Below are positions 1 to 64,000 of a DNA stretch of 64,000 nucleotides, one piece after another; the stretch's first letter is position 1; each line of letters opens with the position of its first letter. The position numbers and the translations under genes were made by a program. This DNA is from an uncultured Oscillospiraceae bacterium (GTDB lineage: Bacteria > Bacillota > Clostridia > Oscillospirales > Oscillospiraceae). The notes under the pieces were generated by a model. The model was given only the letters and a program-made list of their open reading frames with translations. It made no database searches and was not told the DNA's origin. Location of the stretch: contig CALWXF010000003.1 of assembly GCA_944385445.1 (NCBI GenBank), forward strand, positions 1-64,000, read 5' to 3'.

Positions 1-100
1 GGCCAGCAGCACACATAGGCTACTGGCCGGGAAAACTTTATATTTTTTCACTGTCCTCTTGACGGGGAGCGGTTCACGCTTCTGTCCAGCTCTTTTCTTT

Positions 101-2725
101 TTAAAATGGCGGTAAATCCCGGCTCTGTTCCACGGCGTCCCCCTCAAAGGGGAACTCCTCAGGAACAGGCTCAGAAGGCTCGGGCACGGCGTCCACCATG
201 TTCTGGCGGTACTGCATCTCCTGCCACTGCTCCTTGGTGATGAGCAGCTGGCGGGGCTTGGAGCCCTCAAAGGGACCCACCACCCCCTTCTCCTCCATCT
301 GGTCCACCAGACGGGCGGCTCGACCGTAGCCCAGCTTCAGGCGGCGTTGGAGCATGGACACCGAGGCCTGTCCCACCTCCAGCACCACGTCGATGGCGGC
401 GGGGAGCAGCTCGTCGTAGTCTCCTCCCTGGTTGGGGTCGGACCCGCCCACGCCCTTGGCGCCCTTCTCCTTCTCCTCGGCGTGCTTTTCGATCTCGTGC
501 ATCACCGACTCATCGTACTGGGCGGTGCCGCTCTGCTTGATGAAGTCCACCACCTGGGCCACCTCCTCCTCGGAGATAAAGCAGCCCTGGACACGCTGGG
601 GCTTGCCCTGGCCCAGAGGGGCGTAGAGCATGTCGCCCTTGCCCACCAGCTTCTCAGCGCCCGTGGTGTCCAAAATGATGCGGGACTCCAAGCTGGAGGC
701 CACGGCAAAGGCAATGCGGCTGGGGATGTTGGCCTTCATAAGGCCGGTGATCACGTCGGCAGAGGGACGTTGGGTAGCGATCACCAGATGCATGCCCGAG
801 GCACGGCCCATCTGGGCCACCCGGCAGATGGATTCTTCCACCTCTTTGGCGGCCACCAGCATCAGGTCGGCCAACTCGTCGATGACCACCACAATCTGGG
901 GCATAGTGTCCCGCCCGCTCTTCCGGGCGTGGTTGTTGTAGGAGGCCAGGTCCTTGGCCCCCACCTCGGAGAAGGCCTTGTACCGCTTCATCATCTCGCA
1001 CACCGCCCATTGAAGAGCACCGGCAGCCTTCTTGGGGTCGGTGACCACAGGGATGAGCAGATGGGGGATGCCGTTGTACACCCCCAACTCCACCATCTTG
1101 GGGTCCACCATGATGAGGCGCACCTCGTCGGGGGTGGCCTTGTACAGCAGAGAGATGATGAGGGAGTTGGTACACACCGACTTACCGGAACCGGTGGTGC
1201 CGGCAATGAGCATGTGGGGCAGCTTGGCGATGTTGCCCACCACGCAGTTGCCCCCGATGTCCTTGCCCACGGCAAAGGACACCTTGGAGGGGCTGTCGGT
1301 AAAGGCCCGGTCGCTGATGACGTCCCGGATGGCTACAGGGCTGACCTGGCGGTTGGGCACCTCAATGCCCACAGTGGAAATCTTATCGGGGATGGGAGCC
1401 ACACGCACCGCGGAGGCGCCCAGAGCCAGGGCAATATCGTCGGAAAGGTTGGTGATCTTGTTCAGCTTCACCCCCTGCTCCAGTTCCAGCTCGTACCGGG
1501 TCACCGAGGGGCCCCGGGTGACGTTGACAATATGGGCATCCACGCCGAAGGAGATGAGAGCGTCCTGGAGCCGCTGCTGGTTGGTCTGGAGCTCTCCGGC
1601 GGCAGCGGCGGCCATGCCGCCCCCCTCCGCCAGCAGAGATACCGGGGGATAGCGGTACACGCCTGTGGAGCCCTGACCCATCCCCGCCTCGATCTCCTGA
1701 GCCACCTGGGCCTGGGCCTGTTGGGCCTCCTGGCGGGTGACCTTCTCCACCGGGGGCTGTGCCGGAGCCACGGGCTTGACCACAGGCTCCACTGCCTCCG
1801 GCTCCACCTGGTGGGCGGGGAATATCTCGGGCAGCTCCTCCTCTTCCCATGTGGGCTCCTCGGGCACGGGGGCAGTCTGCTCTGGCTCGGGTTCCTTGCC
1901 CCACAGGTCGAACAGCTTCTTCTTACGGGGGGCAGGCTGAGGGGCGGAGGTGTCGTCCACAGGGATGTCAATGGCAGGCTTTCGCTCCCGTCTGCGAGGG
2001 GCGGGAGGCTGGGGCTGTTCTTCATACACTTGGGGTTCTGCCTCTTCCTCGTCCTTCGCTTCCCACTGTGTTTGACGGGCCGCTTCCCGCTCCTCCATCC
2101 AGCCCCGCATATCCTGGTAGAATTCCATGGGGGTGCGGTTGAAGGAGAAGAGCAGGGTGAACAGGGTCAACACCAGGAGCACCACCATCGCCCCCACCGT
2201 ACTGAACGCATAGCGGAAGGAGATGGCCAGAATGCCGCCCAGCACGCCGCCGGAGCTGCTGCGCAGTCCGGCCATCCACAGCTGGCCCATGAGATTCATC
2301 CCCCATGTGAAGCGGTTCCCGCTGAGCATGAGATGGAGAATGGCCCCGGCCAGCACAGGCAGCAGCAGCGCACAGGTCAGGCGAAGCCGCACCGGACGGC
2401 GGCGGTGAAAAATCAAAATGTAGGCACACAGCACCAGCATGGGCGGCGCCAGGTAGTAGCCGTACCCGCACAACCCCCGGAGCAAATTGCAAAACAGGTC
2501 AATGAATGCAGCCTTGACTCCAAAGTAGCCAAAAGAACCAAAGAAGGCCAACACCAGGCACACCACGCCGCCGATCTCTCGGTGGTAGGAGGGAGCGGCA
2601 GGGGCCGCCTTTTTCCTGGTGCTGCTGGTAGCGGTCGTCTTTTTTTTCGTACTTTTGGGTGCGGCAGACTTGCTCTGGGTCCGTTTCCCGCCGCTTTTGG
2701 TGGTTTTCTTTTGCGTTGAAGCCAT
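101..2725 (-). CDS. ftsK: DNA translocase FtsK/SpoIIIE
   Basis: ATP-driven septal DNA pump that clears chromosomal DNA from the closing division or sporulation septum. The 874-residue protein starts with a Lys/Ser/Thr-rich basic stretch (about 1-46), followed by four hydrophobic segments (about 50-195) that anchor it at the septum. A long acidic, Pro/Glu-rich linker runs to about 400. The motor domain carries Walker A GTTGSGKSV near residue 508 and a Walker B-like VVVIDELADL near 613. A winged-helix gamma domain (about 765-835) would read the chromosomal guide sequences. The start is supported by AAGGAG seven bases upstream. It follows uppP with a 15-bp gap, so the two are probably co-transcribed. 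Length and domain order are normal; FtsK and SpoIIIE cannot be told apart from sequence alone. Confidence 0.95.
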   Translation of the reverse strand: MASTQKKTTKSGGKRTQSKSAAPKSTKKKTTATSSTRKKAAPAAPSYHREIGGVVCLVLAFFGSFGYFGVKAAFIDLFCNLLRGLCGYGYYLAPPMLVLCAYILIFHRRRPVRLRLTCALLLPVLAGAILHLMLSGNRFTWGMNLMGQLWMAGLRSSSGGVLGGILAISFRYAFSTVGAMVVLLVLTLFTLLFSFNRTPMEFYQDMRGWMEEREAARQTQWEAKDEEEAEPQVYEEQPQPPAPRRRERKPAIDIPVDDTSAPQPAPRKKKLFDLWGKEPEPEQTAPVPEEPTWEEEELPEIFPAHQVEPEAVEPVVKPVAPAQPPVEKVTRQEAQQAQAQVAQEIEAGMGQGSTGVYRYPPVSLLAEGGGMAAAAAGELQTNQQRLQDALISFGVDAHIVNVTRGPSVTRYELELEQGVKLNKITNLSDDIALALGASAVRVAPIPDKISTVGIEVPNRQVSPVAIRDVISDRAFTDSPSKVSFAVGKDIGGNCVVGNIAKLPHMLIAGTTGSGKSVCTNSLIISLLYKATPDEVRLIMVDPKMVELGVYNGIPHLLIPVVTDPKKAAGALQWAVCEMMKRYKAFSEVGAKDLASYNNHARKSGRDTMPQIVVVIDELADLMLVAAKEVEESICRVAQMGRASGMHLVIATQRPSADVITGLMKANIPSRIAFAVASSLESRIILDTTGAEKLVGKGDMLYAPLGQGKPQRVQGCFISEEEVAQVVDFIKQSGTAQYDESVMHEIEKHAEEKEKGAKGVGGSDPNQGGDYDELLPAAIDVVLEVGQASVSMLQRRLKLGYGRAARLVDQMEEKGVVGPFEGSKPRQLLITKEQWQEMQYRQNMVDAVPEPSEPVPEEFPFEGDAVEQSRDLPPF

Positions 2726-2740
2726 AGTTTTCTCCTTACA

Positions 2741-3580
2741 TCAGAGTACGATAAAACCGGCAACCAGGGAGACTACGCCTACGATCCAGCAGTAGTATGC
2801 AAAATTGCCGAACTTGCCCTTGCTGGCCAGCAGGCGCACCAGCTGGATGGAGAAGTACCCCACCACGCCGGCCACCACCATGCCCGCCAGATAGTTGGGC
2901 AGCAGGCTGGTGTCCACCCCCTCCCCCACGGCCTTGACCACCTTGAGCAGGGTGGCGCCCAGCACCGCAGGCAGGGACAGCAGGAAGGAATAGCGCACGG
3001 CAAACTTCCGGTCAAAGCCCAGAAGCATCCCGGCGGAAATGGTGCTGCCGGAACGGGAGATGCCGGGGATTGTGGCCACACCCTGGGCAATGCCCACCAG
3101 CAGAGCGTCCTTCATGGTGGCGGTGCGGGCATTCTTGCGTCCGCCGCCCAGGCGGTCCGAGAAAAAGAGTATAAAACCGGTGAGAATGAGCATCACAGAC
3201 ACAGCGGCGGGATAGTTTCCCACCTGCTCCACCACCCCCTCCAGGGGCAACACCACAAACAGGGGCAGAGTGCCCACAATGAGCATCAACACCAGGCGTC
3301 GGGCCGTGGGGGGCCGGGACTCCCGGCTGCCGTGGCCAGAAAACAGAGAGGCGAAGCCTCGGAAGAACTCCACCACCATCTCCACAATGTCCTTCCAGTA
3401 TACCACGCACACAGCGAGAAGCGTGGCAAAATGCAGCAGGATATTAAAGAGGTTATCCACCTCTTTCATCCCAAAGAAGTGCTGCAACAGGGTCAAATGC
3501 CCGGAACTGGAGATGGGCAGAAATTCCGCCACGCCCTGGACAAAGCCCATAAAGATCGACATGATCAAGGACAAGATCAT
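2741..3580 (-). CDS. uppP: undecaprenyl-diphosphatase UppP (BacA)
   Basis: Integral membrane phosphatase that recycles undecaprenyl pyrophosphate to the monophosphate carrier for peptidoglycan synthesis and gives bacitracin tolerance. The family signatures are visible: VQGVAEFLPISSSGH near the N-terminus and IPGISRSGSTI in the second half, each with its catalytic Glu or Arg/Ser residues, set among about eight hydrophobic helices. The start is uncertain. The ATG at 3580 gives 279 residues, a typical family length, but GAGGTG directly abuts it. An ATG at 3562 or nearby TTG codons are alternatives. An upstream in-frame extension to 3652 is probably not translated. It precedes ftsK by 15 bp in the same direction. 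Confidence 0.93.
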   Translation of the reverse strand: MILSLIMSIFMGFVQGVAEFLPISSSGHLTLLQHFFGMKEVDNLFNILLHFATLLAVCVVYWKDIVEMVVEFFRGFASLFSGHGSRESRPPTARRLVLMLIVGTLPLFVVLPLEGVVEQVGNYPAAVSVMLILTGFILFFSDRLGGGRKNARTATMKDALLVGIAQGVATIPGISRSGSTISAGMLLGFDRKFAVRYSFLLSLPAVLGATLLKVVKAVGEGVDTSLLPNYLAGMVVAGVVGYFSIQLVRLLASKGKFGNFAYYCWIVGVVSLVAGFIVL

Positions 3581-3755
3581 CACCTCATTTTTCTTGATTA
3601 CCCAGAACTGGAATCCGGTGTATCCTAGTATATTACCACATCTCATACGCAAATTCCAGCTTTTTTCTCCTTTCTATCTGGAATCTCGTCAAAATACCTC
3701 ATATCAATGCAAAAAGGACAGATTATCCTGTATCGTCAAAAAGCCCTCGGCAGAG

Positions 3756-3946
3756 TTTTCCCGCCTAAGGGCGGGAAAATAAATCAAAATCTGTTTTTCC
3801 CGGGGACATGCGCATCGGGAAAAACACATCTCAGCCCGCCAGTGTGGAATCGGGTCGCCCTTTGACCCGATTCTGCATGCAGCGGGCTGCATCCCCTCGA
3901 AAAAATGCTTGCATTTTTGAGAAGCGTGTCGAACTGGTTCGACACG
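3756..3946. repeat. run of six consecutive inverted repeats (hairpin cluster)
   Basis: The gap between uppP and the GH20 gene (3581-3997) has no convincing gene. It holds a dense run of perfect or near-perfect inverted repeats: 3756-3765/3770-3779 (10 bp), 3794-3802/3816-3824 (9 bp), 3847-3856/3864-3873 (10 bp), 3877-3882/3887-3892 (6 bp), 3901-3908/3911-3918 (8 bp) and 3925-3934/3937-3946 (10 bp, 2-nt loop). An outer pair at 3832-3839/3882-3889 can enclose the third, giving a branched fold. A seventh hairpin (3948-3986) looks like the GH20 terminator. The run could be a mobile palindromic element, an mRNA-stabilising 3' end or a structured RNA; I do not recognise the family. Confidence 0.7.
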
Positions 3947-3947
3947 C

Positions 3948-3986
3948 AAAATACCCCGGACCGGCTAACCCGGTCCGGGGTATTTT
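3948..3986. terminator. intrinsic terminator of the GH20 gene
   Basis: Perfect 17-bp stem (3948-3964 with 3970-3986) around a 5-nt loop. A/T-rich arms give an U-rich end in either direction. It lies 11 bp past the GH20 stop codon. Confidence 0.85.
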
Positions 3987-3997
3987 GTACAATGAGA

Positions 3998-6900
3998 TCA
4001 GCGGGCACGCTTGCGGGCCGCCACAACAACGGCCAGACAAGCAGCACAGACGAAGAGGGTCAGAACGGGCACCATCACCCGGTTCACATCTCCGGTCTGA
4101 GGCACCCCCTCCGGCTTCTGAGTAGCGTCGGGCTTGTCGGTGCCCTCAGGCTTGTCGGTGGCGTTGGGAGTCTCGCCGCTCTCGGTGGTCAGGCCACGGA
4201 TGGCGGTGTCCAGCTGGGTCACAGCGGCGTCCACCGTCTTCTGGTCGTCCTCAGACAGGGTGGCGTCAGCCATCACAGCCTGGGCATTGGCCAGAGCGGT
4301 GCGGAAGGTGGCCACGGACTGGGCGGTGTAGCCGGTGAGGTCCATGCTCTCGGCCTTGCCGATAAGGCCTTCCAGGATGTCCTTGTTGGCCTTGAAGCGC
4401 TGGGCCAGGATGGCATCCAGCAGGGCGTCGGTGGCGTTGTCCACGTCCTCCTGCATGGCGTCGCCGTCAGTGGCCACGTCCTGGGCAGCCTCCAGAGCGT
4501 CCACCAGCTGTTGCCAGTTGGTCTCCACATACTGGTCGGACTCGTCCATCATGCCCTCGGCACGGTCGATGACCAGGTTGAGCATGGTCTTGTCGCCCTG
4601 CGTCAGGCCCAGGCCCCAGATACCGTTGAGCAGGTTGTCCCAAGCGGCATTGACCTCAGCCTGGGTGGCATTGGTATCTGCCAGAACGGTCTTGGCATTG
4701 GCCAGAGCGTCCTCAAAGGCCTTCTTGGCAGTGTCGGTGACGCCCTCGGTGGACAGGTTCTCGGCGTAGGCAACGGTCTTCTCCAGCAGAACCTTGTTCA
4801 CATCGCTGGGCTCGGGAGTGGGCTCAGGAGTGGGCTCCACGGTGGGCTCGGGGGTGGGCTCCGGCTCCACAGGCAGATTCTCCATGGCCTCATTCAGCGC
4901 CGCTGCACTGTTCTCCACCTCGCTGCGGGTGGCCAGGGGGCTATCGCTGAGGGCACGGGCCAGCACTACGGCCTCAAACAGCGCCTGCTCCTCCTGGGTG
5001 CCTCGAGAGGTAAAGGTCAGGCCCTTTTCGGCCACGATCTCCTCCGCCTGGGCCAGCAGCTCATGGAGCTGGGCTTTCTCCACCTGCTCGTAGACCAGCA
5101 TCTCCTGGAGCTTGTACACGCCGCTGGACTGGTTGCCCTGCATCTTCACAAAGCGGGCCTCTACACTCTGGTCCAGCTTCACGGTCTGGCGGGCGGCGGT
5201 GTTGCCGGAGACCACCTTGGCCTCGGTCCAGGTCTCCCCGTCCAGAGAGGTCATGATCTTGATGTCACGGCCCACGCCGTCCTTTCTCCACTGGAGGTCC
5301 ACCTGGGAGATGGTGCGCACCTGGCCCAGGTCCACGGTGAGGGAGCTATCCCCGTGGTCGCCCTGCCAGTAGGAGTAGATCTCGGAAGAAGCATCGTCGT
5401 CGCTGGTGAAGGTCTCGCCGTCCACCGCCTTCATGGCGATGCGGGTGCGCTGCACCCCGTTGTCCTGGCCAGAGGCGTCGCTGCTCTCGTAGGAGTCGCC
5501 GCCAGCCCAAGCGTCCTGGGCAACGTTCACCAGGCCGTCATCGTTCCCCGCCACCTCCTGGGCAGACAGGGCCTTGTTGTACACCTTCAGGTTGGCCATC
5601 TGGCCGTGGAAGTCCTGGCCGATCTTCTCCAGGGGCAGCAGCACCGAGGAGTAGAGGGTGGACACGGCATTGTGGGTCACGCCGTCCTGGTCCTGCTTCT
5701 GGGAGAGGAAGGTCACCAGCTGGCCGTTGACATAGAGCCGGGTGGCCTGGAAGGTGCCCACGATGGTGATGTTCACGGCGGTGCCGTCGGTGGGCACCTG
5801 GTAGCCAAAGTCCCGGGTGAAGTAGTTCACATCCGCACTGAGGTTGCCGTTGTGTCCCGCCACCTGGATGCGGCCGTCATAGCCGGAGAACAGGGAGGAT
5901 TCGGCCGTGTTGGCCTCACCGTCCTGGGCGGAGAGCTTCAAATCAAAGGAGACGGTGTAGGGATAGGACAGGGTCTTCAGCGGGGTCTCCAGGAGGGTGG
6001 AGCCGTTGAAGGTGAGCCAGCCGTCCTCTACGCTGCCATCGGTGAGGGTGGCGTCATAGCCGTTGCCGCTGGCGTCATACACCTTCTCCCCGTCCTTGGA
6101 GATATTCTGGAAGTCGTAGTCCAGCACCAGGGAGCTGGCGCTGTCCACCTCCATGGCGATCTGGGTGCCGGGGCCCTCGGCCAGGCGAGCGGCACGCAGC
6201 TCGTACTCGGTGAAGGTATCCTCCTCGTCGGTGCCGCCCCAGGTCTTTTCACTGAGGATGGACACGGTGCGCAGCACCCGCTGGTGGATGTCCTGCTCGG
6301 TCATGCCCTCCTGGCTCTGGTCGCCCCATACCACGCCCTTGGCGCCCAGCAGGTTGGGCTCACCCATCAGGGTGTTATAGCCGCCAAAGTTGGTGGGATT
6401 CCAGTCATAGAACAGGTACTCGGCGTTAGGTACATCCCGGTTGGTACGGCCGGGGTTGGCGTAGAGGAAGGCGTCCCGGCAGTTGATGACCTGATACCCT
6501 TCCGCCACACGCTCGGAAGCATGCTCATAGTTGGTGTGCCAGATATCCAGCTGGTAGTCCTCTGCCAGCTCCTGGGCGGTCTTGCCCAGGGCAGTCTGAG
6601 CGGTGGCGAAGCTGCCGGTGCTGGCACCCCACATGCGAATTTTGGTGTCCTCACCCAGGTTGTTCTGGATGGTCTGGCGCATAGTGTCGGCAAACTTGGC
6701 AAAGGCGTCGTTGGTAGCCTGGTTGTGCACCCAGTACTCATCGGCACCGATGTGCACCACGTCCGCGTTCACCACCGGGTCCTCCCCACGGGTGTACTCG
6801 TCCCACAGGGTGGAAGCAAAGCGCAGGGCCCGCTGGCTGTTGGGTCCGGTCAAGTCCAGCAGCTCCAGCTGCTGGCCCAGGCTGGTGGTGCTGGGGGCCA

Positions 6901-9331
6901 GCATGGTGCCCCCGGCCAGCCACTCAATATTGTCCGGATTCTCGGCGGCGTACTTGTTGTACAGCAGGGAGTGGCCGGGCATGTCCAGCTCGGTGAGCAC
7001 ATACATCCCCATGTCCTCGCACATCTGGGTCAGCGCCCGCCACTGGTCCTTGGTGTAGGTGGGGTTGCCCTGATAGTCGGGGTTGTTGTTGTAATAGTCG
7101 GAGTTGATGAGGTCGGCGGGAATGCCCGCATGCTTGGTCTCCGAGGTGAGGCTGGGGAACTCCTCGCTCTCCAGGCGGTGGAAGCCGGAGTGGGTCCCAA
7201 AGGAGGAGGAGCTGATGTTGGCGTTGTCATTGTCGTTGACATGCAGGTGGAACTCGTTCATCTTGTACCACAGCATGATCTTGGCGTAGTCTTTGAGCAG
7301 CTCATAGCGGTAGGGGGTGCGGGCCACATCCAGCATGATGCCCCGCACCTCATAGGCGGGATAGTCCCGCATGATGCCCTGAGGAATGGACACATGGTCC
7401 TGGGCCTGCCACAGAATCTGCTCAGCAGTGATGGTGCCGTACAGGCAGCCGGTATAGGTGGGGGCATAGATGTGCAGCCCCTCCTCACTGGTCACCATCA
7501 GGTAGCCCTCGTCTCCCAGGTCATAGGCGGCGGGGTCGGTGAGGGACTCCAGATAGATGTCGTGGGGCCCGGTGGGGGCGGTGCCCGTCTCCACCGTCAG
7601 GGTGATGCCGGAAATCTCCTCCACATCCGCCACCAGGTTCTGGGCCACCTTGTCCAGGCCCACATTGGCCTGGTCGTTGAGGATGACCTTGGAGTCGGCA
7701 GTGAGGGTAAAGTCGCCCTCATAGCCGTACCACTCCTGAACGGTGGGGATGACCTCGGGCTTGGGATTGGGGTTGGTCACCGCAGGGAACCACTCAGTGG
7801 GATAGTTGGAGGAGTGGTCAGGCACCGTGACGGTAATGTTCTTCTGGGCATAGCTGGTCTCGTCTCCCCGGTCGGTGAGGCGCAGCAGCAGCGTCACGTT
7901 CCGAGCGCCGATGTTCCAGGAACTGATGGCGCCGTCATTGGCCACCACGTTCTCCAGCTCGCTGCCCCGCACCACCAGGTCCGCCCCGGAGACGGTGGGC
8001 AGGGTGATCTGGGTATCTCCCAGACTGGGGTTGGACACGGTGACTTTGTTCAGCTCCCCGTCCACATCCACAGGGGGGTGGACGTCGGGATTGGTGCCCA
8101 TGAGCGCAATCTCGGCGATGTTCACGTTGTTGCCGCCGGGGGCCTGGGCGTTGGTCTTGTGGATGTACAGCCGCACATACCGGCCCAGCTGGGTCCGACT
8201 CAGGGCGGGCTGGGAGGCGGCGGTGATGGTGTCGGTATAGCTGGCGGGGTCTGCGATGTTCTGCCCCGCTCCGTTGACCAGGGTGGAATTGGCGGAAGCT
8301 CGGCTGACATAGGCCACCCGCTGCCAGGAGTCAGCATCATTGGGAGTGTCCGTGGTCTGGAGCTCATACTCCATGGCCCACACCTTGTTGCTGGCATAGG
8401 TGATGTTCACGGACTGAAGCTGCGAGCCGGTGGCTCCCAAATCAATCTGGAGCCATTGGGGGGTCTGGGGCTCCTGGTCCTTGGAGTTGTCGGTGACCTT
8501 GAAGTCCTTCAAATCCGGGGAATTCCACTGTGTGGTCTTGGAGCCGTCCACCGCATTGGATGCGGTGGTCCCCTCCACGGCTCCGCTGGCCGTCACCGGG
8601 CGGTTGAGAGCCAGGTTCCAGGGCTCCTCAGTGGGCTCTTCCGCCTCCTTGGCATACACCTGAATCTCCCGCAGGCACACGTTGTTGCCGGGGGCGGCAG
8701 TGTTCACCTTTTCCACATAGAAGCGCACATATCGCTCCACACTGGCCCCCTCTGCCAGAGCGGGGGTGGTGTCCAGGGTGATGGTGTCGGTGTTGGCAGC
8801 GGAGGCGGGGGTGGTGTTCCCCGTCTCGTCGGCAATGTCCTGGCCGCTGCCGTTTTTCACCGCTCCGTCAAATGGGGAGCGCTCCACCCGCACCAGGGTG
8901 GTCCAGGCGTCCTCGGTCCCGTTGTCCGAAGAAGTCTGAATCTCGTACACCATGGGCCATACCTTCATGTTGTACCACAGCTGAATGCCCGCCACTTCCA
9001 CGGGCTGGGTGACGCTCTCCCCCAGGTCTACGGTGAGCCACTGGGGTGTCTGGGCATCCGTGGGAGACGCTCCACTGGTCTTCATGTCGTCAGAGGCCCA
9101 CTGATAGGTCTCCCGGGTGATGCCGTCCACGGCATAGTGGGCGGTGGACGCCCCAGAGGACACCAACACCTCACACTCGGGGGTAATCATGGCGGTGCCC
9201 TCCACGGTTCGAGCAGCTTCCTTGGTATCTCGGCCTGTGTCTGCCGCAATGGCCTGCAGAGGCAGACTGCTGGCCAAGAAGAGTGCGGACAGCGCCAGGC
9301 TGAGCACCTGTTTTTTCTTCACAACCTTCAT
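3998..9331 (-). CDS. secreted, wall-anchored GH20 beta-N-acetylhexosaminidase / lacto-N-biosidase-like, multidomain
   Basis: A 1,777-residue extracellular glycosidase for N-acetylhexosamine-containing glycans such as mucin or milk oligosaccharides. It has a signal peptide (1-30) and two F5/8-type CBM32 modules (about 45-215 and 222-390). An Ig-like linker and a GH20b-type domain lead into the catalytic barrel (about 645-1040). The acid/base pair is Asp864-Glu865 in HIGADEYW. A LamG/concanavalin-like module (about 1075-1255), a third CBM32 (about 1265-1410), FIVAR-type helical repeats and a Pro-Thr-Glu linker follow. The C-terminus has VPQTG (1743-1747), a hydrophobic segment and a basic tail, a sortase-like anchor. 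GGAGG eight bases upstream supports the start at 9331. GH20 also contains lacto-N-biosidases, so the exact substrate is open. It is transcribed alone, with its own promoter and terminator. Confidence 0.92.
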   Translation of the reverse strand: MKVVKKKQVLSLALSALFLASSLPLQAIAADTGRDTKEAARTVEGTAMITPECEVLVSSGASTAHYAVDGITRETYQWASDDMKTSGASPTDAQTPQWLTVDLGESVTQPVEVAGIQLWYNMKVWPMVYEIQTSSDNGTEDAWTTLVRVERSPFDGAVKNGSGQDIADETGNTTPASAANTDTITLDTTPALAEGASVERYVRFYVEKVNTAAPGNNVCLREIQVYAKEAEEPTEEPWNLALNRPVTASGAVEGTTASNAVDGSKTTQWNSPDLKDFKVTDNSKDQEPQTPQWLQIDLGATGSQLQSVNITYASNKVWAMEYELQTTDTPNDADSWQRVAYVSRASANSTLVNGAGQNIADPASYTDTITAASQPALSRTQLGRYVRLYIHKTNAQAPGGNNVNIAEIALMGTNPDVHPPVDVDGELNKVTVSNPSLGDTQITLPTVSGADLVVRGSELENVVANDGAISSWNIGARNVTLLLRLTDRGDETSYAQKNITVTVPDHSSNYPTEWFPAVTNPNPKPEVIPTVQEWYGYEGDFTLTADSKVILNDQANVGLDKVAQNLVADVEEISGITLTVETGTAPTGPHDIYLESLTDPAAYDLGDEGYLMVTSEEGLHIYAPTYTGCLYGTITAEQILWQAQDHVSIPQGIMRDYPAYEVRGIMLDVARTPYRYELLKDYAKIMLWYKMNEFHLHVNDNDNANISSSSFGTHSGFHRLESEEFPSLTSETKHAGIPADLINSDYYNNNPDYQGNPTYTKDQWRALTQMCEDMGMYVLTELDMPGHSLLYNKYAAENPDNIEWLAGGTMLAPSTTSLGQQLELLDLTGPNSQRALRFASTLWDEYTRGEDPVVNADVVHIGADEYWVHNQATNDAFAKFADTMRQTIQNNLGEDTKIRMWGASTGSFATAQTALGKTAQELAEDYQLDIWHTNYEHASERVAEGYQVINCRDAFLYANPGRTNRDVPNAEYLFYDWNPTNFGGYNTLMGEPNLLGAKGVVWGDQSQEGMTEQDIHQRVLRTVSILSEKTWGGTDEEDTFTEYELRAARLAEGPGTQIAMEVDSASSLVLDYDFQNISKDGEKVYDASGNGYDATLTDGSVEDGWLTFNGSTLLETPLKTLSYPYTVSFDLKLSAQDGEANTAESSLFSGYDGRIQVAGHNGNLSADVNYFTRDFGYQVPTDGTAVNITIVGTFQATRLYVNGQLVTFLSQKQDQDGVTHNAVSTLYSSVLLPLEKIGQDFHGQMANLKVYNKALSAQEVAGNDDGLVNVAQDAWAGGDSYESSDASGQDNGVQRTRIAMKAVDGETFTSDDDASSEIYSYWQGDHGDSSLTVDLGQVRTISQVDLQWRKDGVGRDIKIMTSLDGETWTEAKVVSGNTAARQTVKLDQSVEARFVKMQGNQSSGVYKLQEMLVYEQVEKAQLHELLAQAEEIVAEKGLTFTSRGTQEEQALFEAVVLARALSDSPLATRSEVENSAAALNEAMENLPVEPEPTPEPTVEPTPEPTPEPSDVNKVLLEKTVAYAENLSTEGVTDTAKKAFEDALANAKTVLADTNATQAEVNAAWDNLLNGIWGLGLTQGDKTMLNLVIDRAEGMMDESDQYVETNWQQLVDALEAAQDVATDGDAMQEDVDNATDALLDAILAQRFKANKDILEGLIGKAESMDLTGYTAQSVATFRTALANAQAVMADATLSEDDQKTVDAAVTQLDTAIRGLTTESGETPNATDKPEGTDKPDATQKPEGVPQTGDVNRVMVPVLTLFVCAACLAVVVAARKRAR

Positions 9332-9375
9332 TTCCTTTCCTCCCTTGTGAAATCTCACCTTCACTTGTCTGTTTT

Positions 9376-9403
9376 AGTTTAGCATAATCTCCAAAGATTG
9401 CAA
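9376..9403 (-). promoter_or_regulatory. SigA-like promoter of the GH20 gene
   Basis: On the minus strand, TTGCAA (9398-9403), a 16-bp spacer and TAAACT (9376-9381) lie 45 bp upstream of the start codon. Confidence 0.6.
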
Positions 9404-9473
9404 CCCTTTCTTTGCATTCTTTTATGTTTTTGCCTTGTTTCCCGCCGTTGACTAGGGACTATTTCACAGAACA

Positions 9474-9502
9474 TTGACACATTTCCTTCTGTCAGGTATG
9501 AT
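9474..9502 (+). promoter_or_regulatory. SigA-like promoter of the DUF3592 gene
   Basis: Consensus TTGACA (9474-9479), a 17-bp spacer and TATGAT (9497-9502), 49 bp before the start codon and divergent from the GH20 promoter. Confidence 0.85.
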
Positions 9503-9551
9503 ACAGAAAAAGGCAGGGAGCTTCCCAGCCATCATTTTGGAGTGAATCAAC

Positions 9552-10052
9552 ATGAGCAAACGAAAAAAGCAGCAATATGTACAGACCGCCCCCAAGAAGC
9601 AGGGCGGCAGCTTTCTCTTCAACTTCATCCTGTTTCTGGGTTTCGTATTTGCCGTCAGCGCCGTTGGCATCTTCATCTCCGGCTATTCTAACTTCCAGAC
9701 CCAGTGGGATCAGACCGAGTGGACCGTTGCCACTGCCCAGGTGATGGAGGTCACCGACTCCCAGGTGAATGGTATCACTGTGTATGAGGCGGAGTACCAA
9801 TATGAGGCAGGAGACACCACCTACACCGGCACCGCTCAGCGCACCAGTGATGAGCTCAAGGCTGGGGACTCCCTGACCATCAAATACAATCCCGACAGTC
9901 CCGATGCCTCCACTGCCGATCTGACTGTGGACATGGCCTTTATCATTCAGGCCAGCATATCCGCCGTGCTGGCAGTGATCTTCCTCTACGGCCCCTCTCT
10001 CTACCAAAAGAAAAAGCAGGGCGGTCCCGTTCGCCGTCTTCCCCTGCGCTAA
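9552..10052 (+). CDS. DUF3592-like membrane protein
   Basis: A 166-residue protein with a basic N-terminus, one hydrophobic helix (about 22-43), an extracytoplasmic beta-rich domain (about 52-125) and a second helix (about 127-147) followed by a Lys/Arg-rich tail. The W-x-A-x-AxV...Y-x-A-x-Y-x-Y...G-x-x-Y pattern and the YNPDSPDAS stretch are characteristic of DUF3592, a family without a known biochemical role. The ATG has GGAG ten bases upstream. It is monocistronic, with a consensus promoter and a hairpin terminator shared with the opposing tepA-like gene. I infer a membrane-associated role only. The domain assignment is moderately sure; the function is unknown. Confidence 0.8.
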   Translation: MSKRKKQQYVQTAPKKQGGSFLFNFILFLGFVFAVSAVGIFISGYSNFQTQWDQTEWTVATAQVMEVTDSQVNGITVYEAEYQYEAGDTTYTGTAQRTSDELKAGDSLTIKYNPDSPDASTADLTVDMAFIIQASISAVLAVIFLYGPSLYQKKKQGGPVRRLPLR

Positions 10053-10054
10053 AT

Positions 10055-10090
10055 GAAAATCCCGCTCTGGATAACCAGAGCGGAATTTTC
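10055..10090. terminator. bidirectional terminator
   Basis: A 16-bp stem with one mismatch (10055-10070 with 10075-10090), loop ATAA, arms ending in A and T runs. It sits between two convergent genes and overlaps the last codon of the left-pointing one. Confidence 0.85.
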
Positions 10091-10781
10091 ATTTCTTTCG
10101 GTATTTCTTCATGCGCTTGCGCAGGCAGGCCATGGCGTCTGACAGCCCGCCCAGGTGGTCAATGAGCCCCAGCTCCACCGCCTGTTGGCCGTAAACGATG
10201 CTGCCCATGTCGGCGGCCATCTCCTGGGTATTGAGCATCAGCTTTTCCATCTGCTCCCGGGTGATGGAGCTGTTGTGGGTGACAAAGTCCAAAATCCGCT
10301 CCTGCACCCGCTGGAAGTAGTGGAAGGTCTGGCTGACCCCGATGACCATGCCGTTGAGGCGTACCGGGTGGATAGTCATGGCTCCGGAGGGCACGATGAA
10401 GGACTCCTTGGCGGACACCGCCAAGGGCACCCCGATGGAGTGTCCGCCCCCCAGCACCAGGGACACCGTGGGCTTGGACATTCCGGCGATCATCTCCGCA
10501 ATGGCCAGTCCCGCCTCGATATCGCCCCCCATGGTGTTGAGTAGGACGAGCAGCCCATCCACCTCGTCGCTCTCCTCCACTGCCGCAAGCAGAGGCAACA
10601 CATGCTCATACTTGGTGGTCTTGGCCCCCTCCGGTGCCTCCTGGTGACCTTCAATCTGGCCGATGATGGTGAGGGTCTGAATGGTCCCACACCCGGTTTT
10701 TACCGTGGAGCCCCCCAGCTCGGTGAGCTGCTGTTGTTCCTCTACAGGCTGTGTCCCCCCGCTGCTTCCCTCTTTTTTCAT
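10089..10781 (-). CDS. ClpP-like serine protease, TepA (YmfB) type
   Basis: A 230-residue cytoplasmic Clp-fold peptidase of the group named translocation-enhancing protein TepA in Bacillus. A candidate nucleophile lies in GGGHSIGVPLA, where ClpP has GxSMG, and the His in MTIHPVR matches the ClpP His position. The N-terminal 20 residues are Gln/Glu-rich and divergent. The ATG at 10781 is preceded by AAGGGGG; an upstream extension reads through a terminator-like hairpin and is unlikely. In Bacillus the tepA gene sits next to a SpoIIIE-type translocase gene; here ftsK lies about 7 kb away with the GH20 gene between. Substrate and partner ATPase cannot be inferred. Confidence 0.85.
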   Translation of the reverse strand: MKKEGSSGGTQPVEEQQQLTELGGSTVKTGCGTIQTLTIIGQIEGHQEAPEGAKTTKYEHVLPLLAAVEESDEVDGLLVLLNTMGGDIEAGLAIAEMIAGMSKPTVSLVLGGGHSIGVPLAVSAKESFIVPSGAMTIHPVRLNGMVIGVSQTFHYFQRVQERILDFVTHNSSITREQMEKLMLNTQEMAADMGSIVYGQQAVELGLIDHLGGLSDAMACLRKRMKKYRKK

Positions 10782-10786
10782 GCAAA

Positions 10787-10827
10787 AGCACCCCCTTCCC
10801 GGATAGTATTTCCAGGCAGGGGGTGCT
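10787..10827 (-). terminator. terminator-like hairpin overlapping the tepA ribosome-binding site
   Basis: A perfect 10-bp stem (10787-10796 with 10818-10827), extended inside by further pairs and followed by TTTT on the minus strand. It is 31 bp past the M18 peptidase stop. Its 3' arm contains the AAGGGGG that serves the tepA-like start codon, so it can end transcription or mask translation. Confidence 0.7.
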
Positions 10828-10857
10828 TCATACAGGCACAAGCCTTTTGGAATGCTT

Positions 10858-12261
10858 TTAGCCCTCGTAGATGGCCCGGCAGGCTGCGTAGGTCATGTAG
10901 CAGTCCAGCTTGGACACAGTCTCAAAGGGAGAGTGCATGGACAGCACGGGCACGCCGGCGTCCAGGGTGTCGATGTTGCGGTTGGCCATGTAGCAGGCCA
11001 CGGTGCCGCCGCCGCCCTGGTCGGTCTTGCCCAGCTCGGCCATCTGCCACAGCACGCCCCGGTCGTCCAGCAGGCGGCGCACATAGCCCACAGCCTCAGC
11101 GCCAGCGTCGGAACAGCCGCCCTTGCCACGGGCACCGGTGTACTTGCTCAGGCCCACGCCGTAGTTGACAAAGGCGGAGTTGTTGCGCTCATAGACCTCA
11201 GCAAAGTTGGGGTCGAAGGCGGCGGTGACGTCGGAGGACAGGCAGAAGGACTTCTCATAGCAGGCCCGCAGAGGCACGTTCTGGCTGTCGCACAGGTCCT
11301 CCACAAAGGTGTCAAAGAAGGCGGACTGCATGCCGGACACGCCCTCGGAGCCAATCTCCTCCTTGTCGGCCAGCACGCACACGGCAGTGCGGCAGGGGGT
11401 GCCCTCCAGGTCCAGCATGGCCTTCAGGCCGGCGTAGGCACACACACGGTCGTCGTGGCCGTAAGCGCCCAGCAGGGTGCGGTCAAAGCCGATGTCAGTG
11501 GCGTTGAAGGCGGGGACCGCCTCGATCTCGGCGGAGATGAAGTCGGCCTCGGTGATGCCGTACTTCTCGTTCAAAATCTGCATCACAGCCAGCTTCACCC
11601 GGCCGTCGCCCTCGTCGTCCTTCAGAGGGCGGCTGCCCACCACCAGGTTCAGGCTCTCGGCGGGAATGGCCTCGCCCAGGGGCTTCTTGGACTGGTCAGC
11701 GCCCAGGTGGGGCAGCAGGTCGTTGATGGTGAACTGGGGATCGCCGGGGTTACCGCCCACGGACACATTCACCACAGAGCCGTCCTTGAGCACCACCACG
11801 CCCCGCAGCTCCAGGGGGATGGTCACCCACTGGTACTTGCGGATGCCGCCATAGTAGTGGGTCTTGAGGAAGGCAATCTCGCTGTCCTCATAGAGGGGGG
11901 TGGGCTTCAGGTCCAGGCGGGGGGCGTCGATGTGGGCAGCCACGATGGACACGCCCTGATCCAGGGGAGCAGAGCCGATGACAGCCAGGTTGATGCCACG
12001 GCCCCGGTTGACCCGGTAGACCTTCATGCCGGGCTCCAGTTCCATGCCCCGCTCCAGGGGCACAAATCCGGCAGCCTCGATGAGCTCCACGGTGTAGTCC
12101 ACGCAGGTGCGCTCGGTCTTGCCGCGGTCCAGGTAGACCTTGTAGCCCTCGCAGTAGTCAAAAATGGCCTGCTCGGTGGCCTCGTCCACCTTATCCCAGC
12201 CGTTCTTCTTCTGGTTGAGCAGCTGCTCCCGGAGCAGCTTTCCCTTGTTGTTCTCTTCCAT
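10858..12261 (-). CDS. M18 family aminopeptidase
   Basis: Zinc-dependent aminopeptidase (467 residues) of the aspartyl/leucyl type that removes N-terminal residues from peptides in the cytoplasm. M18 metal-ligand stretches are visible: AAHIDAPRLDLKP, the Glu pair in DKEEIGSEG, the Asp in GHDDRVCAYAGL and a C-terminal His in MHSPFE. Length matches the family, which forms dodecameric tetrahedral particles. The ATG has GGAGGT seven bases upstream. It is the seventh gene of the ddl-murF-ABC-F-prfA operon, 20 bp after coaE, and ends at a hairpin terminator. Role in peptide turnover is inferred from the family; nothing shows a link to the cell-wall genes upstream. Confidence 0.92.
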   Translation of the reverse strand: MEENNKGKLLREQLLNQKKNGWDKVDEATEQAIFDYCEGYKVYLDRGKTERTCVDYTVELIEAAGFVPLERGMELEPGMKVYRVNRGRGINLAVIGSAPLDQGVSIVAAHIDAPRLDLKPTPLYEDSEIAFLKTHYYGGIRKYQWVTIPLELRGVVVLKDGSVVNVSVGGNPGDPQFTINDLLPHLGADQSKKPLGEAIPAESLNLVVGSRPLKDDEGDGRVKLAVMQILNEKYGITEADFISAEIEAVPAFNATDIGFDRTLLGAYGHDDRVCAYAGLKAMLDLEGTPCRTAVCVLADKEEIGSEGVSGMQSAFFDTFVEDLCDSQNVPLRACYEKSFCLSSDVTAAFDPNFAEVYERNNSAFVNYGVGLSKYTGARGKGGCSDAGAEAVGYVRRLLDDRGVLWQMAELGKTDQGGGGTVACYMANRNIDTLDAGVPVLSMHSPFETVSKLDCYMTYAACRAIYEG

Positions 12262-12281
12262 GGGTATGACCTCCTATATGT

Positions 12282-12887
12282 TTATCTGTGCAATATATGG
12301 GCAAACAACGCCGTGGCCTGCTTCTCCAGCTGCCCCGGGTCGTCTCCGTCGTTGTGTAAGGTGTACTGACAGCGGGTTTCAAAAAACTCCGCCGGCTTCT
12401 GGGCCTCCACCCGCTGACGGGCATAGACCTCGTCGATGCCGTCCCGGGCCATGATACGCCCGATCCGGGTCTCCGGCTGGGCCACCACCGCCACAGTGAT
12501 GTGGCAGATCTCCGCCACCCCGCTCTCAATGAGGGCAATGGCATCCACCACCGCCACCTGTTTCCCCTCCGCCTGGGCCTGGTCCAAGCGCCGCTGGATT
12601 TCCAGCTTGATGTAGCGGTGGGTGATGGCGTTCAAGTCCTCCAAGGCCCGGGGATCGCCAAATACCTTGGCCCCCAGCTGCTTGCGCAGCAGCACCCCCT
12701 GGTCATCGTAGATGTCCGGGCCGAACCGCTCTTGCAATTCCTGGCGCATGGGCTGGCTGGACACGGTGAGGTCATGGTAGATGGCGTCGGCATCCAGCAC
12801 CGCCGCCCCCATCCCCTCCAGCACATGGAGCACGGTGGTCTTTCCCGCTCCCGTGGGGCCGGTGAGGCCGATGATGGTGATGCTCAT
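12282..12887 (-). CDS. coaE: dephospho-CoA kinase
   Basis: Phosphorylates the 3'-hydroxyl of dephospho-CoA, the last step of coenzyme A synthesis. The 201-residue protein has a P-loop GPTGAGKTT at 10-18, the family DADAIYHDL stretch near 33 that binds the substrate ribose, and a lid region rich in Arg and Gln. Length is typical. Its ATG overlaps the stop of the HAD-Sua5 gene in an ATGA, so translation is probably coupled. It belongs to the long leftward operon that starts with ddl. Confidence 0.93.
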   Translation of the reverse strand: MSITIIGLTGPTGAGKTTVLHVLEGMGAAVLDADAIYHDLTVSSQPMRQELQERFGPDIYDDQGVLLRKQLGAKVFGDPRALEDLNAITHRYIKLEIQRRLDQAQAEGKQVAVVDAIALIESGVAEICHITVAVVAQPETRIGRIMARDGIDEVYARQRVEAQKPAEFFETRCQYTLHNDGDDPGQLEKQATALFAHILHR

Positions 12888-14161
12888 CCCTCCACCTCAC
12901 AGCCAAGGGCCTGCTCAATGGCCTCACGGCTCAGTCCGCCCTGGCGGAGGATGCGGAAGGGTTTTACCGTCAAGTCCACAATGGTGGACTCCACCCCCAC
13001 CGAACAGGGTCCGCCGTCCAGCACCGCCCCAATGCGCCCGTCCAGCTGCTCCAGCACCTGCTGTGCATTCTTGGGGCTGGGATGGCCGGAGATGTTGGCA
13101 GAAGGACAGGCCAACGGATGGCCTAAGGCCCGGATGACTCCCAGGGTGTCCGGGTGATCCGGGCAGCGCACCCCTTGGGTGGCGCCTCCGGCTGGAACGA
13201 TGGAGGGCAAGGTGCCCTTGCCCCACAAAATCATGGTCAGAGGCCCAGGCCAGAAGGCCTTGGCCAGGATATAGGCCTCGGGAGGAATGTCCCGGCATAC
13301 CCCTTCCACCATCTCCATGCCGTCCACCAGCACGTTGAGAGGCTTCTCCTCCGGGCGGCCCTTGGCCTCGTAGTTGGCCCGCACGGAAGCCTCAAGATAG
13401 GCATCCGAGGCCAGGCCGTACACCGTCTCGGTGGGCACCGCCACCAGTTGCCCCTGGGAGAGCAGCTTTGCCGCTGCCTCCACCTCATGGGGAGCCAGAG
13501 TCTGGGTCTCAGGACGGCCCAGCACCAGGGAGAGGAGCTGGCCGGGCCGCTCCACCAGGTGGTGGGCTCCCTCCTGTTCCAGCTCGGAGCGGCTGCGGAA
13601 GCCCCACAGCACCCCGCAGGTGTCCAGGCCGCCATTTTTTCCAGTGCGGATGTCCACATTGCTGTCCCCCACAAAGAGGGTGGTGTCCGGCTTTGCCCCC
13701 ATCTGCTCCATGAGGGCATAGAGCAAAGTGGGGTCGGGCTTGGTGGGCTGGTGGGGCAGAGCGCCCTGGATGTGGGTGAACACCCCGGGGTAGTACCGCT
13801 CCATCACTGCCCCGGCCAGGGAGTGGGCCTTATTGGTGAGCACGCCGATGCCCACCCCCGCCTGCTTTAAGGCGTCCAGCACCTGGGCCATCCCCCAGTA
13901 GGGGGCGGTGAGATCCTCTTTGTGGGCTCCGTAGTAGTCCATAAACTGGGCCAGAGCCTCCTCCAGCTCCAGCTGGGACGTGCCTTGGGGGGCAAACCGC
14001 TCCACCAGCTTGGGAATGCCGTTGCCCACCTTGGTCTTGTAGGCCTCCACGGTGTGGGTGGGCCATCCCCGCTGGGTACACACCCAGTTTCCGGCGTTGG
14101 CCAGGTCGTCAATGGTATTGAGGAGGGTTCCGTCTAAGTCAAACATCACATGGGTATACAT
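12884..14161 (-). CDS. fusion: HAD phosphatase (Gph-like) + Sua5/YrdC threonylcarbamoyl-AMP synthase
   Basis: One continuous 425-residue frame encodes two enzymes. Residues 1-215 are a HAD hydrolase of the phosphoglycolate phosphatase type: FDLDGTLLNT at 8-17, a cap region, a motif II threonine in VLTNK, and VGDSNVDIRTG. Residues about 222-425 are a YrdC/Sua5 domain with VPTETVYGLASDA, KGRPEEKPL and CPSANISG, the ATP, Thr and bicarbonate-binding signatures of the enzyme that starts t6A37 tRNA modification. There is no extra C-terminal Sua5 domain. The stop of prfA lies four bases upstream, and prfA-sua5 adjacency is also known in Bacillus, although prmC is absent here. The fusion suggests damage clearance coupled to t6A synthesis, but this is speculation. 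A weakly spaced AAGGAG precedes the start. Confidence 0.9.
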   Translation of the reverse strand: MYTHVMFDLDGTLLNTIDDLANAGNWVCTQRGWPTHTVEAYKTKVGNGIPKLVERFAPQGTSQLELEEALAQFMDYYGAHKEDLTAPYWGMAQVLDALKQAGVGIGVLTNKAHSLAGAVMERYYPGVFTHIQGALPHQPTKPDPTLLYALMEQMGAKPDTTLFVGDSNVDIRTGKNGGLDTCGVLWGFRSRSELEQEGAHHLVERPGQLLSLVLGRPETQTLAPHEVEAAAKLLSQGQLVAVPTETVYGLASDAYLEASVRANYEAKGRPEEKPLNVLVDGMEMVEGVCRDIPPEAYILAKAFWPGPLTMILWGKGTLPSIVPAGGATQGVRCPDHPDTLGVIRALGHPLACPSANISGHPSPKNAQQVLEQLDGRIGAVLDGGPCSVGVESTIVDLTVKPFRILRQGGLSREAIEQALGCEVEG

Positions 14162-14165
14162 TTCT

Positions 14166-15227
14166 CTAGCCCTCTCCTTGTTTCAGCCGCTGGGCCCGGT
14201 CGGCGGTGATGAGCCCGTCGATGATCTCGTCCAGATCTCCGTCCATGACAGCGTCCAATTTGTATATGGTCAGCCCGATGCGGTGCTCGGTGAGCCGCCC
14301 CTGGGGGAAGTTGTAGGTGCGGATGCGCTCGTTGCGCATGCCGGACCCCACCTGGCTGCGCCGCTGGTCTCCGTATTCCTCCGAAATGCGCTGCTGTTCC
14401 TGGTCGTAGAGCAGGGAGGCCAAAATGCGCATGGCCTTCTCCCGGTTTTGGAACTGGCTGCGCTCCTGCTGGCACTCCACCACCGTGCCCGTGGGCTTGT
14501 GGATGAGGCGCACCGCCGAAGAGGTCTTGTTCACATGCTGGCCGCCAGCCCCGGAGGCCCGGTAGACCTGCATTTCCACGTCGGCGGGATTGAGCTGCAC
14601 GTCCACCTGCTCCATCTCGGGGAGCACTGCCACAGTGGCGGTGGAGGTGTGTACTCTACCCCCGGACTCCGTCTCCGGCACCCGCTGCACCCGGTGCACG
14701 CCGCTTTCAAATTTCAGTCGGGAGTAGGCCCCGTCCCCGGAGATGGTCAGGGAGATGTCCTTGACGCCTCCCAGCTCGGTCTCGCTGACGCTGTTGACCT
14801 CCACCTTCCACCCCCGCTTCTCGGCGTACATGGTGTACATGCGGGTGAGGGAGTGGGCAAAGAGGGCGGACTCTTCTCCGCCCACTCCGGCTCGAATCTC
14901 CACGATCACGTTTTTGTCGTCGTTGGGGTCCCGGGGCAGCAGCAGCTCCCGGATGAGCTGCTCCAGCCGCTCCAGTTCTTCCTTTGCCTGGGCCATTTCC
15001 TCCTGGGCCAGGTCCTTAAAGTCGGGGTCGGAGAGCAATGCCTCTGCTCCCCGCAGGTCCTCCCCTGCCTTACACCAGCTGCGGTAGGCGGTGACCAGGG
15101 GTTCCAGCTCCCGCTGTTCTTTGTTGAGCCGGGACACCAGGTCCGGGTCTTCATAGGTCTCGTTGGCAGCCAGACGGGCCTCGATCTCCCCGTACCGCTG
15201 CTCAATGCCTCTGAGTTTGTCCGTCAT
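14166..15227 (-). CDS. prfA: peptide chain release factor 1
   Basis: Recognises UAA and UAG stop codons and triggers peptide release. The true start is the ATG at 15227 (AAGGGGTGAG upstream), giving 353 residues, the normal RF1 length; a longer open frame upstream runs antiparallel to coding logic and overlaps the ABC-F gene. The catalytic GGQ lies in GAGGQHVNKTSSAVR, and the RF1 anticodon-like region reads RVPETESGGRVHTS. The tripeptide is PET rather than the PAT/PVT of textbook RF1, a tolerated variation. It follows the ABC-F gene by 4 bp and is followed by the HAD-Sua5 fusion by 4 bp, inside one operon. No prmC methyltransferase gene is present beside it. Confidence 0.95.
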   Translation of the reverse strand: MTDKLRGIEQRYGEIEARLAANETYEDPDLVSRLNKEQRELEPLVTAYRSWCKAGEDLRGAEALLSDPDFKDLAQEEMAQAKEELERLEQLIRELLLPRDPNDDKNVIVEIRAGVGGEESALFAHSLTRMYTMYAEKRGWKVEVNSVSETELGGVKDISLTISGDGAYSRLKFESGVHRVQRVPETESGGRVHTSTATVAVLPEMEQVDVQLNPADVEMQVYRASGAGGQHVNKTSSAVRLIHKPTGTVVECQQERSQFQNREKAMRILASLLYDQEQQRISEEYGDQRRSQVGSGMRNERIRTYNFPQGRLTEHRIGLTIYKLDAVMDGDLDEIIDGLITADRAQRLKQGEG

Positions 15228-15231
15228 CTTC

Positions 15232-17139
15232 TCACCCCTTGGCCTCTTCCAGCTGGGCGGCCAGGGTCTCCCACTGGGTATACAGGCGGGCCAGCTCGTC
15301 CTCCAGGCGGCTGCGCTCCTCGTAGAGCTCCTGGGCCTTGAGGTAATCGCTGGCGGCGGCCTCCAGCTCCCCCGTGAGCTCGTCCAGGCGGATCTCCGCC
15401 TTTTCCACCGCCCGCTCGGCACTCCGCACCTGCTTTTCCAGCTCCTTGGTGCCGCCGGGGCGGCGGGGCTTATCCTCCGCCTTGGGCTTTTCCGGCTGTA
15501 CCTGAGCCTTGGCCACATTTTTCAGCTGGGCCTGCCGCTCCCGCCAAGCCCGGAACTCCCCGTAGGTGCCCCGGAAGTCCTGAATCTTGCCGTCCTCCAA
15601 CATCCACACCCGGGTGGCAAACTTCTCGATAAAATAGCGGTCGTGGGAGACAAAGAGCAGGTTGCCCCCGTACTCCGCCACTGCCTCCTCCATCCACTCC
15701 CTGGAGTCAATGTCCAGGTGGTTGGTGGGCTCGTCCAACACCAGGAGGTTGATTTTGCTGTCCATGAGCATGCACAGCCGCAGTCGGGACTGCTCCCCGC
15801 CGGACAGGGTGGACACGGACTTAAACACGTCGTCCCCCCGGAACCGGAAGGAGGCCAGACGGTCCCGGGCCTCCTGGGTGGTGCAGTTCTGGGCATAGAG
15901 CATGGTGTCCACCAGGTTGCGCTCCGGGTGATCGAAGTGGATGATCTGGGGCAGGTACCCCACCCGGATGGAGGGGCCCAGGTAAATGCTGCCCTGGTCC
16001 GGGGCCTCCTCCTCCATGAGGATTTTCAGGAAGGTGGACTTGCCGGTACCGTTGTCTCCCAACAGGGCAATGCGCTCGCCCCCCGCCACCTCCAGATTCA
16101 AATCCGAGAAGAGGGTGCGGTCCCCGAAGTGCTTGGACAGCCCGGTGACCACCATGGCCTCGTCCCCGTGGAACTCCCGCTCTCCAAACCGGGTGGTCAT
16201 CTTCTTCTCCCGGGTGGGCTTGGCGGTGGTGTTCATGCGCTCGATGCGCCGCTCCATGTTGATGGCCCGCTTGTACTGCTTGTCGTTGCCCTGGAAGGCC
16301 CACAGGCGCATCTGCTGGGCGGCCTGCTCCAGCTGGGCGATCTTGGCCTGCTCCTTCTCATACTGGCGCAGACGCTCCTGGTACCGCCGCTCCTTCTCCT
16401 CCACATAGAAGGTGTAGTTTCCGGAGTACAGCTCCGCTTTGCCGTCCTGGAGCTCCACCACCCGGCGCACCACCTTGTCCAAAAACCAGCGGTCGTGGGA
16501 GATGGCCAGGACAGTGCCGGGGAAGTGCTCCAGATACTCCTCCAGCCACTCGGTGGCGTTGAGGTCCAAGTGGTTGGTGGGCTCGTCCAACAGGAGGATA
16601 TCCGTATCCTCCAAAATGAGACGAGCCAGGTTGATGCGGGTCTTCTCGCCGCCGGACAGGGCGGAGAAGAGCCGCCCTCTCATATCCTGGTCAATGGCCA
16701 GACCGTTGCACACCTTGTTGAGCTGGGTCTTGGTGTGGTATCCGCCCCCCGCCTCAAAGGCGGCGGTGAGCTTGTCATAGCGCTCCATGACGCTCTGGGT
16801 GGGGTGGTCTCCCATCTTCATCCCCAGCTCGGCCAGCTCCTGTTCAATCTTGTGGAGGCGTTCAAAGGCGGTGTCCAGCACGTCCTCCACGGTGTACCCC
16901 TCGGGGTAGACGGGAATCTGGGAGATGAGGCCCACCCGCTTGCCGGGGGCGATGGTGACGGTGCCCTCATCCGCCTCCACCTCCCCGGTGATGATGCGGA
17001 AGATGGTGGTCTTGCCGGCGCCGTTGCGGCCCAGCAGCCCCACCCGCTCCCCGGTATCCACCTGGAGGGAAAACCCGTCCAGGATTTTTCTGCCCACTTC
17101 AAATTCTTTGACCAGGCCGGTCAACTGTATATCAATCAT
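15232..17139 (-). CDS. ABC-F family ATPase
   Basis: A 635-residue cytosolic ABC-F protein: two ABC domains on one chain and no membrane segments. Walker A sites read GRNGAGKTT and GDNGTGKST; signatures are LSGGEKTR and LSGGEQSR; both have LDEPTNHLD. A charged inter-domain linker (about 235-300) and a C-terminal coiled coil (about 540-635) resemble Uup/YdiF-type members. ABC-F proteins act on the ribosomal E site, in translation control or antibiotic protection. The ATG at 17139 with GAGGAG is preferred over a GTG six codons upstream. Position between murF and prfA fits a housekeeping translation role more than resistance, but this is inference. Confidence 0.92.
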   Translation of the reverse strand: MIDIQLTGLVKEFEVGRKILDGFSLQVDTGERVGLLGRNGAGKTTIFRIITGEVEADEGTVTIAPGKRVGLISQIPVYPEGYTVEDVLDTAFERLHKIEQELAELGMKMGDHPTQSVMERYDKLTAAFEAGGGYHTKTQLNKVCNGLAIDQDMRGRLFSALSGGEKTRINLARLILEDTDILLLDEPTNHLDLNATEWLEEYLEHFPGTVLAISHDRWFLDKVVRRVVELQDGKAELYSGNYTFYVEEKERRYQERLRQYEKEQAKIAQLEQAAQQMRLWAFQGNDKQYKRAINMERRIERMNTTAKPTREKKMTTRFGEREFHGDEAMVVTGLSKHFGDRTLFSDLNLEVAGGERIALLGDNGTGKSTFLKILMEEEAPDQGSIYLGPSIRVGYLPQIIHFDHPERNLVDTMLYAQNCTTQEARDRLASFRFRGDDVFKSVSTLSGGEQSRLRLCMLMDSKINLLVLDEPTNHLDIDSREWMEEAVAEYGGNLLFVSHDRYFIEKFATRVWMLEDGKIQDFRGTYGEFRAWRERQAQLKNVAKAQVQPEKPKAEDKPRRPGGTKELEKQVRSAERAVEKAEIRLDELTGELEAAASDYLKAQELYEERSRLEDELARLYTQWETLAAQLEEAKG

Positions 17140-17175
17140 TCCGTTCTCCTCGTCCACCGGCCTCTAACCCAGTTG

Positions 17176-18570
17176 TTACTTCTGGGTCTGGGCCGTCAGA
17201 TAGTCTACAATCTTCTCAAACGCCATGGACCGGGAGGCCTTGACCAGAATGGTCACACCCGCCCGAATTTCCCGGCTCAGCGCCTCCTTGGCTTCCTCCA
17301 GGTCGTGGAAATAGGAGACCTGTTCCTGGCTCATGCCCGCCTGGACCGCTCCCTGGGCCATATACTTGGCCAGGTCGCCAATGGCGATGAGCCGCTCCAC
17401 CCCTGCCTGGGCGAAGTAGCCGCCCACCGCCTGGTGGAACATGGCGCTATTGGCGCCCAGCTCCTTCATATCCCCCACCACGGCCACACGGCGGCGATCC
17501 TTGGCGTCGCCCAGCACGGCGGCAGCCGCCCGCATGGACTGGGGGTTGGCGTTATAGGCGTCGTTCAAAATCACCACGTCCCCGGGACAGGTGACCACGT
17601 TCATGCGCATCTTAGTGGGGAGAAAAGCCCGGATACCCCGGGTGATCTCGTCGGCCTCCATGCCGAACAACTCGCCCACCGCCGTGGCCATGAGGGTGGG
17701 ATAGATCATGTGGGTGCCCAGGGCGGGGATATCCGCCTGGAACTTGCTGCGGGGGGTCTTCACCTGGCAGGAGATGTGGCTGGCCCCGTCGCTGTCGATG
17801 TCAAAGGCGGTGTAGTCCAGCCCCTCCCCGCTGCCCACCATGTAGGTGGTCTGGGGCAGCTTCCCCCGGAGGGTGGATAGCATGGGGTCGTCCCCGTTGA
17901 GAATCGCGGTGCCATCCGCCTTAAGATGGTTGAAGATTTCACACTTGGCGGCAAAGATGGCCTCCCGGCTGCCCAGATTCTCAATATGGGAGTCCCCCAC
18001 ATTGGTGATGAGAGCCACGTCCGGCTCCACCAGCTCGCTGAGGTAGTCGATCTCCCCGGCGTGGTCCATGCCCATCTCCAGCACACAGATCTGGTGGGTG
18101 TGGTCCAGGCGCAGCAGGGTGAGGGGCAGGCCGATGTCATTGTTAAAGTTGCCCTCGGTTTTCAGCACCTTGTACTTGGCCCCCAGCACCGCCGCCACCA
18201 TGTCCTTGGTGGTGGTCTTGCCCACCGAGCCGGTCACCGCCACAAAGGGGATATGGAACATCTCCTTATAGTACCGGGCCAGATCCCGCAGGGCCCGCTG
18301 GGTGGAGCGCACCTTGATGTAAAATTTCCCGGGCAGGTAGCTCTCCCGCTCCCGGGCGGTGATGCAGCCCACCGCCCCCTGCTCCAGGGCGCTGTTGATA
18401 AAAGAGTGGCCGTCAAACCGCTCCCCCTCCAAGGGGAGGAACAGGCAGCCCTGGGGGACACTGCGGCTGTCGGTACACACCTCGGTGACCGTCTGATTCA
18501 GGTCGGCCTCCCCGCCAATGAGGGTGCCGCCCACTGCCTGGAGCAGCTGCGCCAATGTCAAAGCTTCCAT
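17176..18570 (-). CDS. murF: UDP-N-acetylmuramoyl-tripeptide--D-alanyl-D-alanine ligase
   Basis: Adds the D-Ala-D-Ala dipeptide to UDP-MurNAc-tripeptide in the cytoplasm. The 464-residue protein has the Mur ligase layout: an N-terminal UDP-binding domain (1-85), a central ATPase domain with GSVGKTTTKDM near 113, and a C-terminal Rossmann-like domain starting near 320 with NDAYNANPQSMRAA. GGAG lies eight bases before the ATG. It directly follows ddl (23 bp), which makes its dipeptide substrate, so the pairing is functional. Confidence 0.95.
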   Translation of the reverse strand: MEALTLAQLLQAVGGTLIGGEADLNQTVTEVCTDSRSVPQGCLFLPLEGERFDGHSFINSALEQGAVGCITARERESYLPGKFYIKVRSTQRALRDLARYYKEMFHIPFVAVTGSVGKTTTKDMVAAVLGAKYKVLKTEGNFNNDIGLPLTLLRLDHTHQICVLEMGMDHAGEIDYLSELVEPDVALITNVGDSHIENLGSREAIFAAKCEIFNHLKADGTAILNGDDPMLSTLRGKLPQTTYMVGSGEGLDYTAFDIDSDGASHISCQVKTPRSKFQADIPALGTHMIYPTLMATAVGELFGMEADEITRGIRAFLPTKMRMNVVTCPGDVVILNDAYNANPQSMRAAAAVLGDAKDRRRVAVVGDMKELGANSAMFHQAVGGYFAQAGVERLIAIGDLAKYMAQGAVQAGMSQEQVSYFHDLEEAKEALSREIRAGVTILVKASRSMAFEKIVDYLTAQTQK

Positions 18571-18593
18571 CTCTTCTTCTCCTTTACTGCTCC

Positions 18594-19640
18594 TCAGTGT
18601 CCCGCCTTGCGGGCCTGCAAGGATGCCTCAATGATGCGCTCACACAAGGTACCGTAGTCGATGCCCACCACCGCCGCCTCCTGAGGCAGCAGGCTGGTGG
18701 GAGTCATGCCGGGCAGGGTGTTGATTTCCAAGAACCAGGGGGTGCCGTCAGGGGTGACAATGAAGTCCGCCCGGGAGTACACCGCCAGGCCCACCCCGTG
18801 GAACACCTTCAAAGCGGCCTCGGCCAACCGCTCCTCCCACTGCTGGGGAATCTGGGCGGGACAGATCTCGTCGGCCGCCCCAGGCTGGTACTTGTTCTCA
18901 TAGTCATAGAACCCCTCTTTGGGGATGATCTCAATGGAGGGAAGGGCCTTCCCCTCCAGGATGCCCACCTGGATCTCCCGGCCCTGTACATACTGCTCCA
19001 CCACACAGCGGCCGCCCAGCTCCAGGCCCTCTTCCAAGGCACCTTTCAACTCCTCCTTGGTACGGGGGATGGACACGCCGATGGAAGAGCCGTAGTCCAC
19101 GGGCTTGACCACGCAGGGCACCTCCAGACGCTCCACCAGGCCGGGGATGTCCGCTGCGGTGTAGTCCACCAGCTCCCAGCTGGGGGTCTGCACCCCCAGA
19201 GGGGCCACGATGCGCTTGGTCAGGTCCTTATCCATGGCGATGGCGGAGCCCAGGTAGTTGGACCCGGTGTAGGGAATGCCCATCAGGTCCAGGGCCGCCT
19301 GCACCCGGCCATCCTCGCCGCAGGCCCCGTGGAGGGCCAGGAACACCACGTCCGCCTGGGCACACAGCTCCAGCACCCCGGGGCCAAACTGGCTGGCGCC
19401 CCCGTCAGTGCGAGAGGCCTTCACCTGCTCCAAGTCGGGGGCCACCCGGCCCACCCGGGTCAGCTCCTCGTCCAGAGGTGCGTCAAACAGGGTCTCCACC
19501 GGGGCGTGGGTGCCCAGGAACATATCCACAAAGGCCACCTGGTGCCCCCGCTGGCGCAGGGCGGTGCACACCTTGCAGCCGCTGGACAGCGAGACATTCC
19601 GCTCCGGGCTCAGTCCGCCCGCCAATACCACAATCTTCAT
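18594..19640 (-). CDS. ddl: D-alanine--D-alanine ligase
   Basis: ATP-grasp enzyme that joins two D-alanines for peptidoglycan synthesis. The 348-residue protein has KIVVLAGGLSPERNVSL at the N-terminus, the central YTGSNYLGSAIAMDKD, the KPVDYGSSIGV phosphate-binding region and EINTLPGMTPTSLLP at the C-terminus. An in-frame ATG two codons upstream lies too close to AGGAG; the ATG at 19640 has the right spacing. This is the first gene of the operon that continues through murF, the ABC-F gene, prfA, HAD-Sua5, coaE and the M18 gene, and it has its own promoter 127 bp upstream. I see no hallmark of a D-Ala-D-Lac or D-Ser enzyme, but subtype was not tested. Confidence 0.94.
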   Translation of the reverse strand: MKIVVLAGGLSPERNVSLSSGCKVCTALRQRGHQVAFVDMFLGTHAPVETLFDAPLDEELTRVGRVAPDLEQVKASRTDGGASQFGPGVLELCAQADVVFLALHGACGEDGRVQAALDLMGIPYTGSNYLGSAIAMDKDLTKRIVAPLGVQTPSWELVDYTAADIPGLVERLEVPCVVKPVDYGSSIGVSIPRTKEELKGALEEGLELGGRCVVEQYVQGREIQVGILEGKALPSIEIIPKEGFYDYENKYQPGAADEICPAQIPQQWEERLAEAALKVFHGVGLAVYSRADFIVTPDGTPWFLEINTLPGMTPTSLLPQEAAVVGIDYGTLCERIIEASLQARKAGH

Positions 19641-19766
19641 GACCATTCTCCTTTATCGGTGGAATCACTCCATGGAACATTCGGTCCCTACAAAGCATTC
19701 ACTCTTCTCTTCATAGGTATGACTCCCAGGCCTCGTTTATCCCGGGGATACCCACATTAGCAAATC

Positions 19767-19795
19767 ATTATATCACTTTGCCCCGGTCCAGGCAA
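19767..19795 (-). promoter_or_regulatory. SigA promoter of the ddl-murF operon
   Basis: Minus strand: TTGCCT (19790-19795), 17-bp spacer, TATAAT (19767-19772). The predicted leader is about 120 nt. Confidence 0.8.
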
Positions 19796-19819
19796 GAGGT
19801 GGGTTTTTCTGAGAAAAAG

Positions 19820-19850
19820 AAAAACGGACATGACCTCGGTCACGTCCGTT
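19820..19850 (-). terminator. terminator of tRNA-Gln
   Basis: Stem of AACGGAC/GTCCGTT extended by further pairs with one mismatch, followed on the minus strand by a T-rich run. It abuts the encoded CCA end of the tRNA. Confidence 0.8.
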
Positions 19851-19924
19851 TGGCAGCGGATGAAGGATTCGAACCCTCACGAACAGAGTCAGAGTCTGGT
19901 GTGCTACCATTACACTAATCCGCT
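19851..19924 (-). tRNA. tRNA-Gln (anticodon CTG)
   Basis: A 74-nt cloverleaf with acceptor pairs AGCGGAT/ATCCGCT, D-stem GTGT/GCAC, anticodon loop CTCTGAC containing CTG (reads CAG, Gln), T-arm GGGTTCGAATCC and an encoded CCA. The first anticodon-stem pair is a mismatch. It has its own promoter and terminator. Confidence 0.92.
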
Positions 19925-19975
19925 ATATTCGTTTGTCTTGCGCTTTGTTTTGCGCCGCTCGCTTGAGCCTTGCTT

Positions 19976-20003
19976 AGTATAGCATGTATACGAAAAATGT
20001 CAA
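19976..20003 (-). promoter_or_regulatory. promoter of tRNA-Gln
   Basis: Minus strand: TTGACA (19998-20003), 16-bp spacer, TATACT (19976-19981). Confidence 0.8.
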
Positions 20004-20034
20004 CCCCCTTTTTTCGATTTTTTGAAAAAATTTT

Positions 20035-20060
20035 TGTGCCCCCCAAATTTGGGGGGCACA
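20035..20060 (-). terminator. terminator of the SleB-like gene
   Basis: Perfect 10-bp stem (20035-20044 with 20051-20060) with loop AAATTT, then a T-rich run on the minus strand, 9 bp past the stop codon. Confidence 0.88.
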
Positions 20061-20069
20061 GGACACTCG

Positions 20070-21017
20070 TTAGGCATAGAAGGAGTGGCCGCCGATGGTG
20101 GCCACATAGGGACGGTTCCGGGAGGCATAGCAGTTCAGACCAGCCCGGTTGAAGAACAGAGCGTTCTCCAGCACCACCGCTCCGTCCAGTACCAGCTTAG
20201 CTGCCACCACGCTCTCCCAGTTGGGGTCGCGATGGATGGAGCCGCTGGAGGCAGGGCTAAACTGATTCTTCTGAAAAATCACGCCCTCCACCGTATTGGG
20301 GAACTTGTAGCTGGCAACTCGGTTCATCACCACGTTGCCCACTGCGATCTTCCCCGCCATAGGTTGATTGCCGCTCTCCGAATAGATGATGTGGGAGAGC
20401 CAATAGAGATCATTGCTGTTATAATAGGCACTGCCAGGGGTAATATAGCCCTGGCCCTCCTGGGTGTACAGACGGATGTACCCGGTCTCATCATCCCGAA
20501 CCAACTCCAGGTTCAGAATCTCGGCCATGGTATCCACGGGAATCGCCAGATCCCCGTTCAGGTTCACCACACCCTGGTCCAGATAGAGATAGCGGTCATT
20601 GGCCACCACATAACAGGCGCCGTCGTACACCGTCATCTGCAGGGTCTCCTTGGTCGCCGGGTCGGTGGCGGACACGTTCCATCCGCCGTCCACCTGCTCC
20701 ACCACTGCCTGGGGCTGAGCAGCGGCCAGGAAGGATTTTACGGTTACATAGCACTCTCCCCCAATCATCTCCCGTCCCACATTCAACAGTGCGACGGAGT
20801 CAAGATACAGGCCGATGCCCTGGGGGTGTTGGATGTTCTCTGCAGCCTGCCGGGCAACCATCGCCTCGGCAGAGACCACTGCCATCAGTTCATCTGCGCT
20901 GCCCAGCTGCTCGACGACAGCGGGCTCAGAAACCTGAGGCTGAACTGCTTTACTGGGCTGGATCAATGTACATGCCATGAGTGTCGCCAGCATTGCGCTG
21001 GTCACCTTCACATTCAT
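20070..21017 (-). CDS. secreted SleB-type cell wall hydrolase
   Basis: A 315-residue exported protein with a signal peptide (1-24). Its middle region (about 65-205) reads like a copper-amine-oxidase N-terminal/stalk domain (YVTVKSFLAA, LAIPVDTMAEIL). The C-terminal Hydrolase_2 domain (about 210-315) is of the spore cortex-lytic SleB kind, with the catalytic-type Glu in IIYSESGNQPMAGKIAVGNVVMNRV and YASRNRPYVA near the end. Expected action is lytic transglycosylase cleavage of peptidoglycan outside the membrane. AAGGAG lies eight bases before the ATG. Its promoter overlaps four phased repeats resembling WalR boxes, which fits an autolysin. It is monocistronic. Confidence 0.88.
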   Translation of the reverse strand: MNVKVTSAMLATLMACTLIQPSKAVQPQVSEPAVVEQLGSADELMAVVSAEAMVARQAAENIQHPQGIGLYLDSVALLNVGREMIGGECYVTVKSFLAAAQPQAVVEQVDGGWNVSATDPATKETLQMTVYDGACYVVANDRYLYLDQGVVNLNGDLAIPVDTMAEILNLELVRDDETGYIRLYTQEGQGYITPGSAYYNSNDLYWLSHIIYSESGNQPMAGKIAVGNVVMNRVASYKFPNTVEGVIFQKNQFSPASSGSIHRDPNWESVVAAKLVLDGAVVLENALFFNRAGLNCYASRNRPYVATIGGHSFYA

Positions 21018-21049
21018 TCAATCGCTCCTTGTTTCAATTTGTTGTCAAA

Positions 21050-21090
21050 TTGTAACCGTATTGTAACCCATTTTAAACCACTTTGCAACC
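21050..21090. promoter_or_regulatory. four direct repeats with exact 11-bp period (WalR/PhoP-box-like operator)
   Basis: On the plus strand, TTGTAACC (21050), TTGTAACC (21061), TTTAAACC (21072) and TTGCAACC (21083) recur exactly every 11 bp. TGTAAC-N5-TGTAAC matches the published WalR (YycF) consensus TGTWAH-N5-TGTWAH. The array covers the promoter of the SleB-like gene. Confidence 0.7.
21060..21088 (-). promoter_or_regulatory. promoter of the SleB-like gene
   Basis: Minus strand: TTGCAA (21083-21088), 17-bp spacer, TACAAT (21060-21065). Both hexamers fall inside copies of the 11-bp repeat, so a protein bound there would block or reposition polymerase. Confidence 0.65.
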
Positions 21091-21264
21091 CTTTTGCTCC
21101 GTCATTTTGACTAAACATCTCGCCCGTTTCGAGCAATGTACAAGCAAGTCATCTAAATTTTGACCATATTTTCTCGTTTTTGTGCGTTTTGCACACAAAA
21201 ATATAGCGAATGTTTTTCCGTTTCAAAAGCTGCTCCGGGCTGGCCTCTGGGCTATAAAACGAAA

Positions 21265-21299
21265 AGGTGGAAGCGGCTAAGAAATTGCCGCTTCCACCT
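21265..21299 (-). terminator. second terminator-like hairpin downstream of tRNA-Ser
   Basis: Perfect 13-bp stem (21265-21277 with 21287-21299), 9-nt loop, then TTTTCGTTTT on the minus strand. It lies 30 bp beyond the first terminator. The rest of 21095-21330 shows no gene. Confidence 0.7.
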
Positions 21300-21328
21300 G
21301 GGGCGTGTATGTCAGGGAAGAGTAAAGG

Positions 21329-21359
21329 AAAACCCCGAACGTAAAGCGTTCGGGGTTTT
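21329..21359 (-). terminator. terminator of tRNA-Ser
   Basis: 13-bp perfect stem (21329-21341 with 21347-21359) ending in AAAA/TTTT, overlapping the last base of the tRNA CCA. Confidence 0.85.
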
Positions 21360-21450
21360 GGCGGAGTGGGAGGGATTCGAACCCTCGGACGGTTTTTGGC
21401 CGTCACACGATTTCCAATCGTGCTCGTTATGACCTCTTCGATACCACTCC
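21359..21450 (-). tRNA. tRNA-Ser (anticodon GGA)
   Basis: A 92-nt class II tRNA: acceptor GGAGTGG/CCACTCC, anticodon stem CACGA/TCGTG with loop TTGGAAA (anticodon GGA, reads UCC/UCU), a long variable arm (GACGG/CCGTC), T-arm GGGTTCGAATCCC and an encoded CCA. Confidence 0.93.
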
Positions 21451-21479
21451 GTGTGGCCTCTGTCGGGTCAACGAAGGTC

Positions 21480-21507
21480 ATTATACCAGATTCTCCGCCA
21501 ATGTCAA
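21480..21507 (-). promoter_or_regulatory. promoter of tRNA-Ser
   Basis: Minus strand: TTGACA (21502-21507), 16-bp spacer, TATAAT (21480-21485). It starts just past the agcS stop; no terminator separates agcS from it. Confidence 0.85.
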
Positions 21508-21527
21508 CACCTTTTTTCAAATTCTTT

Positions 21528-22892
21528 TTATTTTTTCTTCAGCCACTCTTTTAGGGTGCGCAGCACCACCGGAGACAGCAAAAGCAGGGTGGCCAGATTG
21601 GGGATGGCCAGCAGGCCGTTGCACAGGTCCACCAGCTCCCACACAGCCGCCAGGTCCCCCATGGCCCCCGCCACCACGCACAGGGGAAACACCACATGGT
21701 AGACCCCCAGCACCAGGGGCGACTTGGTGAGGGTCTCCACCCCCCGACGCCCGTAGTACCCCGCCCCCACCAGGGAGGTAAAGGCAAAGAGGGTCATACT
21801 CACCGTCACCATCCACTCCCCTGCCTTCCCCCACAGGGAGGCAAAGGCGGAGGCGGCCAGGTTGCTGCCCAGCATTTCCCGGGGAATCTCCCCGGCTGCA
21901 ATCATCTCCTGGGCCGCCACTGGGTCGTAGACCCCGGAGGTGAGAATGACCAGCGCTGTGACCGTGCAGATGACCAGGGTGGCAAAGAACACCTCAAAGA
22001 TGCCCCACATGCCCTGTTTCCCCGGGTGGTCCACCTGGGCACAGGCGTGGGCCATGGCGGACATGCCTACCCCCGCCTCATTGCTGAACACGCCCCGGGC
22101 CAATCCGTAGCGCAGGGCAAGCCCCATGGAGTAGCCCCCCACCACTGCCTTGGGCGCAAAGGCATAGCTGATGATCTGCTCCATTACCTGGGGGAGCTTC
22201 TGGGCGTTGACGGCAATTACCCCTACGCCGCCGCCGATGAAAATGACCGCCATCACCGGCACCAGCAGCTGACTGAGCCGGGACACCCGGCGGATGCCCC
22301 CCATGACCACCACCGACACCACCACCGCCAGCACCACGCCCACCACCTTGGGGGAAAGCCCCACAGACCGCTCCAGAGCGGTGGCGATGGAGTTGGCCTG
22401 GGCCAGGTTGCCTCCCACCAGAGTCTCCGCCACGCACAGCAGAGCGTACACACAGCCCAGCCACCGCAGTTTTAGTCCCAACTGGATATAGGTCATGGGC
22501 CCGCCCCGCCACTGCCCCTTCTCATCCTTTTCCCGGTATTTTATGGCCAGGATTTTCTCTGCGCATCCGGTCATCATCCCCAGCAAGGCGGAGATCCACA
22601 TCCAGAACACCGCGCCCGGACCGCCAAAGAAGATGGCAGCCGCCACTCCCGCCACCGACCCGGTGCCAATGGTGGCCGCCAGAGCGGTGGACAGAGCCTG
22701 TAACTGGGTGACGCCCCCCTGCTCCGCCTTTTGCCGCTGAAACAGCGCCCCCACCGTGTGCTTCCACCACACCGGCAGGCCGAAGATCTGAAAAAAAACC
22801 GTCCGCAGGGAATAGTACAGCCCCACCGCCAGAAAGCCCACCAACAGCGGACCGCCCCAGAGCACACCGCTGATTTGGGATAAAAAAGCCAT
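21528..22892 (-). CDS. sodium:alanine/glycine symporter (AGCS family)
   Basis: A 454-residue inner-membrane carrier that imports small neutral amino acids with Na+. About ten hydrophobic helices are visible. AGCS signatures include ALAATIGTGSVAGVAAAIFFGGPGAVFWMW near residue 75-105 and RGVFSNEAGVGMSAMAHA in the second half. The ATG at 22892 with AGGAGGT is preferred over a start seven codons upstream. It follows folT by 60 bp with no terminator, so it may be the last gene of the folC operon; a link between folate and alanine/glycine uptake would make sense through one-carbon metabolism but is inference. The start codon lies in a stem formed with 22924-22931. Confidence 0.93.
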   Translation of the reverse strand: MAFLSQISGVLWGGPLLVGFLAVGLYYSLRTVFFQIFGLPVWWKHTVGALFQRQKAEQGGVTQLQALSTALAATIGTGSVAGVAAAIFFGGPGAVFWMWISALLGMMTGCAEKILAIKYREKDEKGQWRGGPMTYIQLGLKLRWLGCVYALLCVAETLVGGNLAQANSIATALERSVGLSPKVVGVVLAVVVSVVVMGGIRRVSRLSQLLVPVMAVIFIGGGVGVIAVNAQKLPQVMEQIISYAFAPKAVVGGYSMGLALRYGLARGVFSNEAGVGMSAMAHACAQVDHPGKQGMWGIFEVFFATLVICTVTALVILTSGVYDPVAAQEMIAAGEIPREMLGSNLAASAFASLWGKAGEWMVTVSMTLFAFTSLVGAGYYGRRGVETLTKSPLVLGVYHVVFPLCVVAGAMGDLAAVWELVDLCNGLLAIPNLATLLLLSPVVLRTLKEWLKKK

Positions 22893-22952
22893 GTCCACAC
22901 ACCTCCTATCCAAGAAGGTATGCGGACATGGTATCCATTATGAAATAAGAGA

Positions 22953-23477
22953 TTACGCCACGCCCCGTCTGTGGGACAGGTCAGCGTACCGCTCCACCGG
23001 GCGCTGCATAACCCGGATGATGATAAACTGTACCGGAGCCATCACCGCAGCCTGCACCACACGGGCGCCTGCCACGGCCCAGTAGGGATTGTCCGTGAGC
23101 ATGTGTCCCCACAGAGCTGCCAGGAAAATTCCAATGACCACATGGTTGAACACCAAGGCCAGGGCCAGCTGCCACCACTTTCTCCGTCCCTCTTTCAGGG
23201 CCATGCCCAAGGCAACCCCGTGGAGGGCATTGTTTAAGGTGTAACCGGGGAAATAGGGCCCGATGGGAAAGAGGATGGCGCCCAGCAGGTCCGCCAAGGC
23301 CCCCATGACGCCGCCCCAGACAGGGCCAAACAGAGCGCCACAAACCGCCAGCGGCACGAAGGCAAAGCTAAACTTGGTGATGGGTGTGGCGATGGAGAAG
23401 AACCGGGACAACACCACCTCCATAGCCAACAAAACGGCCACTTGGGCCAAGATCAGAACAGAAAACTTTTTATTCAT
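22953..23477 (-). CDS. folT: ECF transporter substrate-binding subunit, folate type (FolT)
   Basis: A 174-residue membrane protein with six hydrophobic segments, the S-component of an energy-coupling-factor vitamin transporter. Features are an N-terminal LAQVAVLLAMEVVLSRFFSI, the PLAVCGALFGPVWGGVMGALADLLGAILFPIGPYFPGYTLNNALHG core typical of the folate-family S-component, and a basic C-terminus. The ATPase/T-component genes (ecfAA'T) are not in this window. GGGAG lies eight bases before the ATG at 23477. Its start overlaps the folC stop by 4 bp (ATGA), so the two are translationally coupled. Folate as substrate is inferred from the partner gene and the riboswitch. Confidence 0.87.
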   Translation of the reverse strand: MNKKFSVLILAQVAVLLAMEVVLSRFFSIATPITKFSFAFVPLAVCGALFGPVWGGVMGALADLLGAILFPIGPYFPGYTLNNALHGVALGMALKEGRRKWWQLALALVFNHVVIGIFLAALWGHMLTDNPYWAVAGARVVQAAVMAPVQFIIIRVMQRPVERYADLSHRRGVA

Positions 23478-24772
23478 AACAAATCTCCCTTTTTCGACAA
23501 TACACAGGTACGAATCTCTCCCACAGAGTACAGAGAGCCCAAGGCGCACACCAGCCCGTCCTCTCCCGCCAGTTCCATGGCTCGCTCCACTCCCTGGGGG
23601 ATGGAGGCTGCGGCATAGGCGGGGGTTCCATAGGCAGACAGCTCTCGGGCCAGCGTTTCCGCATCCAGGGCCCGGGGGCTGGGGGGTGTGATGGTGACAA
23701 AGGCCTGAGCCAACGGAGCCACCAGCTCACACAGCCCCGCCCGGTCCTTGTCCTCCAGCACCCCCATGAGGAGCACCGGGGCTTTTCCCGGGAAATAGCG
23801 GTTCAGATTGTCCGCCACCGTGGCGGCGCACTGGGGATTGTGCCCCCCGTCCACCACAAACCAGGGGCTGCGGCACAGCACTTCAAATCGGCCGGGCCAG
23901 CGCACCCGCTCCAGCCCTTGGGCCAGCGCCTGCGGCGAGACCGGGTACTTGGCGGAAGTAGCCTCCAGGGTGGCGAGCACCACAGCGCCGTTGTGGCGCT
24001 GGTTATCCCCCAGCAGAGGGACAAAGAGAGACTGCCCCTTCCAGCTCCACCACTGCCCCTCCGGGCTCTCCCGGTCCAGGCCCACGTCCTGGGCCCGGGC
24101 AATGGTGAGGCAGGCCCCGTGGGCCTCACAGACCTCACGCACCACCTGGGTGACACTCTCCTTCTGCTCATAGAGGATGACGGGGCAGCCGTCCTTAATG
24201 ACCGCCGCCTTCTCGGCGGCAATGGCCTCCACGGTATTGCCCAACTGGGCGGTGTGGTCCAGGCCGATGTTGGTGATGACCACCGCCTGGGGGGCGGGGA
24301 TGACGTTGGTGGAGTCCAGGCGGCCACCCATGCCCGCCTCCAGCACCACGATGTCACAGCCCCGGCGGCGGAAGAACTCCAGGGCCACGCAGGTCACCAG
24401 CTCAAACTCGGTGGGGTGCTCCTCCATCTGGTCGGCTAGCCCTCCCACCCAGGATGTGATAGCCGCCAGCTCCTCTCCGGTGATCTCCTCCCCGTTCACC
24501 GTCATCCGCTCTTCAAAGTGGTGGATATAGGGAGAGGTGTACAGGCCCGTGGTGTAGCCAGCGGCGGTGAGCACTGAGGCCAGCATGGCCGCCGTAGAGC
24601 CCTTGCCGTTGGTGCCCACAATGTGAATGAACTGGAGCTGCTGCTCCGGGTTGCCCATGGCAGCCAGCAGCTGCTGGGTGCGAGAAAGGCCGGGGCGGCT
24701 GCCCAGCCAGGAAAAGGAGTGGATATACTCCACTGCCTGTGCCCCTGTGGTCAGGGGCGGGTGTTTGTCCAT
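23474..24772 (-). CDS. folC: bifunctional folylpolyglutamate synthase / dihydrofolate synthase
   Basis: Adds glutamates to folates (and to dihydropteroate), which keeps them inside the cell. The 432-residue Mur-ligase-fold enzyme has HIVGTNGKGSTAAMLASVL near residue 45, GLYTSPYIHHFEERMTVNGEEI with the folate loop, EAGMGGRLDSTNVI and a C-terminal domain with VVDGGHNPQCA. AAAGGAGGT lies seven bases before the ATG at 24772, and that ribosome-binding site is paired with a perfect complement upstream. Coupled to folT, it gives import plus trapping of folate. The leader contains a THF-riboswitch-like fold. Confidence 0.95.
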   Translation of the reverse strand: MDKHPPLTTGAQAVEYIHSFSWLGSRPGLSRTQQLLAAMGNPEQQLQFIHIVGTNGKGSTAAMLASVLTAAGYTTGLYTSPYIHHFEERMTVNGEEITGEELAAITSWVGGLADQMEEHPTEFELVTCVALEFFRRRGCDIVVLEAGMGGRLDSTNVIPAPQAVVITNIGLDHTAQLGNTVEAIAAEKAAVIKDGCPVILYEQKESVTQVVREVCEAHGACLTIARAQDVGLDRESPEGQWWSWKGQSLFVPLLGDNQRHNGAVVLATLEATSAKYPVSPQALAQGLERVRWPGRFEVLCRSPWFVVDGGHNPQCAATVADNLNRYFPGKAPVLLMGVLEDKDRAGLCELVAPLAQAFVTITPPSPRALDAETLARELSAYGTPAYAAASIPQGVERAMELAGEDGLVCALGSLYSVGEIRTCVLSKKGDLL

Positions 24773-24779
24773 AAAAATA

Positions 24780-24827
24780 CCTCCTTTGCACGGGCAGCCC
24801 GGAAACGGGAACGCCGCACAAAGGAGG
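24780..24827 (-). promoter_or_regulatory. hairpin sequestering the folC ribosome-binding site
   Basis: CAAAGGAGG of the folC Shine-Dalgarno (24780-24788) has a perfect 9-base complement at 24819-24827 on the same transcript; GC-rich pairs close the inner loop. Likely expression platform for the riboswitch just upstream. Confidence 0.7.
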
Positions 24828-24846
24828 GACAACATCTCCGCTATGC

Positions 24847-24984
24847 GGCAGCGGGATGCGGTGGGCACACTGCAAGCCTTGAGGGGATCTCCCCTCGTGC
24901 TATTCGTCCGGCGGACAACTCCCCGTCCCGCCGGCACTGTCTCCCCCATCAAGGGAAGCACAACACGTGCGCACCTACTCTGCC
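24847..24984 (-). promoter_or_regulatory. candidate tetrahydrofolate (THF-I) riboswitch aptamer
   Basis: The transcript shows GGCAG-AGUAG at its 5' side (24984-24975) closing with CUGCC (24851-24847), as THF-I uses GGAG-AGUAG and CUCC. Other matched parts are the J element GCAUCCCG near 24855, a P3-like stem CCGGCGG/CCGCCGG whose loop reads GACGGGGAGUUGU (compare AAUGGGAUGUCGU), and the conserved ACGAA right after that stem. GGGA in the loop can pair with UCCC in the J element as the known pseudoknot. Two additional hairpins make it longer than usual. It precedes folC-folT, a classic THF-riboswitch target. Recognition is by eye. Confidence 0.72.
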
Positions 24985-24996
24985 TGTTTGTCTGTC

Positions 24997-25025
24997 AGTG
25001 TACTCCTATCCTGACGAAATTGCAA
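24997..25025 (-). promoter_or_regulatory. promoter of the folC-folT operon
   Basis: Minus strand: TTGCAA (25020-25025), 17-bp spacer, TACACT (24997-25002). The predicted leader is about 215 nt. Confidence 0.75.
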
Positions 25026-25034
25026 GAGAAAAAA

Positions 25035-25063
25035 CCGACCCCCGCCCTGGGGGCGGGAGTCGG
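25035..25063 (-). terminator. terminator of hprK
   Basis: Stem of 25035-25047 with 25051-25063 (one mismatch), then six T on the minus strand, 10 bp after the hprK stop. Confidence 0.85.
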
Positions 25064-25072
25064 TGAAATGCC

Positions 25073-26017
25073 TCAGCGATCGGACACTTGACTGTCAATG
25101 TGGGCGTCAATCTGGCGGGTAAACTCCAGCGCAGCATTGTGGCCCATTTTCTTGTTTCTGTTGTTCATGGCCGCCACCTCCAGGATGACCGCCAGATTCC
25201 GTCCAGGCTTGACGGGGATGGTGAGGGTGGGCAGCTGCACGCCCATCAGCTCAGTGAAGAACTCGTCGGCACCCAGACGGTCGTACATGGCCCCGTCCTG
25301 CCAGTTCTCCAGCTTCACCAACATGTCAATGTTGGTCTCGAATTTGACGGCGGACATACCGAACAGACGGCGGACATCCACCACGCCAATGCCCCGCAGC
25401 TCCATATAGTGGCGGATGAGCTCGGGGGCGGTGCCCACCAGGCGGTTGTTGAAGCCCCGGCGAATTTCCACCGCATCGTCGGCAATGAGACGGTGGCCCC
25501 GCTTGATGAGCTCAATAGCAGTCTCGCTCTTGCCCACACCGGACTCGCCCATGAGGAGCACGCCCTCGCCGTATACCTCCACCAGCACGCCGTGGCGGGT
25601 GATGGTGGGAGACAGCGCCACCCGCAGGAAGGCGATCATATTACTCATGATGTCGGCGGTGTTCTCCTTGGTGCGCAGCAGCACCTGGTCGTACTTCTTG
25701 GCCGACTCCATACACTCCGGGTACGGCTCCAGGCCCCGGGCGATGATCACCGCCGGGGTGTGATAGGAAAACAGCTGGTCAAAGCGCTCCATGCGCTCCT
25801 CTGCCGTGCGCTCCTGTAAGTAAGACCACTCCACCAGGCCCAGCAGCTGCATACGCTCCCGGTCAAAGTAGTCGAAATAACCCGTCATCTGGAGGCCGGG
25901 ACGGTTCACGTCCTGAATGGAGATCTGGCGGTCCCGGTAGCCCTCCGGGCCGTACAGCACCTCGAGATGAAACTGGTCAATGATGGTGCCCAAACGAATG
26001 GTAGGCCCTTTTGCCAT
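25073..26017 (-). CDS. hprK: HPr kinase/phosphorylase
   Basis: Bifunctional sensor enzyme that phosphorylates or dephosphorylates HPr at the regulatory serine and so sets carbon catabolite repression in Firmicutes. The 314-residue protein has an N-terminal receiver-like domain (1-130), a P-loop GESGVGKSE near 155 and the HprK signature ELRGIGVVDVRRLFG near 205. The ATG at 26017 is preceded by AAAGGG; a longer upstream frame is not needed. It is monocistronic and divergent from rpmB. Its presence places the organism among low-GC Gram-positives by ancestry despite the high GC of this DNA. Confidence 0.95.
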   Translation of the reverse strand: MAKGPTIRLGTIIDQFHLEVLYGPEGYRDRQISIQDVNRPGLQMTGYFDYFDRERMQLLGLVEWSYLQERTAEERMERFDQLFSYHTPAVIIARGLEPYPECMESAKKYDQVLLRTKENTADIMSNMIAFLRVALSPTITRHGVLVEVYGEGVLLMGESGVGKSETAIELIKRGHRLIADDAVEIRRGFNNRLVGTAPELIRHYMELRGIGVVDVRRLFGMSAVKFETNIDMLVKLENWQDGAMYDRLGADEFFTELMGVQLPTLTIPVKPGRNLAVILEVAAMNNRNKKMGHNAALEFTRQIDAHIDSQVSDR

Positions 26018-26103
26018 GATTTCACGCCCTTTCCTCGTGTTTTGTTCCTTTATTTTACCACAAAGCCCCAGCGAAAAAAATACTTCTTTTTGAAAAAAGC
26101 CCC

Positions 26104-26132
26104 TTGATTTTCTCTTAAGTTTCTGGTAAGAT
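26104..26132 (+). promoter_or_regulatory. promoter of rpmB
   Basis: TTGATT (26104-26109), 17-bp spacer, TAAGAT (26127-26132). Confidence 0.7.
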
Positions 26133-26183
26133 ATCGTAGTTATCGTATGAATGTAATTCCAACCAGCGAGGAGGTTTGTAGAT

Positions 26184-26372
26184 ATGGCCAAATGTGAGTT
26201 TTGTGGTAAGGGCGTGAATTTCGGCATCCAGGTTTCTCACTCCCACCGCCGCTCCAACCGTCCCTGGAAGCCCAACGTCAAGCGCGTCAAGGCTGTGGTG
26301 GACGGCACCCCCAAGCACGTCTATGTGTGCACCCGCTGCCTCCGTTCCGGCAAGGTCACCCGTGCTGTGTAA
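26184..26372 (+). CDS. rpmB: 50S ribosomal protein L28
   Basis: A 62-residue large-subunit protein with MAKCEFCGKGVNFGIQVSHS at the N-terminus and VCTRCLRSGKV near the C-terminus. Four cysteines (C4, C7 and the later CxxC) mark the zinc-binding paralogue. GAGGAGG lies nine bases upstream of the ATG. Monocistronic, between its own promoter and a bidirectional terminator. Confidence 0.96.
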   Translation: MAKCEFCGKGVNFGIQVSHSHRRSNRPWKPNVKRVKAVVDGTPKHVYVCTRCLRSGKVTRAV

Positions 26373-26391
26373 TTCCATACACTCATGACTC

Positions 26392-26421
26392 AAAGCCCTG
26401 TACCGCATGGTACAGGGCTTT
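26392..26421. terminator. bidirectional terminator after rpmB
   Basis: Perfect 13-bp stem (26392-26404 with 26409-26421), loop GCAT, AAA/TTT ends. It also serves the opposing gene ending at 26443. Confidence 0.88.
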
Positions 26422-26442
26422 CGTCGTTGTATGGGCAATGTG

Positions 26443-27147
26443 TCAGTGGGGATATCTCTGGAGCATCTCCGCTTTGAGCTGCTCCCAGAGCCCAATGGAC
26501 TTTTGAGTTGTACCAAAAAATTCATAGTCCTTCACCTGGGTGTACGGAACATAGGTGTTCGTATCCGTTGAAGGTTGAATCGCTACATTTTCCTTGTAAT
26601 CATAGGAAAATATAGGAGAAACATAGAAATCACAAACTTTCTCCCCACTACCATTAGAAGTATCCCAGACTTCATCATAGCAACTGTAGACCGGGAGTGG
26701 GGAATCTAGTGTTTCCATTTCCTCCTCCAAAAACACCAGGTACTCTCGACCGACTTCCAAAACATTAATGAAGTTTCGCTCGATACTCTTGACAGAGCGA
26801 ACGACCACTCTCCACCCATCAGCATATAAATAGAACTCCTGCCCCTCCCGTATACCTTCTCCAGCGTAAATATGGGTCACCTTTACTTTCTGCTGGTTGA
26901 TTCCATGCATAATTTCCAGGTCTCCCAGTACCTCAACTCGTAAAATATATGGCGCTTGGGGCAAGTATTCCTTCATTAGAGCACAGTTTGTTTCCCAAAG
27001 TTCTTCTGGTATCTGTCCTACTTGGAAACATTCCTGCCAGTTCTCTTGGGCGGTATAGTCCGTAATAGAGGATCTGGTGACCCCAGCGTACCCCACGGAA
27101 GCCACCATCAAGGCTGCCAGAGGCAGCAGCACCCACCGCATTTTCAT
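26443..27147 (-). CDS. exported protein of unknown function at the end of an ABC operon
   Basis: I do not recognise this 234-residue protein. It has a short basic N-terminus and a single hydrophobic segment (about 4-22), so it is exported or membrane-tethered. The body is acidic and aromatic-rich and looks beta-stranded (ILRVEVLGDL, KVKVTHIYAGEG, EFYLYADGWRVVV), with two cysteines near residues 155-170. Its ATG overlaps the ATPase stop in an ATGA, so it is made together with the transporter. A surface accessory or immunity-type protein is possible, but the sequence itself does not show that. Codon use is more A+T-rich than in neighbouring core genes. Confidence 0.75.
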   Translation of the reverse strand: MKMRWVLLPLAALMVASVGYAGVTRSSITDYTAQENWQECFQVGQIPEELWETNCALMKEYLPQAPYILRVEVLGDLEIMHGINQQKVKVTHIYAGEGIREGQEFYLYADGWRVVVRSVKSIERNFINVLEVGREYLVFLEEEMETLDSPLPVYSCYDEVWDTSNGSGEKVCDFYVSPIFSYDYKENVAIQPSTDTNTYVPYTQVKDYEFFGTTQKSIGLWEQLKAEMLQRYPH

Positions 27148-27785
27148 CCCACGCCCTCCTCTCTCAGCCTTCCACTGTCCAGTCGGTACACCTCATCAGA
27201 GAGCAGACGGATGTCCTCATAGTTGTGGCTAGCCAGGAGCACCAGAGCGCCCCGCTCCTTCTCCTGGGTGATGATGTCCCGCACCTGGGCCACCGCCTCG
27301 CTGTCCAGGGCGTTGGTGGGCTCGTCCAGCATGAGCACGTCCGGCTGCTCCATAATGGCCTGGGCAATGGCCAGCCGCTGCTTCATGCCCAGGGAGTATT
27401 TTCCGTAGGTACGCTTGTCGTCGGGGTCCAGCCCCACCCGCTCCAGCACCGCCCGCAGATCCGCCTGGGTACACTTCTTTTGGATGTTGGCCAGGTAACG
27501 CAGATTTTCCAGCCCCGTGAGGTTGGGGTATAGTCCCACGTTTTCCAGTACGATTCCCAGGTTGGGAAGCACTGCAAAGTCCCGTTTCAGCACCTGGTCT
27601 CCCCACCGCACCGTTCCGGAGTTGAGCCCCATGAGACCGGACAGGGCCCGAAACAGCATGGTCTTGCCCGAGCCGTTGCGGCCCACAAAGCCGTACACCT
27701 TTCCGCTGTGAAGCTCCAGGCTCACATCGTGTAGAATCTCCCGGCCTCGAATGGTCTTGGAGATGTGTTCTGCGGTCAAAATCAT
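27144..27785 (-). CDS. ABC transporter ATP-binding protein, BcrA-like
   Basis: A 213-residue ATPase with Walker A GRNGSGKT at about 36-43, Q-loop region, signature YSLGMKQRL in place of LSGGQ, Walker B VLMLDEPTNALD and an H-loop in ASHNYEDI. The LGMKQR signature is usual in BcrA/lantibiotic-immunity and Nat-type exporters. The ATG at 27785 with GGGAGGGG is chosen over one seven codons upstream. It begins one base after the stop of the upstream permease and overlaps the downstream exported-protein gene by 4 bp. Substrate unknown; efflux of a peptide or antibiotic is the usual role of this ATPase type. Confidence 0.9.
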   Translation of the reverse strand: MILTAEHISKTIRGREILHDVSLELHSGKVYGFVGRNGSGKTMLFRALSGLMGLNSGTVRWGDQVLKRDFAVLPNLGIVLENVGLYPNLTGLENLRYLANIQKKCTQADLRAVLERVGLDPDDKRTYGKYSLGMKQRLAIAQAIMEQPDVLMLDEPTNALDSEAVAQVRDIITQEKERGALVLLASHNYEDIRLLSDEVYRLDSGRLREEGVG

Positions 27786-27786
27786 C

Positions 27787-28614
27787 CTATACCCCTCCCG
27801 TCTCAAGATTGGACACCAGAATGTCCTTTTTTTGAATCACGACCAGTCCCAGTATCACTACAGCCACCGTCATCAGCATCACCAACAGCAGCGAACCAGA
27901 CAGGGTGAGCACATGCCCATACACAGCAGGCAGAGCATCCTCTAAGCCAAAGCCTCCCCCGCTCTGCCACCCCAACACCAGCCGTGAGATGGGGTCCAGT
28001 ATCAGCAGACGGTCTAGAAAGATTGAGGGCGGTTCCAATCCCTCCCCCAGGCACAGCGCCGCCAACATCCCAGCCTGAAGGGCAAATACCACCAGGAAGC
28101 CAGCGCTACTCCCCCAAACGAGGGCCAACAGATTCACCCCCAAGGCCATGGTGAGGGTCCACAGGGTGAAGAGGAGCACGTGGACTCCCAACAGAATCCA
28201 CCCTTCCGTGGTCCACACCACGTCCCAGCGCAGAGCAGCCACCAGAAGGGTAGCACCCTGGAGAAACACCTGGAGCACCAAAAGCCCTTTGCACATTCCC
28301 CACAGCTCGGCGAAATACCATTTCACCCGGTTGGTGGTGCGGGAAAAGACATACACGCTGGCCACGCAAAACTGGTGGTACAACTGGATGCCTCCATAAA
28401 ACTGATAGAGGAAAAAGGGGAGAAGCAGGAATCCGAAATCCACCATGGCCCCGTAATAGAGGCCCATAACGAAGTCCCCTTGGGAGCCAGAGAGCTGGAG
28501 CACCAGCTCTTGTAGCATAATCTGCCCATCGTAGGGATTAATGCGGGAAAAACTCAGCAGTCCCCCGCACACCACACCAACGACCATATACCAGCCATAC
28601 CTCCGCAGCTTCAT
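27787..28614 (-). CDS. ABC-2-like membrane permease, second of two
   Basis: A 275-residue integral membrane protein with about six hydrophobic helices: an N-terminal one at 8-25, then segments near 50-72, 118-135, 143-165, 172-192 and 243-263. It has the large first extracytoplasmic loop and the layout of ABC-2 type half-permeases. No specific motif identifies the substrate. It overlaps the upstream permease by 4 bp and is followed directly by the ATPase, so the two permeases and ATPase form one transporter. Confidence 0.82.
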   Translation of the reverse strand: MKLRRYGWYMVVGVVCGGLLSFSRINPYDGQIMLQELVLQLSGSQGDFVMGLYYGAMVDFGFLLLPFFLYQFYGGIQLYHQFCVASVYVFSRTTNRVKWYFAELWGMCKGLLVLQVFLQGATLLVAALRWDVVWTTEGWILLGVHVLLFTLWTLTMALGVNLLALVWGSSAGFLVVFALQAGMLAALCLGEGLEPPSIFLDRLLILDPISRLVLGWQSGGGFGLEDALPAVYGHVLTLSGSLLLVMLMTVAVVILGLVVIQKKDILVSNLETGGV

Positions 28615-29453
28615 AGCTGGTCCCTCCTAGCCGTCCAAAAGGTTCCACCCACGCTCACAAGGATCATCAGCATCAACACCGCCAGGAACACCGGCATATT
28701 TTTTACCGCTTCCTCGTGGAGCATCACAAAGTTATACCAGGCAATGGATTTCTCCATTTTCCCAAAAATCACCTCAGCATACACGCTGAGATTTAGAAGG
28801 AGAAAGGTTGGCAGAAACACGGTAATGCGGTACTTCACCCGGTACAGTGCGGACACCGCCACGCCAAAGGCCCCCATCAACCCAGAAAATAGGCCAAAGA
28901 TCAACGTTTTCACCACCGCATACAAGTACGGAGACCGGACGAACAGATTAGAAAACAGATACTGCCGCACCGCAGCAATATATTCCTCTTCATAGGCATC
29001 TCCATAAACCAAATCCCCAGCAGGCTTAGCGGAAAAAGCAATAACATGGAGGAATATCTCGAACAAGAACGGAACAGCAAACACCACTGCTGTTACCATA
29101 AAAGACGAAAACAACTTACCGAAATAGTAGGTACTGCTTCCCATGCGAGTAATCATGAGTATATGCTCCTGGGTTCCCCGCTCCTTGGCCAGGATAAATC
29201 CTGCCGGACACACCACTAACAGGGGATACAGCTGGATAAACATCATGGTTAAATCCGCACTGTATGCAGCGTGGTTCCAACTCAGCAATCCCATCTTGGT
29301 GGTGTGCGCCAACTCCAGAACATCGCTCCCCCAGAACTCTCGGCAATTGGTCACAAAGTTGGCCAGTACCAACAGCATCAGGACACAAAAGGTCAGCACC
29401 GCCTCCTTCTGTCGCAGCAGAAAGGCGACTTGTGACCGTGTCGTACGAATCAT
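28611..29453 (-). CDS. ABC-2-like membrane permease, first of two
   Basis: A 280-residue membrane protein: an amphipathic N-terminus, a first helix near 18-36, an extracytoplasmic loop, helices near 70-90, 112-135, 175-200, 205-230 and 250-272, and AKERGTQEHILMITRMGSS after the second helix, which is the usual coupling region of ABC-2 permeases. GGAGAG precedes the ATG. It overlaps the second permease by 4 bp and follows the small secreted-protein gene by 74 bp with no hairpin between, so the secreted protein is probably co-transcribed. Confidence 0.82.
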   Translation of the reverse strand: MIRTTRSQVAFLLRQKEAVLTFCVLMLLVLANFVTNCREFWGSDVLELAHTTKMGLLSWNHAAYSADLTMMFIQLYPLLVVCPAGFILAKERGTQEHILMITRMGSSTYYFGKLFSSFMVTAVVFAVPFLFEIFLHVIAFSAKPAGDLVYGDAYEEEYIAAVRQYLFSNLFVRSPYLYAVVKTLIFGLFSGLMGAFGVAVSALYRVKYRITVFLPTFLLLNLSVYAEVIFGKMEKSIAWYNFVMLHEEAVKNMPVFLAVLMLMILVSVGGTFWTARRDQL

Positions 29454-29527
29454 AGGATTTCCCTCTCTCCATCCTAATTATCTATTTCATTCATCACCTG
29501 ACCGTCTCTTTTCAAGAGGTTATTTGC

Positions 29528-29947
29528 CTACCAACCCCAATAACTCACATTGGCAATGGCCGCCGATGAAGAATTCCCACGGAACTGGAAAGAAACAGAG
29601 TATGTATTTAAGTATCCATTCAACAACTCCATGGACACATAGCCTTTTCCTTCTTCAAGCACATACTCAGTTTTTTCAGTTATCGGCTCTTTCATTCCAT
29701 TGACAACTCTGCAACGAATTTTTGTAAAATTATCCCACCATCCACTCACAGGCTCTACACTATTACAACGAGCCATGACTTCTTTGTTATCTTTACTGCG
29801 CTCTGCGCCATAAATCTTTGTCCAAACCATATTTGCAGGAATGTCTATGTCATGGGTATATACCGTACTTGCTGCACAGGGCAAAATGGTCACCGCAACC
29901 ATAGCCAATCCCAACAGACCTGTCACGAGTTTTCCAGTTTTTTTCAT
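29528..29947 (-). CDS. small secreted protein of unknown family upstream of the ABC genes
   Basis: A 139-residue protein with a clear signal peptide (MKKTGKLVTGLLGLAMVAVT...CAAS, cut near 27), leaving about 112 residues. The mature part is beta-rich and aromatic, has two cysteines (in MARCNS and KIRCRV) and ends in NVSYWGW. I do not recognise the family. Its layout, a small secreted beta protein beside a BcrA-like exporter, recalls bacteriocin-like or envelope-stress cargo proteins, but no leader-peptide or modification genes are present. TATG-proximal GGAGGA precedes the ATG. The long 5' side (29948-30234) has no gene. Confidence 0.72.
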   Translation of the reverse strand: MKKTGKLVTGLLGLAMVAVTILPCAASTVYTHDIDIPANMVWTKIYGAERSKDNKEVMARCNSVEPVSGWWDNFTKIRCRVVNGMKEPITEKTEYVLEEGKGYVSMELLNGYLNTYSVSFQFRGNSSSAAIANVSYWGW

Positions 29948-30234
29948 GATTTTGTCCTCCTTACTTTATGTGTGTGAATGTTACTTTGTGACTGCCACAC
30001 CGCTGGAACACTGCGTCTCCCTCCTTTCATAATAAAGTTGCGGCATATCACGGGGCCACCAATTTCTGCAAAAAGGCAACTCTGAAACTCAGCAAACCTT
30101 CTCTGACTTCCCTTTGTCTATATCATGTCGCATGGTGGGCAATCCTGACATAAAATTTTGAATATTTTTAAAAATTTTTATAGAAATTGATTAAGCCCCC
30201 GTCATGCATCATCCATGTTATCAAGTTACTTGTA
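29948..30234. other. A+T-rich gene-free stretch before the small secreted-protein gene
   Basis: No open frame with a ribosome-binding site is evident. 30151-30195 is nearly pure A/T and may act as an UP-like element for leftward transcription. A 5-bp inverted repeat (30125-30129 with 30147-30151) lies beside it. No consensus SigA promoter is obvious, so the gene may use the local ECF sigma factor; this is a guess. Confidence 0.4.
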
Positions 30235-30241
30235 CAAAAAA

Positions 30242-30276
30242 GGAGCCAGAACAACTCTTTTAGCTGTTTTGGCTCC
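30242..30276 (-). terminator. terminator of the sigma/DUF4367/DUF6147-like operon
   Basis: Stem GGAGCCA/TGGCTCC extended by inner pairs, then TTTTTT on the minus strand, 33 bp beyond the stop at 30309. Confidence 0.8.
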
Positions 30277-30308
30277 CTTTTTGTTCTCAGTTTTGACTTC
30301 TGCGAAAT

Positions 30309-30737
30309 TTAGTACGGCGCTGTCACCTTCTGGGTCTGCACATTCCTAACGTCATAATCGCTGTTGGTGCCAGCACACAGGGTGACCTTTGCGTAATAGG
30401 TGGTGCCGGGAACTCCCTTATATGTATAGGTCACGATGTGAGCAAGACTACTTTTTGGGGAGAGCAGCCCATTAGATGTGGTTCCCTGTATGGCCGTTAC
30501 ATATCTTCCATCGGATTGATAAATTTCAATTTTTAAGACACCAATTTTTGGAACCGCCCACTTGGCTCTGATATTACATTCAATATCAATCTGTCCACGA
30601 TTTTCCCCTTGATACGCAGAAACGGAATACTGTGCAACATAATCACTGGCACGGGTCTGAGCACAGGCCTGCGTCCCCGCAATGCAAATCAGTACAGCAG
30701 ATACGAACAACGCAAGCAATAGCCTCCATCTTCTCAT
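30309..30737 (-). CDS. small secreted protein, DUF6147-like
   Basis: A 142-residue protein with a signal peptide (cut near 26, after CAQ or AQT). The mature domain is an all-beta sandwich by appearance: QYSVSAYQGENRGQIDIECNIRA, a central IGVLKIEIYQSDGRYV and YKGVPGTTYYAKVTLCAGTNSDYDVR near the end. This pattern recalls DUF6147, a family of unknown function found in Clostridia; that match is from memory of the pattern. The ATG lies one base after the DUF4367 stop, so it is the last gene of the sigma operon. A sigma-controlled secreted protein in the same operon suggests an envelope signal or effector. Confidence 0.75.
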   Translation of the reverse strand: MRRWRLLLALFVSAVLICIAGTQACAQTRASDYVAQYSVSAYQGENRGQIDIECNIRAKWAVPKIGVLKIEIYQSDGRYVTAIQGTTSNGLLSPKSSLAHIVTYTYKGVPGTTYYAKVTLCAGTNSDYDVRNVQTQKVTAPY

Positions 30738-30738
30738 C

Positions 30739-31605
30739 TCATTCCACCGCCTCTATAGATTCATAGATTTTTATTACTGACTCCTCTGATATGTCGCCGG
30801 AAATGGAGCAAACCACATTCTGACTTTGAAATACTGACTGCTCATCTCCACCGTTTGTATAAAAGTATACTGTCGCCCCGTTGGATAGCCGTTGCTCCTG
30901 GACGGGGGCATCGTCCTTCTCGAAGGTTGTATATTGCATCTTCTCCAAATCCTCATAGACATCCACGGACAGGTAGAAGGCGGGCAAATTCTCTCCACTA
31001 AATAGGATGATGGCTGTTGACTGGTCTCGAAGCTCGTAGGTCTGAACTTCCTCCACGGCATACCCCTCAGGAATCCAGGTGGGCAGGTAGTCGTTGAGTT
31101 CCAAGCCCTCCAGCTCCTCTTGCCCCTCCATCCAAGTAGAGGATGCCTCGTCTCCTTGGTAAGTGAAGTGGAATGTCTCGTCCGACCATTGGACGATAAC
31201 GCCCCACAGGTCCAGCCCGGCGGCCTGAGCCACAAGCATCGTGGCAAATAGGGTACAAATGACAGCGGCCACCACAGCCACCCTTCGGGGGAGCCGCCGC
31301 AGGGGGCGTCGTTTCCGGTAGACAATCTCTTCCGGCTGCTCCAGCTGAGGCGTGCTGTCATACAAAGACTTTCCCTCCCCCTCAGGCGTGCAGTATTCCT
31401 CTTGGAACCGTCTCCAAGCCCGGTCCACCTCCTGAGCCCGGTCCGGCTGTGGGTGCTCTCTGCTGGAAATGATGCGTAAGGCGCAGAGAACATACGCTTC
31501 ATCCAAATTTTCGGTGTAACAATCGGTGCGGATCAACTCTTTCAGCGTCTCTGTGTCCAGCTGCTCCAATTCCCGATACTTTGATGGAATGGATCGCTCC
31601 TCCAC
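30739..31605 (-). CDS. membrane protein with DUF4367 domain, likely anti-sigma factor
   Basis: A 288-residue protein with a cytoplasmic N-terminus (1-105, acidic, helical), one membrane helix (about 108-130) and an extracytoplasmic DUF4367-like domain (about 170-288) with LPTWIPEGYAVEEVQTYE and an isoleucine-rich end. This topology is usual for anti-sigma factors encoded beside ECF sigma genes in Firmicutes. There is no zinc-finger motif. I chose the GTG at 31605 because GGGGGG lies six bases upstream; a GTG six codons earlier has no good site. It follows the sigma gene by 58 bp and is nearly contiguous with the DUF6147-like gene. Binding to the sigma factor is inferred from position. Confidence 0.8.
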   Translation of the reverse strand: MEERSIPSKYRELEQLDTETLKELIRTDCYTENLDEAYVLCALRIISSREHPQPDRAQEVDRAWRRFQEEYCTPEGEGKSLYDSTPQLEQPEEIVYRKRRPLRRLPRRVAVVAAVICTLFATMLVAQAAGLDLWGVIVQWSDETFHFTYQGDEASSTWMEGQEELEGLELNDYLPTWIPEGYAVEEVQTYELRDQSTAIILFSGENLPAFYLSVDVYEDLEKMQYTTFEKDDAPVQEQRLSNGATVYFYTNGGDEQSVFQSQNVVCSISGDISEESVIKIYESIEAVE

Positions 31606-31663
31606 ACCAAGCCCCCCTTTCACTTCTAATATGTACGAGACTGCCCCATCTTGACATATTTTT

Positions 31664-32188
31664 TTATTTTTTTCGGCGTCTGTACTCGGGAAACTCTGTG
31701 AGCAATTTTTCCCGAATTCGGGACAAACGCTTGGCGCTGCCCCATACCGTCAGGCCGTATTTCTCCGCCAACTGGGCATGAGAGTAGTTTTTTAACGTGG
31801 CATCCACAAGAAAAGAGACTTCCTCTTCTTCCAAGACTTTGCGCAGCCGCTGAAAAAGAGGCTGTTCCTCCTTTTCCATTACCAGCTGTTCCACAGATTC
31901 CCCCGAAGGAATTACCGTCAAATCCAGACACTCCACCAGGTATTTCCGGTGACGGCTCTGGGTCCTGGTATAATTACATATCTTGAACTTCAGAGTCTTG
32001 ATCAGCCATCGGTCCGGATACGGGTGCTTCAGAAGGCTGTCCACTTGATTAGTGGCCTCATGGAAGGTATCCTGCACCATATCTTCCGCTAAATTAGGGT
32101 TGCCCAGACAGGTCTGGGCATAAGACAGCAGATCATGATAACAGTTGCAAAAAAGCTCTTCCAAAAAGTTGTCTTGAGTCGGTTCCAT
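31664..32188 (-). CDS. ECF-type RNA polymerase sigma factor
   Basis: A 174-residue sigma-70 family protein with region 2 (about 12-75: CYHDLLSYAQTCLGNPNLAEDMVQDTF) and region 4 (about 120-170: SFLVDATLKNYSHAQLAEKYGLTVWGSAKRLSRIREKLL). The ATG at 32188 with AGGGGGG gives a standard ECF length; a longer frame upstream would run through the promoter. A SigA-like promoter drives it. It heads the operon with the DUF4367 membrane protein and a secreted protein, and likely controls the island. Its own recognition site was not found. Confidence 0.87.
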   Translation of the reverse strand: MEPTQDNFLEELFCNCYHDLLSYAQTCLGNPNLAEDMVQDTFHEATNQVDSLLKHPYPDRWLIKTLKFKICNYTRTQSRHRKYLVECLDLTVIPSGESVEQLVMEKEEQPLFQRLRKVLEEEEVSFLVDATLKNYSHAQLAEKYGLTVWGSAKRLSRIREKLLTEFPEYRRRKK

Positions 32189-32225
32189 CACACCACCCCC
32201 CTGATCACCATAGTCATTCCCATGC

Positions 32226-32254
32226 ATTGTAACATAACGGGCATAATTTGTAAA
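32226..32254 (-). promoter_or_regulatory. promoter of the ECF sigma operon
   Basis: Minus strand: TTTACA (32249-32254), 17-bp spacer, TACAAT (32226-32231), 38 bp before the start codon. Confidence 0.7.
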
Positions 32255-32275
32255 TTTTGCATTTCGAGTTAAAAA

Positions 32276-32307
32276 AGTGCAGAGGAATGCCTCCATCCCT
32301 CTGCACT
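32276..32307 (-). terminator. terminator of the der-plsY-gpsA operon
   Basis: 10-bp stem (32276-32285 with 32298-32307) followed by six T on the minus strand, 17 bp after the gpsA stop. Confidence 0.87.
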
Positions 32308-32323
32308 ACATATTTATGGAATT

Positions 32324-33331
32324 TTACAACCAAATCTCTTCCATCTCCAGCTCGGAGCGGCGCTCCCGCACCATGAGCTGGCCCAGAATCACATGGGGGT
32401 CCTTGCCCTCATAGAGCACCTGATAGGCACCCTCGGCAATGGGCATCTCCACCCCCATCTTGTGGGCCAGCTGTCGGGCAGAGGCGGCGGCATAGTAGCC
32501 CTCCACCACGGTGCCGTCCTTGCCACCCACGGCCTCGGCCACGGGAGTGCCCTTACCGATGGCGATGCCCGCCCGGCAGTTGCGGGAGTGCATGGAGGTG
32601 CAGGTGACAATGAGGTCGCCGATACCGGACAGCCCGGCGAAGGTCTCCTTGTTGGCCCCCATGGCCACACCCAGGCGGGCCATCTCGGTGAGGGCCCGGG
32701 TCATGATCAGGGCCTTGGTGTTGTCCCCGTAGCCCATGCCCACACAGCAGCCAGTACACAGAGCCACCACGTTTTTCAGGGCCGCCCCGATCTCCACCCC
32801 CAGAATGTCCGGGGAGGTGTACAGGCGCATGTTGCGGTTCATAAAGATGTCCTGGGCCAGCAGAGCTGCCTCCTTGTTCTCCGAGGCCACCACCACCCCG
32901 GTGGGCAGCCCACGGGCCACCTCTTCGGCGTGAGAGGGACCGGAGAGCACCACCACGGGACAGTTGGGAATCTCCTCCTCAATGACCTGGTGGAGCAGCA
33001 GACAGCTATCCTTCTCAATGCCCTTGGCCACGCTCACCAGCACGGTGCCCGCCTTGAGATAGGGGGCGATCTGCCTGGAGGTGGCACGCACGGCAAAGGA
33101 GGGGGTGGCCAGGACCACCACCTGACTCTGGGTCAGGACGTTCAGGTCACAGGTCAGCGTCAGTTCCTGGGGCAGCTTCACCCCGGGCAGCACGGGATTC
33201 TCCCGGCTCTCCTGCATCTCCTGGCATTTCTCCGCCCGGCGGCACCACATGGACACCTGGTGTCCATTTTCCAGCAGCACCAAAGCCAGGGCCGTTCCCC
33301 AGCCGCCGCTGCCTACCACGGTGATGTTCAT
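32324..33331 (-). CDS. gpsA: NAD(P)-dependent glycerol-3-phosphate dehydrogenase
   Basis: Makes sn-glycerol-3-phosphate for phospholipids. The 335-residue protein has the dinucleotide-binding GSGGWGTALA at 7-16, the VLSGPSHAEEVARG substrate region, catalytic Lys in GAALKNVVAL and GLSGIGDLIVTCTS in the C-terminal helical domain. Length is typical. The ATG overlaps the plsY stop by 4 bp, so product and user of glycerol-3-phosphate are translated together. Confidence 0.95.
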   Translation of the reverse strand: MNITVVGSGGWGTALALVLLENGHQVSMWCRRAEKCQEMQESRENPVLPGVKLPQELTLTCDLNVLTQSQVVVLATPSFAVRATSRQIAPYLKAGTVLVSVAKGIEKDSCLLLHQVIEEEIPNCPVVVLSGPSHAEEVARGLPTGVVVASENKEAALLAQDIFMNRNMRLYTSPDILGVEIGAALKNVVALCTGCCVGMGYGDNTKALIMTRALTEMARLGVAMGANKETFAGLSGIGDLIVTCTSMHSRNCRAGIAIGKGTPVAEAVGGKDGTVVEGYYAAASARQLAHKMGVEMPIAEGAYQVLYEGKDPHVILGQLMVRERRSELEMEEIWL

Positions 33332-34170
33332 GCCTCACCCTCCTGAAGCTTCTTCTCTTCCTCGTCCTCCGACACTTCCTCAGCAGGCTCCTCCTGTGTG
33401 GAAGTCTCCTCCACTTGGTCGGCCTGTTCTTCCTCACGGGGTTCCTGATCGGTGGAAGTCTCAGGCTCCGCCTGATCCTCCGCCAACGCTTCTGCCGCTT
33501 CCGACTCTTTCTTCTTGTGCAGGGCGAACTTGGACTCAGTGCCCTTGGCAATGCGCACCATGTTGCCCCGGTGTTTCCACAAAATCAGGCCGCCGATGAT
33601 GACAGCCAGAACGGTGATCAACTCGTCCTGGTAGACAAACCAGGTGACAAAGGGGAAGGACAGCCCGGCCCAGCAGGAGCCCAGGGACACATACCGGGTG
33701 GCAATGGCCAAAATGAGGAAGCCACCCCACACCACCAGGGCCACCCGCCAATCCATCATCAGGGCGATGGTACCGCCGGACAGGATGCCCTTGCCGCCCC
33801 GGAACTGGAAGGTTACGGGGAACATGTGGCCCAGCAGGCAGAACAGACCCGCCCAGTACTTGCTCAGGGTGATGAGCTCAGGGGAGATGGAGCCCGCAAT
33901 CCACATGGCAAACAGCACCGCCACCACGGCCTTCACGGCGTCCGAGAGGATGACCACCAGGGTCAAGGGACCACCGAAGGTGCGATAGAAGTTGGTCAGA
34001 CCTGCGTTTCCGCTGCCGTGGTTGCGCACGTCGTCCCGGAGGATGTACCGGGACACCACCACGGCCCCGTTGAAGCAGCCCAAAAAGTAGGCCAGCACTG
34101 CAATACCCACCGCCGCCAGGGCCAGCCAGCCCCCGGACACATGGGCAGAGTCCAACACATAATTCAGCAC
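33328..34170 (-). CDS. plsY: acyl-phosphate glycerol-3-phosphate acyltransferase with acidic C-terminal extension
   Basis: Membrane acyltransferase for the first step of phospholipid synthesis. Residues 1-215 carry the PlsY signatures: GSGNAGLTNFYRTFG near 52 (the serine-rich phosphate motif), KAVVAVLFA, GHMFPVTFQFRGGKG near 115 and several helices. Residues about 220-280 form a Glu/Gln/Ala/Pro-rich tail with a strongly negative charge that most PlsY proteins (about 200 residues) lack. It follows der by 3 bp and overlaps gpsA by 4 bp. The tail may be a disordered cytoplasmic region; its role is not known. Confidence 0.93.
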   Translation of the reverse strand: MLNYVLDSAHVSGGWLALAAVGIAVLAYFLGCFNGAVVVSRYILRDDVRNHGSGNAGLTNFYRTFGGPLTLVVILSDAVKAVVAVLFAMWIAGSISPELITLSKYWAGLFCLLGHMFPVTFQFRGGKGILSGGTIALMMDWRVALVVWGGFLILAIATRYVSLGSCWAGLSFPFVTWFVYQDELITVLAVIIGGLILWKHRGNMVRIAKGTESKFALHKKKESEAAEALAEDQAEPETSTDQEPREEEQADQVEETSTQEEPAEEVSEDEEEKKLQEGEA

Positions 34171-34173
34171 GAC

Positions 34174-35502
34174 TTACTCCTCCTTATCACCCTTTTGCCG
34201 GATGGTGATGCGCACCGGAGTGCCCACCAGTCCGAAGGTGGCACGAATTTGGTTCTCGATATAACGCTGATAGGAAAAGTGGAACAGCTTGGCATCGTTG
34301 CAGAAAATGACAAAGTGGGGGGGCTTGACGCCCACCTGGGTCATATAGTAGATCTTCAGGCGGCGGCCCTTGTCCGTGGGGGGCTGCACCCGAGTCTGGG
34401 CATCGGCCAGCACCGAGTTGAGCACACCGGTGGGAATGCGCATGGTGGCCTGGTTGACCACGTTCTGGATGACCTGGAACAGGCGGTCCACCCGCTGGCC
34501 CGTCATGGCGGAGATAAACAGGATGGGAGCGTAGGTCATATAGGACAGGTCCCGGCGCACCTCTTCCTCCATGCGCTTCATGGTCTTGTCATCCTTCTCG
34601 ATGGCGTCCCACTTGTTGACCACGATGATACAGGCCTTGCCCGCCTCGTGGGCCAGACCCGCCACCTTGGTGTCCTGCTCAGTGACGCCCTCCTGGGCGT
34701 CGATCATAATGAGGCACACGTCGCTGCGCTCAATGGCCATGGTGGCCCGGAGCACTGAGAACTTCTCGATGCGGTCGTCCACCTTGGACTTCTTGCGCAT
34801 ACCGGCGGTGTCGATGATGAGGTACTTGCCCGTCTCGTTTTCAAAGTAGCTGTCCACCGCATCTCGGGTGGTGCCCGCCACATTGGAGACGATGACACGC
34901 TCCTGGCCCAGAATCCGGTTGGTGAGAGAGGACTTGCCCACGTTGGGCTTGCCGATGATGGCCACCTTCACCACATCGTCGTCCTCCTTTTCCTCCTCCT
35001 CGGGGGGGAAGTAGGACAGGCAGGCGTCCAGCAGGTCGCCGGTGCCGTGTCCGTGGACGGCGGAGATGGGATAGGGGTCACCCAGCCCTAAGTTATAGAA
35101 CTCGTAGATGTCCGGGTTGGTGGGTCCGGTGGAGTCCATCTTGTTCACCGCCAGAATCACCGGCTTCTTGGAGCGCTGGAGCATCCCCGCCACCTCCTGG
35201 TCGGCGGCGGTCATACCGGTGCGGATGTCACAGACAAAGATGATCACCGTGGCCGACTCAATGGCAATCTCCGCCTGGAGACGCATAAAGGACAGAATCT
35301 CGTTGTCAGTGCCCGGCTCGATGCCGCCGGTGTCCACCAGATCGAAGGTGCGGCCCAGCCACTCAGCCTGGGCGTAGAGGCGGTCACGGGTGACGCCGGG
35401 GGTGTCTTCCACGATGGACAGGCGCTTGCCCGTCAGCTTGTTGAACAGCATGGACTTCCCCACGTTGGGGCGGCCCACAATGGCCACCAAGGGTCTGGCC
35501 AT
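34174..35502 (-). CDS. der: ribosome biogenesis GTPase Der (EngA)
   Basis: Double GTPase needed for 50S subunit assembly. The 442-residue protein has two G domains: GRPNVGKS at 8-15 with DTPGVTRD and DTGG, and GKPNVGKS near 182 with NKWD, followed by the KH-like domain. AAGGAGGG with eight-base spacing precedes the ATG. It is the first gene of the der-plsY-gpsA operon; this gene order also occurs in other Firmicutes. Confidence 0.96.
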   Translation of the reverse strand: MARPLVAIVGRPNVGKSMLFNKLTGKRLSIVEDTPGVTRDRLYAQAEWLGRTFDLVDTGGIEPGTDNEILSFMRLQAEIAIESATVIIFVCDIRTGMTAADQEVAGMLQRSKKPVILAVNKMDSTGPTNPDIYEFYNLGLGDPYPISAVHGHGTGDLLDACLSYFPPEEEEKEDDDVVKVAIIGKPNVGKSSLTNRILGQERVIVSNVAGTTRDAVDSYFENETGKYLIIDTAGMRKKSKVDDRIEKFSVLRATMAIERSDVCLIMIDAQEGVTEQDTKVAGLAHEAGKACIIVVNKWDAIEKDDKTMKRMEEEVRRDLSYMTYAPILFISAMTGQRVDRLFQVIQNVVNQATMRIPTGVLNSVLADAQTRVQPPTDKGRRLKIYYMTQVGVKPPHFVIFCNDAKLFHFSYQRYIENQIRATFGLVGTPVRITIRQKGDKEE

Positions 35503-35535
35503 AAAAATCCCTCCTTACACGAATCAATCATGATT

Positions 35536-35563
35536 TATATATTGTTAACAGTCAGTATATCAA
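35536..35563 (-). promoter_or_regulatory. candidate promoter of der-plsY-gpsA
   Basis: Minus strand: TTGATA (35558-35563), 16-bp spacer, TATATA (35536-35541). The area is A+T-rich, so other registers are possible. Confidence 0.5.
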
Positions 35564-35633
35564 ACTTCACAGACTATGAAAAGCAATTTTTGACAAAACG
35601 GGGCATTTCAGCCCTTTCACCAGCAAACAGCGT

Positions 35634-35676
35634 AAAAGAGGCTGTCGCAAAGCGCACTTTGCAACAGCCTCTTTTT
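35634..35676 (-). terminator. terminator of yceD-rpmF
   Basis: Long stem of about 18 bp (35634-35652 with 35657-35676, one mismatch) ending in A/T runs, 14 bp after the rpmF stop. Confidence 0.88.
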
Positions 35677-35689
35677 CCTCAACAGGCAA

Positions 35690-35869
35690 TCACTCGCTGA
35701 CAGTAACCTCACGACCATTGTAGGTCATGCAGTTCTTGCAGACGCGGTGAGGCAGGCGGACAGCACCGCACTTGGGGCAGGTGTTGACACCGGGAGTCTC
35801 CAGCTTCCACACGGAGCTGCGACGCTTGTTTCTGCGCTGCTTGGATACTTTACTCTTAGGGACGGCCAT
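35690..35869 (-). CDS. rpmF: 50S ribosomal protein L32
   Basis: A 59-residue ribosomal protein, too short for many gene callers. It begins [19 protein letters not shown], has [17 protein letters not shown] (zinc-binding CxxC pair) and ends VTVSE. AAGGAGGTG with eight-base spacing precedes the ATG. It follows the DUF177 gene by 47 bp, the conserved yceD-rpmF pair. Zinc-ribbon L32 and zinc L28 occur together here. Confidence 0.96.
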
Positions 35870-35916
35870 TTTGACACCTCCTTATCGGTCAATGTCCGCA
35901 GACATAACATTACAAA

Positions 35917-36420
35917 TCATCCGTCCTGACCCAACAGCTGGGCCAGCTTGGACAGACGGGGATCAATCTCCTTCTTGCAACGGCAAGGCTCATGGTTCAG
36001 GTCTGCACCGCAGCCCGGACACAGCCCCTTGCAGTCTGGAGAGCAGAGATTCTTCGTGTCCATATTCAGGAGGAACACGTCACCCAGCAACTCCTCCAGA
36101 TCCAGCTGCATCTCCCCATCCAGCAAAATGATATCATCATTTTCCTCGTCTTCCAATTCGGCAGCCAACATGGACTCAAAGTCCACCGTCTTCTCCTTGG
36201 AAAAGGGTTTGGCGCAGCGGTCGCAAATGAGGGACAGGGTGGTTGCCATGCTGGCCTGGAGCAACAGCACCCCCGCCATATTCCGCACTCTGCCTTCCAC
36301 AGTGACAGGTTGGGATACAGGGTGGTCTCCGTTCCACTCCAGCTGAGTTAGGTCCATCTGGAAGGCAAACGGAAGGGTGGCGCCCGGCTGACGGGCAATT
36401 TGCTTCAAATCCAGTTTCAT
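35917..36420 (-). CDS. yceD: DUF177 (YceD) family protein
   Basis: A 167-residue protein linked to 23S rRNA processing or accumulation in bacteria and plants. The family core CDRCAKPF near 70 is followed by acidic residues and the C-terminal CSPDCKGLCPGCGADLNHEPCRCKK cysteine cluster that likely binds zinc. GAGGTG with five-base spacing supports the ATG at 36420. It forms the classic yceD-rpmF operon with a consensus promoter directly upstream. Confidence 0.92.
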   Translation of the reverse strand: MKLDLKQIARQPGATLPFAFQMDLTQLEWNGDHPVSQPVTVEGRVRNMAGVLLLQASMATTLSLICDRCAKPFSKEKTVDFESMLAAELEDEENDDIILLDGEMQLDLEELLGDVFLLNMDTKNLCSPDCKGLCPGCGADLNHEPCRCKKEIDPRLSKLAQLLGQDG

Positions 36421-36450
36421 CGGCACACCTCGCATAACGACACAAATGGT

Positions 36451-36479
36451 ATTATACTCAAGAGTCTCCCACTTGTCAA
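36451..36479 (-). promoter_or_regulatory. promoter of yceD-rpmF
   Basis: Minus strand: consensus TTGACA (36474-36479), 17-bp spacer and TATAAT (36451-36456). Confidence 0.9.
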
Positions 36480-36567
36480 ATGGTTTCTTGATTTTTTCTC
36501 TCTTTTTTTTCACCAAAAATCATGGTACACTGGAGGCAGTATCTTGACAGTCCAGGAGTGATGGTGA

Positions 36568-37554
36568 TTGAAGGAATTTACCATTGGAAAAAATGACGCC
36601 GGGCAGCGGCTGGACCGCTGGCTGGCCAAGACCGTGCCCCTACTCCCCGCCCCGTTGGCCCAGAAGTACATCCGCCTCAAGCGGGTCAAGCGCAACGGCA
36701 AAGGCTCCAAGCGGGATGTTCGCCTGGAAGTGGGGGACATATTACAATTATACATCAACGACGAATTTTTTCAAACCCCAAATCGGGAAAATGCGTTTCT
36801 CTCCGTGTTCAAGCCCCAACTGGACATTGTGTATGAGGACGAGCACATTCTGCTTTTGAACAAGCGCCCGGGTATGGTGGTGCACCCTGACGACCAGGAA
36901 CGGGTGAATACCCTGCTGACCCACATCCAGGCCTACCTCTACCAGAAGAAGGGGTGGTCCCCCTACTGGGAGAACTCCTTTGCCCCCGCCCTGTGTAACC
37001 GCATTGACCGCAACACCGGCGGGCTGGTCATCGCCGCCAAGACCGCCGAGGCCCTGCGCATCATGAATCAGAAGATCAAGGACCGGGAGCTCACCAAGCT
37101 GTACCTGTGTGTCATCCGGGGTGAGATGCACCCCCGAAAGGGGGAGCTGAAGGGCTTTATCCTCAAAGACGAGAACAAGGCCCAAGTGAAGGTGTACGAC
37201 CACCCGGTCCCCGGCGGCAAGACGGCTCTTACCTTATATAATACCCTGGCAACCGAGGGCGGGCTGTCTCTGGTGGAGTGCGACCTCATCACCGGACGCA
37301 CCCACCAGATCCGGGCCCAGTTCGCCGCCGCCGGGCACCCCCTGCTGGGAGACGGCAAGTATGGCCGGGAGCGAGACAACCGCCAATTCGGCCGCAGCTA
37401 TCAGGCCCTGTACTCCTACAAGCTGCGCTTTGAGTTTACCACCGACGGAGGTTGCCTTTCCCACCTCAACGGCATGGAGTGGACGGTGCTGGACATTGAC
37501 TTTGTCCCCCAGTATTTCCCCAAATTTTCCGCCCAGTGGTCGCCCCAGGATTGA
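36568..37554 (+). CDS. RluA-family pseudouridine synthase
   Basis: Converts uridine to pseudouridine in rRNA. The 328-residue protein starts at a TTG (AGGAG nine bases upstream; the only ATG just before is out of frame). An S4-like RNA-binding domain occupies 1-85, and the catalytic Asp is residue 147 in CNRIDRNTGG. RTHQIRAQFAAAGHPLLGDGKYG near 255 is the usual RluC/D-type signature. Target site (for example 23S 955, 2504 or 2580) is not decided by the sequence. An extended -10 box (TGG-TACACT, 36526-36531) lies 36 bp upstream. It ends at a strong hairpin and stands alone between yceD and potA. Confidence 0.92.
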   Translation: MKEFTIGKNDAGQRLDRWLAKTVPLLPAPLAQKYIRLKRVKRNGKGSKRDVRLEVGDILQLYINDEFFQTPNRENAFLSVFKPQLDIVYEDEHILLLNKRPGMVVHPDDQERVNTLLTHIQAYLYQKKGWSPYWENSFAPALCNRIDRNTGGLVIAAKTAEALRIMNQKIKDRELTKLYLCVIRGEMHPRKGELKGFILKDENKAQVKVYDHPVPGGKTALTLYNTLATEGGLSLVECDLITGRTHQIRAQFAAAGHPLLGDGKYGRERDNRQFGRSYQALYSYKLRFEFTTDGGCLSHLNGMEWTVLDIDFVPQYFPKFSAQWSPQD

Positions 37555-37581
37555 GTTTCCACATTCCGCCATCCATCCCCA

Positions 37582-37610
37582 CAGGCCGCCCCCTGGGCGG
37601 CCTGTTTTTT
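37582..37610 (+). terminator. terminator of the RluA-type gene
   Basis: Perfect 10-bp GC-rich stem (37582-37591 with 37595-37604) followed by TTTTTT. Confidence 0.9.
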
Positions 37611-37645
37611 GACCGGAAACGGGGCTGTTTTTTTCAAAAAAATGA

Positions 37646-37674
37646 TTGACATTTCTCTATCGACATAATATAGT
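37646..37674 (+). promoter_or_regulatory. promoter of potABCD
   Basis: TTGACA (37646-37651), 17-bp spacer, TATAGT (37669-37674); predicted leader about 115 nt. Confidence 0.85.
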
Positions 37675-37680
37675 GTAACT

Positions 37681-37794
37681 CGCTATCCGTGAAACCCCGG
37701 GCCCAAATTGGGCTGTCCGCTGGAGGGCACTGGCCGGGACAAATATCGAGGGAGCTGACATTTTAGAAACAACCATAGAAATGAGGGAGGACAC
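37681..37794 (+). other. possibly structured 5' leader of potABCD
   Basis: The leader can fold as a three-way junction: CCCGG with CCGGG closing GCCC-AAAUU-GGGC and a second hairpin GUCC...GGGC. I see no match to known riboswitch classes that I can recall (not ykkC-like). It ends in GGGAGG before the start codon. Confidence 0.35.
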
Positions 37795-38985
37795 ATGTCC
37801 AAGGAGCTGATCCGCCTGAAAGACTGCGTCATGGCCTACGACGATGGCGTGGTATTGGACCACATCAACCTGTATATCAACGATAAAGAGTTCCTCACGC
37901 TGCTGGGTCCCAGTGGGTGCGGCAAGACAACCACGCTTCGTATCATCGGCGGGTTTCTTACGCCTACCTCTGGGGATGTTTTATTTGACGGCGTGAGGAT
38001 TAATCATGTCCCGCCCCACAAGCGGGAGGTAAATACCGTATTCCAGAAATACGCCCTGTTCCCCCACCTGAATGTGTATGAAAATGTGGCTTTTGGCCTG
38101 CGTCTGGGCAAAACTGTCACCAATGTGGTAAATGGCAAGTCCAGCGCCAAGAAGGTGAAGATCCCCGAAGCGGAGATTCACAAGCGGGTGATGGAAATGC
38201 TGGAGATCGTCAACCTCAAGGGCTTTGAAAAGCGCTCCATCTCCGCCCTCTCCGGCGGTCAGCAGCAGCGTGTGGCCATCGCCCGTGCCCTGGTCAACCA
38301 GCCCAAGGTGCTGCTGTTGGACGAGCCCTTGGGCGCTCTGGACATGCGCCTGCGCAAGGACATGCAAAACGAACTCAAGCGCATCCAGCAGGAGATGGGG
38401 ATTACCTTTATCTATGTCACCCACGACCAGGAAGAAGCTCTGGCCATGAGCGACACGGTGGTGGTCATGGACGGCGGCCGCATCCAGCAGATCGGTACCC
38501 CGGAGGACATCTACAACGAGCCGAAAAACGCCTTTGTGGCTGACTTCATCGGGGAGTCTAACATCATCGACGGCATCATGCGCGCCGACGAGGTGGTGGA
38601 GATCTTCAACCGGAAGTTCCGCTGCCTGGACAAGGGCTTTGACAAGGACGAGCCGGTGGACGTGGTCATCCGCCCCGAGGACGTGGACATTGTGGCGGAA
38701 AACCAGGGCCAGCTCAAGGGCACGGTCACCTCTGTGACCTTTAAGGGCGTCCACTATGACACCATCGTGGACTTCTATGGCTTTAAGTGGCTCATCCAGA
38801 CCACTGAATACCATCCCGTGGGCACTGTCATCGGCATCCACCTGGACCCCGACTGCATCCATGTGATGAAAAAGAGCGAGTACTCCGGCATGTTCGGAGA
38901 CTACTCCTCCTACTCCGAGGAATATGAAGAGATTGGCGATGCGGACTATGAGCCCGAGGAGGAGGAGAACGGGCATGAAGAATAA
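37795..38985 (+). CDS. potA: spermidine/putrescine ABC transporter ATP-binding protein
   Basis: A 396-residue ATPase that powers polyamine uptake. Walker [10 protein letters not shown] lies near 41; the signature is LSGGQQQR near 155, with [11 protein letters not shown] and an H-loop [10 protein letters not shown]-type region. Residues about 250-370 form a TOBE-like regulatory domain, and the last 30 residues are Glu/Tyr-rich. GGGAGG supports the ATG. It begins the potABCD operon, and potB starts inside its 3' end (11-bp overlap). Confidence 0.95.
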
Positions 38986-39829
38986 GCGTTCTCTCCTGGC
39001 CATCCCCTATGTGGGATGGATGGCCTTCTTTGTGGTGGCCCCCATCATCATGGTGGTGATCTACGCCTTCACCACCGCCGACTTCTCCTTTACCGGGGAG
39101 AACTTCACCCGCATGGGCACCTTTACAGTGATTTTCACCCGCTCCTTCAAGCTGGCCATCATCGCCACCTTGGTGTGCCTGCTCATTGGCTATCCCCTGT
39201 CCTACGCCATGGCCAAAGAGGGAAAGGGCTTCCAGCGGGTGGCCATGCTCCTGATCATGCTGCCCATGTGGGTCAACTTCCTGCTGCGCACCTACTCCAT
39301 GATGTCCATCATGGAAAACAACGGTTTGATCAACCAGTTTTTTGCCGCCATTGGCCTGTTTGATCTTATCAACAACGTCTTTGGCACAGACATTCACTAT
39401 TTTAAGATGATCGGCACCCAGGGAGCTGTGGTGGTGGGTATGGTGTACAACTACCTGCCCTTTATGGTGCTGCCCATCTATTCCACCCTCATCAAAATGG
39501 ACAACACCCTGCTGGAGGCCGCCCAGGACCTGGGGGCAGACACCGCCACGGTGTTCCGCAAGGTCATCCTGCCCCTGTCCCTGCCCGGCATCCTCTCCGG
39601 CGTGACCATGGTGTTCGTCCCCTCCGTGTCCACCTTCGCCATCTCCCGGCTGTTGGGCGGCGGCATCCAGATGCTGCTGGGCGACCTCATTGAACAGCAG
39701 TTCCTGGGCGGCGCCTACAACCCACACCTGGGCTCGGCCATCGCCCTGGTGATGATGGTCATTGTGGTGGCCTGTATGTGGATCATGAATCGCTTCGGTG
39801 AGGGCGAAGAACAGGCGGTGATGCTATGA
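38975..39829 (+). CDS. potB: spermidine/putrescine ABC transporter permease PotB
   Basis: A 284-residue permease with six helices. The EAA loop lies in [28 protein letters not shown], which binds the ATPase. The ATG at 38975 with AGGAGG is preferred over an upstream start that would give a basic N-terminal extension. It overlaps potA by 11 bp and potC by 4 bp, so the subunits are made together. Confidence 0.94.
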
Positions 39830-40713
39830 GTCTGAACAAGAAAAACAGCCTGGGCAACCGAATTCTCATCGGTGTGGTATTCTTCTTCCTCTATGCCCCC
39901 ATTTTGCTGCTCATTTTCTACTCCTTCAACGCCGCAGACTCCAGCGTGGTCTGGAAGGGCTTCTCCCTGCGGTGGTATGCCAAGCTGTTCCAAAATCAGC
40001 TGATCATCAAGAGTGTGTACAACACCCTGCTGGTGTCGGTGCTGGCCACCCTCATTGCCACGGTGGTGGGCACCCTCAGCGCCATTGGCCTGTACTCCAT
40101 GCGCCGGAAGTTCCGGGAGCCTCTGCTCACCATCAACAACATCCCCATGATGAACGCCGACATTGTCACCGGCGTGGCCATGTGCCTGTTCTTTGTGGCC
40201 GCCCTCAGCGGCTGGAACTACCTGGCCTCCCACTATCGGCTCATCATCGACCTCTTCGGCACCCAGTACCGGGTCACCTTCCACCAGCTATCTTTGGGCT
40301 TTGGCACCCTGCTCATCGCCCACATCACCTTTAACATTCCCTATGTCATCCTCTCTGTGGCCCCCAAGCTGCGGCAGATGGACAAAAACCTGGTGGATGC
40401 CGCCCAGGACCTGGGCTGCACCTGGCCCCAGGCCTTCTTCAAGGTGATTTTGCCGGAGATCATGCCGGGTATTGTCTCCGGCGCCCTCATCGCCTTCACC
40501 ATGAGTGTGGACGACTTTGTCATCTCCTACTTCACCGCCGGCTCCTCCACCTCCACCCTGGCCATGCAGATCTACTCTATGACCAAAAAGGGTGTCACCC
40601 CGGAGATCAACGCCGTGTCCACCATCCTCTTTGGGGTGGTACTGGTGCTGCTGATCATCGTCAACGTCCGGGAGATTCGGGCGGAGAAGGCCGCTGCCAA
40701 GCGGGTCTATTGA
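39826..40713 (+). CDS. potC: spermidine/putrescine ABC transporter permease PotC
   Basis: A 295-residue permease partner of PotB with six helices and an EAA loop in LVDAAQDLGCTWPQAFFKVILPEIMPGI. GLGLRWY-type start (FSLRWYAKLF near 44) is usual for PotC. The ATG overlaps the potB stop in an ATGA. It is followed by potD, 24 bp away. Confidence 0.94.
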   Translation: MSLNKKNSLGNRILIGVVFFFLYAPILLLIFYSFNAADSSVVWKGFSLRWYAKLFQNQLIIKSVYNTLLVSVLATLIATVVGTLSAIGLYSMRRKFREPLLTINNIPMMNADIVTGVAMCLFFVAALSGWNYLASHYRLIIDLFGTQYRVTFHQLSLGFGTLLIAHITFNIPYVILSVAPKLRQMDKNLVDAAQDLGCTWPQAFFKVILPEIMPGIVSGALIAFTMSVDDFVISYFTAGSSTSTLAMQIYSMTKKGVTPEINAVSTILFGVVLVLLIIVNVREIRAEKAAAKRVY

Positions 40714-40737
40714 TTTTCATCGAGGAGGAATGAACCT

Positions 40738-41859
40738 TTGAAAAAGCTAGCCATTGCGGCTCTGGCCTGTGTGCTGGTGGGCGGCTTCTGCTTCTCCGCC
40801 TGTACCATTGAGCGCATTGACCCCGAGGCCGACAGCAACACCACCGCCACCAACACCGGCAAGCGGGTGCTCAACGTGTGCAACTGGGGCGAATATATCG
40901 ACGAGGACCTCATCGCCCAGTTCCAGGAGGAGACGGGGATCACCGTCAACTACCAGACCGCTGAGAGCAACGAGTCCCTGTACTCCCTGCTGAAAAACGG
41001 CGGCGCCAACTACGACGTCATCTGCCCCTCCGACTATATGATCTCCCAGCTCATCGAGGAGGACATGCTCCAGCCCCTGAACTACGACAACATCCCCAAC
41101 TACTCCTATATTGGGGACCAGTTCAAGAACCTGGCCTTTGACCCCAACAATGAGTACACCGTCCCCTACACCTGGGGCACTCTGGGTATCATCTACAACA
41201 AGACCATGGTGGACGGTGAGATCACCAGCTGGTCCTCCCTGTACGATGATGCCAACAAGGGCAATGTGCTGCTCATCAATAACTCCCGGGACGCCTTTGG
41301 CAACGCCCTCATCTATCTGGGCTACTCGGTGAACACCACCAACGAGGACGAAATTCGTCAGGCTTATGACCTCATCGCCGACGCCACCCGCCGGGGCGTC
41401 TTCCAGGGCAAGGTGATGGACGAGGTGTTCAACAAGATGGAGCAGGGCAACGCCGCCATCGCCACCTACTACGCTGGCGACTACCTGTCCATGTACGAGA
41501 ACAACTCCGACCTGGCCTATGTCATCCCCGAGGAGGGGGCCAACTGGTTTGTGGACGCCTGGTGTGTGCTGAAAAGCGCCCAGCATGTGTCCGAGGCGGA
41601 GGAATGGATCAACTTCATGGCCTCCACCGACGCCTCTCTGGCCAACATGGACTATATCTGGTACGCCTCTCCCAACACCCAGGCGCTGGAGAAGTACCCC
41701 GAGTACTACAAAGAGACCTACGGCGAGGAGCTGGACCCGGAGCTCTACGAGATCATGGCACCCTCTGCCGACGTGCTGGAAAAGTGCGAGAACTATGTGG
41801 TGCTTCCCCAGGAGACTCGGAATCTGTACAACGATCTGTGGATTCAGCTGGGACTATAA
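40738..41859 (+). CDS. potD: spermidine/putrescine-binding lipoprotein PotD
   Basis: Extracytoplasmic polyamine receptor (373 residues). A signal peptide with lipobox FSAC (Cys near 22) makes it membrane-anchored. The mature part has VLNVCNWGEYIDEDLIAQFQEETGITVNY and CPSDYMISQLIEEDMLQPL, as in PotD/PotF. The start is a TTG at 40738 with GAGGAGG nine bases before; the nearby ATG is followed at once by a stop. Last gene of the operon, ended by a GC-rich hairpin. Confidence 0.94.
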   Translation: MKKLAIAALACVLVGGFCFSACTIERIDPEADSNTTATNTGKRVLNVCNWGEYIDEDLIAQFQEETGITVNYQTAESNESLYSLLKNGGANYDVICPSDYMISQLIEEDMLQPLNYDNIPNYSYIGDQFKNLAFDPNNEYTVPYTWGTLGIIYNKTMVDGEITSWSSLYDDANKGNVLLINNSRDAFGNALIYLGYSVNTTNEDEIRQAYDLIADATRRGVFQGKVMDEVFNKMEQGNAAIATYYAGDYLSMYENNSDLAYVIPEEGANWFVDAWCVLKSAQHVSEAEEWINFMASTDASLANMDYIWYASPNTQALEKYPEYYKETYGEELDPELYEIMAPSADVLEKCENYVVLPQETRNLYNDLWIQLGL

Positions 41860-41867
41860 CGCTGAAC

Positions 41868-41895
41868 GCGCAGCGCCGCAAGGCGCTGTGCTTTT
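41868..41895 (+). terminator. terminator of potABCD
   Basis: 10-bp stem (41868-41877 with 41882-41891), loop GCAA, then TTTTCTCTT. Confidence 0.82.
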
Positions 41896-41898
41896 CTC

Positions 41899-41927
41899 TT
41901 GCCAAGCGGGGCAAAATCGGGTACACT
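41899..41927 (+). promoter_or_regulatory. promoter of the thioesterase gene
   Basis: TTGCCA (41899-41904), 17-bp spacer, TACACT (41922-41927), directly after the potD terminator. Confidence 0.65.
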
Positions 41928-41957
41928 GTCTCCAGACAACACAAAGGAGGAATCCCC

Positions 41958-42350
41958 ATGTCCATTGAAGTCGGCCTCAAGGGCCGTTTTGAGTCTGTGG
42001 TCACCCAGGAGAAAACCGCCACTGCGGTGGGCTCCGGTCTGGTGTCCGTCTTTGCCACCCCCTATATGGTGGCCATGATGGAAAACGCCGCCTCTGACTC
42101 CCTCATCCTCTGCCTGGCTCCTGGCGAGAGCTCCGTGGGCACCCACCTGAACATCGCCCACTCCTCCGCCACCCCCGTGGGTATGAAGGTATGGGCGGAG
42201 AGCGTGGTCACCGCTGTAGAGGGCCGCAAGGTCACCTTCGAGGTCCACGCCTACGACGAGCGGGGCGAGATCGGCTCCGGTGTCCACGAGCGGTTCATCA
42301 TTAACGCTGAGAAGTTTATGGCTAAGACTCAGAGCAAGCTGGAGGGGTGA
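41958..42350 (+). CDS. FlK-like hotdog thioesterase
   Basis: A 130-residue hotdog-fold protein close to fluoroacetyl-CoA thioesterase FlK and other acyl-CoA thioesterases. Typical parts are ATPYMVAMMENAA on the long helix, with the catalytic-type Glu, and SSVGTHLNIAHSSATPVG with the conserved His. Physiological substrate is unknown; FlK-like proteins in gut Clostridia are usually general acyl-CoA thioesterases. AAAGGAGG with seven-base spacing supports the ATG. Transcribed alone between the pot operon and the repeat region. Confidence 0.88.
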   Translation: MSIEVGLKGRFESVVTQEKTATAVGSGLVSVFATPYMVAMMENAASDSLILCLAPGESSVGTHLNIAHSSATPVGMKVWAESVVTAVEGRKVTFEVHAYDERGEIGSGVHERFIINAEKFMAKTQSKLEG

Positions 42351-42365
42351 TTTCCCCTCTCCCCC

Positions 42366-42400
42366 AAAATGCGGAAGCAAGGACTGCTTCCGCATTTTTT
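42366..42400 (+). terminator. terminator of the thioesterase gene
   Basis: Perfect 14-bp stem (42366-42379 with 42385-42398) followed by T residues. Confidence 0.9.
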
Positions 42401-42543
42401 AATCTTCTATTACACTCTGACGCAGACTTTCAGCCTTGTTCTGCTCCCTGCCGGGAGTGTGTCCGTCTACCCTCCAGGTCTCAGGCCTGCCAGCCCGGTG
42501 GGGACGCTCGGGGGTTTTTGCCGCACCATCTTGTTGCGCTGTG

Positions 42544-42623
42544 GTAGGGGCCGTGGCTTGCCCGGCCCGTTGGTTTCCTGGCATTGCCCTGGGAGATTCG
42601 GGAGGGGCAAGCCCCTCCCCTAC
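42544..42623. repeat. 80-bp element with GTAGGGG/CCCCTAC ends
   Basis: GTAGGGG (42544-42550) and CCCCTAC (42617-42623) form inverted ends; the right end also folds as GAGGGGC-AAG-CCCCTC. It resembles a small mobile repeat. It lies in the gene-free stretch 42401-43185, where no open frame with a ribosome-binding site is credible. Confidence 0.55.
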
Positions 42624-42669
42624 GCCAGCAACCCAAGAAATGTGGCATTTTTAGGACCTTTCCAGGCCC

Positions 42670-42796
42670 AAAGCCTCCCTTGTGTAAAGGGAGGTGGGCC
42701 GACACAAGTCGGCTCGGAGGGATTGTAGCCCCCTACCGTCAACCCCTCAGTCAGCCCTATGGGCTGCCAGCTCCCCTTACACAGGGGAGCCTTTTT
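42670..42796. repeat. 127-bp MITE-like element with imperfect 25-bp terminal inverted repeats
   Basis: The left end (42670-42694, containing CTCCCTTGTGTAAAGGGAG) is the inverted near-copy of the right end (42770-42796, CTCCCCTTACACAGGGGAG). Each end is itself a hairpin. Inner parts include GCCGA/TCGGC and AGCCC/GGGCT pairs. No transposase is encoded, as for non-autonomous elements. Confidence 0.7.
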
Positions 42797-43005
42797 GCGC
42801 CCAGCCCTCCAGGAACTGCGCCGCCAGGCCCCCGTTAGCTGGGAACAGCGGCTCACCCAGGTAAGGCCCTGGCTATAGAAGTACAGCCACACAGAGGAGC
42901 AGGCACGTTCGGTAGAAGTTCCACGCCATCGATGTGACCCCACTGGGCCAAGGGCTGAAAACAGGAAGGTACACCCTCCCCCCAGTACTACGGGGTGGAT
43001 TCCAC

Positions 43006-43068
43006 AAGGCGGGGGGAAGGCCCCGCCTTTGGCGGTCTTTGGTGACTTTCTGCCGCCAGAAAGTCACC
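43006..43068. repeat. two adjacent strong hairpins
   Basis: AAGGCGGGG/CCCCGCCTT (43006-43014 with 43021-43029) is followed by a perfect 12-bp stem GGTGACTTTCTG/CAGAAAGTCACC (43041-43052 with 43057-43068) with a 4-nt loop. Neither borders a gene end. It looks like another intergenic repeat unit. Confidence 0.6.
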
Positions 43069-43130
43069 CCAGCGGAGCGACCCTGCCAGGCTGGCAAGCC
43101 TGAACCATGGACGGTTAGACAGACACCCCC

Positions 43131-43171
43131 TCCGTCTGCTTCACAGACAGCTCCCCTTGCACAGGAAAGCC
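43131..43171. repeat. truncated copy of the MITE-like element's right end
   Basis: 43148-43171 repeats 42768-42791 with three substitutions in 24 bases, and the preceding bases keep the short CTG/CAG stem. The left part is missing. Confidence 0.6.
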
Positions 43172-43185
43172 ATTGAGAGAAGGGC

Positions 43186-43214
43186 TTGACATTATCCTAT
43201 TGTTGTGCTAGGAT
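43186..43214 (+). promoter_or_regulatory. promoter of csoR-copA with overlapping inverted repeat
   Basis: TTGACA (43186-43191), 17-bp spacer, TAGGAT (43209-43214). TTATCCTA (43192-43199) and TAGGATAA (43209-43216) form an 8-bp inverted repeat over the spacer and -10. TACCCCCC-AGGGGAG just downstream (43219-43235) is a second operator candidate of the GC-rich CsoR kind. Confidence 0.7.
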
Positions 43215-43263
43215 AACCCTACCCCCCAGGGGAGTGTTATTCCAACATAAGGAGGGATGCGTC

Positions 43264-43524
43264 ATGATGGCCGATGCCAAAACCGTGACTCGCCTATTAA
43301 AAACCGCCCGAGGACAACTGGACGGAATTTTAACCATGATTGAAGAGGACCGCTACTGTATGGACATCTCCCAGCAGCTGTTGGCGGTGGACGCCCTGGT
43401 GCGCCGGGCCAACAAGGAGGTGCTCACCGCCCACCTGAAACACTGTGTGGAGCAGGCGGACACCCCCCAGGAGCGAGCCCAAAAGGTGGACGAGCTGGTG
43501 GCCGCTCTGGGCAAGCTGCTGTAA
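43264..43524 (+). CDS. csoR: CsoR-type copper-sensing transcriptional repressor
   Basis: An 86-residue all-helical repressor that releases its operator when it binds Cu(I). The ligand set is intact: Cys32, His57 and Cys61, with the same spacing as C36-H61-C65 of the Mycobacterium protein. The ATG at 43264 has GGAGG eight bases upstream; a longer frame reads through the promoter. It sits 13 bp before copA, whose expression it should control together with its own. Confidence 0.92.
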   Translation: MMADAKTVTRLLKTARGQLDGILTMIEEDRYCMDISQQLLAVDALVRRANKEVLTAHLKHCVEQADTPQERAQKVDELVAALGKLL

Positions 43525-43537
43525 AGGAGGCCCCGCC

Positions 43538-46048
43538 ATGAAACAGAAGTTTTCTGTCACCGGCATGACCTGCGCCGCCTGCTCTGCACATGTGGAAAAG
43601 GCGGTGAAGGGGCTGGATGGCGTCCAGGAGGTGCAGGTGAACCTGTTGGGCAACTCCATGTCGGTGACCTACAATGAGCCTCTGACCGCCCAGCAAATCT
43701 GCGAAGCAGTGGCCAAGGCCGGGTACGGGGCCACGGTGATGGGGGAGAAATCCGCCCCGGCTCCTGCTCCCGTGTCCGATGCCCAGAAGTCCTTGAAGGT
43801 GCGTTTTATCTCCTCCTTGGTCTTTCTGCTGCCCCTGTTCTACCTGTCCATGGGACATATGATGGGCTGGCCCATTCCCCACTTTTTCCACGGCACTCAA
43901 AATGCCATGGTGTACGCCCTCACCCTCTTCTTGCTCACCCTGCCCCCGCTGATCATCAACCGGGCCTATTTTGTGGGTGGCTTCCGCTCCCTCTGGCATC
44001 GAGCCCCCAATATGGACTCCCTCATCGCTGTAGGCTCCTCTGCCGCTGTGCTCTACGGCATTGTAGCTCTGTACGCCATCGGCTGGGGGCTGGGCCACGG
44101 GGACACCGCCCTGGTGGAGCGGTACGCCATGGACCTGTACTTTGAGTCGGCGGCCATGATCGTCACCCTCATCACCCTGGGCAAGTTTCTGGAGGCCCGC
44201 TCCAAGGGCAAAACCGGTCAGGCCATCGCCCGGCTCATGGATTTGAGCCCCAAGACCGCCACCGTGCTGCGGGACGGCCAAGAGGTGACCATCCCCACCC
44301 AGGAGGTACAGGTGGGAGATCTGCTCCTCATCCGCCCCGGCTCCGCCCTCCCCGTGGACGGGGTGGTGGTATCTGGGGTGTCCAGCGTGGATGAGTCCCC
44401 TCTCACCGGGGAGTCCATCCCCGTGGATAAAGGCGAAGGGGACCGGGTGATGTCCGGCTGTCTCAACGGGGCCGGTGTGCTCACCGTCCGGGCCACCCAG
44501 GTGGGCCAGGACACCACCCTGTCCCAGATGATCACCCTGGTGGAGGAGGCCGCCTCCTCCAAGGCCCCCATCTCCCGGCTGGCCGACCGGGTGGCGGGTA
44601 TCTTCGTCCCCGTGGTCATGGGCATTGCTCTCCTCACCGCCCTGGTGTGGCTGGTCACCGGCCACACCGTGGCCCAGGCCCTCACCTCTGCCGTGGCAGT
44701 GCTGGTGATCTCCTGCCCCTGTGCCCTGGGTCTGGCCACCCCCGTAGCCATCATGGTGGGCACCGGTGTGGGCGCCCAGAACGGCATTCTCATCAAGTCC
44801 GCCCAGGCCCTGGAGCAGCTGGGCAAGGTGACCTGCATGGTGCTGGACAAGACAGGCACCATCACCCAGGGCAAGCCTCAGGTCACCGGCGTGTACCCGG
44901 TGGGCCAGCTGTCCGAAGAGCAGCTGCTCACCATCGCCGCCAGCCTGGAGCATCCCTCCCAGCACCCCCTGGGCCAGGCCATTGTGGCCCACGCCCAGGC
45001 ACAGAACCTTCCTCTCCAGGAGGTGGCGGACTTCCAGGCCGTCCACGGCAAGGGAGTCACCGGAACCCTCCAGGGTCTCCCCTTCCTGGCAGGCAACGGA
45101 GCCATGATGGAAGAGGCTGGGGTGGACCCGTCTCCCGTGGCCCAGCGCACCCAGGCCCTCACAGAAAAGGGCCACACTCCCCTGTACTTTGCCCAGGGCA
45201 CAACCCTGGTGGGGGTCATCGGGGTGGCGGACACGGTGAAGCCCACCAGCGCTCAGGCGGTGTCTGAACTGCGGAAGTTAGGCCTGGAGGTTGTGATGCT
45301 CACCGGAGACCACCCTGCCACCGCTCAGGCCATTGCCCAGGAGGTGGGGGTCTCCCAGGTCATCGCCCAAGTGCTCCCCACCCAGAAAGAGGGCCACATT
45401 GCTCAGCTGCAAGCCCAAGGGCACCAGGTGGCCATGGTGGGGGACGGCATCAACGATGCCCCCGCTCTGGCCCGGGCGGAAGTTGGCATTGCCATCGGGG
45501 CGGGCTCGGATATCGCTCTGGACTCCGCCGACCTGGTGCTGATGAAAAGCGACTTGCTGGACGCGGTCACCGCCGTGCGCCTGTCCCGGGCCACCCTGCG
45601 CAACATCAAGGAAAATCTGTTCTGGGCCTTTTGCTACAACGCCATCTGTATTCCCGTGGCTGCTGGGGTGTTCTTCCCCCTGTTCCACCTCCAGCTCTCC
45701 CCCATGCTGGCCTCGGCTGCCATGAGTTTGAGCTCGGTGTGCGTGGTCACCAACGCCCTCCGGCTGCGCCGCTTCCGCCCCACCCAATCGAATACCCCAG
45801 CGGTATGCAACAACACCTGCTGTGAATTGAAAGGAGAAGAACCTACTATGACTCAAACCATCCACATCCAGGGCATGATGTGCCCTCACTGCGTCAGCCA
45901 CATCACCCAGGCCTTGAACGCCATCCCCGGCGTGTCCGCCCAGGTAGATCTGGAAAGCGGTACTGCCACCGTCACCGGAGACGTGTCCACCGACACCCTC
46001 AAGGCCGCCGTGGAGGGGGCCGGATACCAAGTCACCGCCATCGACTGA
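43538..46048 (+). CDS. copA: Cu(I)-exporting P1B-type ATPase with C-terminal HMA domain
   Basis: An 836-residue copper efflux pump. The N-terminal HMA domain has GMTCAACS (Cys12, Cys15). The transport Cys-Pro-Cys is at 393-395, the phosphorylated Asp437 lies in DKTGT, and GDGINDAP is near 637. Eight membrane helices fit P1B-1 type. After the last helix (near 750) a Cys-rich linker (NNTCCELK) joins a second HMA domain at 771-836 with GMMCPHC. In many Firmicutes this domain is the separate chaperone CopZ. Here the frame runs through, and the linker DNA holds a ribosome-binding site and an ATG for free CopZ. It is 13 bp after csoR, with AAAGGAGG upstream. Confidence 0.94.
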   Translation: MKQKFSVTGMTCAACSAHVEKAVKGLDGVQEVQVNLLGNSMSVTYNEPLTAQQICEAVAKAGYGATVMGEKSAPAPAPVSDAQKSLKVRFISSLVFLLPLFYLSMGHMMGWPIPHFFHGTQNAMVYALTLFLLTLPPLIINRAYFVGGFRSLWHRAPNMDSLIAVGSSAAVLYGIVALYAIGWGLGHGDTALVERYAMDLYFESAAMIVTLITLGKFLEARSKGKTGQAIARLMDLSPKTATVLRDGQEVTIPTQEVQVGDLLLIRPGSALPVDGVVVSGVSSVDESPLTGESIPVDKGEGDRVMSGCLNGAGVLTVRATQVGQDTTLSQMITLVEEAASSKAPISRLADRVAGIFVPVVMGIALLTALVWLVTGHTVAQALTSAVAVLVISCPCALGLATPVAIMVGTGVGAQNGILIKSAQALEQLGKVTCMVLDKTGTITQGKPQVTGVYPVGQLSEEQLLTIAASLEHPSQHPLGQAIVAHAQAQNLPLQEVADFQAVHGKGVTGTLQGLPFLAGNGAMMEEAGVDPSPVAQRTQALTEKGHTPLYFAQGTTLVGVIGVADTVKPTSAQAVSELRKLGLEVVMLTGDHPATAQAIAQEVGVSQVIAQVLPTQKEGHIAQLQAQGHQVAMVGDGINDAPALARAEVGIAIGAGSDIALDSADLVLMKSDLLDAVTAVRLSRATLRNIKENLFWAFCYNAICIPVAAGVFFPLFHLQLSPMLASAAMSLSSVCVVTNALRLRRFRPTQSNTPAVCNNTCCELKGEEPTMTQTIHIQGMMCPHCVSHITQALNAIPGVSAQVDLESGTATVTGDVSTDTLKAAVEGAGYQVTAID
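45848..46048 (+). CDS. copZ: nested copper chaperone CopZ (in-frame internal start in copA)
   Basis: Translation from the ATG at 45848 would give a 66-residue HMA protein with GMMCPHC, the size and fold of CopZ, which carries Cu(I) to CopA. AAAGGAG lies 11 bases before the ATG, a wide but usable spacing. The reading frame is the same as copA, so the protein equals its C-terminus. Whether free CopZ is made, or only the fusion, cannot be decided from sequence. Confidence 0.6.
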   Translation: MTQTIHIQGMMCPHCVSHITQALNAIPGVSAQVDLESGTATVTGDVSTDTLKAAVEGAGYQVTAID

Positions 46049-46065
46049 TTACCCCAGAAGCCCGA

Positions 46066-46093
46066 AGAGCCGCCCCTGTGTGGGCGGCTCTTT
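46066..46093 (+). terminator. terminator of csoR-copA
   Basis: Perfect 10-bp GC-rich stem (46066-46075 with 46082-46091), then TTCTGCATCTT. The T run is modest. Confidence 0.72.
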
Positions 46094-46199
46094 CTGCATC
46101 TTAACGTTTTCTTGATAAAATCCTAACGGTTTGTCGTCTTTTTATTTTCGCCACAATCTGCTACAATATCCCTATCTCGTTCCCAGGAGGTGGGAAGTT

Positions 46200-46883
46200 A
46201 TGAACCCACATATCAAACAGGCCCTGTTGTGGCTTGTCACCATAGCGCTGCTGGGCGGCTGCGTCTACGCCCTGTACGCCACTGGATTTTTCCAGACCCT
46301 CCACTCCAGGTCGGCCATGGAGGCCTATATTGCCCAGTTCTCCCCCTGGTCCCACCTGATGTACTTTGTCATTCAGCTCATTTCGGTGATCGTCGCCCCC
46401 ATCCCCAGCAACATCACCGCTCTGGTGGGGGCTGTCACGTTTGGATTCTGGCCCGCCTTTCTCCTCACATGGGGGGCGGTGGTTCTGGGGTCGGTGATTG
46501 TCTTTCTTCTGGCCCGGGTACTGGGCCACAAGTTTGTCCACCAGTTTGTCAGTGAGAAGGTGTCCGGCAAGTACCTGGACATCATCCAGCGCAAGCGGGA
46601 CGTCTTCCTCTTCCTGGCCTTTCTCTTCCCCTTCTTCCCCGACGACCTGCTGTGCATCCTGGCAGGGCTCACCGACCTGAGCCTGAAACGCTTCCTCATC
46701 CTCTGCCTGGTGGCCCGCCCCTGGGGCCTGTTGGTGGCCTGCGGCGTGGGTGGCTCCGCCCTCTCCATTCCCCCTTGGGCCATGGTTCTCATGGGCCTGG
46801 TGGGGCTGGCAGTGTTTCTCGTGGCCATGCGGTACGGGGACAAGGTGGAACAAGCCATTTTACAGCGCATGAACAAAGACTAA
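46200..46883 (+). CDS. TVP38/TMEM64 (VTT domain) membrane protein
   Basis: A 227-residue integral membrane protein of the DedA/VTT superfamily, which includes lipid scramblases and flippases. After an N-terminal helix (10-30) comes a central PIPSNITALVGAVTFGFWPAFLLTWGAVVLGS, matching the family re-entrant loop, then LFPFFPDDLLCILAGLTDLSLKRF and RPWGLLVACGVGG. AGGAGG with nine-base spacing supports the ATG at 46200. It stands alone between copA and lysA. The transported lipid is unknown. Confidence 0.87.
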   Translation: MNPHIKQALLWLVTIALLGGCVYALYATGFFQTLHSRSAMEAYIAQFSPWSHLMYFVIQLISVIVAPIPSNITALVGAVTFGFWPAFLLTWGAVVLGSVIVFLLARVLGHKFVHQFVSEKVSGKYLDIIQRKRDVFLFLAFLFPFFPDDLLCILAGLTDLSLKRFLILCLVARPWGLLVACGVGGSALSIPPWAMVLMGLVGLAVFLVAMRYGDKVEQAILQRMNKD

Positions 46884-46920
46884 AAAACTTCCCGCCCGGC
46901 GGTGCCGGACGGGAAGTTTT
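46884..46920. terminator. bidirectional terminator between the TVP38 gene and lysA
   Basis: 11-bp stem AAAACTTCCCG/CGGGAAGTTTT (46884-46894 with 46910-46920) with an inner CCGGC/GCCGG hairpin. Confidence 0.88.
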
Positions 46921-46924
46921 CTTG

Positions 46925-48181
46925 TTACCAAACGAGGGTTGCAAAGTAGTCGTCGGGGGTCTCCGCCCGGCGCATCAGCTCCACCGAGCCGTCCCGCTTG
47001 AGCAGCAGTTCCGCCGAGCGCAGCTTGCCGTTGTACTGGTAGCCCATGGCAAAGCCGTGGGCTCCGGTGTCGTGGATGACCAGGATATCTCCCCGGTCAA
47101 TTTTGGGCAGAGCCCGGTCAATGGCGAACTTATCGCTGTTTTCACACAGGGAGCCCACCACGTCGTAGACGTGGTCACAGGGGGCGTCCTCCTTGCCCAG
47201 CACGGTGATGTGATGGTAAGCCCCGTAGATGGCGGGACGCATCAGGTTGGCAGCGCAGGCGTCCACCCCGATATACTCCTTGTAGATGTGCTTTTCGTGG
47301 ACAGCGGTGGTGACCAGGTGTCCATAGGGGGCCAGCATAAAGCGGCCCAGCTCGGTACACAGGGAGATATCCCCCATACCTGCGGGCACCAAGATCTCCT
47401 CGTAGGCTTTCCGCACGCCCTCGCCGATGATGGCGATGTCGTTGGCGGGCTGCTCCGGGCGATAGGGCACGCCCACGCCGCCGGACAGGTTGAGGAAGGT
47501 GATGTGGCAGCCAGTGTCCCGCTGCAGCTCCACGGCCAGCTCGAAAAGTACCCGGGCCAGGGCGGGATAATAGTCGTTGGACAGGGTGTTGGAGGCCAGG
47601 AAGGCGTGGATGCCGAAGTTCTTGGCCCCCAGCTCCTTCAGGCGGGTGAACGCCTCCTTCATCTGCTCCTTGGTCATGCCGTACTTGGCATCCCCCGGCT
47701 TGTCCATGACCTGGAAGCCCTCCTTGCTCTCCCCCAGGGTGAAGGTGCCGCCGGGATTGTAGCGGCAGGAGATGGTCTCGGGGACACAACCCAAGGTGTC
47801 ATAGAGGAAGTCCACATGGGTCAGGTCGTCCAGATTGATGATGGCCCCCAGCTTGTGGGCGTAGCGGAACTCCTCGGCGGGGGTCTCGTTGGAGGAGAAC
47901 ATGATCTCATGGCCGGTAAAGCCACAGCGTTCGGCCATCATCAGCTCGGTGAGGGAGGAGCAGTCCACGCCACAGCCCGCTGCGTGGAGCAGCTTCAAAA
48001 TGCCGGGGGTGGGGGTGGCTTTCACGGCGAAATATTCTTTGAAGCCGGGATTCCAGGAAAAGGCCTGGTACAGCTTCTTGGCGTTGTCTTCAATCCCCGC
48101 CTGGTCGTAGATGTGGAACGGGGTGGGATAGGTCTCACGAATCTCCTTGGCCTGAGCCAGGGTGAGGAACGGTTTCTTCAT
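46925..48181 (-). CDS. lysA: diaminopimelate decarboxylase
   Basis: PLP enzyme for the last step of lysine synthesis. The 418-residue protein has the cofactor Lys in YFAVKATPTPG near 56, LNLSGGVGVPYRPEQPA in the barrel and the catalytic Cys in VVGSLCENSDKFA. The ATG at 48181 with AAAGGAG is chosen; an extension to 48241 would read through the promoter. The family also holds other PLP decarboxylases (for example carboxynorspermidine or ornithine type), but the SLCEN-D motif favours diaminopimelate. It is monocistronic. Confidence 0.9.
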   Translation of the reverse strand: MKKPFLTLAQAKEIRETYPTPFHIYDQAGIEDNAKKLYQAFSWNPGFKEYFAVKATPTPGILKLLHAAGCGVDCSSLTELMMAERCGFTGHEIMFSSNETPAEEFRYAHKLGAIINLDDLTHVDFLYDTLGCVPETISCRYNPGGTFTLGESKEGFQVMDKPGDAKYGMTKEQMKEAFTRLKELGAKNFGIHAFLASNTLSNDYYPALARVLFELAVELQRDTGCHITFLNLSGGVGVPYRPEQPANDIAIIGEGVRKAYEEILVPAGMGDISLCTELGRFMLAPYGHLVTTAVHEKHIYKEYIGVDACAANLMRPAIYGAYHHITVLGKEDAPCDHVYDVVGSLCENSDKFAIDRALPKIDRGDILVIHDTGAHGFAMGYQYNGKLRSAELLLKRDGSVELMRRAETPDDYFATLVW

Positions 48182-48246
48182 GGTTTTCTCTCCTTTGATG
48201 CGGCTGACGCTCCCCTTTGAACGAGACCGCAGATATATCACGCTTT

Positions 48247-48275
48247 ATCATACTAAAAGGATAGAATTTTGTCAA
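48247..48275 (-). promoter_or_regulatory. promoter of lysA
   Basis: Minus strand: TTGACA (48270-48275), 17-bp spacer, TATGAT (48247-48252). Confidence 0.88.
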
Positions 48276-48299
48276 CCATGAGAAATCTCCCCCTTCCCC

Positions 48300-49211
48300 T
48301 CAATGGGGTCTCAGCTCCCTCCACAGTCGGTAGAGGCGGACGGCCAGCAGAACCAGGCAGTACACCAGCGCCCCGATGGCTACAATGAGGATGAAGTCCC
48401 GGGTGGCGCAATAGGACACCGTGGTAACGCCCAGCACAATGAGGTGTCCTACCCCATAGGCGGGGGGCAGCGGCAAGGCCCGCCCCACCCATTGCCGGAC
48501 CTTGGGCTTCTTCTTCGCTGCGCACCACACCACCAGGAGCACCACAAACACCCCCGCCGCCAGGAACAGATAGTAGCCCAGAACCAGCCGGGGCAGGGTC
48601 TCCATCCCTCCATCCGGGTGTTCCCCATACACCAATACGTCCCCCTGCCCGTTGTTCTGGGCGTAGTACACCCGCACCGGGAGGTCGGTCTGAGGGGTAA
48701 TGGTCAGGGTGCAGCTCCCGGAACGGGAAAACCACTGGTCCCAGGGAGAGGTCCACGCCTGAATGGAATAGCTCTCGCTCTGGTTGTCCGGCTCCTGGGT
48801 GCCCAGGCTCTCCACCTGGCACTGAGTCACCGCCTGGTCAAAGGTGATGGTGAGGCTGCCGTCCGCCTGCTCTGTCACCTCCAACAGCTGGGCGGTGTAG
48901 GGGAAATAGCGAGGCGCAGAGAGGATGGCAAAGGCAGATAAGAGCACCACCAGCACAAATCCCCCCGCCAATAGGGCAGTCTGTACCCGCTTGAGCAGCA
49001 ATTTTCGCTGGAGCAGCCGCAGCGGGGCCTCAGGGCGCTCCTCCTGGGCGGGCGGGGTTACGTCTGGGGGCTGGCGTAAGCTCTGGTACTCTGCCTTACA
49101 CGTCTCGCAAGCGGCCAGGTGCCCCCTCACAAACTCCGCCGTCTCCAGGCTGACCATGTCCTCCACATACAGGGGGAGCAGGTCTCGGACGATGCTGCAT
49201 TCCTGTTTCAT
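48300..49211 (-). CDS. zinc-finger anti-sigma factor, membrane-bound
   Basis: A 303-residue anti-sigma factor. The N-terminal zf-HC2 domain has CSIVRDLLPLYVEDMVSLETAEFVRGHLAACETC (HxxxCxxC near 34-41), which binds the partner sigma. A helix at about 80-102 leads to an extracytoplasmic beta domain (105-215). Three further helices lie near 218-240, 258-275 and 280-300. The ATG overlaps the sigma stop in an ATGA. With the ECF gene upstream it forms a stress-signalling pair; the signal is not known. Confidence 0.88.
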   Translation of the reverse strand: MKQECSIVRDLLPLYVEDMVSLETAEFVRGHLAACETCKAEYQSLRQPPDVTPPAQEERPEAPLRLLQRKLLLKRVQTALLAGGFVLVVLLSAFAILSAPRYFPYTAQLLEVTEQADGSLTITFDQAVTQCQVESLGTQEPDNQSESYSIQAWTSPWDQWFSRSGSCTLTITPQTDLPVRVYYAQNNGQGDVLVYGEHPDGGMETLPRLVLGYYLFLAAGVFVVLLVVWCAAKKKPKVRQWVGRALPLPPAYGVGHLIVLGVTTVSYCATRDFILIVAIGALVYCLVLLAVRLYRLWRELRPH

Positions 49212-49705
49212 GTTTCGTTCTCCTCCAATCGTTGTCTGACCATGGTTTTGGCCCGGTGATAGGTGACACAGGCCCAATTGTGGGTCTTTCCAAACATCTG
49301 GCCAATCTCCTTGAAGCTCAACTCGGCAAATACCCGCCACAAAAACACCTCTTTGTAGGGCTCCGGCAGCTGGTGGAGCACCTTTCGGATGCGCATAGCC
49401 TGGTCCCGCCGCTCACACAGCTGTTCCGGGGAGTCTCCCTCCTCCGGCAGTTCCAATAGCTGGGCCTCATCCAGCGGGTGGGTGCGGTTTTGACCTTTCA
49501 CATAGGTCAGGTAGCAGTTTTTCCCGATCTGACACAGCCACACCCTCACCTCACAGTCCCCCCGGAAGCTTTGGATGCCCTGCATGGCCTTAAAAAAGGT
49601 CTGGCTGGTGAGCTCCTCCGCCACGTGTTGGTCCCCGGACAGGCGCAGCAGATACCGGTACACATCCCCAAAGTAGGCCCGGTAGATCTCTTCAAACTCG
49701 GTCAC
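49208..49705 (-). CDS. ECF RNA polymerase sigma factor
   Basis: A 165-residue sigma-70 protein with region 2 (FEEIYRAYFGDVYRYLLRLSGDQHVAEELTSQTFFKA) and region 4 (LPEPYKEVFLWRVFAELSFKEIGQMFGKTHNWACVTYHRAKTMVRQRL). GAAGGAGG lies before the GTG at 49705, which I prefer over a GTG six codons upstream. It is coupled to the anti-sigma gene by a 4-bp overlap. A palindrome at 49742-49765 lies in its upstream region, and uraA ends just beyond. Confidence 0.87.
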   Translation of the reverse strand: MTEFEEIYRAYFGDVYRYLLRLSGDQHVAEELTSQTFFKAMQGIQSFRGDCEVRVWLCQIGKNCYLTYVKGQNRTHPLDEAQLLELPEEGDSPEQLCERRDQAMRIRKVLHQLPEPYKEVFLWRVFAELSFKEIGQMFGKTHNWACVTYHRAKTMVRQRLEENET

Positions 49706-49741
49706 GCCACCACCTCCTTCCACCCATAAGACTGGGGAGTG

Positions 49742-49765
49742 GGGGAAATCTTACAAGACTTCCCC
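49742..49765. promoter_or_regulatory. 24-bp palindrome upstream of the second ECF sigma gene
   Basis: GGGGAAATCTT and AAGACTTCCCC form 10 pairs and one mismatch around AC. It is 37 bp before the GTG start. It could be an operator or a hairpin in the 5' leader. No standard promoter was found beside it. Confidence 0.5.
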
Positions 49766-49789
49766 GAAAAATTTTTGCTGCAAAATACA

Positions 49790-49820
49790 GCGGCGTCCGG
49801 CCAGGTGAGCCGGACGCCGC
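49790..49820 (-). terminator. terminator of uraA
   Basis: Perfect 12-bp GC-rich stem (49790-49801 with 49809-49820). The minus strand then reads TGTATTTTG, a weak T run. Confidence 0.7.
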
Positions 49821-49842
49821 GGATGATTGATTGGAACGCTGC

Positions 49843-51216
49843 TTAGTAACGACCAAAGTCGCCGGCACGGCCCTCGGTGACGTCGGCACCGAAGGTGTAA
49901 TCCTTGCCGGGGAGGATGGCGTTGAGGGCGATGCCCGCAACGGCGGCCACAGCCAGGTTGGTGAGGGTGATGTGTACCTCACCGATGGCGAAGGTAACAC
50001 CATTGGTGAAGCCCAGACCGCACACCAGAATGACGGCGGCGATGATGAGGTTGCGGGAGTTGGTGAAGTCCACCCGGTTCTCCACCACGTTACGCACGCC
50101 GATGGCGGAGATCATACCGTAGAGGATGAAGGACACGCCGCCGATGATGGCGGGGGGGATGGAATTGACCACAGCGGCAAAGGCGGGGCTGAAGGACAGC
50201 ACCACGGCATAGATGGCAGCCAGGCGCACCACACGGGGGTCGTGGACCCGGGAGAGCACCAGCACGCCGGTGTTCTCACCGTAGGTGGTGTTGGCGGGGC
50301 CGCCAAACAGGCCAGACAGCGAAGTGGCGATACCGTCGCCGATGAGGGTACGGTGCAAGCCGGGGTCGGACAGGAAGTTCTTGCCCACAGTGGCGGAGAT
50401 GGCGGACATATCGCCGATGTGCTCCATCATGGCAGCAATGGCGATGGGTGCCATGACGAAGATGGAGGTCAGGTCAAACTTGGCGATGACAAAAGGCTGG
50501 AGACCCACCAGCTGGGAGGATGCCACTCCGGAGTAGTCGATGAGGGGCACCACGTTGCCGGCGGCATCCACGGCGGTGGCACCAAAGGAGTTGGCAATCA
50601 CGGCCACGATGTAGGAGCCCACCACACCCAGGAGAATGGGGATGATCTTAATCATGCCCTTGCCCCAGATGTTGGCCGCCACAATGATGGCCATGGCCAC
50701 AATGGCCAGCCACCAGCAGGTGGAGGCGTTGGACACCGCAGAGGGGGCCAGGTTCAGACCGATGAGGATGATGATGGGTCCGGTGACCACGGGGGGCAGG
50801 AAGCGCATGACCTTCTGCACACCCACCAGCTTGATGATGCCAGCCAGGATCACATACAGCAGGCCAGCCACCACAATACCGCCCAGGGCATACTGGAGCT
50901 TTTCAGCGGCGGCCATGTCGGCGTACTTCCCGGCGGACAGCTCACTCACCGCCTGGAAGCCACCCAGGAAGGCGAAGGAGGAGCCCAGGAAGGCGGGCAC
51001 CTTCAGCTTGGTACACAGGTGGAAAAACAGGGTGCCGATACCGGCAAAAAACAGGGTGGTCTGGATGGACAGGGGCAGACCGTAGGAATTGCTCACCAGC
51101 ATGGGCACCAGCACGGTGGCGCCGAACATGGCGAACATGTGCTGCAAGCCCAGAATGAGCATCTTAGGCCAACCCAAAGTGCGGGCGTCCTGAATGGGCG
51201 CTTGATGGTTGTTCAC
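49843..51216 (-). CDS. uraA: uracil permease (NCS2 family)
   Basis: A 457-residue nucleobase:cation symporter with about 12-14 helices. UraA-type signatures are MFGATVLVPML near 30, LGSSFAFLGGF near 76, PPVVTGPIIILIGLNLAPSA and MMEHIGDMSAISATVGKNFL with the substrate Glu, then GLFGGPANTTYGENTGV. Uracil is the best guess; xanthine/uric acid permeases differ at the GGPANTTYGEN stretch. The start is a GTG with AAGGAGAG upstream. Expression is probably controlled by a leader peptide and terminator before it. Confidence 0.92.
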   Translation of the reverse strand: MNNHQAPIQDARTLGWPKMLILGLQHMFAMFGATVLVPMLVSNSYGLPLSIQTTLFFAGIGTLFFHLCTKLKVPAFLGSSFAFLGGFQAVSELSAGKYADMAAAEKLQYALGGIVVAGLLYVILAGIIKLVGVQKVMRFLPPVVTGPIIILIGLNLAPSAVSNASTCWWLAIVAMAIIVAANIWGKGMIKIIPILLGVVGSYIVAVIANSFGATAVDAAGNVVPLIDYSGVASSQLVGLQPFVIAKFDLTSIFVMAPIAIAAMMEHIGDMSAISATVGKNFLSDPGLHRTLIGDGIATSLSGLFGGPANTTYGENTGVLVLSRVHDPRVVRLAAIYAVVLSFSPAFAAVVNSIPPAIIGGVSFILYGMISAIGVRNVVENRVDFTNSRNLIIAAVILVCGLGFTNGVTFAIGEVHITLTNLAVAAVAGIALNAILPGKDYTFGADVTEGRAGDFGRY

Positions 51217-51249
51217 GTTGTTCTCTCCTTTTCTCTTATGTTCTCACAG

Positions 51250-51284
51250 AAAAAAAGACAATCACCCAAAAAAGGTAATTGTCT
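51250..51284 (-). terminator. attenuator terminator in the uraA leader
   Basis: 11-bp stem (AGACAATTACC with GGGTGATTGTCT, one G-U pair) with a U6 loop, followed by seven T on the minus strand, 34 bp before the uraA start. The end of the leader ORF lies inside the stem. Confidence 0.8.
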
Positions 51285-51342
51285 CATACGAAAAGGGAAC
51301 AGCAGGAAACAAATGAAAAAACTGCATCATCTGCGCCATCAT
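51262..51342 (-). CDS. 26-residue leader peptide of uraA
   Basis: The ATG at 51342 has AAGGAGGGG eight bases upstream. The peptide has six Phe (MMAQMMQFFHLFPAVPFSYE then TITFFG) and its codons are very U-rich. Its stop codon sits in the 3' arm of the attenuator hairpin, so a ribosome near its end would break the terminator. This matches the plan of E. coli pyrBI, where UTP shortage stalls polymerase in a U-rich leader. Function is inferred from layout only. Confidence 0.7.
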   Translation of the reverse strand: MMAQMMQFFHLFPAVPFSYETITFFG

Positions 51343-51373
51343 GCCATTCCCCTCCTTTCTGTCTCGACTTTGT

Positions 51374-51402
51374 ATCATAGCAGATTGGCGGTCAAATGGC
51401 AA
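51374..51402 (-). promoter_or_regulatory. promoter of the uraA leader and uraA
   Basis: Minus strand: TTGCCA (51397-51402), 17-bp spacer, TATGAT (51374-51379). Transcription would start about 25 nt before the leader peptide. Confidence 0.75.
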
Positions 51403-51427
51403 TACATAATAATTTCCATCCATCCCC

Positions 51428-51458
51428 TTGACATCACATACTATGTGTGGCATAGTAT
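51428..51458 (+). promoter_or_regulatory. padR promoter with perfect 8-bp inverted repeat
   Basis: TTGACA (51428-51433) precedes ATACTATG-N5-CATAGTAT (51438-51458), a perfect inverted repeat that covers the likely -10 (TAGTAT, 51453-51458; spacer 19). It is a fitting autorepression operator. Confidence 0.7.
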
Positions 51459-51478
51459 TATGTGAAGGGAGGTATTCC

Positions 51479-51799
51479 ATGGACATTCAGTTAAAACGAG
51501 GGCTGCTGGACGTATGCGTGCTGGCGACCATCAAAAACGAGGATTCCTACGGCTATCAGATCATCAAAGATATGAAGCCCTATGTGGAGATCTCCGAGTC
51601 CACCCTGTACCCCATTTTGCGACGCTTGGAAGGGGCACAGTTGCTGACGGTACGAAAAGCCGAGCACAACGGCAGACTGCGCAAGTATTACCACATCACG
51701 CCCCAAGGGCTCCAGCGCCTGGAGGATTTTAAAGCCGAGTGGAACGAGATTGTATCCATCTACAAATTTATTGCTAGAGAGGGAGATGTGCATGAATAA
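51479..51799 (+). CDS. PadR-family transcriptional regulator
   Basis: A 106-residue winged-helix regulator: MDIQLKRGLLDVCVLATIKNEDSYGYQIIKDM, then SESTLYPILRRLEGAQLLTVRK (recognition helix and wing) and a short dimer helix. GGGAGG lies before the ATG at 51479. Its start follows an operator-like inverted repeat. The next gene, DUF1700/DUF4097, overlaps by 8 bp, so the pair works as one unit; such PadR-DUF1700 pairs are common in Firmicutes. Confidence 0.92.
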   Translation: MDIQLKRGLLDVCVLATIKNEDSYGYQIIKDMKPYVEISESTLYPILRRLEGAQLLTVRKAEHNGRLRKYYHITPQGLQRLEDFKAEWNEIVSIYKFIAREGDVHE

Positions 51800-52904
51800 A
51801 AAGGAATTTCTCGCTGCCCTTCGTGCTGGTTTAGCTGGATTGCCGGAGGCAGACGTGCAGCATTGGCTGGACTTTTACTCTGAAATCATTGAAGACCGGA
51901 TGGAAGAGGGCATGACAGAGGCTGAGGCGGTGGCGGATGTGGGCCCGGTGCATGATATCGTAGGGCAAATTCTCTCGGAGACACCCAAACGACCGATGAC
52001 GGGAAGCAATGCAGTGAAACGCTCCAGGAAGCCTGTGATTTTTGGTGTATTGATTGGCGCTTCCGCCGTTGTTCTTCTCGTTGTGTGGGGTATGAATGCT
52101 CTCAAAGCGGACTTTTCTCGCTTCGAGGCCCCCTTCTCTCAAAGCATAGCTTCCCCTGCCCTCACCTCCCCTGTAGATGCCCAGGATTTCCACACGGTGC
52201 GTCAAACCGTGGAAGAATCTTTTACCAGCATCGCCGTAGATGCCGAGGCGTGCAACATCCATCTGGTACCCTCCACGGACGGCACCACTCAGGTGGAGTA
52301 CACCACCGGCGACAAACTGGAGTGCTCGGTCTCCGTGGCGCAGAACATTTTGCGCATCATATTTCGTGATCACCGTTCCTGGACTGACAACATGAACGCT
52401 TCGCCCCTGGAAATTACCCTCTATCTCCCCCAATCCCAGTATGAGCAGCTGAACCTGGATTCCGTCAGTGGGAGCATCACGGTACCTGAGGATTTTTCCT
52501 TTTCCCAGGCCCAGGTAAGTACCACCAGCGGAAAACTGGAATTTTACGCCCCTGTTTCCGGCAATCTGACCCTGGAATCGGTGAGCGGTACTATGGAAGT
52601 GAGCAAAGTATCCCCCCAGTCTCTGTCCCTCTCCAGCACCAGCGGCTCCATCCACGCCTCCCAAGTGGTGGTTATGGAAACCTGGGACATTAACAGCGTC
52701 AGCGGTCAGGTTACGCTCACCGATTGTGACGCATCCTCTCTGGTCATCAATACCATTAGCGCTAGTGTGAAAGCATCCCTGCGCAGTGGAAAGACCTTCT
52801 CCACCCAGACCGTCAGCGGAGACGTAGAGGTCCCCTCGGACAGTTCTGGTGGCCCATGTAACATCTCCACCGTCAGCGGAGACATCACCTGCACCATCCA
52901 GTAA
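51792..52904 (+). CDS. DUF1700 (HAAS-like) + DUF4097 membrane protein
   Basis: A 370-residue protein. The N-terminal DUF1700-like helical domain (1-75: MNKKEFLAALRAGLAGLPEADVQHWLDFYSEIIEDRMEEG) is followed by a helix at about 90-108, and then a right-handed beta-helix-like DUF4097 region (about 170-370). There the motif S/T-x-SG-x-I/V recurs about every 20 residues: SVSGSITV, TTSGKLEF, SVSGTMEV, STSGSIHA, SVSGQVTL, TVSGDVEV, TVSGDITC. The DUF1700 part usually pairs with PadR regulators. Envelope-associated signalling is suspected; no activity is known. Starts at 51792, inside padR. Confidence 0.87.
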   Translation: MNKKEFLAALRAGLAGLPEADVQHWLDFYSEIIEDRMEEGMTEAEAVADVGPVHDIVGQILSETPKRPMTGSNAVKRSRKPVIFGVLIGASAVVLLVVWGMNALKADFSRFEAPFSQSIASPALTSPVDAQDFHTVRQTVEESFTSIAVDAEACNIHLVPSTDGTTQVEYTTGDKLECSVSVAQNILRIIFRDHRSWTDNMNASPLEITLYLPQSQYEQLNLDSVSGSITVPEDFSFSQAQVSTTSGKLEFYAPVSGNLTLESVSGTMEVSKVSPQSLSLSSTSGSIHASQVVVMETWDINSVSGQVTLTDCDASSLVINTISASVKASLRSGKTFSTQTVSGDVEVPSDSSGGPCNISTVSGDITCTIQ

Positions 52905-52911
52905 ACGCATG

Positions 52912-52941
52912 AAGGCCCCACGGCTTGCGCCGTGGGGCCTT
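52912..52941. terminator. bidirectional terminator between the DUF4097 gene and recD2
   Basis: Perfect 13-bp stem AAGGCCCCACGGC/GCCGTGGGGCCTT (52912-52924 with 52929-52941), loop TTGC. Confidence 0.88.
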
Positions 52942-52944
52942 GTG

Positions 52945-55164
52945 TTATTCTTGTGTCCCCTGTATCAGCCGGGTGCGCAAAGCGGAATACCGCCGGGTCT
53001 GGCGGTCGTTTTTTACCATCTTCTCCAATAGCTCCGGGCTGCCCACCAGAATGAACAGCTCCTTGGCCCGGGTGATGGCGGTATACAGCACGCCACGGGC
53101 CAGCAAGGTGGACGGCACGTCCTGGAGGGCCAGGATCACTGCCCGGTACTCGCTGCCCTGGGACTTATGTACCGTCACCGCATAGGCGGGCTCCAGCTCA
53201 CCCAGCAGCTCCGGGGGATAGGCCACCAGGCGGCCATCAAAGGAGACGGTGACGCCCCCGGCATCCACCTGCAAAATCTCCCCGATGTCCCCGTTGAACA
53301 CCCCCAGGTCCTTCTCCCCCGTCTCTGGGTTCTCCCAAAAGAGGTCGTAGTTGTTTTTCACCTGCATCACCCGGTCCCCCTCCCGGAAGATGTAGGGACC
53401 GAAGGCCCGCTCCCCTTTCCCTTCCTGGGCGGGGTTGAGGGCCTGTTGCAAGGCTCGGTTGAGGGCGGCGGTGCCCGCCTCCCGGCGGCGTGTGGGGGAC
53501 AGCACCTGAATCTGGCTGGGGGGAATGCCCATGTTCTGGGGCAGCCGCCGCTGGCACAGCTCCACAATGGTGTCCACCGTACGCACAGCGTCCCCCCGCT
53601 TCATGCAGAAGAAATCCTTGCTGTGGTTGGTCAGGTCTGGCATGACCCCCTGGTTCACCCCGTGGGCGTTCATGACAATGGCGCTCTCCTGGGCCTGACG
53701 GAAAATTTCGGTGAGGGCCACCCCCGGCACCACATGGCTGCGCAGCAAGTGGTCCAGCACGTTGCCCGGTCCCACCGAGGGCAGCTGGTCCGGGTCACCC
53801 ACCAGCACCAGGCGGCAGTCCCCCCGCATGGCAGCCAGCAGGGCGGACATCAGGGACATGTCCACCATGGAGGTCTCGTCCACAATGACGGCATCCACCC
53901 CCAGAGGGTCGTCCTGGTTCTTGGTAAAGGCCAGCTGTCCGGTGTAGGGGTCCATCTTGGTCTCCAGCAAGCGGTGGATGGTGTAGGCATCTTGGCCACA
54001 GGTCTCGCTCATGCGCTTGGCGGCCCGCCCGGTGGGAGCGGCCAGGGCGGTCTCCAGCCCCAGGTGGTCAAAGAGGGCCAGCACCCCTCGCAGAGAGGTG
54101 GTCTTGCCGGTGCCCGGTCCCCCGGTGAGAAGCATCACCTGGCGGGAGGCGGCCAGCTCCACGGCGTCCCGCTGCTGCTGGGCGTAGGTGATGCCCTGGC
54201 GGCGCTGGATGTCTGTGAGCAGCTGGTCCAGGTTGTGGGGCGGGGTGAGTTCCATGGTGCACATCTCGCTCAGGCGCATGGCCACATAGCACTCCGCTCC
54301 ATACAGCCCCGCCAGGTAACAGGCGGTGACCCCGGCGATGCCCTCCCGCACCACCTCACCCCGCTGGATGAGGGCTTCCAACCCGGTGTCCAGGCACTCC
54401 CCCTCCACGCCGATGAGGGCCCCAGTGGCGGCCAGCAGCTTGTCCTGGGGGAGGAACACATGGCCATTGTCGGCGTTGTGCTCCAGCTCAAAGAGGAGGG
54501 CGGTCTCCACCCGCTGGGGGTCGTCCCCCGCCACGCCCAGCTCAATGGCCAGGGAATCCACCTTGGAGAAGGGGATGTCCAGGCCACGGTCGGCCAGCAG
54601 ATAGGGGTTATTCTGCACCATCTCCACCGCCAGGTCCCCGAACCGCTGGTAGAGAGGCATGGCGGCGGCCAGGGGCAGCTGGTGCTGGGTGAGAAACTCC
54701 GCCAGGTTCCGCATGCCCATCTGGGCCCGGAAGCCCTCACTGATGGTGCGGGCCCGCTTGAGGCTCACCCCTCGGATTTGGGCCAGCTGCTCCGGCTCCT
54801 TTTCGATGATCTCCAGGGCGTCCGCCCCGAACTTATCCACGATCTGACGGGCCAGCCCCATGCGGATGCCCTTCACCGCCCCGGAGGCCAGGTATTCATA
54901 GATGGCCTTCTCCCCCACCGGCATACGCCGATAGATGGCCTCAGCCTTGAACTGCTCCCCGTAGCTGGGGTGGCGGCCCCAGCTGCCCTCCAGCTCCAAG
55001 GTCTCCCCCGGAGCCACGCCGGGTATGCAGCCCACCACCGTCACCTCACCCCGATTGGGAGTGTCCAGGCGCAGCACCGTGTAGCCGTTCTCCTCGTTGC
55101 GAAAGAGGATGGCGGTGACGGTGCCCTCCAGGTAGTTGTGAGATTCTTGTTGGGTCTGGCTCAC
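52945..55164 (-). CDS. recD2: ATP-dependent DNA helicase RecD2
   Basis: A 739-residue superfamily 1B helicase that acts without RecBC in DNA repair and replication-fork protection. The N-terminal part (about 10-95) is an OB-like domain, then helix-hairpin-helix-like repeats; Walker A GGPGTGKTTSLRG is near 350, DETSMVD near 420, and VHKSQGSEYRAV near 670. GAGGAGG lies seven bases before the GTG at 55164. A TTG eight codons earlier overlaps the cysS stop but has no good site. It directly follows cysS (20 bp) and closes that operon. Confidence 0.93.
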   Translation of the reverse strand: MSQTQQESHNYLEGTVTAILFRNEENGYTVLRLDTPNRGEVTVVGCIPGVAPGETLELEGSWGRHPSYGEQFKAEAIYRRMPVGEKAIYEYLASGAVKGIRMGLARQIVDKFGADALEIIEKEPEQLAQIRGVSLKRARTISEGFRAQMGMRNLAEFLTQHQLPLAAAMPLYQRFGDLAVEMVQNNPYLLADRGLDIPFSKVDSLAIELGVAGDDPQRVETALLFELEHNADNGHVFLPQDKLLAATGALIGVEGECLDTGLEALIQRGEVVREGIAGVTACYLAGLYGAECYVAMRLSEMCTMELTPPHNLDQLLTDIQRRQGITYAQQQRDAVELAASRQVMLLTGGPGTGKTTSLRGVLALFDHLGLETALAAPTGRAAKRMSETCGQDAYTIHRLLETKMDPYTGQLAFTKNQDDPLGVDAVIVDETSMVDMSLMSALLAAMRGDCRLVLVGDPDQLPSVGPGNVLDHLLRSHVVPGVALTEIFRQAQESAIVMNAHGVNQGVMPDLTNHSKDFFCMKRGDAVRTVDTIVELCQRRLPQNMGIPPSQIQVLSPTRRREAGTAALNRALQQALNPAQEGKGERAFGPYIFREGDRVMQVKNNYDLFWENPETGEKDLGVFNGDIGEILQVDAGGVTVSFDGRLVAYPPELLGELEPAYAVTVHKSQGSEYRAVILALQDVPSTLLARGVLYTAITRAKELFILVGSPELLEKMVKNDRQTRRYSALRTRLIQGTQE

Positions 55165-55184
55165 GCCCCGCCCCTCCTCTTGCT

Positions 55185-56633
55185 TCAAATTCGTCTCCAG
55201 CTGGCCCCGTTGGGCATGTCGGTGACCTCAATGCCCTGGGCCTTCAGCTCGTCCCGGATGCGGTCGGCCTCGGCGAAGTTCTTGGCCTTCTTGGCCTCGG
55301 CCCGGGCCTTCACCAGCGCATCAATGGCGGGGTCGCCCTCGCCGTGGATGGTGAACTCCCCAGAGGCGGCCTTCTGAGACTGGGCCTGCTGAGCCTTCCG
55401 CAGCTCGTCGGCCTTGTCCAGCAGGGACAGGGAGAGCACCTGGTCAAAGTCGGCCAAAATGGCCAGCCGGGTGGCGTCGTTGGTCTTGGCCTTCAAAGCG
55501 TCGTACAGGCAGGTCACCGCCATGGAAGTGTTCAAATCGTTGCCCACCTGGGCCTTGAACTTGGCGCGGTACTCCTCCACCACAGCCTGGTCCACCTCGC
55601 CGTCTTCGGGCTTGAGGGCGGCAATCTTTTTCACCAGCTTCTGGTAGGCGGTGGCGGCGTTGTCCAGGTTCTCCCAGGTGAACACCAGGCCCTTGCGGTA
55701 GTGGCTTTGCAGGCAGAAGAAGCGGTAGGCCAGGGGGTCATAGCCCTTCTCCTCCAGCAGAGAGACGGTGAGGAACTCGCCCTTGCTCTTGGACATCTTG
55801 CCGGAGTTGGTGTTCAGGTGGGCCACATGGAACCACTGCTTGCACCAGGGGTGGCCAAAGTAGGCCTCAGACTGGGCAATCTCATTGGTGTGGTGGGGGA
55901 AGGCATTGTCCACGCCGCCGCAGTGCAGGTCCAGATACTCGCCGTTGAACTTGGCGGAGATGCCGGAGCACTCAATGTGCCAGCCGGGATAGCCCACGCC
56001 CCAGGGGGAGTCCCACTTCAGGGCCTGGTCCTCAAACTTGGACTTGGTAAACCAGAGCACGAAGTCGTTTTTGTTGCGCTTGTTTACGTCCTCTTCCACG
56101 CCCTCGCGCACGCCAACGGCCAGGTCCTCCTCGTCGTGGTCGTTGAACACATAGTAGTGGTCCAGCTTGGAGGTGTCGAAGTACACGTTGCCGCCGGCAA
56201 AGTAGGCATACCCCTTCTCCATGAGGGTCTCCACCATGTGGATGAACTCGTCAATGAGTCCGGTGGCGGGCTGCACCACGTCGGGGGTCTTGATGTTCAG
56301 CTTGCGGCAGTCGTCAAAGAAGGCGTCGGTGTAGAACTGGGCGATCTCCATGACGGTCTTGTGCTCCCGCTTGGCGCCCTTGAGCATCTTGTCCTCGCCG
56401 GTGTCCGCATCGGAGGCCAGGTGTCCCACGTCGGTGATGTTCATCACCCGGTTCACGTCGTACCCCTCCCAGCGCAGGTACTTCTCCAGCACATCCTCCA
56501 TGATGTAGGAGCGCAGGTTGCCGATGTGGGCAAAGTGGTACACGGTGGGGCCGCAGGTGTACATCTCCACACGGCCAGGGGTGTGGGTCTGGAATTCGTC
56601 CTTCTTGCGGGTGGCGGAATTGTATAGATACAT
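55185..56633 (-). CDS. cysS: cysteine--tRNA ligase
   Basis: Charges tRNA-Cys. The 482-residue class I synthetase has CGPTVYHFAHIGN at 27-39 with the zinc Cys and HIGN, zinc-site residues in CSGIS and HHTNEIAQSE, and SGKMSKSKGEF near 281. AGGAG with seven-base spacing supports the ATG. It lies 2 bp after cysE and behind a cysteine T-box, so the whole cysE-cysS-recD2 unit responds to tRNA-Cys charging. Confidence 0.96.
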   Translation of the reverse strand: MYLYNSATRKKDEFQTHTPGRVEMYTCGPTVYHFAHIGNLRSYIMEDVLEKYLRWEGYDVNRVMNITDVGHLASDADTGEDKMLKGAKREHKTVMEIAQFYTDAFFDDCRKLNIKTPDVVQPATGLIDEFIHMVETLMEKGYAYFAGGNVYFDTSKLDHYYVFNDHDEEDLAVGVREGVEEDVNKRNKNDFVLWFTKSKFEDQALKWDSPWGVGYPGWHIECSGISAKFNGEYLDLHCGGVDNAFPHHTNEIAQSEAYFGHPWCKQWFHVAHLNTNSGKMSKSKGEFLTVSLLEEKGYDPLAYRFFCLQSHYRKGLVFTWENLDNAATAYQKLVKKIAALKPEDGEVDQAVVEEYRAKFKAQVGNDLNTSMAVTCLYDALKAKTNDATRLAILADFDQVLSLSLLDKADELRKAQQAQSQKAASGEFTIHGEGDPAIDALVKARAEAKKAKNFAEADRIRDELKAQGIEVTDMPNGASWRRI

Positions 56634-56635
56634 GA

Positions 56636-57280
56636 TTACTTCTCCTTTTTCATCTGGTTTAGCTGTTTTTCCAGCAGCTCGACCCGAGCCGCCAGGGTCC
56701 CCAACTTCTCCAAGGTGGGGTTGTTGACGCTGGTCTGGTCCACTTCATCGGCAAAGTCCACCTTCCGGCCGTGAACCCGCACCACCTGGGCGGGGACGCC
56801 CACGGCGGTGGCGTGGTCTGGGATCTCGGTGAGCACCACGGCGTTGGCGGCAATGCGGGAGCCGTCTCCCACCCGGAAGGGGCCCAACACCTTGGCGCCA
56901 CAGGAGATCATCACGTTGTTGCCAATGGTGGGATGGCGCTTGCCGCAGTCCTTGCCGGTACCGCCCAGGGTGACCCCGTGGTAAATGAGGCAGTCGTCTC
57001 CCACCTCAGCGGTCTCGCCGATGACGATGCCCATGCCGTGGTCGATGACCAGGCGGCGTCCCAGCTTGGCCCCGGGGTGGATCTCAATGCCCGTCCAGAA
57101 CCGGCTCCACTGGGACACGAACCGGGCCAGGAACTTCAAGTGGTGCACATAGAGGAAGTGGGCCAGGCGGTGATAGAGCACCGCATGGACGCCGGGATAG
57201 AGCAAAAAGATCTCCAGACGGCTCCGGGCCGCCGGGTCTCTGGCTTGGTAAGCACGCAAAGTTTCTCCCAATCGGGTCAA
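56636..57280 (-). CDS. cysE: serine O-acetyltransferase
   Basis: First step of cysteine synthesis: acetylates serine. The 214-residue left-handed beta-helix enzyme has hexapeptide repeats, IDHGMGIVIGETAEVGDD near 90, VTLGGTGKDCGKRHPTIGNN near 115, and GVPAQVV near 165. The start is a TTG at 57280 (MTRLGETLRAYQ) with GGAGG seven bases before it; the ATG-like in-frame start upstream lies in the T-box terminator. Its C-terminal tail ends in a Lys/Gln-rich coiled coil. cysE-cysS makes cysteine and uses it, so T-box control is sensible. Confidence 0.92.
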   Translation of the reverse strand: MTRLGETLRAYQARDPAARSRLEIFLLYPGVHAVLYHRLAHFLYVHHLKFLARFVSQWSRFWTGIEIHPGAKLGRRLVIDHGMGIVIGETAEVGDDCLIYHGVTLGGTGKDCGKRHPTIGNNVMISCGAKVLGPFRVGDGSRIAANAVVLTEIPDHATAVGVPAQVVRVHGRKVDFADEVDQTSVNNPTLEKLGTLAARVELLEKQLNQMKKEK

Positions 57281-57320
57281 AATGATTCCTCCTCTCCTGC
57301 GGATAGACCCATGAAACAAA

Positions 57321-57549
57321 AACGCCTCTCATACCACCAGGGTATGAGAGGCGATGTACTCGCGGTTCCACTCTCGTTTATCACTCAAAGGCCGTGACGT
57401 GGCCCAGCCGGAGGGCATCTGCATCCCCCTCGCTCCCGCTTTGCACTTCACGCACGCTTCCCCCGAGCCCTGCTTTCAGCCGCTGACAGGGCCTCTCTGA
57501 CGGATTTCACACACGCTACTTAAATGCGTTCCCAGCGATATTTACTTAC
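57321..57549 (-). promoter_or_regulatory. T-box leader, cysteine-specific (specifier UGC)
   Basis: The transcript has the T-box core UGGAACCGCG (57370-57361) and a terminator of 14 pairs (57322-57335 with 57340-57353) followed by T. Stem I shows AGUA (near 57520), GAGAGG and a specifier region GAAG-UGC-A, in which UGC is 57445-57443. UGC is the Cys codon, in agreement with cysE and cysS downstream. Confidence 0.9.
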
Positions 57550-57555
57550 CCCAGT

Positions 57556-57584
57556 ATATTACCACGGCCCTTGGGGGGTGTCAA
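57556..57584 (-). promoter_or_regulatory. promoter of the Cys T-box operon
   Basis: Minus strand: TTGACA (57579-57584), 17-bp spacer, TAATAT (57556-57561). It lies inside the last codons of the gene that ends at 57559. Confidence 0.75.
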
Positions 57585-58284
57585 GGCTCGTAACCGCCAA
57601 ATTCTCCCCCCGGATCTCCCCCCGTTCCCACAGCACGGCCAGCAGCGCCTCCTCCAGGTCCTCCGGCAGGTCCAGCCCCGGGGCGGTGAGGCGCAGGCCG
57701 TCCAGGCGGCAATCCCCGTACACCTCCAGGCACCGCCCCCAACGGGGTCCCCCGGGGGAAAAGGCCACCGTCACCTCCGCCCCCGCCCCGGCCGGGGCCA
57801 CCGGCAGGCCGTACTGGCCGTGGAGCCACCGGGCGTAGTCCTCCCCCGCCCCCGGCACCTGAATGAGCAGCCCCTTGACCCGTGGGCACAGCCGCTGGGC
57901 GGTGCGCTGCAAGGGGATGGTAAGCCGCTGGGCCACCAGGGCCACCCGCCCCTCCCCCGGGGGAATGCCCAGCCCAGCCAATGCCCCCAGGGCCAGACGG
58001 TCCGCCTGGGCCTGGTACAGGGACTCCACCTCAATTCCAACAAAGCCAGCTTCCTGGAGACTCCAGGGGCAGTTTTCCGGCCAGATGACCTGGCGCACCT
58101 CTGCCTGATGCAGAGCACGCACCGCCCTTCTCATCCGCCGCCGTTTCCGCCAAAAGGCCATGGCAGGCGGTACACACACCGTCACCGTCATCACAGGCAG
58201 TATCCCGTAATCGTGCAGATCACTGCTCCCCCTCCCCTTCTCCTCTTGCCAGACCAGACGACCCACCGCTGCCACATCCGCCAC
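57559..58284 (-). CDS. hypothetical protein, possible transcribed gene of unknown family
   Basis: A 241-residue frame from a GTG at 58284 (weak GGAAG upstream) or 210 residues from an ATG at 58191. Its sequence looks protein-like: MRRAVRALHQAEVRQVIWPENCPWSLQEAGFVGIEVESLYQAQADRLALGALAGLGIPPGEG, Leu/Ala-rich helices and a C-terminal EDLEEALLAVLWERGEIRGENLAV. The first 35 residues of the longer form include a basic patch. I do not recognise it. The stop lies within the Cys T-box promoter. Frames on the other strand give no sensible protein here, so I favour this strand. It is divergent from degV. Confidence 0.6.
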   Translation of the reverse strand: MADVAAVGRLVWQEEKGRGSSDLHDYGILPVMTVTVCVPPAMAFWRKRRRMRRAVRALHQAEVRQVIWPENCPWSLQEAGFVGIEVESLYQAQADRLALGALAGLGIPPGEGRVALVAQRLTIPLQRTAQRLCPRVKGLLIQVPGAGEDYARWLHGQYGLPVAPAGAGAEVTVAFSPGGPRWGRCLEVYGDCRLDGLRLTAPGLDLPEDLEEALLAVLWERGEIRGENLAVTSLDTPQGPW

Positions 58285-58311
58285 CTACTTCCAAAACCCG
58301 GCATTGCACCA

Positions 58312-58340
58312 TTGATTTCACCCTGGATTGATGATAGAAT
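58312..58340 (+). promoter_or_regulatory. promoter of degV
   Basis: TTGATT (58312-58317), 17-bp spacer, TAGAAT (58335-58340). Confidence 0.72.
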
Positions 58341-58386
58341 ACAGAGGTATTCCAAGGACTATACTTATGACAACGGAGGATTCTCT

Positions 58387-59229
58387 ATGTCTATTAAAAT
58401 CACCGCTGACAGCACCTGCGATCTGCCCCAGGACCTGTTGGAGCAATACCAAATCTCCATCGTCCCCCTCTATGTCAATCTGGACGGAGTGGTCCACCGG
58501 GATGGTGTGGATATCGTTCCCGGGCAGATTTTTGATCATGTGGCCGCCGGAGGCAATCTGCCCACCACGGCTGCCATCAACATTGCTGATTACACCGAAT
58601 TTTTTGCCCCTCTGGCCGCCCAGCACGAGGCGGTCATCCACATCAACATCAGCCAGGACTTCTCCTCCTGCCATCAGAACGCCGTCCTCGCCGCCGGGGA
58701 GTTTGACAACGTGTTCGTAGTGGACTCCCGCAACCTGTCCTGCGGCCACGGTTTTGTGGTGCTGGAGGCTGCTCTGGCGGCAGCCCGGGGCGAGAAGGCA
58801 GAGGATATCCTGCCCTATCTGGAACGCCTGACCGCCCGGGTGGACACCACCTTTGTGGTGGATAAGCTGGACTACCTGGCCAAGGGTGGCCGCTGCTCTG
58901 CGGTAGCTGCCCTGGGCGCCAACCTGCTCAAGCTCAAGCCCTGCATCCAGGTCTCAGACGGCAAGATGGGAGTGGCCAAGAAGTACCGGGGCAACTGGGA
59001 CAAGGTACTGCTGGACTATGTAAAAGAGCGGGTGTCCGACCCCACGGGCATCAACCGGGACCGCATCTTCCTGGTTCACACCCGGTGTGACCAGGGGGTG
59101 GTGGAGGCTGTCCGAGCCGCCCTGGTGGGCTACGGCTTCCAGGACATCTACGAGGCCACCGCCGGGTGCACCATCTCCAGCCACTGCGGCCCCAACACCC
59201 TGGGCATCATCTTCCTGCGCAATGCATAA
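58387..59229 (+). CDS. DegV family fatty-acid-binding protein
   Basis: A 280-residue protein of the DegV/FakB family, which binds a fatty acid and presents it to the kinase FakA in Firmicutes lipid metabolism. The N-terminal domain has KITADSTCDLPQDLL, IVPLYVNLDGVVHRDGVDI and PTTAAINIADYTEFF. The C-terminal part has VDTTFVVDKLDYLAKGGRCSAVAA and HCGPNTLGIIF. GGAGG lies eight bases before the ATG at 58387. No fakA gene is present here. Monocistronic. Confidence 0.92.
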   Translation: MSIKITADSTCDLPQDLLEQYQISIVPLYVNLDGVVHRDGVDIVPGQIFDHVAAGGNLPTTAAINIADYTEFFAPLAAQHEAVIHINISQDFSSCHQNAVLAAGEFDNVFVVDSRNLSCGHGFVVLEAALAAARGEKAEDILPYLERLTARVDTTFVVDKLDYLAKGGRCSAVAALGANLLKLKPCIQVSDGKMGVAKKYRGNWDKVLLDYVKERVSDPTGINRDRIFLVHTRCDQGVVEAVRAALVGYGFQDIYEATAGCTISSHCGPNTLGIIFLRNA

Positions 59230-59234
59230 ACACC

Positions 59235-59276
59235 AAAAATGGCCATCCACTGACGTGTCAGTGGATGGCCATTTTT
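59235..59276. terminator. bidirectional terminator between degV and ctpA
   Basis: About 19-bp stem (59235-59254 with 59257-59276) with loop GT, then TTT. The ctpA stop codon begins at its right edge. Confidence 0.9.
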
Positions 59277-60427
59277 TATTTCAGCAGCAGGTCGATGGCC
59301 GCTTGCAGCTGGTTGTCGGTGCCGCTGTCATCCAGAGACAGCTCCACATCCGGCTGGATGCCCTCGCCGATGAGAGAGTGTCCACCGCCGGTGCAGTAGG
59401 CGGACACAGACAGGCCCAAGCCGCCCCCGTTCACCAGGGGGAAGGTGAGCTGGGCATAGCCCTTACCGGAGGTCACCTCGCCCACAATGGGGGCCTGAAC
59501 GCTCTCCCGCAGCTGGGCGGCAAACAGCTCGGCGGCGGAATAGCTATAGGCGTCCACCAGCACCGCCATGGGCAGATCCACACACTCCGCATCGGAGTCA
59601 TACACCGTCTCCTCGCCCCACCGAGGCCGCTCAGTAAAGACCGGGCCTTCCGGCAGCAGATAGTCCAGCGCAACAATCAGCTCTGCCACATAGCCGCCGG
59701 GGTTGCTGCGCACGTCCAGCACCAGGCTGGTGGCCCCCTGGTCCATGAGGCTCTGCACCTCCCGGCTCAGGGAAGAGGCAGCCCCGGAATAGAAGTTATC
59801 CAGGCGCACATAGCCCACCCCGTCGTCCAGCAGCTTGCTGCTCACCGAGTCGCTCTTCAAAGTCTGGCGGGTACAGGTCACCGTGCGGGTGGTCCCGTCC
59901 TCTCCCAACAGGGTCAGCTCCACCTGGGTACCCTCTTCCCCGGCGATCATGTCTGTGGCCTCATAGCGGGCATCTCCAGCCACTGACGTACCATCCACAT
60001 GGGTGATGACATCCCCGGCCTTGACCCCAGCCTGCTGGGCGGGGCCCTCCTCGGTGACCTCTTGCACCAGCAGGCCATCCTCCCGGTCATAGCTGACCGT
60101 GATGCCAATGCCCACATAGTTGTTGGCCCGGCTCTCCAACGTGTCCTGGTAGCTCTCCGGGTCCAGGTAGTAGGACCACCGATCTCCCAGCCCCTCTACC
60201 ATGCCGTCCAGAGCGCTGTCCACCGCCTTGGACAGGTCTGCATCCGTCTCCACAAAGGAGAACTTGGCCAGCAGATACCCCTGCATCAGGGCGATTCCAT
60301 CTCTGCCAAACACCATCACAGCAGCTCCTGCCACCGCTCCCAGTGTCACCACCAGGGTCAGTACCACCGCTATGATGATTTTCGCCCAGCCGGGAACCCG
60401 GCGGCGCTTTTTTTGTTGTTCCTCCAT
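59276..60427 (-). CDS. ctpA: S41 carboxy-terminal processing peptidase
   Basis: A 383-residue membrane-anchored serine protease of the CtpA/CtpB kind. It has one helix (about 14-38), a PDZ domain (GLLVQEVTEEGPAQQAGVKAGDVITHVDG) and the S41 core. The catalytic Ser lies in VDAYSYSAAELFAA and the Lys in VTSGKGYAQLTF. AAGGAGGT supports the ATG. It follows the PcsB-like gene by about 105 bp with a hairpin between, and closes the ftsE-ftsX-pcsB group; the order fits cell-wall remodelling. In sporulators such proteases can cleave regulators, but the target here is unknown. Confidence 0.92.
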   Translation of the reverse strand: MEEQQKKRRRVPGWAKIIIAVVLTLVVTLGAVAGAAVMVFGRDGIALMQGYLLAKFSFVETDADLSKAVDSALDGMVEGLGDRWSYYLDPESYQDTLESRANNYVGIGITVSYDREDGLLVQEVTEEGPAQQAGVKAGDVITHVDGTSVAGDARYEATDMIAGEEGTQVELTLLGEDGTTRTVTCTRQTLKSDSVSSKLLDDGVGYVRLDNFYSGAASSLSREVQSLMDQGATSLVLDVRSNPGGYVAELIVALDYLLPEGPVFTERPRWGEETVYDSDAECVDLPMAVLVDAYSYSAAELFAAQLRESVQAPIVGEVTSGKGYAQLTFPLVNGGGLGLSVSAYCTGGGHSLIGEGIQPDVELSLDDSGTDNQLQAAIDLLLK

Positions 60428-60488
60428 GTGATAACCTCCTTGGCCTATGCATATGCGGGACCCGTTGCCCGCATTTCAGAAAAGAACC

Positions 60489-60517
60489 AGGGGGTGCAGA
60501 ACTGGTCTGCACCCCCT
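60489..60517 (-). terminator. hairpin between the PcsB-like gene and ctpA
   Basis: 12-bp stem AGGGGGTGCAGA/TCTGCACCCCCT (60489-60500 with 60506-60517). The following T run (GGTTCTTTT) is weak, so some read-through into ctpA is likely. Confidence 0.65.
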
Positions 60518-60532
60518 CAAAGAAATTATACA

Positions 60533-61849
60533 TTACAGCCCACTGAAGCTCAGGTTGGGATAGAGGTCCAGGGCGCTGGCGCGCTGGCCGTTGATGCGCA
60601 GCTCAAAGTGCAGGTGGTTACCGGTGGAGCTGCCAGTAGTGCCCACATAACCAATCACCTGACCGGCAGACACAGACTCACCCACACTGACGCTGGGCGT
60701 GCTCTGCATATGAGCGTACAGAGTGGCATAGCCATTGCCATGGTACACAATGCAGTAATTGCCATAGCTGCTGCCAAAACTCTCAGGCCGCACCGTAGTC
60801 ACCACGCCGTCCTGGGCACACTGAATGGGGGTACCGCCGGGAGCGGGGATATCGGTACCAGTGTGGGTCTCCCACACACCAGTGATGGGATGATAGCGGC
60901 CGCCAAACACAGAGGAGATGTAATAGTAACCAGGCAGAGGCCAGTACCAGTTCCCGGAGGGGTCCACCACGGGGCCAGTGCTACCGCCGCCGCCAGTGTT
61001 TCCGCCACCGCCCGTGCTGCCACCGCCGGTACTACCTCCGCCGGTGCTGGGAGGGGTCGTGGGCTTTTGGGCCGCTTCCAGCTCTGCCTCATACTTCGCC
61101 TGAGCCTCTTCCAAATCCGCCTGGATCTGCTTTTCATCGTCTTCCAACTGAGCCACTTTGCTGTTGTAGTTCTTCTCATCGGACAACAGCTGCTGATAGT
61201 ACTGGTCCGCCTCTTCCTTCTGCTTGTCCAAATCCGTCTTGGCGCTCTCCAGCTGCTTCTGGGTGGCCGCCTGGTCATCCCGGGCGCTCTGGAGATCGTC
61301 CCGGGCCTGGGCCAGATCTGCCTGGGTCTTCTCCAGCTGGGTGATGATCTTATCGTTGTAGTTCATGATGTCGGTGACCAGCATCATGTAGTCCAGCAGC
61401 TCCGAGAAGCTGGAGGCCTGGAAAATAATTGAGATAAAGGAGGCGCCGCCGTTCTCTTCCATCCAGCGGGTCTGGGTGTAGAACTCGTCGTACTGCTGGT
61501 CCTCCTGCTCCTCCAGCTTGGTGATCTCAGCCTTCTTGTCCTCGATCTGCTGGTCGTAGCTGTCCAGCAGCTTCTGGCTTTCGCTGATCTGCTGCTCGGT
61601 GAGGAGGATCTGCTCCTGGAGCAGCTCCAGCTTCTCCTCAGCCGCCTCCTTGTCCCCCTTCAGGTCGTTGAGCTTATCCTGCAGCTCTGACTTTCGGTTC
61701 TGGACATCCTGGAGGCTGCTCTTGAAATTGTCAATGTCTTGCTGTGTCACAGCTGCGCCAGCCAAAGTGGTCATAGCAGGCATGAGCACAGACAGCAGCA
61801 TGACCACAGCCAGAAGCAACACCATGACTCGGATTCCTGTTTTTTTCAT
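60533..61849 (-). CDS. PcsB/EnvC-like peptidoglycan hydrolase (M23 peptidase)
   Basis: A 438-residue secreted protein that FtsEX would activate to split the septal wall. A signal peptide (1-32) is followed by a long coiled coil (about 35-265, with Gln/Lys/Asp/Glu heptads), a Gly/Ser/Thr linker (about 275-310) and a C-terminal LytM/M23 domain. Zinc-site residues are HTGTD near 345 and HLHFEL near 415. M39 or M40 of the longer frame could start it; the 61849 ATG has the better AAAGGAG spacing. It follows ftsX by 13 bp. Unlike many PcsB proteins it carries an M23 rather than a CHAP domain. Confidence 0.9.
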   Translation of the reverse strand: MKKTGIRVMVLLLAVVMLLSVLMPAMTTLAGAAVTQQDIDNFKSSLQDVQNRKSELQDKLNDLKGDKEAAEEKLELLQEQILLTEQQISESQKLLDSYDQQIEDKKAEITKLEEQEDQQYDEFYTQTRWMEENGGASFISIIFQASSFSELLDYMMLVTDIMNYNDKIITQLEKTQADLAQARDDLQSARDDQAATQKQLESAKTDLDKQKEEADQYYQQLLSDEKNYNSKVAQLEDDEKQIQADLEEAQAKYEAELEAAQKPTTPPSTGGGSTGGGSTGGGGNTGGGGSTGPVVDPSGNWYWPLPGYYYISSVFGGRYHPITGVWETHTGTDIPAPGGTPIQCAQDGVVTTVRPESFGSSYGNYCIVYHGNGYATLYAHMQSTPSVSVGESVSAGQVIGYVGTTGSSTGNHLHFELRINGQRASALDLYPNLSFSGL

Positions 61850-61862
61850 CATGACACTCCTT

Positions 61863-62753
61863 TTACACACGCAGGAAGCGGCGGATGGCCAGGCCAGAAC
61901 CGCACACACCAATGAGAACACCAGCCAGGGTAAAGACCCCCAACACACAATACCAAACCGACCCAAAGGTCACCGGAATGACGATGGTGGCCGCACTGCT
62001 GGTCATCACCGCTTTGTACACCCCGGCATAGATGCCCCACTGGGCAAAGAAGGCCAGCAGGGCGCCAAGCAGGCCCAGCAGCATACCTTCAATGACGAAG
62101 GGCCAGCGGATGAAGCTATCGCTGGCGCCGCACATCTTCATGATGGCGATCTCCTCCCGGCGGGCAAAGGCTGCCAGGCGCACCGTATTGGCAATGATGA
62201 ACAGCGAGATGGCCGCCAGAATGGCAATGAGGATACCTGCCACAGCAGTGGCCACATTGCGCACCGCAATAAAGGCATCGGTCAAATCCTGCTCTGCCCG
62301 GTGCTCGGCCACCCCTTCCAGGGCGGACACCGCTTCCACGGTCTGGGAGAACTTCTCCAGGTCATTGACGTGGATGACCAGGCGGTCCCGGAACACCTCA
62401 TCGGGCATGTCGATGTACAGCTCGTTGGTCTGACCGGCTAAATATTCCTCTTTGGCCTGTTCCCGGCTGATAAACTCCACCGAGGCCACGTTGTCAATCT
62501 GTTTGACCTGAGCTTCCAACTCACTGATCTGCTCATCGGTATAGGTCTCGTCGATGTAGGCGTAAAAGACGTTTTCATCCTCCAACTGGCTCATCACCTG
62601 GTCGGCGTTCAGGGCCAGCAGAGTGAAGGACCCCATAATAATGAGGCACGCCACGATCATACATACAGCGGCAAAAGACATCAGCCCGTGGGAGAAGATG
62701 CTGTGAAATCCCTCGCTGACAAAATATCCTAGGTTGGTTTGCCGTCTTTTCAT
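61863..62753 (-). CDS. ftsX: cell division protein FtsX
   Basis: A 296-residue membrane protein with four helices (about 21-47, 168-195, 218-245, 266-290) and a large extracytoplasmic loop (about 50-160) that touches the hydrolase. ERVVIH-like and DLTDAFIAVRNVATAVAGILIAILAAISLFIIANTVRLAAFARREEIAIMKMCGAS match FtsX. The ATG overlaps the ftsE stop by 4 bp. Confidence 0.95.
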   Translation of the reverse strand: MKRRQTNLGYFVSEGFHSIFSHGLMSFAAVCMIVACLIIMGSFTLLALNADQVMSQLEDENVFYAYIDETYTDEQISELEAQVKQIDNVASVEFISREQAKEEYLAGQTNELYIDMPDEVFRDRLVIHVNDLEKFSQTVEAVSALEGVAEHRAEQDLTDAFIAVRNVATAVAGILIAILAAISLFIIANTVRLAAFARREEIAIMKMCGASDSFIRWPFVIEGMLLGLLGALLAFFAQWGIYAGVYKAVMTSSAATIVIPVTFGSVWYCVLGVFTLAGVLIGVCGSGLAIRRFLRV

Positions 62754-63430
62754 AGTTTGTAGTAGCCTCCCTGTTCATCGCTGATAAGTTCTCCATTTTG
62801 GATGGCCACCACACGCTTGGAGAAATGATTGACGAGGCCTCGCTCGTGGGTGACCACCAGCATGGTAGTGCCCATGGAGTTGATGCGCTCCAGCAGGGTC
62901 ATGATCTCCAGGGAGCGCTGGGGGTCCAGGTTACCGGTGGGCTCGTCGGCAATGATCATCTGGGGATTGTTCACCAGAGCCCGGGCAATGGCCACCCGCT
63001 GCTGCTCGCCGCCGCTCATCTCATTGGGATAGGCCTTGGCCTTGTCGCTCAGGCCCACCAGATCCAGCACATAGGGAATGCGCTTTTTCATCTCCCGGTT
63101 GGTGGCGCCGATGATGCGCATAGTAAATTCCAGGTTACCCCACACCGTCTTTTTGTCGATGAGGCGGAAGTCCTGGAAAATGACGCCCAGGGTGCGGCGC
63201 ATCTTGGGAATCTGTTGACGCTTGATGGTGCTCAAGTTGTAACCATTTACCATCACTCGACCCTTGGTGGCAAACTCTTCCGCCGTCAAAAGCTTGATGA
63301 TGGTGGATTTTCCCGAGCCGGAAGGACCCACCAGAAATGCAAATTCTCCGTCGTCGATTCGCAAATTCAGGCCCTTGATGGCTTTTGTTCCATTGTCGTA
63401 TTCTTTATAAACGTCCACCATTCGTATCAT
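62750..63430 (-). CDS. ftsE: cell division ATP-binding protein FtsE
   Basis: A 226-residue ABC ATPase. Walker [10 protein letters not shown] near 37, signature MSGGEQQR near 139, and [11 protein letters not shown] near 160. With FtsX it turns ATP hydrolysis into activation of the coiled-coil hydrolase encoded downstream. GAGAGGT lies nine bases before the ATG. It starts the ftsE-ftsX-pcsB operon from a consensus promoter. Confidence 0.95.
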
Positions 63431-63487
63431 GGAATTGACCTCTCCGTAGTAACTATTTGTAACCTTTTGTTACACATATCTTTTTTC

Positions 63488-63516
63488 ATTATATACTGCC
63501 CTTCGAGTTGTGTCAA
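63488..63516 (-). promoter_or_regulatory. promoter of ftsEX
   Basis: Minus strand: TTGACA (63511-63516), 17-bp spacer, TATAAT (63488-63493). Confidence 0.9.
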
Positions 63517-63544
63517 CAATTTATGCCCACATATGCAGATAGGA

Positions 63545-63572
63545 AAAGAGCACCTGGAACCAGGTGCTCTTT
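63545..63572 (-). terminator. terminator of the regulator gene
   Basis: Perfect 13-bp stem AAAGAGCACCTGG/CCAGGTGCTCTTT, 14 bp after the stop codon, then TTTTCC on the minus strand. Confidence 0.85.
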
Positions 63573-63586
63573 GAAAGCGTGGCAAA

Positions 63587-64000
63587 TTAGGACTCAATTC
63601 CCCGGGAAACCAGATACTTCTTCACCATCAGGGCCACCTTGAAGGTGATGGCGTCGTCAAACTCTCTCAGGTCCAGACCGGTGAGCTTCTTAATCTTTTC
63701 CAGACGGTAGACCAAGGTGTTGCGGTGGACAAACAGCTTTCGAGCCGTCTCAGAGACGTTGAGGTTGTTCTCGAAGAACTTGTTGATGGTGAACAGAGTC
63801 TCCTGGTCCAAGGCATCAATGGGATTCTTCTTAAAGACCTCTTGCAGGAACATCTCACACAGGGTGGTGGGCAGCTGATAGATCAGACGACCGATGCCCA
63901 GGTTCTCATAGTTGATGATGGAGCGCTCGGTGTCAAACACCTTGCCCACCTCAATGGCCACCTGGGCCTCCTTGTAAGACCGGGCCAGATCCCGGACATG
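63587..64000 (-). CDS. CdaR/PucR-type transcriptional regulator (5' part outside the window)
   Basis: The visible 137 C-terminal residues read open to the window edge. They hold the end of a CdaR GGDEF-like domain (SYKEAQVAIEVGKVFDTERSIINYENLGIGRLIYQLP) and a PucR-type helix-turn-helix (ETLFTINKFFENNLNVSETARKLFVHRNTLVYRLEKIKKLTG). These regulators bind sugar acids or other small molecules; the ligand domain is not seen. A terminator follows. Its own start is beyond base 64000. Confidence 0.88.
   Translation of the reverse strand, partial: HVRDLARSYKEAQVAIEVGKVFDTERSIINYENLGIGRLIYQLPTTLCEMFLQEVFKKNPIDALDQETLFTINKFFENNLNVSETARKLFVHRNTLVYRLEKIKKLTGLDLREFDDAITFKVALMVKKYLVSRGIES

Follow-up and report, generated by a model that had tools for sequence, protein, structure and literature searches.

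The window (the whole stretch of 64,000 nucleotides that was analysed) probably contains, in front of the uracil permease gene uraA, a transcription attenuator that is coupled to translation, most likely reports UTP and works like that of the Escherichia coli pyrBI operon. Such an attenuator without PyrR had been proposed in the first-pass annotation, and this proposal gained support from the conservation of the layout in relatives, the drift of the leader peptides with their U-richness kept, the position of the stop codons, and the pattern of PyrR absence. In addition, an element was found that was missing from that annotation, namely a pairing of 14 bp between the leader ribosome-binding site (RBS) and start region (51355-51342) and the U-rich tract (51304-51291), which covaries among relatives. 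Judged from these sequence features, the leader probably stands in for PyrR at uraA and is gated at its own translation initiation, and it would thus probably turn on uracil uptake when UTP is short.

The leader region, on the minus strand, is flanked by a divergent gene for a PadR-type regulator and by the NCS2 permease gene uraA (49843..51216, GTG start at 51216). All parts described in the first-pass annotation were retrieved. A sigma-A type promoter (TTGCCA-17-TATGAT; 51374..51402) matches the consensus in 10 of 12 positions and has an extended TG before the -10 hexamer; from its position, transcription is expected to start near 51367. The strong Shine-Dalgarno sequence AAAGGAGGGG (51349..51358) precedes a leader ORF of 26 codons plus TGA (MMAQMMQFFHLFPAVPFSYETITFFG; 51262..51342), which begins with ATG ATG at 51342 and contains six Phe codons. 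Its stop codon (51264-51262) lies within the 3' arm of an intrinsic terminator hairpin (AGACAATTACC-TTTTTT-GGGTGATTGTCT, 12-13 bp; 51256..51284), followed by the U tail TTTTTTCT (51248..51255). The last 30 nt before the hairpin (51285..51314) form a U-rich tract with a U content of 0.53. From the end of the hairpin, 40 nt separate the terminator from the GTG start of uraA, which has its own Shine-Dalgarno sequence AAGGAG (near 51230-51225). The predicted fold of the leader RNA (-54.5 kcal/mol) was more stable than that of 200 shuffled sequences (-40.8 kcal/mol; z -3.8), none of which was as low. Concerning the target gene, its product matched PF00860 (E 1.8e-85) and, above cut-off, the NCBIfam model TIGR00801 (ncs2); the uracil-permease model was the best of the narrower NCBIfam models, yet it stayed under its own cut-off. 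This was the sole PF00860 gene found in the genome. A survey of 304 kb of this genome (the window and 240 kb of contig C1) showed that 19 of 165 terminators had some RBS-bearing ATG ORF ending at them, and among these cases the uraA leader was an outlier in U content (0.53, the next being 0.33).

Some further elements were seen around this region. A palindrome-like sequence, CACATACTATGTGTGGCATAGTATTATGTG (51435-51464), overlies a -10-like hexamer of the promoter of the divergent PadR gene and is likely, as predicted from its sequence, a PadR operator. The PadR gene is followed by a gene for a HAAS-domain/DUF4097 protein, both (51480-52904) probably forming one operon. Elsewhere in the window, a THF riboswitch aptamer was present on the minus strand (24847-24984; 62.8 bits, above the gathering score).

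The first-pass annotation had suggested looking for the leader in relatives, and the layout turned out to be conserved. Two sets of loci were compared. The family set originated from 250 genomes belonging to the GTDB family of the window, 193 of which had a UraA match, and comprised 89 loci, namely 29 from the search (the window apart) and 60 of the next 61 in E-value order, one at a contig edge being omitted. The named set was drawn from 591 confirmed uraA relatives in named genomes and consisted of the upstream regions of the best 80, among which Pseudoflavonifractor capillosus An386a (locus L009; UraA 96% identical) was nearest to the window. A leader was called when a terminator at most 200 nt from uraA was accompanied by an ATG ORF of 10-45 codons that had an RBS and ended no earlier than 20 nt before the hairpin and no later than the hairpin end; composition was not a criterion. 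The layout was accepted before uraA at 43 of the 89 family loci, representing 21 genera, and at 22 of the 80 named loci, two of which (L030 and L066) were chance-like. Within the family, it was present at 31 of 45 loci with a UraA identity of at least 66% and at 12 of 44 loci with an identity of 51-62%; since the species are related, p-values overstate independence for these and all other family statistics. Of 1346 windows placed at random in the flanks of the named loci, the same settings accepted 17, and a leader-like ORF occurred at 14 of 257 unrelated control terminators in these flanks, called under stricter terminator settings. Relaxed settings raised the count to 47 of 89 family loci, but control terminators were then accepted in 142 of 1364 cases. 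Among the rejected loci, L021, L100, L102 and L127 displayed the same layout by eye, with GTG or TTG starts or other small departures. Variant leaders whose stop codon lies inside a long A/U-rich terminator hairpin were seen in L099, L100 and L102 (of another genus, g23), the latter two with an apparent TTG start. The loci L024, L025, L027-L033 and L035-L063, mostly Lachnospiraceae by title, had no leader under the strict settings, except for the chance-like L030.

From 66 leaders (43 in the family, 22 in the named set and that of the window), 62 were retained for all later counts, after dropping two near-duplicates and, by hand, L030 and L066, whose ORFs are long and lie more than 110 nt from uraA. 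The leader ORFs measured 17-38 codons, and the peptides had no evident shared sequence among relatives. Within the range admitted by the calling settings, the stop codon fell at -3 to 0 of the hairpin in 33 leaders, inside the hairpin in 25, and further upstream in four. In the window, as in L097, the frame closes within the 3' arm (+20), and the stop of L009, L010, L096 and L098 is located at the foot of the hairpin; either position allows a ribosome to reach the hairpin.

The U-richness that had been remarked for the leader of the window is shared by most of these leaders. In the 30 nt that directly precede the hairpin, U averaged 0.488 in the 62 leaders versus 0.254 in the 257 control terminators of the named loci, which are of mixed lineages (p 2e-25, relatedness ignored), while C amounted to 0.241 versus 0.219. 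The excess set in sharply near -33, the earlier part of the same ORFs having a U content of 0.273, and it persisted among 39 mutually dissimilar leaders (0.479 in the tract). A tract U content of at least 0.40 was found in 53 of 62 leaders, the other nine going down to 0.20. This excess is specific to U, not C, and it is no codon effect. In the same tracts, the words GTTTC and TGTTTC were more frequent than in dinucleotide shuffles (23 leaders had GTTTC versus 8.4 expected). This may come from shared ancestry, from a pairing partner or from a pause-prone word, and relatedness can suffice as an explanation.

In the minimum free energy (MFE) fold, the leader RBS pairs with the U-rich tract. The resulting hairpin, P1, consists in the window of 14 pairs between a 5' arm comprising the Shine-Dalgarno core, the spacer and the first base of the AUG (GGAGGGGAAUGGCA; 51342..51355) and a 3' arm inside the tract (UGCUGUUCCCUUUU; 51291..51304), and is indicated by both fold and covariation. 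P1 and the terminator do not overlap, so that both predicted structures can form together. Across the 62 leaders, the RBS region paired better with its own tract (-17.0 kcal/mol) than with swapped tracts (-14.4 kcal/mol), none of 5000 permutations being as low. The same held for the spacer between RBS and start alone (-8.06 versus -6.51; 0/5000), whereas the Shine-Dalgarno core, which is constant across leaders, gave no swap signal (1141/5000). Hence, the signal is due to the freely drifting spacer and not to the constant core. It persisted in GC-binned comparisons and in a subset of 37 dissimilar leaders. Four control pairings were null, namely uraA RBS with uraA coding sequence (1694/5000), leader RBS with the first part of the ORF (4398/5000), uraA RBS with tract (3951/5000), and leader RBS with uraA coding sequence (928/5000). 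Dinucleotide shuffling of the tract gave p <= 0.05 for 24 of 62 leaders (p 0.02 for that of the window) versus two in the uraA control. When the full leader was folded, the mean RBS-tract pairing probability was 0.73 versus 0.53 with interior and tract shuffled, and it exceeded 0.5 in 54 of 62 leaders, compared with 39 whose shuffled mean did so. Together with the swap result, this indicates that composition provides part of the pairing and covariation the remainder. P1 was weak in five leaders (L163, L178, L166, L132 and L116). Its arm sequences drift among leaders, with pairing and U-richness persisting. Given this covariation between the tract and the RBS-start region of the same leader, a hairpin that can hide the RBS sits beside the terminator. 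A similar pairing in E. coli pyrBI (CGGGAGGA/UCUUCCCG) is striking by eye, but it was not above shuffles (p 0.36 for E. coli and p 0.69 for Klebsiella, in an Enterobacterales sample of three records, two of them distinct), so that on present evidence P1 is not a general pyrBI feature. As far as the compared sequences go, the covarying P1 is thus an element new to this leader type.

Control of uraA by PyrR was considered and rejected for the window, as neither a protein over cut-off nor the PyrR RNA element (RF00515) was found. Indeed, the best place in the genome for the PyrR model NF003549 scored 31.4 bits, at hpt, versus a cut-off of 138, in an assembly that is 91% complete, and three uraA-bearing genomes of the same genus (G066, G145 and G202; 99-100% complete) had no PyrR over cut-off either. 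The genome contained eight PF00156 matches, five of which were assigned by NCBIfam as hpt, xpt, pyrE, comF-like and upp; two further ones we take, from reading their ORFs, to be a PRPP-synthase-like and a PurF-like protein. The statement of the first-pass annotation that no PyrR-binding loop is visible agrees with the absence of RF00515 matches from the genome, a search that detected the element in three of 14 control genomes (Bacillus subtilis, Thermus and Lactococcus lactis), in two of them above cut-off. Similarly, RF00515 did not reach its gathering score in any of 20 mostly Lachnospiraceae uraA loci (19 without a leader call, and L030). In the family, PyrR was over cut-off in 40 of 250 genomes. 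Of the 89 loci, 42 had a leader only, one had both (G236), 13 had PyrR only, and 33 had neither by the strict leader settings (Fisher p = 0.0008, relatedness ignored). Among the 14 loci with PyrR in the genome, 12 had the end of the pyrR match no more than 100 nt upstream of uraA, which further supports the assignment of the permease to uracil; in G236 and G062, pyrR was on a different contig from uraA. An identity of the leader as riboswitch or T-box was rejected too, as no known RNA family matched in an Rfam scan at gathering score (best lax match 18.1 bits versus a gathering score of 60). By eye, no such leader was seen at pyrB (two copies), pyrE, upp, carA and pyrG of the same genome. This speaks against the proposed UTP control, as do the 33 loci with neither leader nor PyrR, the nine leaders with a tract U content under 0.40, the five leaders with a weak P1, and the large share of the RBS-tract pairing that composition explains. 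This genome carries two aspartate-carbamoyltransferase-like genes, on contigs C17 and C1, and on C17 a gene for a YgeW-type knotted carbamoyltransferase as well (fragments L091, L093 and L094).

The mechanism that we infer from these elements depends on when the first ribosome loads. In an untranslated leader RNA, P1 would form with the terminator directly behind it, as in the predicted structures, and uraA would not be transcribed. With plentiful UTP, RNA polymerase would cross the tract fast, P1 would close over the leader RBS, and the terminator would form. If the completed tract masks the leader RBS, a ribosome must load with polymerase in or before the tract, so that a low UTP level would favour loading. 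With UTP short, polymerase would dwell in the tract, allowing a ribosome to load and translate the leader. On reaching the stop codon, which lies at the terminator or within it, during formation of the hairpin, this ribosome would cover the 5' arm, resulting in read-through by polymerase and a rise in uracil uptake. Instead of gating initiation, or additionally, P1 could act as a pause hairpin. More tentatively, and with somewhat less than even confidence, it is proposed that the U-rich tract serves both as the site where polymerase reads UTP and as the anti-Shine-Dalgarno sequence of the leader, whereby the UTP level would be gauged by which comes first, completion of the tract by polymerase or loading of the first ribosome, an arrangement that would replace PyrR at uraA in at least 21 genera of one family.

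Several other explanations can be weighed against UTP-reporting attenuation. The six Phe codons, correctly counted in the first-pass annotation, had led to a second reading there, namely a response to Phe-tRNA, by which a ribosome stalling at Phe codons would pick terminator or antiterminator. Phe is indeed the most frequent residue of the leader peptides (12.5%). However, the number of Phe codons varies from 0 to 6 per leader, two of 62 leaders being without Phe and eight having only one, and UUU/UUC triplets occur less often in frame (0.191) than in either of the remaining frames (0.255 and 0.260). Because Phe codons are not enriched in frame, this reading fails; furthermore, the MFE fold has no antiterminator overlapping the terminator and the downstream gene encodes a uracil-type permease, so that it is left with almost no probability. 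Alternatively, the ORF might report general translation capacity, as affected by antibiotics or starvation, with the tract as a NusG-type or sequence-specific pause and not as a UTP gauge. This is what the vmlR leader of B. subtilis brings to mind, which uses a short upstream ORF, polymerase pausing and attenuation, in a species whose NusG pauses at TTNTTT (PMC9226507), a motif that occurs in 38 of 62 tracts. Yet, this frequency is not above that expected from composition (35.9 +/- 3.0 in shuffles) and the position is not fixed, the excess lying in U generally; the motif was therefore rejected as a conserved pause signal. With a pyrimidine transporter encoded downstream and no PyrR found, a sensor of translation capacity is considered unlikely.

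Binding of a trans-acting factor or ligand to the leader, be it a PyrR-like protein, a protein binding the U tract or a riboswitch ligand, would make the ORF secondary, and P1, as a covarying hairpin, offers a possible target. Its arm sequences drift, however, while pairing and U-richness stay, and the RBS, start and stop position are kept (partly required by the way leaders were called); with no PyrR gene over cut-off and lax Rfam matches far below their gathering scores, such a factor is rather improbable. Finally, premature termination could be constitutive or Rho-dependent, the pyrimidine-rich stretch being a Rho target and no signal being read, as B. subtilis Rho terminates pyrimidine-rich transcripts, with T-richness adding to C excess (PMC13323073). 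But the tract covers about 33 nt versus the more than 150 nt of C excess described in that source, every accepted leader has an intrinsic hairpin and U tail (as required for acceptance), and the conserved RBS, ORF and P1 would be left unexplained, which makes this explanation very improbable.

UTP-reporting attenuation fits best with what is described for the E. coli leader pyrL, the template of which mostly requires U (49%) and where a low UTP level causes a polymerase pause, the coupled ribosome then preventing the terminator (PMC10135430). The uraA leader shares with pyrBI the promoter, the strong RBS, the short ORF that reaches the terminator, the U-rich tract before an intrinsic terminator (U in the last 30 nt of pyrBI being 0.40 in E. 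coli and 0.47 in Klebsiella), and a pyrimidine gene downstream. Accordingly, the sequence marks of a pyrBI-type attenuator, namely an RBS-bearing ORF after a promoter, a U-rich tract, a stop codon near the terminator and independence of codon identity, were all found. The two differ in that uraA leaders occur in another phylum and precede a transporter gene instead of aspartate transcarbamylase, have 17-38 instead of 44 codons, and mostly stop at the hairpin foot or inside it, whereas pyrL runs right through its terminator; besides, the RBS-tract pairing that covaries in uraA leaders does not exceed shuffles in E. coli or Klebsiella. The comparison covered the layouts, and their likeness is assumed to reflect convergence.

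With PyrR attenuation, as in Bacillus, Lactococcus and the family genomes having pyrR beside uraA, the uraA leader has its target gene in common. PyrR terminates transcription when uridine nucleotides are plentiful, as is proposed for the uraA leader, although the sensor would here be polymerase and ribosome instead of an RNA-binding protein. Pyrimidine genes of Bacillota are commonly taken to answer to PyrR, and UTP sensing by a race of polymerase and ribosome is textbook knowledge for enterobacteria. A partial literature search, with many subscription papers outside it, revealed no report of a UTP-type leader attenuator in Bacillota. For His and antibiotics, leader-peptide attenuators have been described from this phylum (PMC2965389, PMC4833913, PMC9226507). 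The vmlR leader likewise combines a short upstream ORF, polymerase pausing and an intrinsic terminator, but it senses ribosome-targeting antibiotics via an antiterminator, and the description consulted does not speak of a U-rich stretch for sensing where the ORF ends (PMC9226507). Similarly, the His leader peptides before hisS and hisZ of Bacillota are leader-peptide attenuators with a stretch of His codons (PMC2965389, PMC4833913), while uraA leaders keep no codon identity.

Bacillota have been classed at phylum level as 'runaway', their polymerases outrunning the ribosomes (PMC13323073), so that coupling of transcription and translation is not to be taken for granted. Signs of runaway transcription in the genome under study are mixed. 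The distance from stop codon to terminator, a proxy named in PMC7858274, was short (median 12 nt, 44% at 10 nt or less; 63 of 146 terminators), the median in an E. coli sample being 18 (17 of 46; p = 0.06). The purine content of the genes, a bias in which has been linked to runaway transcription (PMC13323073), was 0.504 versus 0.516 in the E. coli sample by our own simple gene calls, indicating no purine bias. A gate such as P1 would suit a phylum of this class. If the tract indeed has the double purpose proposed, pyrBI-like control would be workable in a phylum whose polymerases supposedly outrun their ribosomes, and the covarying RBS-tract hairpin makes the race between ribosome and runaway polymerase directly testable on a template of about 120 nt. 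If UTP-reporting attenuation holds true, the uraA leader would be a site where transcription-translation coupling must occur, and this conserved leader of Oscillospiraceae-type Clostridia would represent a protein-free replacement of PyrR.
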